Positions 1 to 47,966 of a DNA stretch of 47,966 nucleotides are shown here, one piece after another. The stretch lies in assembly GCA_009733715.1 (NCBI GenBank), contig WMKJ01000099.1, positions 1 to 47,966 of the forward strand. Direction: 5' to 3'. Positions within the stretch are counted from its first letter, which is position 1, and each line of letters starts with the position of its first letter. Source of the DNA: Herpomyces periplanetae (Eukaryota; Ascomycota; Laboulbeniomycetes; Herpomycetales; Herpomycetaceae). The position numbers and the translations under genes are program-made. The notes beneath the pieces are model-generated. The model worked only from the letters and a program-made list of their open reading frames with translations, ran no database searches and was not told the origin of the DNA.

Positions 1-100
1 TAAAGACGGTATGATGCAATGGGTCAATGGAAGGGAAAAAGGGAAGAAGGGTTGAAGGAAAAAAGAAAAGGGAAGAGGAAGGGCAAAAGTCTACGCGGCT

Positions 101-120
101 TTACACGTTACCACGTGTAA
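101..120. promoter_or_regulatory. Palindrome containing a CACGTG E-box
   Basis: TTACACGT and ACGTGTAA are perfect 8-bp inverted arms separated by TACC, and the right half contains CACGTG, the core bound by bHLH factors of the Pho4/Cbf1/USF type. It may be a control site of the inferred minus-strand gene to the left; no binding evidence exists. Confidence 0.35.
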
Positions 121-630
121 AGTGTAGAAGAAAGAGAGGAGGGGTGAAGGGGATAATTTGGATAAGTTGATGAGGGGTTGAAAGTATTTACGAGAGTATA
201 AGAGTGGCGCGGTGGCGCGAAAGGGGGAAGGAAATTTGGTGATGAAGAAGGGAGGAGAGAAGAAGATAAGGTGAAAATAAGATTGATGAAGAAAAGAGGA
301 GGGGAGCGATCAAGGGGGCATTAAAGATAATAAATTGAAGGTGAAGAAGGATTAACCGATATAATTATGGAAGATGAAAGGGAAACGAAGAGCGTGGAGG
401 TGAGAGTGTGGGTAAAATCAATTCCTGTGATAATTTAAGTAGGGTAGCAATGTAGAGCAGCATTACATGAAAAGTGTGATAAAGTGTGAAGAGTTTGAGG
501 AATTGGTGGGAATTAGATGGGAGAAGAAAGGAAGAAGAAGTATGCGAGGATTTAAAAGGGAGAAGAATGGAGAGAGATGTTCTGAAGAAAGAAGAGGAGG
601 AAGAAGAAGTAGACTTGGGAGAGAGTGTGA

Positions 631-701
631 GTTTGTGTGTGTGCGTGAGTGTGAGTTTGTGTGTGTGTGTGTGCGTGTGCGTGTGCGTGTGCGTGTGCGT
701 T
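631..701. repeat. (GT)n / (GTGTGC)n microsatellite
   Basis: An alternating purine-pyrimidine tract made of GT and GC steps, with a regular GTGTGC phase in its right half. It is prone to Z-DNA and to length change. It lies inside the purine-rich left flank, next to the GC-rich patch. Confidence 0.85.
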
Positions 702-1004
702 AGCATGAGTGTAGGCGTGGGTAGGCGGGCTTGGGCGCGCCTGGCCGCCGGCTATAATCTAGGCACAAACACAGGCTCAAGCTGTGGCTCGGGCGGTGGC
801 TCGGGCGGTGGCACAGCCTCGGGCTCCGGCTTTGGCCCTTGTCCCCGCCTCGGCGCGGGCCCCGGCTCATTGGCCAGTAATCACGCATCCAAACACCGGC
901 TCCTACGCCACACCAAACCACCGCCACACAGGTGTTGGATGGGCAGGGTCATGTGATGGATAGTAGGCGGTCAGGGGGCGGTGCGAGGGAAGGGGAACAG
1001 GGCA

Positions 1005-1135
1005 GGGGAGAGGGAGGGGGAGGGAAGGGGAGGGAAGGGGAGGGAGGCACAAGCAGAGGGAGAGGGAGAGGCAGAGGCAGAGGCAGAGGTGTGGGAGAGG
1101 AAAAGGTGGGGGAGAGGAAGAGGTGCGGGAGAGGA
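1005..1135 (+). repeat. G-rich (GGGA/GGAGGG)n tract, quadruplex-prone
   Basis: Repeated runs of three to five G separated by A, AA or AGA give many overlapping matches to the four-G-run quadruplex pattern on the + strand, followed by AGGCAG/GAGGCA repeats. ORFs in it are Gly/Arg/Glu repeats and not genes. Confidence 0.75.
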
Positions 1136-2017
1136 AGAGTTGCGGGAGATGCGAGAGGTACGAGGAGTGCAAACTGGTGCAGGACAAAACAGAACAAATC
1201 GCAGTGGATTGGTGCGGATTGTGTAAAGGGTGATGAGTCTAAGCTGGCAGTGTTTGAAAGTGACGAAAATAAGTAGGCGGGTAAATATGCGTGTGTTATT
1301 GAAGTTCAAGGGTAACTTTGGGAAAATCAATCGGCAGAGTAAGTACGGGCAAGTGACCGGAGATAAGCTATCTAGTATGATTGGAAGATTTTGAAGATTT
1401 AAAGCATGAACAGGATCTTTCGTAGCAGTGCAAATAGTATAAACAATATTATGTGTAGCAGTTTACGAGCATTTTCCCAGCAGATAAACTGGGATTTAGC
1501 AGTGGGCCGTGAGACACGTGTGGTCTTGTGGGTGAAGGCATGTCGGCGGGCGAGCGTATAGGTTAGTTAAAATTAGTCCCAGTGTATCTATGTATACTAT
1601 ATTGATCGTGACTTATCTTTTAACTCGTCAATGAGTATCATGTCAAAATAATATTCCTATTGATAATAGATGGGTAAAGTAACGCAACACAACGCAGGAT
1701 GGTAGGGGATACCTCGGGTAAATGCGTACACCTTTGCTTGTTATATGAGTTATGACCAGGCAAGGTATACGGAACGGTGGGAGATAAAATTTAAAATGCA
1801 CCGCAAAAATCCGCGCGTTTACTTGAATGAGAAGAAAATTTCAAGAGTGATTAATGGTCGTCATTACCATGAAAGTGGACTATTTTATAATGCTTATCCT
1901 TTTAGCTTGTATGCAGTACTGTAAGCATAAACTAAAAGTGTACCGAGATTAATTTTGAAGATAATGGTACGTGAACGAGGGCAGGCATAAAAGACGGGAC
2001 GTGGACTGCAGGATTCA

Positions 2018-2050
2018 GGGAAAGGGAAAGGGAAAGGGAAAGGGAAAGGG
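2018..2050 (+). repeat. (GGGAAA)n hexamer repeat
   Basis: About five and a half perfect copies of GGGAAA in a row. No gene is associated with it. It is not the TTAGGG telomere unit. Confidence 0.8.
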
Positions 2051-3550
2051 AGATTGAACGGAACAACGGTAATTTCAGCCACAATGACAAGCGACAAATT
2101 GGGTTTAGTATGGAAGAGTTTAGCACGCCGTACAGCAACGCGCTGCACTAATATTGCATGACATGTACAGCATTATTATTTAGCAAGAGCAAATAGAGTA
2201 ATGCAAGTTATTCAGGTGTATGGGAAAACATCCTGTAGGTAGATCAGTCATTTGGTAAGCATCATATGTGCACACATACACGCACGCGCATTAGTAGATA
2301 GTTGGCTTATAAAATTAATTGATGATAAATAGTACCCTGGCTATTTACCGTATACTTAGCAAAAATTGTTCAATAGATATGGACTGAGAATAAGAGAAAT
2401 TATGCGCACTGGATGAAATAATGGAAAAATATCAAATGCTGTACAATAGACCTAGGAATCCTGTATACCCAAAAGCCCCACTGCCGATATACACGCTTAC
2501 ATGGAACCAAAATCCTACAGAGATGGTGTGAATACGAACAAATTGTCAAAGCCCGAGTGTATCGCAGTACAACTAGATTACATGAAATGGCTAAAGTTGG
2601 TTAGTTTGATCTGAAGCATGTTAGAATGACTTAGCAGGAGGTTCCCGCGGACAAAGTCACCGGGTTCGGAATCTCTATCGTTATCGCATCGGCCCAGGCG
2701 CAAGTGTCGGCATGTCTCTGCCCGAGTCCGCCGCTTTCTCCCTTCGGCAACGCCACCGCCTCCCGGCTCGGAAAATCACCCTCCCGCCCTGTCTTTGGCT
2801 GGTTGGTCCAACGGCTATCGACAATTCCATCTCCATCTCTGTGGGTTCTTATTCTTCTTCTAAATTACCTTTCTTCCCCTACTAAATTGTTTTTTCATTT
2901 GTCCTTCATCTACTCACCTTTTCTTCTTCCCCCATTTCTTCCTCTTCCCCTTTACCGCTTACCGCATATCTCATATTCTCTCTTCTCTTATCACAAGGGG
3001 CTTGCATAATATTCTCCTGGTCCTTTCAATCCATCAAGCCCATATGTGCCTACGTCCATATATCCGCATGTGAATCCCATATGCACAAACTTGTTTGTTC
3101 AATGCTCCCCTTTGATAAGTCGCATAACCCCATATCCCATCAATAACTATCCTCCCTTCCCTTCCATCGATGCTCACAATCTCTCCAATTTTCTTTACTT
3201 CCGCCCCATCAATTCACTTAAACTTTTAAATTCTCGGTTAATTATTTCTTCCCCAAATTTATCCCTCACTTCCGCTTCCACTACCCTCAAGTTTCATATT
3301 TTATAACAATTTTATCATCTTGTTGGCAGTAAATTAATAATCTACGGATGGGCTCCTTCATTCCCTCGCTTCAGCATGAAATATGCATTATTTTATGTCG
3401 ATTGATTCTGCGTATCAAATCTCTCACACTATTCGCTAAAATTTGATCCAGGTCACGGCAAATTTTGCCAAAGGAAACCTCTTTTTCCGTCTGCATACCA
3501 AATCAAAAGGGTAAACTTTCCTACCTGTTACTACCCACACCTCTACATTT

Positions 3551-3584
3551 GCATGCACACACGCGCGTGTACGTGTGTACACAC
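3551..3584. repeat. Alternating purine-pyrimidine tract
   Basis: GCATGCACACACGCGCGTGT followed by ACGTGTGTACACAC, a self-complementary alternating tract with Z-DNA potential in the hacA upstream region. Confidence 0.7.
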
Positions 3585-3699
3585 TCAAGTCCAACTTATT
3601 TGTGGCCTACAATCATAACTACACCCACACACGCATATTAGCATATAGCTAACAAAATACGTACGTACATACCTACTTATATACGCACTTATATATCTA

Positions 3700-3865
3700 C
3701 CTCTACCTCTATCTATACCTCCGCCTCCGCCTCCGCCTTCACCTTTGCCTCTGCCTCCACCTCCGCCTTACTTCACCTTACCTTTCCTTACCTTATACCT
3801 ACACCTACACCTACACCTACATCTACACCTACACCCACTCCCACTCCCACACCTACCCTTACTCC
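3700..3865 (+). repeat. Hexanucleotide minisatellite (CTACAC / CTCCGC)n
   Basis: Imperfect tandem hexamers: CTCTAC, then CTCCGC/CTTTGC, then CTACAC and CCACTC. All are pyrimidine-rich with one or two purines per unit, and they form the core of the pyrimidine-rich hacA leader. Confidence 0.8.
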
Positions 3866-4218
3866 TTTTCTTACTTTAACTATCGCCCCTCCCCATCTTT
3901 CTCTCTATACATAGATATGCATGCTTCAATGTATAAATGTATATGGCTAACCTCCGTCAGAAAATGTTATTGCTGTTGGTGCTGCAATAGATCTTCTTAA
4001 CGGCCTGTCTCATCCAGCCCACCTCTTTCATCTCCTTCGTTATAATGAACTTGTGTGCATGCTTTTGTATAAGACCTCTCTAACCACTGACCGCTTCCGC
4101 ATTGTCAGTTATCCATCGTTCCGTCAAACTTCTCCATTTTTTTAAAAGTGCGTGTATGTGAACTCCTCGTCACAACCAGTCATTTTTCCTTGCCTTCGTC
4201 TTTTCTATTTTTCCCAAA

Positions 4219-4248
4219 ATGCTTCCCCTCGCTCCTATCATTTTGTGA
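4219..4248 (+). promoter_or_regulatory. Upstream ORF in the hacA leader
   Basis: A 9-codon ORF (MLPLAPIIL, then TGA) uses the last ATG before the hacA start and ends about 170 nt upstream of it. uORFs in the hacA/hac1 leader are known in Aspergillus and Trichoderma, where they limit translation until a shorter transcript is made under ER stress. A similar role here is inference. Confidence 0.45.
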
Positions 4249-4416
4249 ATTGTAAGCTTACTGCAAATTATTCCACCTTCGTCCTCTCCATACCATCTCC
4301 TTCCTTCAACCTCAACTAACCTCTAACCCTATCACACTCTTTACCTTCTCCTCAACAGTGAATAAAACTCCTCTTTAAAGTGCACTGGCTATCCTTTACT
4401 ATCTACCCAATCCCGG

Positions 4417-5828
4417 ATGACCATGTCTCTAACATTGAATGATAAACCTTCAGTTTCAAACCTAAAATTACCATCCTCTTCGCCAATAACCATAAAATCT
4501 TCCCCCTCCTCTCCAACCTTCAATACAGATCTATCCTTCAGGTTAACCCAAGAATTACTTCACATACAAAATGAACAAACCAATCATATCCCCCAACTCA
4601 TCTTGGCCGGTCGAGCAAGCACTGATTCCATGGAAAATATTAACCCTGATTCTAATTCCGATACAAATATCGTTAATCCTAATATACACCAGCCTTTCAA
4701 CAATAACAATAATAACAGCAGCAGTAGCAGCAACAGCAACAGCAGTAACAACATTAATAACAATCGAAACAGGGCTACTAGTCCAACTTTTTCAAGCGTT
4801 AAAAAGGAAACAAAAGACACCAGCGGTGAAGAAGACAATGCAAATCGTCAGCATGATAGGCATAGTGGACGAAACTTTAAAAAACGAAAATCCTGGGGAC
4901 AAGTGTTACCTGAACCTAAAACGAATCTTCCGCCTAGGAAACGGGCGAAAACGGAAGATGAAAAGGAGCAAAGAAGAATCGAACGTGTTAAACGTAATAG
5001 ACTTGCTGCCCATAATTCTCGAGAGCGTAAACGTCAAGAAGTTGAACGTCTCTACGCCGAAAAACACGCTTTACACCAACAAGTTCTCCGCATGCAACTC
5101 CAAATCTCTCGCCTCCAACAAGAACTGCGCCATCACCGCCACTCCCCCCCAGACCCCTCCTGCTTCGCCTCACCTGCGCCACTCCCCTCCGACTTGGCTC
5201 CCGATGTGTCTCCGGTTGTTTCGAATGGGGCCTTGCCGACTCAGGAGCCGCCGATGCCGATGCCTATGTCTGCACCAAGCCCAATGCCGATAGTTAAACC
5301 TCCGATGACAACTTCTCCTTCTACACCGACCATGATTTCTACGTCCATTTCATCTTCGTTTTTAACTCCCGTTTCCGCTCCAGTTCCCGCTCCCGCTCCC
5401 GCTCCCGCTCCCCCTTTAACCCCTACCCCTACCACCTCCGCTTCAACTTTTTCGCCTTGCTTAGAGTTCACCAAGACACAACATTCTGCCGTAATGTTGT
5501 TCTTATTCGACCTGCAGTGTCCGAAGAGCTCTTTGCTTGTGCTACTCCTTCATGTATCCCTTTACTTCTTTCTCCCGCTTCTTCTCTTTCTACTAAACCA
5601 GATGGTGAAGTCCTCGATTTTTTAGACGATTCCTTCACCGTCTTTCCCCATAACTCCCCCGCCCTTTTTCCCCTACACTCCCCTCCTACTCCTCCCGCTT
5701 CCATCTCGACTTCCTTACCTCCCCCCGCCGCTCAACCATGTTCCACCTTCTACGATTTCTTCGAAACTTTTCTTGATTTACCCGCCGAATCGAGCGCACC
5801 AGATCATTTATCCCCTTCTTTCTTATGA
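4417..5828 (+). CDS. hacA: HacA/Hac1-type bZIP transcription factor of the unfolded protein response (spliced form)
   Basis: This is the ER-stress bZIP activator. Before the basic region it carries the HacA signature RKSWGQ, PKTNLPPRKRAK and TEDEKEQRRIERV. The basic region has the N-x7-R core (N194...R202), followed by a leucine zipper to about residue 240. The N-terminus holds Asn/Ser runs and the middle a Pro-Ala hexamer repeat. Frame 1 runs to 5625 (402 aa, unspliced). Removal of the Ire1 intron at 5492-5517 shifts to the frame ending at 5828 and gives a 461-aa protein with an acidic/aromatic C-terminus (EVLDFLDDSF, FYDFFETFLDL) that looks like an activation domain. No conventional intron is needed. 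I chose the first ATG at 4417; a second in-frame ATG at 4423 is possible. It converges with the laccase gene. Known targets of the family are ER chaperones and secretion genes. Identity is very secure. Confidence 0.95.
5478..5525 (+). promoter_or_regulatory. Unconventional Ire1 intron (5492-5517, 26 nt) with twin hairpins
   Basis: The first hairpin has an 8-bp stem (ACAACATT with AATGTTGT) and a 7-nt loop CTGCCGT. The second has stem TTCGAC with GTCCGAA (one bulged C) and a 7-nt loop CTGCAGT. Both loops fit the Ire1 consensus C-N-G-N-N-G|N. Cutting after G5491 and G5517 removes 26 nt and changes the frame by two, joining QHSAV to SEELFACATP. There is no GT-AG pair at these ends. The 26-nt length differs from the 20 nt known in Aspergillus and Trichoderma. 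Confidence 0.95.
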
Positions 5829-6380
5829 TCTTGTTTGCGACGAATCTGGCATGATAGTAACAAGAATTCCAGTTTCGTTGCATCGTTGTACTTCATTCCC
5901 CCCCCCCGCCCGCCCCTTTCCTCTCCTCTCCTCACCTCCTCACTACTTTTTTCCCTTTCTCTCTTATGGTCTTCTTGGTCGTTGTTGAAGTGTCAATTCG
6001 TCATCGTCATTGTTATCACCATCGTCATCATCCTCCCGGCTCCTTTGTCCCCCCCCCCTCCTCCCCCCTATACACTTGGCTCCAACTTATTACCTCCCCA
6101 CCACTATCTTCCACCCATTCCCCATTCTCGCTTTATCCTTCGGCATACTCCTCCTTACCCTTTCTCCCCTCCGTCCTACCCTTCCGTTTACCCACTACCT
6201 TTCGCCAATACATACATCCATTATCGTTAAAACAAAAATTCATTTTACTAAATTACAAAATCAGTGGTCCCCCCCTCCAAATGTTACTTACATAGAGCCT
6301 CCTTTTCGCTCACTCTTCCCGCAATCTTCCAAAAGTATGTACATCCTTCTGCCTTTCTCAATATGCTCTCCTCCCCTACT
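5829..6380. other. Shared 3' intergenic region of hacA and the laccase gene
   Basis: Convergent 3' ends lie here. The + strand remains very CT-rich with C-runs (5901-5910, 6050-6058), and ORFs are Pro/Ser/Leu low complexity. I see no gene and no clear terminator. Confidence 0.6.
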
Positions 6381-9116
6381 TTACAATCCAGAATCTGTTT
6401 GTAACAATCTTACACCATCCTGATACCTTCTCCAAGTATAACATCCCTTTTCATTCTCTGAAAAATTCCTCACCCGCTGTGATACCTCACGGGCTCTTTC
6501 GATAAACTGTAATCCAAATCCAGTCGCTACATGAAATGGTATGTGACAATGCATTAACCACGCTCCCGGGTTATCCATTTGGAACGCCAATACCAAATAC
6601 CCATGCCCCGGTATATTCGCCGTATCCCTCCTCATCGGATTGGCAAAATTCATACTCGATTGCGCTGTAAAACTTCCCACACCCTGTCCAATCACCATAA
6701 AATCGTGCCCGTGTAAGTGTATAGGATGCGGTGACTCGGGCGTTTGTCGATCGGATTGAATTACCCAGTACGTCCAATCCTCCCCTTCTCCTAAATTATA
6801 TATATTATACTCGCGTGGAAAGCTAAAATTTCCCCGCACAACACCCTCTAGTGTCGGTCTTCTCCAATCAATTCGTAACGCTGAATTATCTATGGTCCAT
6901 TGTACTGCGTTACCTTGAACGCTCGTTAATTTGAACGATTCCATTAGTACTCGTGGCATCCTTCTCGGTACCGCTATGTTAAACCAAGGCTGTAATCCAG
7001 GCTGATCATAACATCCTGAACTTAACTTTATCCCTTGACTTCGCGGTACTTCATCAACCGGTGCTCCCTCATATCGAAATATCGCCCTAACATCACTACC
7101 CCGTCGATTCTTCCCATCACATTCCACTCCTCCACTCGATCCTATTCCAACTCTTAACCAGTAACTTCCCACCGCTTGTCCCTCTCCTCCAATTATCACA
7201 TCATACCGTTGTCCCACTCCAATAACTAATTCATTCGTTTTAAACGGTTTAACCGGCACAAAATCCGCTCCCACCACCGTAAATGGATGTCCATCCAACG
7301 AAACGTGAAAGTATTGGTTAATTCCCGTATTAATTAATCTCAATAAATGCTTCTTACCCGCTTGAAGCTTCGTTACTGACATTCCCCTACCCGTTCCATC
7401 AAACGCTCCCGTCGTTCCGTTAATCAATACATTATCCGCCGTAAAATCTTGTAACATATTCCCTTTACCATTCCGTGATACATCTGTTAGTGGTGTATGA
7501 AACCAATCCGTTATCGGAAGCACTCCCAAATCAATATCATAATTTGCCGTTGAAGGTCCATGTATAATAATCATTCCCAATAACCCTTCACCATACTGGC
7601 TTGAGTAATGACTATGATACCATCCCGTTCCATACTGCCGAGCTTGGAATTGGTAAACCCTTCGTCCTCCTGGCGTAATCGGACATTCTGTTACTCCATT
7701 TACTCCATCCATTTCATTCGTTCCCGCCTGATGAATTCCATGCCAATGCACTGATATTCCATCTCGACGCAATCGATTAGTTATAACCACTCGAACTGTA
7801 TCACCCCAGTTAGCTTCAATCAACGGCCCCGGGTACTGTCCGTTAAACACAAGCATTCGCCTAGGCACCCCATCCGGTGCAAGCGTTTTTTCCTCTGCTT
7901 CAAGATAGTACGTTCTAACCCGACCACTTGTCGGAAATTCCCTTCGAATATCCGTATTAATATTGTATCTGCCGTACCAGCACTGTCTAGATTGTGCAGA
8001 ATGTGCACACCTATTCCAGTCAAATCTGCCGTTTAAATTACTGCCATCTCCGCCATTAATTCCCGGTAGCGGAGAAATCACTCCACTTCCTCTTCCCCCT
8101 CTTCGTCCGTATAAATCGCCTGGTGTACCGGCTACGTAGCTCGGTGCCGGTACATTAACTCTCGGAAGCGTTGTATACGTCGGTGGAATAGTTGGCATCA
8201 TCGCCGGTGGCAACGTTAATATCGGAACCGCTGTATACGCTGGAAATCCAGGTGTCACCGATATTACGCTCGATCCTCCGTATCCTGGATATATCTGTAT
8301 TCCTGGGGGTACATGAATCGGTGCCTAACCAGGCGTAGACGGTACCGGTCGTGGAATTTGCCCATAATACCCCGGTCCAAAGTATCCTCCATACCTTGGA
8401 TAGGGATAATTTACCATAGGAATCCCAAATACCTTTCCATATGATGGATAACCCCGAGGATAATTTGTTGCATACGGTGGATAGTATCCAAAGGGCATTG
8501 GAATATGGTATCCTGGAGGCGGTGGTGGTAGTGGTAGTGATGGTGGTGGCGGTGGAAGCGGTGGTGGTGCAAAGCCCCAGTAAATCGGACGTCTTCCCCA
8601 GCCAAAGGAAAGATTTGTCGATGCTATGGAAATATTGCCACCATGAGATGATGATGCGTCCTGTGGGTCATCTTGATTTTCAAGTCTCTTGGTGTTAGTT
8701 AGCACTTTATTTTGATTATCATGGACTTTAGTTTCTTTGGATAAAGCCACATCGTATGATATAGACGCTTCTTGCGTGTCCTTTCTTCCCATACTCATCC
8801 CGTCAACCGAAGGAGTTGCTAGTATTGATTTTGCTTCATTGTTGTCCTTTATTAAATTTTCCACCCCAGTTTCATCCCTCTCTTCTCCATTAAAATTATT
8901 CCCGTGCGAAACGCTCAACCATGTTGACTCGTTCAAATCTGTGTTAGTCCCCGCCCCAAAAATCGGAAGCGGTGCTTGAATTTCTGCAAATCCATGAAGT
9001 TCATGTGACAATGATGAAGGTGATTGTACCGATGTTAATGTATTCTCGTTCACTTTGTTTCCCGAGACTCCTATGTTAAAAAGTAATTGTACAACCAAAA
9101 TAGATTTCACTCTCAT
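6381..9116 (-). CDS. Ascomycete-type laccase (multicopper oxidase) with a long secreted Pro-rich N-terminal region and one in-frame TAG
   Basis: The uninterrupted catalytic ORF is 6381-8258 (625 aa from its first ATG). It has all four copper motifs: HWHG at 171-174, WYHSH at 213-217, HPIHLHGHDF at 511-520 and HCHIPFH at 570-576. The type-1 axial position (Cys+10) is Phe, where Leu is common in ascomycete laccases. The protein ends exactly in DSGL, the C-terminal plug motif of ascomycete laccases. This ORF has no signal peptide. In the same frame upstream, 8325-9116 begins with a typical signal peptide (MRVKSILVVQLLFNIGVSG) and continues as a Ser/Thr-rich, then Pro/Tyr/Gly-rich segment. Only the TAG at 8325-8327 separates the two, and the Pro-Gly-Tyr composition runs across it. 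I read one secreted enzyme oxidising phenols. The stop is either spliced out, read through, or a true lesion or sequence error. Confidence 0.85.
8285..8329 (-). other. In-frame stop in the laccase gene, possible 45-nt intron
   Basis: The minus strand reads CCT GGT TAG GCA at 8325-8333. A donor-like GTTAGG starts at 8329, and an acceptor ATATATCCAG ends at 8285. Removing these 45 nt keeps the frame and deletes the TAG, joining STPG to YGGSS. A 27-nt alternative ends at CCCCCAG. No clear branch site is visible, and 45 nt is shorter than any other intron I find here (66 nt). Confidence 0.35.
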
Positions 9117-11191
9117 GATAATTAGGTTTGTTTGTAGTTCTTGTTATCGTACGTGAATACAAAATGAGAGTATCTCTCTCAATGATTTTATTTGAACTTT
9201 TAAAGGACAAACTGTGAGTCAAAGTCCAGTACTAAACTACCGAACCTTTGAATATATTGACCCGATATGGCACGTATCATATGAAAAAATCCCTTAACTT
9301 AATTCAAGTTCAATGTATCGCACCTCACAAATGGATAGAATTATAAGATCTGTTCAAACTGAATTTATTTAAAGATACATACCTGCGCTATTAATATACC
9401 AGTCAAAGTCTCATCTTCAACTATATATTCCTATCGAATATTCTTCAATTGACCCGCCGATTTAAGGGTTATCCATTCAATTAAACCTGGAAAATGCACT
9501 TTCATGGCTTGTATAAATCTTCCTTCAATTGTCTGAAATGAAATGGCTATGTTGTTTTTCATAATCGCTATAAGTTTAAGACGTCAAATTGGATCAATTT
9601 TTCCTTAGACAGAGAGAGGGTTTAACATGGGGCGTGTATAAGCCCTGCACAAGCTCTGTAGATAGCATAACCTTAACACTTGACAATGTAGAATTACCTC
9701 CACTTTGCTAAGCGGGCTCGGTAGTGTAATTCCTCGAGGGCTGAAAAGTTTCAACAGGCCTTATTCGAATATTTCAACCTGACATTTCAAGGGTACACCG
9801 GAGTATTTGAACATGTATATCTGCTCCTCCACTCAATCATAATGGTGAGGTTACATGTTAAAACTCTACTTTTGCGCGTAAAAATTCGTGCCCTTGAGTG
9901 AACTTTAAATCCACGTAAGGCCAAATCCGCACAAGTATAGTTAGCACGCTACTCAAAATTCCTAAAACTCTGTATCCCTAACATACAGCTTTACTGTCGA
10001 GGTCTTATAAGGTTGTTAACCTTTAATTGTTAATTTGATTTGGGTGATCATTCATAATAAAAAACGTTTAAATGCATATATTAACTATACAATATCATTT
10101 TATATTGAGTAATATGATGCAAAAGTGAGCTCTGTAGTCTTTTACTTCATTATACCATTAAAATGCTCATTTTAAAACTGTTCGACCTTCCAAATATATA
10201 AATTGTAAAGCTTTGGTCAATGTAAACTCTGACCCCAGGAAGTTCTTGTTTTAGATGCTTTTCCCCACTAAACCAGGTATATAGTACGACATGTGCACCC
10301 TGGGTTAAACTTTAGGTAGTTAGAAAACACAATAGTAGCCTGCCCTTGACGTAAGACTTAGGGAACCTGATTGCCGAAAAGGGACTGAATTTACGCTAGG
10401 GACCTTAGAAGAAAAGATATTATCAGGGTCTATAGTATAATAGAATGTGGCGTTCATCGTTCCAATCTATTAATCCGTTAGGGTAAAGGATTGCATAGCT
10501 TAGCGTACTGCAGTCTATTTGCTTTATCCTGATTATAATTTTACATGTAGTATGCATGACTTTGAAAAAGAACTTCATAAAACACTAAAAACTTTTTTAA
10601 CTAATCATTTACCCGCCAAATCGACCGCAGAACCATTGCCTATTCGGGCGATTTGTCATCTCGTCTGATCTCGCCACAGCCTCACTCCTTCCGGTTAGGT
10701 CTCATCTCGTCTAGTCCATGAATTGCACCTTCCCATGCCTACCCCACATTTGGAAACGAGATTGCTAAGCAATCTACCAGAATTGTATGGCACTGTAGAG
10801 TGCCAATACTCACGTGACAAATATCTAGATTGTTTGAAGAGAAGAAGTTAGGAAGAAAGACCAGTGATCTAACAGATTTTTTTATGTAATACTAAATCTA
10901 GGGAATAATTATCTGAAAAAGTTTCACTGTTAGAAATTTACCAATATATAATAGTAATTAGCGAAGCTTTTTTTTTAATGCAACATAAATACGTACGACA
11001 TCGCCATCAGCCTTCCTCGCATACTAAGCATTGCTCACTAATGGCAGCCACTCCTACAAAGTCTTAGTAAGCAAAGACAAAGAATCGCGTTCCACGTGGG
11101 GCAGCCAGGTAAAATTGTGCGATTTAGAGGAGTGGAAGGGCAAATATTTTTGATGGTGGATTGAACCTTGGTTTATTCGTTCGTACGCAAC
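9117..11191. other. AT-rich intergenic region upstream of the laccase gene
   Basis: About 2 kb without a credible ORF. The laccase promoter must lie next to 9117. At 10655-10725 it carries one copy of a dispersed CATCTCGTCTNGTCCA element. An E-box CACGTG occurs near 10812 and a second (CCACGTGG) near 11093, before the next ORF. I see nothing else definite. Confidence 0.5.
10655..10725 (+). repeat. Dispersed CATCTCGTCT element, copy A
   Basis: Two CATCTCGTCT motifs about 42 bp apart, the second extending to TCTAGTCCATG. The 13-mer TCGTCTAGTCCAT at 10707-10719 recurs exactly at 44836-44848 and with one mismatch at 27361-27373. Confidence 0.45.
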
Positions 11192-11698
11192 ATGAATTTT
11201 ATTCGTACGTGTGAATCTTCAGCTAATTTAATGCTGTATGGGTCGTATAAGCGTGGAGTCAGAAGGACGTATACATCTAGTCGGGGGAATGATGTGGACG
11301 TGATTAACGAATTTTTTTATCACAAGGATAAATCATCATTATCATTTAAACAGTATTGTGCACAAACCTTAGCAACCAATTATGATCAAAGCGTGTTAAA
11401 ACCGGAGCAATGGCGCCTCTTATTACGACAAGCAGGACTAAAATCGTGCTCAACTACCAATGAACTGCGAAACTCGGGAATATTCGCTGCTTATACAACC
11501 TTCTTTCATCACCTAACGTCGATTGATACACGAAACATCACTCCGCTTGACTCTTTGCATGCCGAGTCTCGTGTAATTGTACACCCTTTACCGAACTCCG
11601 TTGCTACTCAACACAGCAAATGGGACGTTTGTCAAGCTGCTACTGAATGCAAGTCAGGATTCGTAGTCTATCGGAATTCTGATGCGCCTATGGACTAA
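11192..11698 (+). CDS. Hypothetical protein with a mitochondrial-presequence-like N-terminus
   Basis: A single ORF of 168 aa from the first ATG. I do not recognise it. The first 30 residues (MNFIRTCESS... YKRGVRRTYTSS) are basic, hydroxylated and free of acidic residues, as in mitochondrial targeting sequences. The rest is mixed and soluble, with no repeat and no membrane segment; it reads like real coding sequence and not low complexity. It could also be one exon of a longer gene, since no conserved ending is visible. The next gene, on the other strand, ends at 11928, so the two converge. Confidence 0.45.
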   Translation: MNFIRTCESSANLMLYGSYKRGVRRTYTSSRGNDVDVINEFFYHKDKSSLSFKQYCAQTLATNYDQSVLKPEQWRLLLRQAGLKSCSTTNELRNSGIFAAYTTFFHHLTSIDTRNITPLDSLHAESRVIVHPLPNSVATQHSKWDVCQAATECKSGFVVYRNSDAPMD

Positions 11699-11927
11699 TG
11701 TTAACGAGCCGCGCAAATTAACATGTAATCATTTATAATTTAACAAATTATCTACTCTTTTGGATCACATTGAAAACCCTGTCAATTTATTTAATCTTTA
11801 ACACACCCAAATCGTGTGGTGTACACACTAGCGTATTATCATTAACATCTTAAACTGTCAACAACTTTAATTATGATAATATATTTCAAAACCAAACGTA
11901 TAGGTGTATGCATCATACATATAACAA

Positions 11928-14520
11928 TCAATTTGTGACAAACCCACGAGTCTTCAAATACAAGTTCAACGTTCGCCGACCTGATGTCTCATATGTTGAT
12001 GTCTCGCTACTATTAGCGGACACAGACGGGTTTATTTCTATCGTATCGGCCGTGTACAATGCATTACCGCTTTGGGATGTCGAAAGTGTAGTCTTTTCAA
12101 CATTATGGTGCGCTGTTAACAAGGGCCTGTTGACTTGATCATTCGATTGATACGAACAGGGGCAGCCGTTTAACATTCCACCAGTGCGTAATACAGCCTA
12201 CTCATCAGTGAACCAACGAGCCCACATACGTTAGCATTAGCTACAGCGCTTAGATTGATAGATGCGTGCGTACGTGCATGCATGCATGCATAGTTGCTGA
12301 ATTTATCCTTAGCACTCACCATTAACGCAGCTTCCAGAAGCCGATTTTCGCGCTCTAAAAGTTCTAACTTTGACGCTCCATTAAATGTACTTGATGCACT
12401 GGAAGCGGTAACTTGAACATTCGAACTCGGGGACAAGGATGTACTGCCGCCGCTTCCACTTTGCTTAACCGTCCCATTGGCCCAAGCGTTGGTATCACCG
12501 GATGATGGTAATCTTGATTCATCGCTATATCTTGACTTTCGCAAAATATCGTTCAACGAATAGCGACCATTAGTTGTCTGGGTAAATGTATGAGAGTATG
12601 AATCGGGGGAGTAAGTTTGGCGGTGTATGGGTGGGGTTATCTTAACAGACTGAATGTTTGGAGGAACACTGGATGGTGTGGGCAACCGGTTAAACTGGTG
12701 AGTTAATAAGTCTGATGATGTGGCATTAGATATGGGAGTGGTGAGAGGGGAGGAGACGTTTACCGAAGCGGGAAGTGATTGATGGGATTCGGTAAAAATG
12801 GGAGTTAATTTTGAAAAGCCAAACTTAACAGTTTTAGGCGAACTGGTTCGACTTGTAGAACACGAAGATGAGCTTGCCAGTGTGTTAGCGCTGGAGGAAG
12901 AGGATACTGAGGATGTTTCACGACATAACTCAAGCGAGTTTGAAGACTTAGTTCGCCGTTGAACAGTTGGACATTGTGTGTCGGGTTTTTGTCGTCGCAT
13001 GCGTGCAATTAAGTATTCGGCGGGTCTGTTGCGTTCAAGCAAGGAAACTGTGTGAGCGGCATGAATGGCAGGAGTTCTCACTGATTCAAAGAGACTGGAT
13101 TTCCGCGACGACGAAGTAAAAATTGAGCTAGGCGAGGCATTGTTGCGACTGAGATCACGCAGTTTACGAAAGCGAATTTTCTCCTCGCGAGTTTTTCTCT
13201 TACTCTTAAAAGAGTTTGAAAGTAGCTCGTGTAGTTCGTCCAGTTGAAACGAGCTACTTTTATCGTGATCTTCCGTTAGGTCAGGCTTAGGAGGAAGATG
13301 ATCAATTTTATTATTTGGAATAGACTTCATATTTGGTATGAAAGCTTGTTTTGGTGAATAATGACGAAGTTTAGTGGAGGATAAGTGATTTGAAGGACGA
13401 TTCTCTCTACGATGTCTGACGGCGTGAGAATGAAGTGTGAATGCCTCAGAAATGTTTTGTGCGTGATGTATTGAATCGGAATTGAGTGGGTTTGGGCAAG
13501 GAGATCGGAGCGTAGAAATTGGCAAATGGGTATGTACACGATTAGGAGTCCTAGGTGTGGTGTTTGACAGTTGAGAAAAGGAAGTTTCTTGGACTGCGTT
13601 TGGCTGAAGGTTTTTAGCGTGGCAGTCTGGTTTGCTGGCAGAGATGTGAGAAGAGTCCGAGATAGATGTGAGTGCACTTGATAAGCTGTATGTGATGGAT
13701 GAAGAGTTTGTATGATGGGCTGATAACGAGGGTAACTTTTTCAAGGGTTCATATCCTGCTGAGATGAAGCGCTTAGTGTTAATTTGTTGGGGAAGGGCAA
13801 AATGAAAAAGTGATTTAGGTTTCTTGAAAGAATATACTAGCAAGTAAAGTAGCAATGAAAAGTATAAGGAGTGTAAGGTGGATATGGTAGCTGAAGCTCA
13901 CCGTGTGGAAGAGATATGGTGGATCTAGCAAGAACTATTGAAGAGGAAGTAGAGGAAATATCGTGGGTCGGAAGAGTGGAGGATTTTCTAAGATATAAAA
14001 GGTATTAGGAAGCGAGTGTGAAGTAGAAAAATGAATGGAGCGTGGGAAAAAATAGCAAAGGTATTGGAAAAGAGTGAACACAATTTGGGTGATTTGAAGA
14101 ATATATACGAGAGAAATTGAGCCAAGTTAATTGAGTGGAGATAAAGAAATGAGCTTAGAAAAGATTGATCGACAATGGAATAATGGATAAAAGAGAGGGA
14201 TATAAGGGATATTTGATGAGCAAATTTAGAGAATAAGATAGCAGTAAAGTTAACAAGGTGAGCGAATGGAAAGTAGAGTGAAAAAGGATTAATATATATG
14301 CTGCTGGAAAGAATGAAAAAGAGAGAGGTGAGGGAACGAGGGAGCGGGTTTGAGAATTCGTATTGAAGATTTGATTTACGATGTGAAGACAAATAGTGGA
14401 ATAGGCAAAGTAAACTGAAGGAGGATGTATTGAATGTGGGATCCAATAAAGAGAAAGTGGAAACTAATTGGTATAATATAGGTGTTATAAGAATTTACGT
14501 ACCGTAGACACAGTGGCCAT
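11928..14520 (-). CDS. Ser-rich conserved fungal coiled-coil protein with C-terminal LNGCPC motif (spliced)
   Basis: I cannot name this protein. The main exon (13822-12320) encodes a long Ser/Thr/Pro-rich, low-complexity protein with many basic stretches. It ends in a short coiled coil (SKLELLERENRLLEAALM). The donor GTGAGT begins at 12319 and the acceptor GAGTAG ends at 12198 (122 nt, phase 0). Splicing continues the helix as AVLRTGGMLNGCPCSYQ, and the CDS stops at 11928. Reading through the intron instead gives an unrelated tail, so the splice is well supported. The open frame begins without an ATG, so a first exon must lie upstream. A good candidate is 14520-14503 (MATVST, then GTACGT), joined in phase to 13822 by a CT-rich 680-nt intron, giving 596 aa. 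That first exon is tentative. A nuclear or cell-polarity role would be a guess. Confidence 0.6.
12262..12291. repeat. Alternating purine-pyrimidine tract in an intron
   Basis: GCGTGCGTACGTGCATGCAT and following CATGCA lie inside the 122-nt intron of the coiled-coil gene. ATGCATGC-type tracts also occur in introns of GNA1 and of the TFIIB and Sec2-like genes. Confidence 0.75.
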
Positions 14521-15130
14521 GATATTGACTTTGGTTTGAAGGGATTGGCAAAGTGAGCTTTTTGGCAGCAAGGGATGTGGATTTGGTGGGAAAAGCAAAA
14601 AGTGGAACGAGAATTAGAGTCTGATGAGAGCATAATTGTCGAGAGGGTGGAATTAGTTAACAAAGGCTAGTACCCTTTGAGGGAAGAGAGTGAATGGGGG
14701 TGGGTAATAGTAGCGTAGCGTTGCGTTAAAATTGGGAGTGAGGGAGGGCGAAGTGGAGAAAGTTTGGTATAGTGTATAAGGAACAGATGAAAAAGTATTC
14801 GTGTTGAAGCAGGGAACGAGGAAGATGAATTAAGACTACACAAGTAATGGATAATGGATGGTGGAAGAAGGCAAGGAGGTTTGAAAGGGATAACGATATT
14901 AACAAGAGGGAGAAGGGGGGATGGTAGTGGTGGGGAGGCAAGGGCGCTAAACGAAGATGATGAAGAGTATTTAAATGGGCGAACAAGCTAGGACCGGGGA
15001 AGAAGTTCGAAGTGCAGCGATGAGAGAAATTGAAGGTGATTAGATTTATTAATTGGCTTTAGTGCTGCAGGCAGGGAAAAGTGGGAAATGCAGGGAAGAG
15101 TAATATCAAGATTTTGGATTTCTGATATGT
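13823..15130 (-). promoter_or_regulatory. Pyrimidine-rich leader/5' intron of the coiled-coil gene
   Basis: The minus (coding) strand is a continuous CT-rich tract from the start of the main exon to about 15100; on the + strand it reads as AG-rich. It contains the candidate first exon at 14503-14520. Its ORFs (for example 13988-14986) are Ser/Leu/Phe/Tyr translations of the bias and are not genes. It resembles the leaders of hacA, PBS2 and the P450 gene. Confidence 0.5.
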
Positions 15131-17135
15131 GAGTAGATGGGAGGGTAATTTTTTCTAGGCGTATTTGTACGTGGATGTGAGTATGTGAATATGTGCATAT
15201 ACAAGAAAACCTGAAACGAATAGCACTGATAAGCCTTAGCACTACAAAACGGATTAGATTTTAAAACTGAACAATTTACTTTAACCATTAAAATTTTTTT
15301 CCAATGGGAAAATCCAACTACAAACGACAAATTACTAAATCGAGTAATAGTCTGAATTTGGAAAGAGCCTGAATATTGAATTAAGAAGGAAGTATACGTG
15401 TGAACGAGACGAGACGACTCAGGTACCGTCCTGGCAAATATCAATCCATCATTCACGAAGTAGGAAATCAGCCCATTGGAGGGGACTTCCTAAAAAGGAA
15501 ATGTTTCTAGGAACCGCAATGTCATGCTACTCAGTACTATATTCTGACAAAACCTCATTACCCAATCGGGAAATACCACAAAAATCCACGTGATAGAAAA
15601 GTTTTAGTGAGGGGCTGAGGGTGGGGGGAGAAGATTAGCGGAACGTTCCAAGTTGATCAGTGATCTTTTGGGGGTTAAAATGGATATAATTGTACAAATT
15701 CGGAAAAATGAATTAGTTTACCGAGATTGATGTTGATGGGTAAATGGTTAAGGTGATCGAATATTTTGGAGATCCTGTGATTATTCACATAGACTCATTT
15801 TAAACTTTCTTGCCTACTAAATTGATAAACTGACCAATAAATATTGAATAGATGATTCGTGTGCTTGCAGACCATTTTCTTAATCATGCTGTACTAAATG
15901 GTTATCTTACTTTCCCTAAATTAAATTTAACCGTATTTGCCAGCAATATTAATCAAGTCATTTTCACGATTAAATATTATCCCACCCAAGTGCCAACGCA
16001 AGCAGTGGGTGCATAAAGTTCGATTTTATAATGTTTGCGACAAGGACGATTCCACACTGACGGTGAAAGCATTAGAGTTTATCGATCAGTCATTGACCAA
16101 GTGGATAACTCAGTCGTGTTTATTGGGTTGCATGGAAAATAATAGACTTTATATTGGACTTAATATTCATGTAATGTGACAAGGAATTTTTTTCCGTCAG
16201 ATCGATATTGCTATTAGTATTGGTGGTAACACACTATTTTGGACTTTCAAGTTTCCCGATACACACTCTGATTCTATATTATCCTAGTCAGGTATCAGTA
16301 AAGTTATACGACGAATATACCACACCTATTCACGGGTAATATAACCGGATTTATTAACTATCGGGATCTAAACTGTTCATTATGCTAACTCCACTTTGTT
16401 ATTATAATTCGACGTTATATGTAACATAACGTTTTATCATTCGAGATATATTTTTTCTTATAATGTTTAACGATAGAATACAATTTCATTCCACTTCAAA
16501 GTGTGCTTCAATTGTGAGTTGATCTTGATCTACACTTACAGATCTTCACTAAAATAAAGTGGTGACAGAGTGTAACGAAGTTCTACAGTGTGATATCTCA
16601 AATCTATCTAATTTGTACGTACAAACATACTCCAGTAAATAAAATCCTTCGTTATTATAAAAGCACATACATTACATTAATCAATGGTTCTGTGTATACA
16701 TAAACAAGATGTCTGTAGTTCGAGTTAATCGATAGCAGGCAAAAATGAAAATGTACTTATCCTTATCTCATATTAAAGCGTACCAATAACCCACAATCAT
16801 AAAGAGCTTCAGATTATCTATATGAGATACTTCATACGGAAAAATACATCAATACTATAAAATTTCCAATGTGAAACAAAAGTGTAAACCTTACCATTAA
16901 TCGTGTAACTATCACATGACAACACACAAGCCACAAGAACAAGAAGGATGTTTGCTTAGTAAGAAACCGTGGAGGCGAAAGTAATTTTCCGCTGTGGCGG
17001 TGTATGGGATACGAAGATGGTGGGAGGGAAGCGGGTTCGGTAATCTTCGCACACAAGCATTCTCGAAAAGGTTTGGGTGAGTTTATACGGAATTATAAGG
17101 ATTTGGATGGGTATAAGGTTTAAGGGATTGTTAAA
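15131..17135. other. AT-rich intergenic region before ENP1
   Basis: No confident gene. A copy of the dispersed CTCGTCTCGTC motif lies on the minus strand at 15401-15420. An 80-codon open stretch at 15937-16179 has no usable ATG near its start. The last 100 bp before 17136 should hold the ENP1 promoter and 5' UTR; I see no TATA box I would defend. Confidence 0.5.
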
Positions 17136-18803
17136 ATGGCTAAGAAAGAAGGGATAAAGGGAGCCAGAACAGCAGGTGGAGATGGTCGTAGTGGTGGAAC
17201 TCGTGTGTCATTCCATCATTCACATAGTTTGGTGGAAGACTATGATACATCTGCTGCAAGTGAGTGGAAAAGAAAAAATTCCAAAAAACGGAAATCTGGG
17301 GATTTCAGCGTGCATGCTGCCGAAAGTGATCCAGAAAATGGTAATTATAATGTTATTGATTCAAATACATCCCGAAAAATATTACGAATAAGTCAACGTT
17401 TGTCAGAGGAAGAAAAGGAATTAATTAATGGTGATGATGTTCATGGTAATCACATATTTAACGAACAGCATAAAAATCTTGGAAATAGTGATGATCCACA
17501 TCCAAATAGCTTATTCTATCGAAAAGATGATGTAGAATTGTCAGAAAGTGATAGTGAAAGTGAAAATAACTGGAATGATGATGATTCGTGGAACGGCCAA
17601 GATGATAATACCGCAACAAACGGGGCTGATGAAGAAAATATGGAAGCCGGTAGTTTTAAAGATGTATCTGCCATTAAAGCTGAATTAGAGACTTTTGACC
17701 AATTATACACGGCAGAAATTAATCAACGAAATGGGATAAACGGTGAACGTAACTTGGGTGGTGCTGAGATTAATGAGAATGATGATGATGGTGACGAGGC
17801 AATGGATATTGATGATAATAAACCATGTGGCATCAACTTGAGTGATCTTATTTTAGAGAAGATTGCAGCTCATGAAGCAATGCTTCAGCGAGGAAATTCA
17901 AACGGTAATACTGCCATGGAGGGAAGAATTCCCGAAAAAATTATCAAGGTTTACGCCCAAGTAGCCGATTTATTATCCCGACAAAATATTGGAAAATTGC
18001 CTAAACCATTTCTTTTAATACCAACGTTACCCTTAGGTATGCAGCGAATTGTCCTTGATATGTGCGAACCAATGTCATGGACACCGTACGTATCATATAT
18101 GGCTACAAAAGTGTTCGTGTCGAAGAGTAATGAGGTAGCTGAAGGCTTTATGGATACAGTTCTACGTCCCCTTTTCTTACATTGTATTGCTCGGGATGTG
18201 TCTCACAAACTTCATCAAACTATGTATCGTGCACTGAAGAAAGCGCTATATCGACCGTCGGCATTTTTTAAGGGATTTTTATTCCCATTACTCGAGGAAG
18301 GTTGTACGATGCGAGAAGCTCACATTGTAGCGTCGGTGTTAGCACGAGTCAGTGTACCTGTTTTGCATTCTGCAGTAGCGTTGATGCGGTTAACCGAGAT
18401 AGCTGCATCAAAACATAGTAATATGTGGAACACCAAGGGCGGTTCAGGAGGCGGCGCAGGACCGGTGAATTGGTGTATCAAAGTTTTAATTGACAAAAAG
18501 TATGCCTTGCCTTATCAAGTTATTGATGCTTTAGTTTTTCACTTTTTACGATTTAGAGGAACGAATACACTAGCGCGGGAAAAGATGCGTAAACTTTCAC
18601 GCGAAGAAAGTTTACCCTTACTTTGGCACCAAAGCTTCCTTATTTTCGCCCAACGATATCGAGATGATATAACGGAAGATCAAAGAGAGGCGCTGCTAGA
18701 TTTATTATTGGTAAAGGGACACCCATCAATAGGACCAGAGATTCGAAGAGAGCTACTGGCGGGACGAGGTCGGCGGGCAGTTGATCCTAACAAATTGGAC
18801 TGA
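17136..18803 (+). CDS. ENP1: Bystin family protein Enp1, 40S ribosome biogenesis factor
   Basis: A 555-aa ORF without introns. The first 250 residues are charged and low-complexity (Asp/Glu/Asn-rich), as is usual for Enp1. The bystin domain follows from about residue 275: KLPKPFLLIPTLP, then YMATKVFVS, the highly conserved LKKALYRPSAFFKGFLFPL, then SVLARVSVPVLHSAVALMRL and KYALPYQVIDALVFHFLRF. Enp1 is a nucleolar/pre-40S assembly factor that binds the beak region of the small subunit and leaves late in the cytoplasm. It is somewhat longer than yeast Enp1 (about 480 aa) because of the acidic N-terminus and a Gly-rich insertion near residue 430 (GGSGGGAG). The start is the first ATG after a run of in-frame stops. 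Confidence 0.96.
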   Translation: MAKKEGIKGARTAGGDGRSGGTRVSFHHSHSLVEDYDTSAASEWKRKNSKKRKSGDFSVHAAESDPENGNYNVIDSNTSRKILRISQRLSEEEKELINGDDVHGNHIFNEQHKNLGNSDDPHPNSLFYRKDDVELSESDSESENNWNDDDSWNGQDDNTATNGADEENMEAGSFKDVSAIKAELETFDQLYTAEINQRNGINGERNLGGAEINENDDDGDEAMDIDDNKPCGINLSDLILEKIAAHEAMLQRGNSNGNTAMEGRIPEKIIKVYAQVADLLSRQNIGKLPKPFLLIPTLPLGMQRIVLDMCEPMSWTPYVSYMATKVFVSKSNEVAEGFMDTVLRPLFLHCIARDVSHKLHQTMYRALKKALYRPSAFFKGFLFPLLEEGCTMREAHIVASVLARVSVPVLHSAVALMRLTEIAASKHSNMWNTKGGSGGGAGPVNWCIKVLIDKKYALPYQVIDALVFHFLRFRGTNTLAREKMRKLSREESLPLLWHQSFLIFAQRYRDDITEDQREALLDLLLVKGHPSIGPEIRRELLAGRGRRAVDPNKLD

Positions 18804-20733
18804 ATTACGCCAGGACTAGACCAAACGGAGGCGAAAAATTGCGATGGCGATCAATTGTGATATATATATATTTGAAGTGAGATGAGTGAATTTACATTTA
18901 TATGAATCGCATTAACAAGTAAGACTTGATAATGTGCGGGGCGGATAAGGAAAAGAGTATGGTACTATTGAATGGAAGGGTATGATAGATTATCGGGAGG
19001 TATAATTGACAAGTTTTGATACACAAGCAAGTTGAAGATAATAAGAAAATCCTATTATGATCAAGTTTGCGCTGGATAAGAAAGGATTGGGAGTTGTGTG
19101 GAATATCTTTCACATGGCAAACTGTGCAAGGTTACCGGAGGAGGATTAGCTTGGTGGAATGAATACTGCAGTGAAGGGGGAATATTTGGGTAAGTGGGAA
19201 TATGAATAGAAAAATAAGGTGAAGTTGGCCCGGATGCTTGACCACTAACAAATCCTGGGGACGCCAGAGAAGATTTTATCGTTGTCGCAAGGCCGCAGCT
19301 CGTCGCAAATCAAAACCTCTACCGTGCCACACATCGCCGCACCGCCTCCTCCCTCCCCCGCGGTCCCGTGATTCCCCCGGGCCGGGACCTTCCGCCGGAA
19401 TTTTGTACTTCCGTCTTCCAGAGTCTCAGTTGTCAAAATTGGTTTTGGGAATTTTTCTGGCGACGCGTTAGCCTTGAACTCTACTCTTTTTATTACATCG
19501 ATCGAAAGATCAATTAATACCTTCTTCCAGCAATTTATCACCCATGTGAGTATTCTTTTATTTTTTCATCTGTTTTTTTCCATTTCTCTTAAATTCTCTT
19601 TTTTCTTACCCTGTCTAACCTCATCCTTTGCTCCTCCGTGATATTTTCTCCTAATTTGCGTTTCTCCTTCCTACTTCCTTTTTGTCTGCTAACCATTCTC
19701 AATTTATAGTTAAACCTATTCTTTTTGTCATCATATCCGTTTGGTTTTTCTCGAATCACCCAATTCGCTCCGCTACAATCACTTTCTTGTCTCTATTATA
19801 TCATCCCGCGCTTTCTTCTCCCTTCGTTCCCCTTTCTCTTTCATATACTATCCATCTTCCCTCTCTTATCTCTTTACATCATACAATTTCCCCTCATTCT
19901 CTATCTTTTATTCCCCTTCTCAAACTTTTCTATTATACAATACTCGTCAATTCTTCCCCGTATAATTCCATTCTAGTCCTTCCACCCTTTCTTCCATCGC
20001 TTTTCCGCCCCCTCTTCCCCCCCATTTGCCCCCTCTCCTTAACCGCTTACTAATCAGTATTATCGGTTCTTCAAATTTTTCCTTGCGTTGGATTTATTTA
20101 ATAAGGAAAATTTATCCATTTGTCGCTGATCAAGATATACAGGCTTTTTCATTCTAATCCATTTCATTTTCTTGCCTATTGTTCATCTTGAGCTTCAATC
20201 CAGTTCATTGGTCTCTTTTCCTCTGTACTTGATTTACACTATCTCCCTCCATTTACTTATCACTTTATACCCATAGAGTGAGAAACTTCTAACTTCAACC
20301 TGGAATCTATCGTTTCATTGACAATCTTAACATCTAAATTTTCTTCGTGCTCTATCCGCTTTCGAGCCCTTTTTCTTGTTTTATTCTACTTCATTTATTA
20401 CTTATTGCCTATTATTCCTCACTGTTCTCATTTTCCATCATTCAAACTATGATTCTCCCTTAGACTATCCTTATCCTCCAGCAACATTTGTCTGCTCGTA
20501 TATCTCCATGTTCTAACATACAAAATCTGTTAATTTTCCCCATCTAAACAAGAGATTTTGTGCAAGTGAATTTTTAATAAAATTCTCCCACCGTGAAAGT
20601 TGTGATAGAGAGTTGCGTGGGTCAGCGCCGAACATTCGCAGGGAAGGTGAATACTACGTCTGAAGTCACCTTTAAAACAATTGCAAAAGGTAGTGGAGGA
20701 CTGGCGTGCTCTCAAGCAACTGGTGGGGGGCCT
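18804..20733 (+). promoter_or_regulatory. Intergenic region and probable 5' UTR with long CT-rich intron of PBS2
   Basis: A GC-rich patch at about 19290-19400 is followed by a strong donor GTGAGT at 19546 and then about 1 kb in which the + strand is dominated by C and T. Acceptor-like AGs precede the first in-frame ATG at 20734, for example the CGCAG ending at 20641. I infer a 5' UTR intron of roughly 1.1 kb. Apparent ORFs at 19682-20053 are translations of the CT bias. A (TA)n step lies at 18861-18870. Confidence 0.5.
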
Positions 20734-22587
20734 ATGGCAGGTTCACCTTCACATCCATCACCAAGGTCTAAGAATAATGCATCAGTTGGCGGACTTGGTA
20801 ATGAGACTTCACGTTTATCTTCAACGTCTTTTGGCGTTTCTTACGGCAATAAGGATACCTCACATCATCGACTTGGATCATCACCATGTGCAGCATCCGA
20901 ATTGATCGCACAAATTCAAGCTTTACAAAATAACCCGGATGTATTATCGCGAAGATCATCAGCTCAATCTTCCTTAGGACCTAATTATCAGTCCAAAGCT
21001 GAGGGTAGCTCATCCATGCTCTCATCACCCGTTGAAGTTTCAGGTAGTTTTGATTTTGTGACACGATCAGCATCCTCGAGGTCTCACGTTCGGAGTAGTC
21101 ATTCGTTGACTATAGATAGTCGTAATCTAAATACCTTACGCAAATCAGATGAAGGGGGAGTGTCTGCGCGCGAAAAAAAGCGGCCTAGCTTACTACTTTC
21201 CCAGTTAGGTGGAGGAAACCAAGATTCACGACTCGGTGGGCGAAGAGGTGATGCTATATCCGGAGGTGGTGCATTAAATGAATCAATGGTACAACGCTAC
21301 GCTGATTATTTTGATGCAGCAACAGGAACTTTAAAGTTTGCAGGCAAAGCAGTGCTAAATTCTGATGGCGTTGAGTTTGAGGGTGGGCGGTCGTTCAAAA
21401 TCAGTTTAGATGAAGTTGACGTTCTGGAAGAATTGGGCAAGGGGAATTATGGTACAGTCTTCAAAGTTCGACATAGCCGTCCGCGCGGTTATACGCGACA
21501 GCGCGGCTTGGGTTTAGCAGGTATAAGAAGACCATCTATACGTGGGTGTTACGTTGAAGATGGTAATGTTAGCACTCCAACCAATAGTACAGGTGGCGAT
21601 GCTAACGAAGAGAATATATCACCTACATCACAAAATCCAACTTCAGGTGTTATACTAGCAATGAAAGAAATTCGCCTAGAGTTGGATGAAGCTAAGCTTA
21701 CTGCGATAATGATGGAACTTGATATATTACATAGGTGTATTTCTCCTAAGATTGTTGGGTTTTACGGCGCATTTTTCCAGGAGGGTGCTGTGTATATATG
21801 CATGGAATTTATGGACGGTGGATCGATCGACAAGCTTTGCGAAGCTGGCGTACCCGAAGCCATTCTCCGTAAAATTACTCATAGCACAGTTTGCGGATTA
21901 AAATATTTAAAGGATCAGCATAGCATTATTCACCGGGATATTAAGCCTACGAATATTCTGATGAATACACGAGGTGAAATTAAGATTTGTGACTTTGGAG
22001 TAAGCGGTAATTTGGTAGCAAGTTTTGCAAAGACAAATGTGGGTTGTCAAAGTTATATGGCCCCCGAACGCATTTGCGGCAGCAGCGGGGCAGTGGGCTT
22101 GGAATCGCCAGAAGGTGGGGTAACTACAACGTATAGTGTTCAAAGTGATATTTGGAGCTTAGGGATAACGATCATAGAGTGCGCTACAGGGAAATATCCC
22201 TATCCTGCGGATAAGTACGAAAATATTTTCAGTTTACTCAGTGAAATCGTTGATGGTGATCCACCGCGTTTACCGGATCAAGGATATTCGCAAGATGCGC
22301 AAAAGTTCGTTAGTGCGTGCTTGAATAAAGATCCGGCCCAGAGGCCATCTTTTCCAGATTTACTTCAACACGCATGGATTGCAGATTTAACACGAATAGA
22401 GGAATCTCTCGGTGAGCTGGGACCTTCTAGCTCCAGTGTTTCACATTGTTCAATGATGTATCAGAATGATGAGAATGCGCCTGTTTGCGATGCCGAGGTT
22501 GCGGAGTGGGTACAACAAGCGTTAAAACGACGGCTTGGGAAACTTTTGGGTGATGGTTCAGCAAGTGTTGGATGCACAGAAAGATGA
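20734..22587 (+). CDS. PBS2: MAP kinase kinase of the HOG osmotic-stress pathway, Pbs2/Wis1 type
   Basis: The 617-aa reading starts at the first in-frame ATG (20734). The open frame reaches back to 20593 without an ATG, so an upstream coding exon is possible. The N-terminal half is Ser/Gly-rich. The family-specific segment YADYFDAATGTLKFAGKA precedes the kinase domain. Kinase motifs are the glycine loop GKGNYGTVF, AMKEIRLELDEAK with the ATP lysine, HRDIKPTNIL, DFG, and the activation loop SFAKT with the two phospho-sites in the S-x3-T spacing of Pbs2. MAPERI and DIWSLGITIIECATGKYPYP follow. An insert of about 55 residues lies between beta2 and beta3, as in Pezizomycotina Pbs2. The enzyme phosphorylates the Hog1 p38-type MAPK in the cytoplasm. 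It converges with GNA1. Confidence 0.94.
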   Translation: MAGSPSHPSPRSKNNASVGGLGNETSRLSSTSFGVSYGNKDTSHHRLGSSPCAASELIAQIQALQNNPDVLSRRSSAQSSLGPNYQSKAEGSSSMLSSPVEVSGSFDFVTRSASSRSHVRSSHSLTIDSRNLNTLRKSDEGGVSAREKKRPSLLLSQLGGGNQDSRLGGRRGDAISGGGALNESMVQRYADYFDAATGTLKFAGKAVLNSDGVEFEGGRSFKISLDEVDVLEELGKGNYGTVFKVRHSRPRGYTRQRGLGLAGIRRPSIRGCYVEDGNVSTPTNSTGGDANEENISPTSQNPTSGVILAMKEIRLELDEAKLTAIMMELDILHRCISPKIVGFYGAFFQEGAVYICMEFMDGGSIDKLCEAGVPEAILRKITHSTVCGLKYLKDQHSIIHRDIKPTNILMNTRGEIKICDFGVSGNLVASFAKTNVGCQSYMAPERICGSSGAVGLESPEGGVTTTYSVQSDIWSLGITIIECATGKYPYPADKYENIFSLLSEIVDGDPPRLPDQGYSQDAQKFVSACLNKDPAQRPSFPDLLQHAWIADLTRIEESLGELGPSSSSVSHCSMMYQNDENAPVCDAEVAEWVQQALKRRLGKLLGDGSASVGCTER

Positions 22588-22831
22588 AATGCATAATAGT
22601 GTTGGATGTCTGGCTCTGTGGACAGTTGGGACTGATGAAATCCCAAGACTTACGGCAATGGATTTACAACGTAGCATCGTGAACGCACGTTTGACATGGG
22701 GTATTAAAGGGTACATGAGAAAGGATAAAGTTATAACAAAACCATAGTCAAGGGCAGGATACGGTTAAATTTAACGTGTTAGCAGCATCAGAAGCACGGC
22801 GGCATTAAGTATGATAGCTTATAGATGGTGA

Positions 22832-23607
22832 CTAGTGATCGTAATAGCGAGCCATTTCAAGGCCGCTACGTTTGAAGCCGCATTTGAGGTAAAACCCTTC
22901 GTTTGCCTCGGAGCAATTGAGGATACTCTGAAGATGAAGGGAAGAAGTAGGCGCAGAGCACATGCATGCGTACATGTACGTGTAGGTATACACGTACGGG
23001 AGAGGAAATGGATGAGTTAGTCGAGTGAGAAATTGTGATACAAAACAACTTATTCAAATTATCAAGAAGGGTGCAGGCCACCAAATAAAACTTAATCAGT
23101 ACGAAAGCACAGCATGCATACTTTGTAACAGCCCATCTTACGAGCGATGAAATCAAGAGCCTGGTTGATTCTCAGGCCGAGTTTTTTACCTCGCTGGTCT
23201 TGTCTTACGGCAATGTCTTCAATATGGCCAACTGACCCAAGGTTATGAGTGCTAGATTAAATGTTAACTATGGCAAGTTTGATTTATGGGTAATCTAGTG
23301 TATGTAAAATTACGAACAATTTTCTCTCAATGAATACAGTTCCGGTACCAACTACTTGCCCATTAATATCGGTGATACATAGGCAGAAGTAAGTATCTTT
23401 TTGGCTTAGCATCCAATTGAAACGGCTTTCAAAATCTTCCAGAGAGTAGTCGCCCACAGATGTTAGATTAGTTAAAACTCCCAGGAAACCAGTCTCGTAA
23501 TCAGATTTACGCAAGGGCCGACAAGAGTATCCCTCGGGAAGTGAATCTTGCACAGCCGGCGAGATGAGTGTAGCATCGAACAACGAGGTATCCGAATTCG
23601 ATGTCAT
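22832..23607 (-). CDS. GNA1: Glucosamine-6-phosphate N-acetyltransferase Gna1 (three exons)
   Basis: The exons are 23607-23318, 23251-23122 and 22927-22832, joined by introns of 66 nt (donor GTTCGT, acceptor CTAG) and 194 nt (donor GTATGC, acceptor TTCAG). The result is 171 aa, the usual size for the family. The protein is a GNAT acetyltransferase: PLRKSDYETGF, VLTNLTSVG and GTGTVFIERKF lead into HNLGSVGHIEDIAV. The acetyl-CoA loop is DQRGKKLGLR, followed by GCYKSILNCSEANEGFYLKCGFKRSGLEM with the catalytic-site NEGFY segment. It makes N-acetylglucosamine-6-phosphate for UDP-GlcNAc, and so feeds chitin, N-glycans and GPI anchors. Without splicing only a 107-aa fragment is seen. The phase of each junction and family conservation support the model. 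The first donor, GTTCGT, is weak. Confidence 0.93.
22957..23001. repeat. Alternating purine-pyrimidine tract in GNA1 intron 2
   Basis: GCACATGCATGCGTACATGT, then ACGTGTAGGTATACACGTACG, sit inside the second GNA1 intron. The tract is partly self-complementary (CGTACATGTACG). Confidence 0.7.
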
Positions 23608-23896
23608 TTATTCAATTTCGCCACGATATCGATGACTGAATCTTCGTAGAGGGAAAGGATAGAGTACGGAGGGGCAAAAAAATGAGAGAGAAAGACTAGT
23701 TTAATCAAGAAAAGTACAAGTTTAGCAATCTCTTAATTCCCGAAAAGGCAAATGAAGCCGCGAAATCGTGTATGCGAACTGCCAAATTTATACTGCCACA
23801 CAACTAACTAACCGCCACCTCCCAGCTTAATACGCCACACGAAACCGTGGTAAAACTTCTTTTATTACCTAAGGCAATCACCTAATCATACATGAG

Positions 23897-24565
23897 TCAG
23901 TGCCCAGCGGAGTGCGCCACATTTTCAGCAGGCTCCTCTTCGAACCAATCGTCGGGTGTGGCTAACGCAGTAGCAGAATTGTGGGGTTCAGAGGGTTCGG
24001 GTGGGGGTGAATCGGGGGTTTGAAGCTTGTAAGATTCCAAATCGCTGGTAAGAGTTTTAGATACTTCATTTAATAGGGTCGATGCACCAGGGGGGTTGGA
24101 AATCTCGTGGGTTTTGAAAGAATTGAGTAAGGCCGAGGGTACGGTATCCGCTGCTGCGGTAGTAGTTGCGTTAAGCTTGACATTTTGTTTGCATGATTTG
24201 AGTTGTTCGAGGTACATTTCTTGAACGATATCACCACCTATAGTATATAAATTTTTGAATATTTATCGTTAAAATTTCTGTCTCGTAGTTTAAAACATGT
24301 ATTGTGTACACGCCGACCCGGGTACGCACGTAAAATCGTAGCTTGTACAAGCATACCTTTAGATGATGTTAAAGTAGAATAATTTGCCATATAATTTCGA
24401 ATAATGTAAATTTGTCTTGTTGAACGGGCTAAGTTTCCATACTATTGTGTACGCATCAATCAGCAATCTCACATACAGTATATCCATTCGTATGCATGGT
24501 TAACCGGTTCTTAATAATTTATCACTTACGCGTGCAACACGCGACGAGCGTAATAAAACTGCCAT
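23897..24565 (-). CDS. ATP14: Mitochondrial ATP synthase subunit h (Atp14), three exons
   Basis: The exons are 24565-24530, 24441-24357 and 24237-23897, with introns of 88 nt and 119 nt, giving 153 aa. Exon 1 (MAVLLRSSRVAR) and exon 2 (YGNLARSTRQIYIIRNYMAN...) form a textbook mitochondrial presequence rich in Arg and Ser with no acid. The mature start GGDIVQEMYLEQLKSCK corresponds to the DL/VIQDLYLxELK motif of Atp14. The C-terminus is acidic with the family's DWF-EEE pattern (PDDWFEEEPAENV) and a final His, as in yeast Atp14. All three junctions agree in phase (0 and 1). Subunit h belongs to the peripheral stalk of F1Fo ATP synthase in the inner membrane. An alternative first exon at 24701 (MGVGG) also fits in phase but lacks a presequence. 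The gene is divergent from TFIIB. Confidence 0.85.
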
Positions 24566-25044
24566 TCTTTCGGATAATTTTTCTTAATTAACATACGCAC
24601 GTTTAACGTTAAATATGAGCGTAAAACCGTAAAGGGATCATCAATACCACGTTAAACAAATTGATCAAAGTGATGGCCAAATTTTTCTTACCTCCCACGC
24701 CCATCTTCCGACACTATAAATTTCCCCTTCCACTCGTCCTCCGCCACATTTGATGATGTAAGCCGATTAGGTAAGTATAGGAGCCTAGAAAGCGCGGTAA
24801 CAGTAAGTTGGATTGGGGTAAGTTAACGCTCACAAGAAAATTATCGTGAGCGGGTGATCGACGAGGAAAAGCATACATATATATACGTGTATGTGTATGT
24901 GTATGTATATGTATATGCATATGTATGTATATATATATATATATATATATGTACACGTCCTTTCACAAATTCATACTCATTCTCCTACATACATACATGT
25001 ATTTACAGATTGTCGGTTAGCGTTCTAGAGGGCATACGCGCGTG
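24566..25044. promoter_or_regulatory. Divergent promoter region between ATP14 and the TFIIB gene
   Basis: About 480 bp separate the two start codons. It includes an alternating (TA/TG/CA)n tract at 24877-24957. The sequence ATTTACAG at 25002-25009, shortly before the TFIIB ATG, could be an acceptor of a 5' UTR intron. ORFs here are translations of the microsatellite (Tyr-Ile-Tyr repeats). Confidence 0.55.
24877..24957. repeat. (TATG/GTAT)n and (TA)n microsatellite
   Basis: An alternating purine-pyrimidine array: ATATATACGTGTATGTGTAT, then TATATGCATATGTATG, then about 11 TA steps. It lies in the ATP14-TFIIB divergent promoter. Confidence 0.85.
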
Positions 25045-26330
25045 ATGAATCGTGCAGTTTCCAACGGTGATGTACACGTTGAAATGGAAAGCGGCGGAGG
25101 TCCGAGCAGTCAAGAATGGCGAGAAAACTATAACGTGCATATGATTTGTCCAGATTGTCGCGAAAGTCCACCTAACTTGGTAGAGGAATTTTCAAGCGGT
25201 GATATGGTGTGTGGATCATGCGGTTTAGTCTTAGCTTCACATATCGTTGATACACGTAGTGAATGGCGTACTTTTAACAATGATGACGGTAAAGGTGAAG
25301 ATCCTTCCCGGGTTGGTGCAGCACCAGATGCACTTTTCTCAGGTTCCCAACTTACATCGGAAATTTCAATGAAAGATACCAAAGGTGGATCCGCCGGTCG
25401 ATCATTAATGCGTGCTCAACGCCTCGCTACCGCCAACAAGAGCAATGAAATCCTAAGTGCAAATTACTCCCAAATTAACGCTCTATCATCCTCGATTGGC
25501 CTGCCTACGCTCGTTATACGAACTGCAAACTACCTGTATAAAATCGTAGAAGAAAATAAGGCATTCCGTGGCAAGTCTCAAGAATCTATTATCGCAGGCT
25601 GTATCTTTATAGCGTGTCGACAACACCAAGCTGGTCGCAGTTTCAAGGAGATCGTCAAGTTAACAAGCGTACCTAAGAAGGAAATCGGCAGGACGTTTAA
25701 AAGCTTAGAGCGATTTTTCCGCAAGATCAACCTTGAAAAGTCTACCCAAGTTATTGCCGGTAAGCAACATTTCGTCCGCATTATCATTCCTTTTTATTTC
25801 TCTCGCTTTCACCCATGTTGCATTTATCTATGTATACCCACTTAGTTGTGCATGTATCGATTTATTATTTTTTGTGCTTGTGTGTGCATGCGTCAACGTG
25901 TATACAGCGCAAACGCTTATGAATATTTGTGTCCACATTTTCCCTTGAAACAGGCCTAGTAGTGGAACAGAAGGATTACAATCCTACTTCGCATACCGAG
26001 GCAAGCGAACTGTGTCACCGGTTTTGCAGTGAGTTAGGCTTATCGAATATCGCTCAAAGTATCTCTGCGCAGCTCGCCGAGCGCATGGTTAACTTTGGCG
26101 CTTTAGCTGGCCGTTCACCACTTTCGATAGCCGCTGCTTGTATATATATGACGGCCCATTTACTCGGTGAAGCTAGGTCGCCAAAGGAGATTGCCGTTGT
26201 TGCCGGCGTTAGCGATGGAACTATTCGTTCTGCTTATAAAAACGTTTACGCTGATCGGGAAAAGTTAATCAGCCCTGAATGGTTAACGGGTAAACGCGGC
26301 GGTGATATGTCTCGATTGCCCAGCATTTAA
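25045..26330 (+). CDS. SUA7: Transcription initiation factor TFIIB (two exons)
   Basis: The exons are 25045-25759 and 25954-26330, joined across a 194-nt intron (GTAAGC to AACAG, phase 1) within IAG|LVVEQKDY, giving 363 aa. The N-terminal zinc ribbon is CPDC...CGSC. The B-reader/linker segment is DTRSEWRTFNNDDGKGEDPSRVG. Two cyclin folds follow: AANYLYKIVEENKAFRGKS, IIAGCIFIACRQ, EIGRTFKSLERFF, then LCHRFCSELGLS and RSPLSIAAACIYMTAHLLGE. TFIIB bridges TBP at the promoter and RNA polymerase II and sets the start site. The start is the ATG at 25045; a GTG just upstream is not a likely start. Translin follows on the same strand. Confidence 0.96.
25855..25912. repeat. Alternating TGTGCATGC-type tract in the TFIIB intron
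   Basis: The intron contains TGTGCTTGTGTGTGCATGCG and ACGTGTATAC next to a CT-rich start, the same kind of tract as in the introns at 12.27, 22.97 and 41.28 kb. Confidence 0.6.
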
Positions 26331-26720
26331 TCGTTCGGCATGTGCATCCAGGTTTTCGACGCGGTGTGCACATTAGCTGCGCTTCCACTTTCTTCTTGAT
26401 GTATACACCTTGCTTCACTGTTTGTTGTACGTTTTGTGTATGATGTGACATTGGTCAGTATGTGTATGTGAAAAGGTAGGGTACCCATGACGGCGTGGTA
26501 AATGTAAACTTTTGTCATAGTGTGCACACGTGCATGCCTGTGTGTGTGTGTGTGTGTCTGTGTAGTGTACAATGTCAATGTGAAATCACCTTTACCAGTA
26601 CAGTACTCTGGAATTAATTGATTTAGCTTTGTCAAATTTTCTCCCTCCCCTCCACTTTTTTGCACGGGTTAGCTGTTTTTTGTTCGTAATTGGTCGGGAA
26701 CTGCAACCTAGTCTTTTAGT
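26331..26720. other. Short TFIIB-translin spacer with a (TG)n tract
   Basis: The TFIIB 3' end and the translin promoter. It holds a (TG)n microsatellite at 26539-26563 preceded by GTGCACACGTGCATGC. No gene is visible. Confidence 0.6.
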
Positions 26721-28305
26721 ATGGAATCTATCTTTTTACAGATCCAAAAGAGTCTGGATGCTGATAGGGCTGTTTACGAAGTAAGTGGATGCAATAGTAA
26801 ATAATTATGCCAAGGAAGCTAATTCAAATGGTGTGCATGCGGTTGAACAGCGTATTAAACTGATCGTTGAGCAGTTAGAAGACTCTGGTACGACGGCACT
26901 AATTTGTAGATCCCATATTATTTGACGTAGATATAAGACAGATGGTTTAGCAAGCCTCCCGAGCGCAAGCCAAGGGTAGCAAAGGATACTGTAAACGGCT
27001 CGGCTGACATTTGTGTTCAATGACCTAGTTAAAAGTGCCAAAATTGAAGTAACGCGCTGCCTGACCGACTTAAACCTTGTTCTGCGTAAGTGAAATTTTG
27101 TGTTGGGGAAGTGTGACTTAACTTTCACCTGTGGTGAACCGGGGGAAAACTAAAGGAGGATGAGGGGAAAGGTATATACAGAGCCGGAGTTCTGGTGTCA
27201 TGTTAAAGATTTATTATCATCCGTTATAACATGTTTACACCAACTCCAAGCCGAGAATGATTTACCCTATTATCGCTGGAATTTTGTATGGACACGAAAC
27301 ATTCAAGAATATGTAAGTGATTAAGTGAATCTGACCTTCGCACTATCGGCCCAAACCATCTCGTCCAGTCCATTTCGGGGTGCCCCTCGTCTCGTCTCAT
27401 TTGCATATCGCTCCTTCCCTCATCTCGTCAGTTCAGGAACACATTTCCCCACTTTTGCCCAGGCTGTGACGTCACTTTATGATGTCATAAATTGTATAGG
27501 GAAGAGTTGAAGAATCTGACAGAGCAATTTGGTATAAAGGGAGTTTGTCCTCGACTGGTTTTCCATGACTTCATTAACTCTAAGTTTGTGCACTATACAC
27601 TTCATCATCCAGATCTCGACGGTTTTACTTGCCAATTGGCTTATCCACGTTTTCTCGCCACCCCAGACTACACTCTTCCCCTTCTCGGGTTCACTTCTTC
27701 CTACTATGGAACAAATTTGCCTGTATACTCAAGGTAAGTGCTAAAACGAGCTCTCTTTGGTCTAATACCCGTATACTTAATAATTTTTATCTCGCGTATT
27801 GCCTTGTACTTTATCGTGTATCATGCTGAATTTGGCCTCTTTGCATTTAGTTTCGTCATCGGAGAATTCCAATCAATTTCATATTACTATTGAAGAATAT
27901 TTACACGCTTTAATAAATTTGATTAATGATTTGGTAAGTATTGTATTAACTTCACATTCTTAGCTAGCTAAAAGCTTAAATCCAACTCATCAACCGTCAT
28001 CACCATATAGTCACGTTTGGCGAGAACTTGCGTTGTTAACCAGTACTATGATATTCCCGCTAAAATTCTTTCATACTGCTCGCAATTACAAGCAGGCTTT
28101 CAAATCCTAAATCTAAAAAATGACTCCCTACGCAAGCGATTTGACTCCATTAAATATCGGGTGAGCCACCTCACCTATTGTACACCGTATCTCATTCACT
28201 AATCAACATACTTGTGATACTTTATAGGTACAGGCTATTGAAGATGTGACTTATGATCTATCTCTGCGTAATCTGTCGTCTCCTTCGGCTGTACATCAAG
28301 CGTAA
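26721..28305 (+). CDS. Translin, ssDNA/RNA-binding protein (multi-exon)
   Basis: The exons I can place are 26721-26780, 26851-26887, 27029-27085, 27182-27312, about 27463-27531, 27851-27933, 28011-28160 and 28228-28305. Translin-specific segments are MESIFLQIQKSLDADRAVYE, LPYYRWNFVWTRNIQEY, REELKNLTEQF, FHITIEEYLHALINLINDL, SRLARTCVVNQYYDIP, AGFQILNLKNDSLRKRFDSI and VQAIEDVTYDLSLRNL. These match animal and fission-yeast translin in order and spacing. Translin forms octamers that bind RNA and, with Trax, the C3PO nuclease. The small exons 2 and 3 rest on phase and are less certain. The hydrophobic stretch AVTSLYDVIN and REELKNL lie next to each other but in different frames (see findings). The last exon overlaps the opposite-strand AAA ATPase gene by 71 nt. 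Confidence 0.85.
27355..27435 (+). repeat. Dispersed CATCTCGTCT element, copy B (in a translin intron)
   Basis: CATCTCGTCCAGTCCAT at 27357-27373, CTCGTCTCGTCTCAT near 27387-27401 and CATCTCGTCAG at 27421 form three related motifs about 30 bp apart, inside translin intron 4. Confidence 0.45.
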
Positions 28306-30868
28306 CCGTTGTTTTAGCTTCATTACTACACTCCTGATTAACACAGTCGAATCCAATTCCCGTGCGTTTGTTACAGTTTCCTTCTCCGTACACTTCTGCG
28401 AACTTTCGGATTCCGCGTAAACTCTCCATATCTTCGTTTACGCTAGATCCTATTTCACGTAGACCTGCTTCAAAATGTTTCCATTGTAAGCGTCTCTGTT
28501 CACCTTGAGCATGTTTAAGCCCACCAAAGGTTTCGCGTACGGCAATCATTGCTGTTGCTACACATAAATTTTTCAAATCAGATCCAGAATAAAAATTAGT
28601 ACGCTTTGCTAATTCGACTACGCTCACATCATCGCCCAATTCTTCCCCCCTGAGATGAATTCGTAAAATTTCCTCACGACCTTTCTCATCTGGTAAGTCG
28701 ATCATTATTCGTCGCGGCAATCGTCGCAATACTGCTTCGTCCAAATCAAAGGGTCTATTAGTCGCTACCATAAGAAAGACTTTTCCTTCGCGGATCCCAT
28801 CCCATTCTTTAAGAAATTGATTGATTATGTCTCGATCAACTCGTCCATTCCATCCGCTACCTCGACTCGACAGTATTCCATCTGCCTCATCGAGAAAAAC
28901 GATACACGGCGATAGCTTTCTTGCAAGGGAAAAGATCGCCCTCACATTCTTCTCACCCTCGCCCACGTACATATCATTGATCTCACTACCGCTAACCTCC
29001 AATACCCGCAGACCACTTTCTTTGACCAACGCTTTAGCCAGCAGTGTTTTCCCTACACCAGGTGGTCCGTACAGTAGCAATCCACTAATGTGTTCACGAC
29101 CTAGTACACCAAATTTAAATTGTGACCCCCTGCGCAATGCTAACCATGTTAACGCCTTCACAGCGTCGATGGTCTCTTTGCGTACGTGAATAGTGTCAAA
29201 CGTTGTTTTAATGCTTTTTCCGTTTATCACGCCTGAAAGAAGTCGCTTTTCATGTCGATTAACTTTACCTACTATTCGTTCAATCATTTCACGACTTTCT
29301 TCGGCCGATCCGGTTGCTGATAATTGACCTTTGCCTTCTTCAACGTATATTTGCAAACACTGAGTCGCAACGATAAAAGAACCGTCCACCTTTCGATCGA
29401 GCTTAATACGTTCGCTGTACGTTCCCATGACGTTTAACACAATTCTCTGGACTTGATCAAGGCTGAGGACCTCCCGTTCCAAGCTATTGCGAACGATTGG
29501 TTCACTTTGTATGCAGTGCATCCAATTATCTGTATCATCGCATGATATACCCATTGTACGCTTGTTTAGGTATACCCGAAACTCCTGTTGAATATGCCGT
29601 ATGTTAATTTCTAAGATGCGTTTCGCAGCTGGTCCTAATTCATCATTACTTTCATCGATTGCATCCGGGACCTGCCCGCTGGTTGCTTTAATTATTGAAG
29701 TGCCTAATTCATTTGTATCCAAAATACATCGCTCACTACCGCTTGGATAACATGTTCCACAGATAGCAATACGCTTGCCTAAACTACGCTCGTAAGTCAC
29801 TCTATCGTTGAGCATTTCTAATAATTTTTCCCCCATTTGCGAACCAGCAAAGCGGTGGATATCGCGTATTAGGATAATACGACCGCCCGTTTTCCACGTT
29901 AGAGATTGACACGGGGGGTTGTCGGGAGTGAAGGTTAAGTTAACCTGAGAAAATCTCCATTGGGTAGTAATATTATTAGAAGATCTTTGATTGGGATGTC
30001 CGGATGGAGCGTTTTGGGGGGGTAAGCCTTTTAAACGTTTCCATACGGCAGCATTTAGTAAACTATTCCAGAATTTTACTAGTAAGGCTTCACTTTGACC
30101 GGTTTGTTTGTTAATATCTTTTGCAACTCTTGACGATGTCCAGTTACCCTTTGTACCATCGCCCAACTTTAATTGCCGAGCAAGCTCACTCAAAGCATCA
30201 TTTGACAGAGAAACAACAGTGACACCACGCCCTTCACCATGTTTACCATGTTTTGACGTATCTTTGCGATTGGTGCTGTTAGAAGTTGGATTGATACTTG
30301 TAACATTATCATCATCCATATCATCAGAATCTGATATTTCCACGTCTTTTTCACCGTAAGCATCAAAGCTTAAGCTACCCGTACGGTTTTTTCCCTTCAT
30401 AATTTGAATTAAGGAATCATTTCCCTCGGCTAATTCAACAAGATCCAAAGCATCGACTAGGATTAAATCGGCCCCAAGAATATTGCATACTTCTTGAAAT
30501 GTTTCCTCGACCTTTCCAATCATATTCTGAGAACCTTCAACAATTAAAGTACGACATTTGGTTAGGCGAGGAAAGGTTAACAAACCTTTCATACGCAAAA
30601 GAACCTCTAGACCGATTGCCCAGCCAACACCGGCACTTATAAAAGGTACGTTAACCATTCCCGTGCGAGGAGAGCTAACAGTACCCCATTTAACATGTTG
30701 AAGGGAAGAGATATAACTATGATTGTCATACTTTCGCTCGGCCAAAATGACATTTCTTCGTAAAAACCAATCTGGTAAACCACCACCCAACAGCCCAACC
30801 CGTCTACGCGCTCGGCGCACAGCTGACCCGTAAACCCATCGACTTAACAATTTTGAGTAGCTTCCCAT
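28235..30868 (-). CDS. Msp1/ATAD1-like AAA ATPase with a long N-terminal region, probably mitochondrial
   Basis: An 877-aa uninterrupted ORF. The C-terminal AAA module has Walker A GPPGVGKT at residues 601-608, Walker B IVFLDEADGI, sensor 1 ATNRPFDLDEAVLRR and arginine-finger region RLPRRI, then the SGSDLKNLC sensor-2 helix. This is the meiotic-clade/Msp1 type of AAA domain. The first 550 residues include a basic, Arg-rich start (WVYGSAVRRARRRVG) that could target mitochondria. They also include a segment IILIRDIHRFAGSQMGEKLL that looks like a degenerate Walker B, so a relic first AAA domain is possible. Filamentous fungi have such large single-copy AAA proteins related to Msp1, which extracts mistargeted membrane proteins; I infer a similar role. 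After the conserved SVNEDMESLRGIRKFAEVYG the protein has about 45 extra residues, encoded antisense to the last translin exon. Confidence 0.88.
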   Translation of the reverse strand: MGSYSKLLSRWVYGSAVRRARRRVGLLGGGLPDWFLRRNVILAERKYDNHSYISSLQHVKWGTVSSPRTGMVNVPFISAGVGWAIGLEVLLRMKGLLTFPRLTKCRTLIVEGSQNMIGKVEETFQEVCNILGADLILVDALDLVELAEGNDSLIQIMKGKNRTGSLSFDAYGEKDVEISDSDDMDDDNVTSINPTSNSTNRKDTSKHGKHGEGRGVTVVSLSNDALSELARQLKLGDGTKGNWTSSRVAKDINKQTGQSEALLVKFWNSLLNAAVWKRLKGLPPQNAPSGHPNQRSSNNITTQWRFSQVNLTFTPDNPPCQSLTWKTGGRIILIRDIHRFAGSQMGEKLLEMLNDRVTYERSLGKRIAICGTCYPSGSERCILDTNELGTSIIKATSGQVPDAIDESNDELGPAAKRILEINIRHIQQEFRVYLNKRTMGISCDDTDNWMHCIQSEPIVRNSLEREVLSLDQVQRIVLNVMGTYSERIKLDRKVDGSFIVATQCLQIYVEEGKGQLSATGSAEESREMIERIVGKVNRHEKRLLSGVINGKSIKTTFDTIHVRKETIDAVKALTWLALRRGSQFKFGVLGREHISGLLLYGPPGVGKTLLAKALVKESGLRVLEVSGSEINDMYVGEGEKNVRAIFSLARKLSPCIVFLDEADGILSSRGSGWNGRVDRDIINQFLKEWDGIREGKVFLMVATNRPFDLDEAVLRRLPRRIMIDLPDEKGREEILRIHLRGEELGDDVSVVELAKRTNFYSGSDLKNLCVATAMIAVRETFGGLKHAQGEQRRLQWKHFEAGLREIGSSVNEDMESLRGIRKFAEVYGEGNCNKRTGIGFDCVNQECSNEAKTTVTLDVQPKETTDYAEIDHKSHLQ

Positions 30869-31299
30869 GCCAATTTGTGCCTGATAAACTTACCAGATCA
30901 CAAATTTACCCGAAGCGCGTCTAAATTCACGAATAAACGTGCAAAGGGAATTTTTCCCCGGAGAAAGATAGTTTTAAGTTGTTTACGATCAACGAAATTT
31001 TCTAAAAACGGGCGCGCTGGGTGAGTGCTTACATAATCAGTGGAAGGAAAAAGGGAAAAAAGTCGTGATAAAAGTATATTTTGGAGAGGGAGGGGAGTTA
31101 AAGGGATCGAATGAGCGAGCAAACTACATAGACGTGTACTTGGATATTTTACTGAAGAGAAGTAGTCATGAGAAGAAAAAGGATACTTCATTTTACAGGC
31201 ACGCTCAAAAGTACATAAAATTCCATCCAACCAAGCCGAATGCTGCCACAGGCTGGGCACCGGGGGGAAGAAGAGAAATGGAATTTAGAGTGAGTGATA
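30869..31299 (-). promoter_or_regulatory. Spacer between SEC61 and the AAA ATPase gene
   Basis: The SEC61 3' end and the AAA gene promoter, both on the minus strand. A donor-like GTAAGT lies at about 30891, just upstream of the AAA start codon, so a 5' UTR intron is possible. The open frame at 30898-31260 has no recognisable product and I do not call it a gene. Confidence 0.5.
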
Positions 31300-32833
31300 T
31301 TAACCCATTACGAGGCCTTTGAAGTCGGCAAAGTCACCTTCTTTAGCGGCGATTTCAAAGTAACCGTAAATCATCGTAACAGCAAGCAAAATACTAGTTC
31401 CACTTCCAAGAGCACCTAACATATCACTGGTCACGGATAATAAACCGATGACAGCACCTCCGAATGCAGCAGCGGTTGGAATTACGCGTTTCAATTCTTT
31501 ATACATACTTTGATCACGGTGACCAGCCATAACGAAACCCTGTTCTTTCAGCTGACGAGCTACATCGCGTGGGGAGCTTCCGGATACTTCTATCCAGGTT
31601 TTTGAGAACGCTGCGCATGCTATAATCATATAAGTAAGGTAAACCAGGGTATGAATGGGATCCAATAATGCCTCAGATATGGATAATGGTGGAGACATAT
31701 AATAAGCAATTCCAGATGTAGCGTGTAACTGGGATGAACCGTCAGTCATTGGCTCCCAAACACCAAGTAAACGAACTAAAAAGTTTCCACTAAAACGGGA
31801 AAAAAGGACTTGAGATATAATGAAGACGTTCGAAGTTAGAGCAGATTGAAGCATGATTGGCATGTTGGAGGTATAAAATAGTCGAACGGGAAATGAAGCA
31901 TGACGGCCTCGCTGTCGGGCAGATTTAACCAAAATTTCAAGGCGAAAACCTTGAAGATAGATGACGGCAGCGAAAACAACGATAGTCGCAAGCAAGTTCA
32001 TGACATTGGGAAGGCTGTGACGGAAGAAAGCTTCCTTTAGAGCCATACGTTTATCAGGCCAAGTAATTAACAAATGAACTAAGGAGAGAATAGCACCCTC
32101 GAATTCAGGGCCACGACCGGTGTTTATGGTAGTTGGAGAAAAAGCTTTCCAAACAATTGATTCACACACGTTTGTTGCGATAAATAGGGAGATTCCACTT
32201 CCGAATCCATAACCTTTTTGTAAAAGTTCATCCAACAAGATGACAATAAACCCCGCGATAACAAGTTGAACGACCAAGAGAACGCATACACCCAAGCCCA
32301 ATTCTGAGGGGGGACCGTATAGACCACTGAAAACGTAAACAACGGCTTGCCCAAATGATATGATCATGGCCAGAAGCTTTTGGGCAGTTTGGTACAATTC
32401 ACGATCCGTTTTTAGATGCATATCAATATCCAACATATGGGTTCCAGCTAAAAGTTGAAAGACCATACCGGAGGAGATGATGGGGGTGATACCCAATTCC
32501 ATAAGTGTACCACGATTACTGGCGAGCATCATACGAAGCCAGTACATAGGATCAGAGGAATCCGATGACACAATTCCGTAGAGGGGAATTTGACTCATGA
32601 TTAGGAAGATTAACAATGTTACCTAGAATGAAATGGTTGAATAGGTTAGTAGCGTGGGCGATTAACGAATGAGAAACAAAAGGCAGAGGGTAGTGAATAA
32701 GAGGGAAAGCAGTGTAACTTACACCAGTCCAAGTAAGCCGTTGCTGGAAGTTCATTTTAGTTTCGGGTGATAGAACTTCGGGGAGAAAGGGTGTGAAGGG
32801 TTTGATGAGATCGAGAAAACGTAACCCACTCAT
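31300..32833 (-). CDS. SEC61: Protein transport protein Sec61 alpha subunit (two exons)
   Basis: The exons are 32833-32723 and 32622-31300, joined across a 100-nt intron (GTAAGT to TCTAG, phase 0) within [21 protein letters not shown], giving 477 aa. The start [20 protein letters not shown] matches the family, as do the plug and TM2 region ([16 protein letters not shown]), [39 protein letters not shown] and the conserved [22 protein letters not shown] loop. Ten hydrophobic membrane segments are apparent. It is the channel of the ER translocon for co- and post-translational import. It is divergent from ADE13 over about 830 bp. Confidence 0.97.
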
Positions 32834-33660
32834 ATTGACGATGTTTTTAACGATTTGGTACGGGGACGCGCTTATACACTATTTTAACGCGGGGCGGACG
32901 CGAACGAATCAAGGCGAAAGGTTGATAGTAAAGTATTTAGTCGTATAACGGGTTTATTAAGGTGATGAAAAGTTCAATCAGAGTGGAGGATGGGTGTGAA
33001 GGGAAAGGGGAAATATTATAACAGTTCAAATAGCGGATAAACAAATTAACAAGAGATTTTGAGCAAGAAAATGTTAACGTGTAGCTCGTAATCTCAAACG
33101 GATTGAATAGTACGCAGGAGCATGAGCGTGCGCGTAAAATTATGAATATATATATATATATATATATATAAATAAGTCGATGGGTCTGGCACAAAACCAC
33201 ACGCAGAGGCTGTATCAATCCCCGACTACTCTATTAACGAAGATACACTACACAACCATCCCCCATATGCGAATTAGTTCGGGTAGAAAGAACAGAACGA
33301 AAGAGAATAGGAGAACAAAAGAGCAATTTAAACGAATAATAACGGTTGAGATATCGAGAAAGTGGACAAAAGTGTAATCCGGAAACGATTTCACGATGAA
33401 AAAAAAAATTTCGTGTAGCGGATGGAACAATACTTTCTCCGGACCGAGGGTGGGGTCTGAAGCCAATCACGTGGCAAGGCGGCAGGGAGTTGGGCACGTG
33501 TGGTCATGTGATGGCACAGGTTGGAAGCAAAGCGGGCAAGGGATGGAAGGGATTTGGGAATGATTTGGTTGAAGGGATGAAGGTTTCGAGGGATGCAAGG
33601 AAGAAATAATTATTAGTTGGACGAGGTGTTGTTTTGTTAGGTAAATTAGGTTAATGATTT
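32834..33660. promoter_or_regulatory. Divergent SEC61-ADE13 promoter region with clustered E-boxes
   Basis: The region contains a (TA)n tract at 33146-33172, an A-run at 33398-33406 and, at 33469-33515, CACGTGG, then CACGTGTGGTCATGTGATGG. This is a cluster of CACGTG/CATGTG E-box-like sites nearer ADE13. In yeasts purine genes answer to Bas1/Pho2, but the E-box suggests a bHLH factor; that is inference. Small ORFs here are not credible. Confidence 0.5.
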
Positions 33661-35254
33661 ATGGAATTGGGGAAAATGGACGTTTATCAAACCCCGTTTA
33701 ACGCTCGTTATGCGAGCGATGAAATGATAGGATTATTCTCGGCGCGAACAAGATATTCTACGTGGAGAAAATTATGGTTATGGCTAGCAGAAGCTCAGGC
33801 AGAATTGGGCTTATCAATACCGGAATTAGGTCTGGCACAGATGAAGGCTCATGTAAACATACAAGATGAAGAATTTGCAGTTGCAGCAGCCGAGGAGAAA
33901 AAGTGTCGACATGATGTTATGGCGCATATCCACGCGTTTGCAAAAGTTGCACCAGCTGCAGCAGGTATAATTCATTGGGGAGCGACATCATGCTATTGTA
34001 CGGATAATGCGGATTTAATTATCTTACGCGATGGCTTCAATATACTTTTGCCCAAATTGGCTCGTGTAATTTTTCAATTAGCCAAGTTTGCTAGGCAATA
34101 TAAATCACTAGCTTGTTTAGCTTATACGCATGGTCAACCAGCTCAGTTAACCACAATGGGGAAAAGAGCATGTCTATGGATTCAAGATTTACTTATGGAT
34201 TTGCGAACGTTTGAACGAGCTCAGAGTGATATCAAATTTCGGGGCGTCAAGGGTACCACGGGTACTCAGGCTTCCTTTTTACAAATTTTTGGCAAACAAC
34301 ATGATAAAGTGAAGCAATTAGACGCCTTAGTTACTCAAAAAGCGGGGTTTAAAAATTCCTATACAGTTACGTCACAGACGTATAGCCGTAAAGTTGACGC
34401 TGATATACTTAATGCGCTTGCATCATTTGGGGCAACGTGTGAGCGATTTGGGGGAGATATTCGACATTTAGCCATGTTTAAAGAACTTGAGGAGCCGTTT
34501 GAAAGTGATCAAGTTGGCAGTAGTGCAATGGTTAGTTAATTCAAGATTATTTGTCTTTGGTACGATGGATTGCTCAGTTTAGACGGGGTAAAGGGTGAGG
34601 ATATTACGAGTATTACTGACGAGAAGGGGGTGAAAATGAATTTAGGCGTATAAACGTAATCCTATGCGAAGTGAACGATTGTGTTCACTGGGACGATATT
34701 TGAAGAATTTGGCGATTAATGCTATGGATACGTACGGGGCTCAGTGGCTTGAAAGATCTTTGGACGATTCTGCTATTCGCCGAATAACGCTACCTCAGGC
34801 ATATTTATGTGCAGATTCATGCTTACGATTATTGATAAATGTAACGAATGGATTGGTGGTATATCCTCGTGTGATTGAGAAACGATTACAGCTTGAATTG
34901 CCGTTTATGGCGACGGAAAACATAATTATGGCATGTGTTAATCGAGGATTGTCACGACAAGAGGCTCATGAAGCGGTACGACAGATTAGCCTGGAAACGG
35001 CGGAGGAGATTAAATTGAAGGGATCAAAAAATACGCTTATTGATAGGGTTAAGGTGAAGTCATTTTTTAAGCCAATTTTGCCCGATTTGCAAGATGTACT
35101 GGATACTTCTACGTTTATTGGTAGAGCACCCCAACAAGTGGAAGATTTTCTGGGGAAAATGGATGGCAGTTCAACGGGAGAAGTATCAGAGGCACTGGCA
35201 GCGTATAGGAAGTATACTGATGATACACGATTAGACGTTGATTTGAATGTGTAG
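33661..35254 (+). CDS. ADE13: Adenylosuccinate lyase (two exons)
   Basis: The exons are 33661-34530 and 34646-35254, joined across a 115-nt intron (GTTAGT to TTTAG, phase 0), giving 492 aa. The intron falls inside the fumarase/aspartase signature: [25 protein letters not shown]. Other landmarks are [35 protein letters not shown], the catalytic-base region [17 protein letters not shown] and [16 protein letters not shown]. The tetrameric enzyme cleaves SAICAR and adenylosuccinate in purine synthesis in the cytosol. The start could instead be the second ATG at 33676 (MDVYQTPF), which matches yeast better; an out-of-frame ATG at 33654 overlaps the first. Confidence 0.96.
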
Positions 35255-35635
35255 AGGTTTAGTTGACACTACAGTGGGTAGTTTAGTTGGTGGAGGGAAG
35301 GGGGGGGGGAATGGAGACGACAAGATCAATTCATGGATTGCTAGTAATACATAATTGTGTGCACGACCATTCTGGTAAAGGAATGGACGGTAATAATTAA
35401 CAAAACATCAATTAAAAAGGATAAAGAGTATGCGCGGTGTAAAATATATTGTACAAATTGTATACGAGGTGGATGAGAGCAAGCGTGCATACTTCAGAAC
35501 CTGAAAAAGCATAATAAGATAAGATTATGGTACACGAGATGTGAGGGTAGAAGGAGGAGCGAAAGAATGGAAATTAACGAAGAAAAGTTGACGAACATTC
35601 AGGATAGATAAAAAAACCGACTGGCCGGGTAAGGG
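35255..35635. other. Convergent 3' region of ADE13 and the P450 gene
   Basis: Short shared 3' region with a run of G at about 35300-35309. No ORF or clear terminator is visible. Confidence 0.55.
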
Positions 35636-37309
35636 TTAAGAAGGGGGAGAAAGATCATTGTCGAGTTGCCTTAGTCGCAAGTGCATACCACCGGCGGGTT
35701 TTGTGGTTACGACGCCGGTTGGAACAGTATTGCCTGTTTGTAGGGAAAAAGACCAATCAAACTTTAGGACGAAGGAGGAGAGCAAACAACGAAGTTCAGC
35801 TTTTGAAAAGCCTTGGCCAATACAACTTCGGGGGCCGTGTAGGAAGGTTAGGATAGCATAATTACTCGTAGCTCCACCGGTGTTGTTTGGTCGGGGATCT
35901 TTTTCATCGGAAAAATCGATCCAACGTTCAGGACGGAATTCTTCAACATCGGGACCCCACAGATCCGCACTACGATTGATGGCCCATGGACAAAGAAGAA
36001 CCTCAGTGCCCTTGGGGATGAATTGATCGCAAATATGAGTGTCGCGAACGGCAGTGCGGATGGTAAGGGGAACGGTGGGATAAAGGCGTAAAGTTTCCTG
36101 AATAATACCGTTCAAGTAGGGAAGAGATTCTAAAACGGTGGCGATGTCAGAAGTACCTTGACGAAGTTTTTCCTTGTGGGAGAGAATTTCTTGACGAACA
36201 ATATCCTTATATTCTGGATGTACGGCGAGAAGGTAAACGGCCCAGGTGAAGGCGGACGAAGTGGTTTCATGGCCGGCGGCTAGAAAGGTTAATAATTGAT
36301 CGACTAATTGATTATCGTTGAAGTTGCCGGAAGCGATTAAAGTGGAGAGGATATCGTGAGAGTCAGATTTACCGGCCTTAATATCAGCACGTTTTTGAGT
36401 GACCAGTTGGAGGCAAACTTTGCGAATATTGGCGGTGGTGGCTTTGAAGATTTGGCGAGCGGTTTTCCAGGGTAAAGCGTTAACGACGGAGAAGGGGAAG
36501 AAGATGTTTAGGAAGAAGTAGATTAGGAATTCCATTTTGGGGTTTAATAGAGCTTCGTAGTTGAGGATTAATGGATGGTGACCATCGGTAAGACAATTAA
36601 ACTCACAACCAAGGCCAGCTATACCGATGATATCGATGGTGACTTTATTTGACCAATGGTTTATTTCGACGATTTCTGGGTCTTGACCTTTCATGGTTTT
36701 GGCGATTTCCGAACACATTATTAAAGCTTTTGACCACATCATGGGGTATAGCTCTTTGATGTTACGAAAGGAGAACATGGGCATGAGTTGTTTGCGTTGG
36801 AATTTGTGAACGTCACCTTCAGCGAGGATGAGGCCGACACCGAGAACTCTAGAAAGGAAGCTTCGGATATTTTCAGGTTTAGCAAAGTCGTAGGTATGAG
36901 TGACGAGGACGGAACCGAGGGATTTGGCGTCAGTTACCATGACATGATCGGCCAGAAAGTAGTGAGGGAAGTAAAGGAGACCATCGTTGGGGACTTCTCT
37001 AAGGTAGCGAAGGAACGTACTTCCGGGAGGCCTACGTAGAACAGCGGCACAGAATTGAAAGATAGCGGGACCACCACCCGAGGGACGGGGAAGTTTACGC
37101 ATGGGGTCTAGGAAGTAGTGGTAGATGAAGACACGGTAAAAAGCGAGGAGAGAGAGGTTTACAAGAAGAGCACATGCTAACCAGACGAGTAAACTTGGAC
37201 TGCTATACTGTTGTAGAAAGGTAGGCTTAGTTAGATATTTAGTTGCGACGAAAGCCTCTGCGACGGAGAAGAGCGCGAGGCGCCTGAGGGCAGGGACAGC
37301 TGAAGGCAT
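35636..37309 (-). CDS. Cytochrome P450 monooxygenase
   Basis: An intronless ORF of 557 aa. An N-terminal membrane anchor (SPSLLVWLACALLVNLSLLA) is followed by the Pro-rich hinge KLPRPSGGGP. The I-helix oxygen-activation motif is AGHETTSSAF, the K-helix ETLR is present, PERW follows, and the heme loop FLHGPRSCIG has its cysteine ligand at residue 496. It is therefore an ER-bound class II P450 that needs an NADPH reductase. The substrate is not predictable: it is not recognisably CYP51 or CYP61, and resembles the broad fungal families with FLHGPRSCIGQGFSKAEL. No secondary-metabolism genes lie beside it. Its upstream region starts with a GA/CT-repeat tract. Confidence 0.93.
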   Translation of the reverse strand: MPSAVPALRRLALFSVAEAFVATKYLTKPTFLQQYSSPSLLVWLACALLVNLSLLAFYRVFIYHYFLDPMRKLPRPSGGGPAIFQFCAAVLRRPPGSTFLRYLREVPNDGLLYFPHYFLADHVMVTDAKSLGSVLVTHTYDFAKPENIRSFLSRVLGVGLILAEGDVHKFQRKQLMPMFSFRNIKELYPMMWSKALIMCSEIAKTMKGQDPEIVEINHWSNKVTIDIIGIAGLGCEFNCLTDGHHPLILNYEALLNPKMEFLIYFFLNIFFPFSVVNALPWKTARQIFKATTANIRKVCLQLVTQKRADIKAGKSDSHDILSTLIASGNFNDNQLVDQLLTFLAAGHETTSSAFTWAVYLLAVHPEYKDIVRQEILSHKEKLRQGTSDIATVLESLPYLNGIIQETLRLYPTVPLTIRTAVRDTHICDQFIPKGTEVLLCPWAINRSADLWGPDVEEFRPERWIDFSDEKDPRPNNTGGATSNYAILTFLHGPRSCIGQGFSKAELRCLLSSFVLKFDWSFSLQTGNTVPTGVVTTKPAGGMHLRLRQLDNDLSPPS

Positions 37310-37450
37310 GAAGGATATTTGGAGAGACAGAGAGAGAGAGACAGAGAGAGAGACAGAAAGAGAGACAGAAAGAGAGAGACAGAGAGAGAAATAGAAAGAA
37401 AGAAAAAGAAAGAGAAAGAAAAAGAAAGTTTAAGGAAAAGAAGAGAATTG
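37310..37450 (-). repeat. (GA)n / (AGACAGAG)n microsatellite at the P450 5' end
   Basis: A nearly pure purine tract on the + strand (CT repeats on the coding strand) starts about 12 nt upstream of the P450 ATG. It fits the pattern of pyrimidine-rich leaders before ORFs in this window and could form triplex DNA. Confidence 0.8.
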
Positions 37451-40400
37451 AGCCAGATGGAAAAGGTTGAAAAAGGAGAAGGGAGGTAAAGTATTGATAT
37501 GGTAGTGGTGGGTAAAGCTAGTTAGCCAGAAGCTGGAGGAAATGTAGCAAGCTTAGGGTGTAGAAGTATACGAGGTTTTAAGGAGAATTAATCAATTGAA
37601 CGGAAGAAGGGAAAAAAGAGAAAAGGCGGTGATAAGCTAGGTATAAATATTTGAGAGAAAATGACGATAAGTGTAGTTGAAGATGATAATGAACGAGGAC
37701 ACCTATGATAAAGGATAGCGCCATGAATTTATACACTGGCGAATAAGAACCTATATTCCCATGGGGATTAGCGGGCACGATGTAGCCATTAAGGTTAGCT
37801 TGCAAGTACATTCAAGCGAGAAGAAGAAGGAAAAGGAAATTTGTATTTGGGGTATTGCATGAAATTTTCAAAAGAAATGGGTACCCGAGGCAAACCAGTT
37901 GAGTGAAGAGTGTATAGGAGGGAAGATCACGAACGAGACTTTTGGAGGGACACACGAAAGCTGGACGATTAAGCGTCAATATTTTGGAATGACCTGGAAA
38001 GACTAACCGTGAAATTCTCCATGAAATGATATCCGAGCGGCAAAGGACAGAATGACGTCCAAGGGCGAAATAGCGGGGGCATTTGATGGATTAGAGGAGT
38101 TATCGTGAAGATGTCAGGCTAAGCATGAGATACTGGAGTTGAACGTGATGAATTAATGCTGATATTGCCAGCAGCCCTAGTTAGCGTAATGCACGAGACT
38201 TGCCGACGGGGTTCAAAACATTCATCCTGGCTTAAAACCAAATAAAGCGACCGTGTTGCTGCGCCCTCACATTTTGGCCATACAGCTAGACTCGACAAAT
38301 ACTCATCACCATACACCGGACTAGGCCTGGAATCGTGTATCCACGATTGTTGGCTAGTGGATTTTGCACTCTACACGAAGCAGGCCACCACCACGATGCT
38401 CGAGTTTCCACGATTTCTACTTTCAAACAGTAACCCCGCTACGCCCTTCTATTGACATTTGCTTTGCGGAAACAACACCGGCGATGGAGCTAGTTCCAGT
38501 GCTGCGAAAACAGGGTTGAACTAGTCTATACACTCACCTATACACCACCCCGGATACGGACCAGCTCATTTGGCACTATCACCACCAGCATTCCACCGCC
38601 CGCCCGTTCCCATGTGCGCTTAACCTTGCATTACTCCCTGAATTCGGCCGCTTCTACACGACTCTGCAAACCTACAATCCACTCCCACTCTCAGGCTGTT
38701 TCTGTGGCCCCGGCTCACGGCTCACGATCCACGACTCACGATCCACGACTCACGATCCACGATCCACGACCCACGATCCACGACCCACGATCCACGACTC
38801 ACAGCCCGTCGCGTATCCTCCCAGAATCCCTGCCAAATCCCCAGATATTCTGCGCATCATGCCTGTTCAACCCATAACCGTGCACACTAATCCTGATAAC
38901 TGCTAATCTAATCATCTGCATTATCATTTGACTTGGCCTTGTCTGCCTCATCCATCGTCGTCACCGCAGTCCAAATCAACACCCCGTTATCAACAACGTC
39001 ATCTTGGTGATGCACAACTAGTCCGCTACATCATTCCCTTCTCAGCTAAGGGCTAAGTTTGCTCAACTTGTTACCACTCCCATCTATTCGTCATCGAACC
39101 CGAGCTTTTTAGACTGTTTAATCCCAGGGAAAATAATTCACCTCTAAACCTAATTCATGCTTGTTCAAACCATTCAATCATCTCCCTTTCATTACTCGGT
39201 TCCCTCTTGATTATATCCTACCTATTCCTCTCTTTGATACTCTTCTCCCCGGAAATGTTAAATCTCCCCTACTCTGTACTGTCCAAATACTCGTTTATTA
39301 TATCCCCAGACCCTTGCTCTTCTCCATTTTCCCGTTTGGATCTTCTCGACACTTCCCTTCCTCTTTTCTCTCCCTCCGTGCAAGTATTGTTAACCTTAAC
39401 TTTGCATCCTTCTATCTCCACAATCCCCAAAATATTTCCAATCCTATTCCCCCCCTCCCGTCTACCTTAAATTCCTCAATCCATAAACCAACCCACCCAT
39501 ACCTTATCACAACATGTTTCATGCCTCGCCCGTCCTCTCAATTTCTCCTCTACTGGACCATCGTGACTTTTCTCTATCCCCTCCGCCCTGTCCTACATTG
39601 TACTGCAGCAAATTATACTTTTTTGCCTTCTTTTGCACGCTCAACCAGTTTAATCCCAATTTCTCAGCTTATCCTCCCCATCATTCCCCCTTTAACCAGC
39701 TTCAATACAAATATTTTCCTTACTCCTTAATATTCCCCCAAATCTCCAAATACCTCCTAACAACTATTTCTTCACCACCACCACCGACTATTCTATCTAC
39801 CCATCTCTCCATCTCCCTTTCCATCGCTGCTACTCTTCCAAACTATTCGCCCCTTAGATACCATCGTGTGACCCTAAAAGGTCTACCATCCACTTTTTCC
39901 TACATTACTACCCTTGAAAATCCCTAAATCTTCCCTTCATGCTCTCCCGCATACACACCAAATCCTATATCAAAAATTAAAATACACCGCACCACTCCTT
40001 ATTCATTCACCCATTCTATGCTTTTGTGTATATCTAACGTCAACTGAGTAAACGTGCGATAACCAAGCTACATGACAATTAACCTTACTTATTCCCAGCA
40101 TCATACCAATGGAACACCAATTTGCAAAACCTTTTGAATGCAATTAATATTCACAAATGGATTCATCCCTCCGTCCAAGCAATTATACACTCTTTCAACC
40201 TTATGTACTCCCCTCCCATTCGCATATCCACTCTCTCCGCTACCCGCTCCACCCGGTCCAGTATTGTATTCATATCAACTTCTCGCCCCATGGCTGCCAC
40301 CAAACAAGCAAAATCATCGTAAAATGTTTCACTTGCAAATAATTATCATCATTTCGCTGTATAATTAATTTCCTCTCCATGCTTGGTTTCAGCTGCCCAA

Positions 40401-40657
40401 TCTACCCAACTTAACCCGTCCATCCATCCATTCCTCATAACAGGTTTTCCCCGGTTCGGGCGCCTGACCCGTATACATTTAGGCCCATCTCAATCACCGC
40501 CTTGATTGTACGTCCATCCACGTCCAATACAAAATCTCTTGGTCCGAATCAACAGACCTGCAGTAAATCATATATCATATACGTCTCCCAAAACCAGTAA
40601 CCCATCCCCTTTCTAACAATCCTCATCCCATACACTCTAACCCTTCAATTATCCATT
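37451..40657. other. Long intergenic region with a minisatellite and a pyrimidine-rich tract
   Basis: There is no confident gene in 3.2 kb. The left part is the upstream region of the P450. About 38100-38830 is more GC-rich and ends in a CACGAYC minisatellite. From about 39130 to 40300 the + strand is CT-rich with Ser/Pro/Leu pseudo-ORFs, which in this window usually marks a leader on the + strand. At 40291 an ATG in good context (CCCCATGGCTGCC) opens ten codons, MAATKQAKSS, before a weak donor GTAAAA. I could not find a matching second exon, so a + strand gene here is only a possibility. Confidence 0.45.
38713..38802 (+). repeat. Minisatellite with 7-bp CACGAYC-type units
   Basis: About 12 tandem, slightly degenerate 7-mers alternating CACGATC and CACGACT/CACGACC. 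Single related words (CCACGATT, CACGATGC) are scattered upstream from 38340 to 38420. Confidence 0.85.
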
Positions 40658-41841
40658 TCATCCTTTCTCCCCTATAAACTTCCTCACTCGATCAATTCGT
40701 AATACCGCCTTTTCCAGTTGATCTAACCTTTTGCGCTTCTCTTTATCTCGAAGCTCCAATATCCGTACCCTCTCCTCCAAATCTGCCCGCTCTTTACGCT
40801 CACGAGCAACCATTTCATTAGCCTGCTGAAATAAAGCTGCACTCAAATCCTCCAGTTCTCGCGATAATATCGTAACTTGTGTTTCCGCCGATGCTCGTAA
40901 CTCTTGTTCACGCGCCAGTCTAGCTCGTAAATCATCCGCAAGTTTATTCGTAACCTCTACATTACTTCCATTCCCAATGTTCGTACCATTTCCTGTTATT
41001 GCTTCGCTACTGTTCACTTCACTTGCTCCACCCGGTTTTCCCGTTAAAAATGCCACAATAGCTGATGCCGTACTTGTTACCGATGTAGCCGATGATACTA
41101 CCGAATTATTTGACGAGGTTGTCCCATTCGATGATGCATTGGAGTTCCGCCCTTCATTCAATCGATCAATTTGCGCCGATTTCTCAAGATGCTCCGTAAG
41201 TTCGTTAACTTTAAATCCCCGAATACATCATCCCCCCCCCGTACTCCAGTTAGCTACTGCTTGCAAATGTATATATATGCATGTGTGTGTGCGTGTGCGT
41301 AAATAACCCTAATTTTATAGCTCGATAAAATCTATTTCAACACTTTCAACTTACCTGCGATAGACGCTTTTGATGCTAATGCTTTAACCTGCGATTCTAA
41401 ATCCGAAATATGTTGTTCAACTTCAACCGGTATCCCATGCGTTGTTTTACAGCGTGGACAAACCGATTTGAACCTTGGTGATGTCACATCATTTCTCAAC
41501 ACTTTAGGCGCCGGTGAGGTTGATACTGAACTTTGTGATGGCGATCTAGGCGATAATCTTCCATCTGACGATATCGACACTGATGCCGTAGTAGATGAAT
41601 CTGATGTGAATGGTTCGTGTACACCATCATTCAAATGATTTCTCCGCCGATCAATCTTTCGTGTTTCTTTTTCAAAGCTTGAACTTCTTAATGAATCCCT
41701 TGTATATTGACTTGACACATCCGTAGCCACCGTCGATCCTGACATTTTAGACGATGTAGATGAAGTACTATCAAGTGAAATATGCGGATTAGCATCTCGA
41801 TTTAACCGGGGAAATTTATCCTTAAAGGGAATATAGGCCAT
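40658..41841 (-). CDS. Sec2-domain coiled-coil protein, probable Rab GTPase exchange factor (two exons)
   Basis: The exons are 41841-41355 and 41208-40658, joined across a 146-nt intron (GTAAGT to TTAAAG, phase 1) that carries a CTAAC branch-like site, giving 345 aa. The N-terminal half is Ser/Thr-rich and ends in a two-cysteine motif, SVCPRCKTTHG, followed by a helix (VEVEQHISDLESQVKALASK). The C-terminal coiled coil contains ELEDLSAALFQQANEMVARE and KERADLEERVRILELRDKEK, which matches the Sec2p GEF helix (L-T/S-x-x-L-F-x-x-A-N-x-M-V). Sec2 activates Sec4/Rab8 on secretory vesicles. The start MAYIPFKDKFPRLNR is preferred over the longer open frame to 41970. The acceptor is the least certain point. 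Confidence 0.75.
41264..41301. repeat. Alternating (TG/CA/TA)n tract in the Sec2-like gene intron
   Basis: ATGTATATATATGCATGTGT followed by GTGTGCGTGTGCG lies within the 146-nt intron; it is alternating purine-pyrimidine with GTGTGC steps as at 631-701. Confidence 0.75.
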
Positions 41842-43215
41842 TATGAATAATTTTGTTGATATTCCAACTTGGAAAGATGATGTGAGATGAGCCGGCGCTG
41901 CCGCCTCTTGTATACAAGAGATAGTTGAGCGTGAGCCTTGATGAATTAGAGGAAAGGGCAAATTAAACAATGAACAAAAAAAAGGATGAACCCTTCACTA
42001 CTTAACGAGAGAAGCTCTGTTAAGGATGAGAATTTGCAGTGCAGAAAAGAATGGAAAAATCTTTCGGAATTAGTAAATGTAAGAAGGAAGATTGTAAGTT
42101 AGCTTAAACGTTAAATTCCCATTATTTTAGTCAAGCGGGGGAATTTTGTTGCATGATCGAGCACAATAAATCTTCCGAGATTCATGTGAAAAGCCGCCGA
42201 CTAAGACTTAGGGTTGGATCACTTGCTGGCCCGCTAGCAGGATCAAAAACGGTTCGTACCGGCGTTGGTGTCGGTGTCGATGTTGGGTCGGTGTCGGTGT
42301 CGATGTCGATGTTGATGTCGGTGTCGATGTCGATATCCGCTGCTTTATCTGCCACTTTGTCTGACCTTAATCGTAAAACAAAGAAATCTGATCATATACA
42401 CAGGAGCAATGGAATATGGTACAGTGACCATTAAACTGTGTAAGTTAAATCAATAGGAGGATGACTTGTGCAGACAAGAGTATATACACATGTAGATATT
42501 CATGCCTAGATTCAACTACTACACCACACGTACACATACATATACACACATCCTCAAACACACCTAAGGCTGCTTCCAAGACCATGTTATCATGTAAATA
42601 GTGAAATCAACAGATCATTAATACGGCTAGCTTGCTATAAGTGTGCATGCGTAGTAGCACATCAAACCTTTCCCTTGATTATTCCTTTATTCATCCTCCT
42701 GAAATGCCCGATTAGCGTTAAAGATTAACAGTTACAAGAATGTCAAGGGCAAATTCTGCTCTAAACTTCAACGTGAAGAAACCGTCGGAGCATTGTGATC
42801 ACTCCACATCTATGCGTTAAACAAATGTTAACCCAATACTTTCTCTCCCCGATAACTTTACTACTCTTCTTCAATCGTTCGATTGATTAAGTTCTCTTGT
42901 AAATACACTTTCAACACTAAACTGTGTGTACACATCATGAATCAATGATCCACCTTGATTGGAAACTTCCCAAATTGAAGTGTCTGTCAAACTCTTGGAT
43001 CGCAGTTCAACAATGTTTTTCAAGGGGAGATCCCTTTTAAATCGCTAGTTTGCTCACTCAAGCTGACTCTGTACTTTCTTGGGAAACTGGATGCTTCAGT
43101 CCTTGAAGACGCGCCGCTAATCAATGAAAACCTTTTGTTGTAAGAATTGCTAAAACATTTCTAAACAGCACTCTATAGCACCGCATCGCATTGCATTGCA
43201 TTACATCGCATCGCA
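41842..43215. other. Intergenic region upstream of the Sec2-like gene
   Basis: AT-rich apart from the GTCGGT/GTCGAT minisatellite. The 93-codon ORF at 42153-42434 is a translation of that repeat (Val-Gly-Val-Asp, Ser-Val-Ser-Met) and not a gene. A GCATC/GCATT pentamer array lies at its end (43181-43217). Confidence 0.5.
42263..42337 (+). repeat. (GTCGGT/GTCGAT)n hexamer minisatellite
   Basis: About 12 hexamer units alternating GTCGGT, GTCGAT and GTTGAT in tandem. Confidence 0.85.
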
Positions 43216-43217
43216 TT
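43181..43217 (+). repeat. (GCATY)n pentamer repeat
   Basis: Seven tandem pentamers of GCATC, GCATT and ACATC type directly after the possible end of the unrecognised minus-strand gene. Confidence 0.8.
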
Positions 43218-44094
43218 AACATTGTTCTTGGATCAAAAGTGGGGTCTTTAGCCTTGGAGTAATGATTTCGCGGTGATCATCGTAACATTGTGTGGTGCAG
43301 CGTATTACTTGGGTGATCAAAGTTACGGAACGCTTTATGCCGCACATCCCGGCAGAGCAAGGATCTGAAAGTGACCGTGTACATATCCGTGAGGTGAATT
43401 CAACTACAACAGTTGGTGATAGTAAACCTTTTTCTGTTATTTTGCTCATTTTACATTCAATGTAACAAAACTGAAATGGATCAGACCGCATCTAATTAAA
43501 TGTTTGTAGCTGGACAAAACGAACATTCATCAACAGTCATCATTTACCTTGAACCATCCTTGCTTACTGCTGTACATGAAGTTTGGCAGAACGTCTGACC
43601 AATTAATTTCCGACATCTCTCTGATAATTATATGGTTAAGTCCATCCTAAGGTAAGGACTACACTTTGTAGATGCCTCTTCACTTGATTATTTCATTAAC
43701 TATACTTTATCCCATGCAAATGTCACTGGGCTAGTGACCCATTAAACTAAAGAGCCCCTTTAGTTAATTCGTTTAGCAAGGCTAATTCAAACTTCCGATC
43801 AATTATTTCTGCAATTTGTAGATCCTTGCTGTAATATTTACATAGATTGCGTGAAACAGATCATGGATTTTCCAGAAGCTACAGCCTGCTGGCCACCTAA
43901 GACTACAAATCCGATTCTATGCTTGCACATCTGCACACTTACACAAGCTTGCATCGGGTGATGGATTGTACGAAAATATAACTTCACTTGCTGCTTTTGA
44001 ACCTTTTGCCTAATATCCTCGTAATTTATGGTAGACCAGAGCAAGGGACTGCTTTCTTCCACAACACCTGCAAAAAAAATCTATATTTTACCGA
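43216..44094 (-). CDS. Exon-like segments of an unrecognised multi-exon gene
   Basis: Three minus-strand segments look like exons. The first runs from a TTTTTTTTGCAG acceptor near 44070 to a GTAAGT donor near 43944 (VVEESSPLLWSTINYEDIRQKV...HHPMQAC). The second is about 43615-43547 (MSEINWSDVLPNFMYSSKQG, then WFK and donor GTAAAT). The third starts after a CATTTCAG at about 43473 and stays open to a TAA at 43216 (FCYIECKMSKITEKGLLSPT...). The second and third join in phase 0. I do not recognise the product, and the order of exons is a guess. A further exon-like piece, ending in RGKFYTDKK and a GTAATG donor, lies near 44430. Codon-like composition and splice signals are the only support. Confidence 0.3.
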
Positions 44095-47000
44095 TATATT
44101 TTACACTTGATCTTTCACTCAGGCATTTGCTACCCATCGATGGGGAACGTTAATTAACTTTGTTCAGATATATTTACGCTACATTAATACGATTAACCCT
44201 ATGTTAATAATATCAACTTTTTATCAGTACAAAGCAACCTGAAAGGTACATTAAATTATTCAAGCTACTGTGGTATTATCTTGTTTATGAATATGCATGA
44301 TTGGCCTATAAAATTAGTTAATATGGCTAACTTTACCATTCGTAGCTTCTTGGATCATCACATTGTATAATTTTACTGTATATTTCAATTTATTCAAGGC
44401 TAGCCTTTAATAATGAATGATTCACATTACCTTTTTATCTGTGTAAAATTTCCCTCTGTTGGATTGTGAACATTCCAATTCAAGGATAATTTTACTGCTG
44501 CACTGCGTAGAAGTATGATTGAATTTTTCGTCAAGTATGGACAGTTTTTTTCTCTAATTCTCACTGAGAAGGGGGAGGGATAGAGCTGAGATGAGTAGTT
44601 CAGTTACACAGCCATGCCGTACACCGAGTTATGCATCAACGCTGCATTTCAAGCTACTCTCTTCCGTATACACCCGCACTTGCCCCAGCCCGGCCAGGCC
44701 TTCGTACTCACCTATACACTCAGTCGAGTACACGTTCATGAATACAGATGGCACCTTCCCCTTAACCAAGTCGGACTAAATCCTCCGATTCATCTCGTCT
44801 CGTCCAATAGCCCCTTCCCACCCTTGTTATTCGTCTCGTCTAGTCCATCACACTATAACTCTTTCCCAACACAGAAGGAATCCAATTCCCTCTTCCTGAT
44901 TTGTCGGTACGTCACATATATCTTCTAAATTTAGATACATTACGTCATGGCTTCGCTCAAACGATTTTGCGCCAAAATGGAAAATTTTCAGGAAAAGTTA
45001 AGTTATGTCGAAATTTTTAAATTGTATCCATTTATCCTAAATTTTTACTTAGTAGTTTTGGTAAATTTAAATATTCTTGGTTACATTTTGGCTTTCAGGG
45101 GTATGTTATATATTGTATGCTTCACAATCATTTCCAACTTTCCCTTCATTGTCATATCTTCTACTATAATGTTTCCATCCAAAACCTACCCCAATATTTA
45201 AACATGTTATGTTTAGCCTTAAATTTGTTCATATATTCTTAACTACTTTAAACTTGTTTACTCATTATGTTCCAAGTTTACATGCGGGATTTAATACGTA
45301 TTCGGGGACCCCTGTAATCCGGGTTATCAAAAGTTGGTTAATTTCCGTTCAATATTAAATTTACTATACGCTCAAAGTTTATGCTTTTAACCTTTTTATT
45401 TTCTCTTTGTTTAAAGTTTTAATGTTTATTCTTTTATCCTACGTCCCCACCTCTCTCTCTCACTTTTGCGTAAACAATATCTGTCACGGTTCACCGATTA
45501 TTCTTTCTCGTTAATATTCTTTTGATACATGTTTCATTTCTCGCCTTACATTTGTTTCCTTCATTAATTGTTTTACTTGCTTCCCCTTCTACTACCATAT
45601 CTTTTCCGTAATACTTCACCTTCACAAATCTCAACTTACTGTTTCGCTGCTCTATCTAACTTCTCAATTGTCTTCCCTATCTACTCACTGCCTTACCAAA
45701 TTTTCTTCTCCTCAATTTTCCCTCGTTCCCTACTTTGCACTTTCTTCCTCACCATGGCCAGTTTCACACCTCATATTTTCTTTTGGTCTTTAAACATACC
45801 CATATTTTTCTCTATTTAACATTGTCTCAAGCAACCGTTTGAATATCCATAACTACTCATCCTTTCTCATTCTCCCAATTCCCCCCTTCATACTCATCTA
45901 TCACCAAAATTAACTTTTTTAGCTCGTTCTGCAGTTCCCCTGACCCTATCAAACTTCACCGTCAACATCGCTTTAACTTTCTTCTCCAAAATTCCAAATT
46001 CCTCCCCCAGCATTTATTTTAACTCTTTCTCTTCATGTATGCCATACGATATGGATGTCACTTATCGTTCAATATCCCATATACCACAAAATATTGTTTC
46101 AATGAAATTCACTCCCGTTCAACCCACTGCGTCATTTTCCTCTTCTATCCCTATACACATCATACATTTTCACTAATACTTAGCTCACCTTGACCATGAA
46201 TCTCCCCTCCTCCAAACAAATATCCCGTCTTCTGACTCCATTCATCAGATAAATTTGCATAAGTTTGGAGTTGGTTTCCGCTGCTCTTTATCCTATTTCT
46301 CCTAATTTGATGTTATATGACTACTGACTTTTCAAGCCTTTCTTCAAATGTAATGTGTATTTTGTCTTTTGAAAATATATCAAAATCCCTACCACCAACA
46401 ACTTTCTACTGTAAACCCTCAATTTTCACAGCCTGTAGTATAGGAAGGTTGTCAATTGAGTAGTCCGAATTTAAAGTTTATTTCCCCACAGTCATTAAAG
46501 CCCCGAACAACGTTTCAACTTGCTCTGCATATACGTATATATATTTTATTAAAAATGCCTCTTTAGCTTTATCTCCCCTTTATATTGTTGTAAATGTACT
46601 GTGATCAATTGCACTATCTCCCGTTATTTTGTCAGGCTGGATCAGCTTAGCCAACGTGCAACTATGTGATCAATCCAACTAAAACTTTTGTGTAGCCTGA
46701 ATTATCCCAAACACAATCAAGAACGATCCGTTGTTTTTGTCGGTATAATGTAAAATATCATACTTCTCCCAAACCTTACCTGGCTGAATGTTTCCATTTT
46801 GTCCTCTCTTTTTCCCTGTCCATCTATACGTGTATCAGCATCGTAATAATCCTTAATTATATCTGTAGACATATACCCTCGCTTTATACTTAATGCACAA
46901 ACCTCTAATTATGCCTCAACTTATATTTTTGCCTTAATCCTTTCCCTTTTTAACACTCTTACAAATCTCTACTATCTCATGCTACCCAATCTTACCTCAT

Positions 47001-47966
47001 CTTGTGCCAATACTTAAACTTTGCTTATTGTTGTAATTCATCGAGAGTAGTGTACATGTTGAGCTAATCTTATTGTTTAGTGACACTTGAAATTATATAC
47101 TTTAACTATCCCAACCAAAATGAATTGCTGTGTGATGTACTTACTCTTATCTGGCAAACAACCACAAAACCCTTGAATATGTTGATTTATATACAACATT
47201 TCGACTAAACTTTTCCACATCAAAATTATATCCAGTATTTGCGAATATCCTATAATGTGTTCGATAGCTTGATTTTTGGACTTTTTGCATTCAGAAATTG
47301 TTCTCCCACTATGCCCCCGTCTCCGGATGTTTTGAACGTTGAAAAGATGTGTACACCTCCGGACCAATCAACCGTTAACTACGAATTTTACATTGGCTAT
47401 AAAACTGTTCAAATAAATCGTAATTAAATAATAATATAATTTCTCATTGTCTTAAGTTGATATGAACTTGAAATACATAAGGCCACTTACTGAACATGCC
47501 ATGTTAACACTGAAAGGATTGCCTTAACTTTTCCCTCCGAACCATAATCTGGCAACTAGAACGAACAAAAATAGCCCATGTTTAATTTGTGCCTGACAAT
47601 TGATACCGTTTCATTGCTATTAAAATAATCGAGATGAATAAGTTAAAAGCTTCGTTAGGAGAAGCAGTCTTCTAAGGTTTTGATCTATGGAATGCTAATT
47701 TACCAGTAAGCTTGTAGGCAAGATGATCCCATTTATACACTCTATATCATTCTCACTTTAGCAAGCTAAATTCAGTCTGCCAAACAAATCAATTATACAA
47801 TAATCCACGTATGCATCATCATACTTAACTATCATCCTTACGCCTATAGATTAAACAGCAAAACTTACTACTTACAAAGATTTCCTGTTTAAGAGAATAT
47901 GAACGTAAGATACCCATGAAGGGGTTATCCCAAAATCCTAATTAAATAAGACTTAAATTCACTAAT
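44095..47966. other. Right flank without a confident gene
   Basis: AT-rich. The 44600-44940 part is a less AT-rich island with copy C of the dispersed CATCTCGTCT element and two apparent overlapping ORFs that I do not trust. From about 45400 to 46200 the + strand is CT-rich, again the leader-like composition, and it may belong to a + strand gene to the right. A 62-codon open stretch at 47239-47427, preceded by an acceptor-like TTGCATTCAG, could be a terminal exon; on the minus strand the same DNA is also open. Nothing here can be named. Confidence 0.45.
44788..44852 (+). repeat. Dispersed CATCTCGTCT element, copy C
   Basis: CATCTCGTCTCGTCCA at 44791-44806 and TCGTCTCGTCTAGTCCAT ending at 44848 are two related motifs about 40 bp apart. 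The second shares 13 exact bases with copy A. Confidence 0.45.

Follow-up and report, generated by a model that had tools for sequence, protein, structure and literature searches.

Unconventional introns removed by Ire1 are known from the HAC1 genes of a range of fungi. They measure 20 nt in the hacA/HAC1 genes of Aspergillus, Trichoderma reesei and Verticillium dahliae, according to PMC11508391 and PMC8071499, and 23 nt in N. crassa hac-1, a length reported in PMC4488935 as confirmed by cDNA. Values of 19 nt in C. albicans and 29 nt in Yarrowia HAC1 are given in PMC10608004, and other published lengths are 56 nt in Cryptococcus HXL1 and 626 to almost 850 nt in C. parapsilosis and L. elongisporus; the animal XBP1 intron is 26 nt. 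The Ire1 motif is stated in PMC6037481 to be CNG/CNGN or CNG/ANGN in S. cerevisiae and CUG/CAG for human IRE1 alpha (slashes mark the cut). In Aspergillus, CTGCAG words lie on both sides of the intron, and as described in PMC11508391 the cut is not fixable from the product.

The DNA analysed here is a window of 47,966 nucleotides, and the gene at 4417–5828 on its plus strand is identified from its sequence as hacA (HAC1). Its features, in window positions, are:

4417–5488, plus strand: hacA exon 1, an uninterrupted open reading frame from the first in-frame ATG, with the bZIP at about residues 182–237, ending after base 3 of the 5′ loop
5489–5514, plus strand: predicted 26-nt unconventional intron, positioned by the published motif (an earlier placement at 5492–5517 was 3 nt too far)
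5515–5828, plus strand: predicted hacA exon 2, the spliced frame, with TGA at 5826–5828
5489–5625, plus strand: alternative 3′ end if the mRNA stays unspliced (402-aa form), an open reading frame
5479–5499, plus strand: 5′ Ire1 hairpin with loop CTG/CCGT (5486–5492) on a perfect 7-bp stem (5479–5485/5493–5499), cut as in PMC6037481
5473–5504, plus strand: further pairing that would bring the 5′ stem to 12 bp, in which 5473–5476 and 5478 pair with 5500–5504 and C5477 is bulged (fold prediction)
5506–5525, plus strand: 3′ Ire1 hairpin with loop CTG/CAGT (5512–5518) on a 6-bp stem (5506–5511/5519–5525) with one bulged C
5500–5508, plus strand: stretch with the two codons that are extra relative to 20-nt introns, from protein alignment, which does not fix the exact six bases

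The bZIP region (residues 150–245) matched 1661 proteins at E ≤ 1e-6 in a database search. Among the best 120 of these 1661, identity across the aligned part is 66–94%, the named organisms are mostly Dothideomycetes, and in three entries the source name is 'transcriptional activator HAC1'. Pfam bZIP_1 scores 21.4 bits on the protein, below the Pfam cut-off of 27.6 bits; its homology to fungal HAC1-like proteins marks it as a bZIP of the HAC1 type. Residues 94–118 are rich in asparagine and serine, and an imperfect tandem repeat of six bases (CTCCCG) at 5366–5412 in exon 1 codes for a proline/alanine-rich stretch.

Ten ATGs precede the hacA start within 3901–4416, including a 9-codon upstream ORF at 4219–4248; upstream ORFs are discussed in PMC8071499 as translation control of fungal HAC1. 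An intronless gene for a 606-aa multicopper oxidase (laccase-like) lies convergent with hacA at 6381–8201 on the minus strand, and between 17136 and 37309 Pfam recognises bystin, a protein kinase, TFIIB, an AAA ATPase, Sec61/SecY, a lyase and a cytochrome P450.

The original prediction for this gene was a 26-nt Ire1 intron between two hairpins with seven-base loops, and the loops are present where it placed them: CTGCCGT (5486–5492) and CTGCAGT (5512–5518), spaced 26 nt. Both fit CNG/CNGN, as CTG/CCGT and CTG/CAGT. The description of both stems as near perfect holds for the 5′ stem, whose 7 bp are without fault and have pair probabilities of 0.87–0.99 in each of five stretches folded, and was generous for the 3′ stem, with 6 bp, a bulged C and probabilities of 0.40–0.92. 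The minimum-energy fold of 5470–5545 (−14.3) lacks the 3′ hairpin, and the twin structure with the extended 5′ stem scores −9.9. This is the sole twin CNGNNGN hairpin (7 + 6 bp) on both strands of the window, which hold 867 CNGNNGN loops; no twin was seen in 200 dinucleotide shuffles, where single loops with at least 7 bp appeared at 0.32 per shuffle, the stem thresholds of 7 and 6 bp having been picked only after the site was seen. Searched against the 13,790,361-base assembly, a pattern derived from the site gave a single hit and its reversed control gave none. The Rfam search of the window matched no family. No pairing was found between the putative leader (3901–4416) and 5473–5530 with exact words of 7–12 bases, so a translation block of the S. 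cerevisiae type is not indicated.

The unspliced frame runs from 4417 to a stop at 5625 and encodes 402 aa. Removal of 26 nt fuses the bZIP frame with a second frame and replaces the C-terminus by a new coding one of 103 codons, giving 461 aa in total, in line with the predicted second frame of about 100 codons. Codon usage in the downstream frame scores 0.206 bits per codon; the in-frame median for eight other ORFs of the window is 0.200, and of 1710 overlapping segments taken out of frame or in reverse, 1.1% reach the score of the downstream frame. The openness of the frame is itself weak evidence, as 10% of composition shuffles are also open. Tails of Ire1-spliced HAC1 proteins diverge, and homology of the spliced C-terminus is not strictly defining for them; compared with a profile of the tails of 8 spliced-type relatives, the tail encoded here showed similarity not above that of shuffles (rank 402 among about 1000).

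The assembly encodes both enzymes that such splicing would use. One Ire1 gene carries kinase and Ribonuc_2-5A domains, with yeast IRE1 as its best solved relative (E 6.6e-94); no Ire1 luminal-domain family was detected at E ≤ 0.001. One Trl1 gene carries ligase, kinase and phosphodiesterase domains, and its ORF, counted from the first ATG, begins inside the ligase domain profile. Both frames are open.

RPB2 places the genome, by sequence, in the Dothideomycetes beside Eremomyces. Among the matches listed, its RPB2 is nearest to that of Eremomyces bilateralis (75–78% identity), other listed Dothideomycetes and relatives being mostly at 69–75%. At so low an identity to its partner, the lineage may represent a family or order not yet described. 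A tree of this RPB2 and 44 of the best 120 listed rows pairs it with E. bilateralis (SH-aLRT 100) inside the Dothideomycetes, on long branches (path 0.86); the top-scoring listed row, an arachnid protein at 48% identity, was left out. The RPB2 gene (L012:1202–5431) encodes 1410 aa, compared with mostly 1190–1290 in the listed relatives, and has glycine/serine/asparagine-rich stretches near the N-terminus. The assembly totals 13.8 Mb in 220 contigs, which is small for a Dothideomycete, and could represent a reduced or an incomplete genome.

Taken as a whole, it is very probable that this is a hacA (HAC1) gene whose 26-nt intron is cut by Ire1 under ER stress and whose exons are rejoined by Trl1, in a relative of Eremomyces within the Dothideomycetes. 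In the stressed cell, Ire1 cuts in the mRNA behind the CTG of each seven-base loop (after 5488 and after 5514) would release 26 nt, and Trl1 would ligate 5488 to 5515. The reading frame would then switch, and the bZIP protein would gain a different end of 103 residues, becoming 461 aa long instead of 402 aa. We infer from these features that splicing takes place, that it depends on stress and that it activates the protein.

The exact cut was proposed earlier to follow the sixth base of each loop (C-N-G-N-N-G/N), and spliced reads were expected to join 5491 to 5518. The fit of the loops to this pattern stands; the cut does not, since the published motif cuts after the third base (PMC6037481), which gives an intron of 5489–5514 and a corrected junction of 5488/5515, the length being unaffected. 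Cleavage after base 6 would also leave the protein unchanged at 461 aa, but it contradicts both CNG/CNGN of S. cerevisiae and CUG/CAG of human IRE1 alpha, as these are set out in the same source, and we regard it as highly improbable. The two mRNAs would be one base apart, because the loops differ (CTGCCG and CTGCAG), and spliced reads can therefore separate the two cuts. The Ire1-spliced mRNA is predicted to show CTGCAGTGTCC over the junction; mRNA from the base-3 cut would carry CTGCAGTG and that from the base-6 cut CTGCCGTG, the predicted products being CTG/CAGTGTCC (5488 to 5515) and CTGCCGTGTCC, respectively. Read aligners may set the 5488/5515 junction anywhere between 5485/5512 and 5489/5516.

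The frame switch might instead be produced by a conventional GT-AG intron. Twelve GT-AG combinations of 30–200 nt would connect exon 1 with the second frame, among them a 38-nt one at 5491–5528 (GTAATG...GAAGAG), and several database relatives have an apparent conventional splice in their gene models at this place. None of the 12 frame-compatible pairs has a GTRNG donor (0/12) or a CTRAY branch motif (0/12), and all were rejected as spliceosomal introns for lack of a consensus donor and branch site. GT-AG splicing would also leave the twin CNGNNGN hairpins unexplained, and Ire1 splicing of HAC1 is published for N. crassa (PMC4488935) and V. dahliae (PMC8071499); there is very little probability that a conventional intron is responsible. 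Nor is it at all likely that a genuine Ire1 site has become vestigial, with the gene working unspliced and the six extra bases reflecting drift. In favour of this are the 13.8-Mb assembly, small for the class, the weak 3′ hairpin and the tail without recognisable conservation; against it, both loops are preserved, excision of 26 nt (2 mod 3) continues to change the frame, gene-like codon usage is kept in the spliced frame, and the Ire1 and Trl1 frames are open. The best reading of the locus, supported by sequence comparison, is a filamentous-ascomycete type of HacA Ire1 intron with six additional nucleotides.

Since the unspliced frame passes through the intron, predicted proteins reveal the intron's length, and the comparison of intron length in relatives proposed with the original prediction was run on them. 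The read-through peptide here is AVMLFLFDLQC (11 residues), and that of the relatives is of the type AxxLCDLQC (9 residues). Nine residues, equivalent to 20 nt, were found in 89 of the best 120 of the 1661 relatives, a sample biased to Dothideomycetes; in 105 of these 120 the spacing of 9 residues holds up to the DL or beyond. None of the 120 had a longer spacing (15 were unreadable at that place). By this protein comparison, 20 nt is the norm among readable relatives and 26 nt is a two-codon (six-nt) extension, which supports the proposal of a filamentous-fungus intron lengthened by six nucleotides. A spliced-type AVSV junction was present in 8 of the best 120 of 1661 relatives, in five directly after a TQ/TR-H/Y-S/P motif; P0010, P0046, P0066, P0078 and P0111 have the direct AVSV junction of spliced-form HAC1. 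In many other relatives the gene model continues across the Ire1 intron, or has an odd end or splice within it. A search with the intron-coded stretch only (residues 340–385) gave 2 candidates and no match at E ≤ 10, and is uninformative on the frequency of 26 nt. No fungal HAC1 intron of 26 nt was found among the matches listed from the open-licence literature, and those on hacA in Dothideomycete genera held nothing on the intron.

Of the described introns, that of N. crassa hac-1 shares with this one a filamentous ascomycete host, the 3′ word CTGCAG, a length of 2 mod 3, the frame switch and the twin hairpins. It is one codon shorter and confirmed by cDNA, whereas the intron here is predicted from sequence; its 5′ word is CTGCTG and here CTGCCG, and in both species the 5′ word differs from the 3′ word, which makes the junction resolvable. 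Aspergillus, T. reesei and V. dahliae agree in loop words, gene and frame switch and differ in having 20 nt. The Dothideomycete HAC1-like genes (89 of the best 120 of 1661) have the bZIP and the read-through peptide in common with this gene, which exceeds their implied 20 nt by two codons. Yarrowia HAC1 and animal XBP1 belong to other lineages and have the same kind of twin loops, the Yarrowia intron being 3 nt longer than the one here and that of XBP1 equal in length; the match with XBP1 is taken as coincidence.

A role for the additional bases is suggested by the predicted fold, in which 5500–5504 pair with 5473–5478 of the exon and one unpaired base is left before the 3′ hairpin. Equal pairing arose by chance with 1.4% of gene-derived hexamers and 1.8% of shuffled exon sides, and the evidence that the extra bases make the 7-bp 5′ stem about 12 bp long is suggestive only. 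It is conceivable, though doubtful, that the two codons have been kept for this exon pairing (a 5′ hairpin of about 12 bp) and do not form a loose linker, so that the hairpins almost touch as in 20-nt introns. If so, the 5′ site would be strengthened and the hairpin spacing seen by Ire1 would be held despite the longer intron, a case in nature of intron length uncoupled from hairpin spacing.

The original prediction overstated the importance of the length, 23 nt being known in N. crassa and 19 to almost 850 nt in other fungi. As N. crassa already has 23 nt, the 26-nt intron is a modest variant of an ordinary, known class, and knowledge of Ire1 is unchanged by it. It joins the series 20, 23, 26 and 29 nt, whose members lie one codon apart, so that the frame switch is kept. 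The finding is useful to gene annotators, since such genes often receive wrong gene models. Owing to the single-base difference between its loops, one sequenced spliced transcript of this gene would, unlike in Aspergillus, show precisely where Ire1 cuts in a filamentous fungus.
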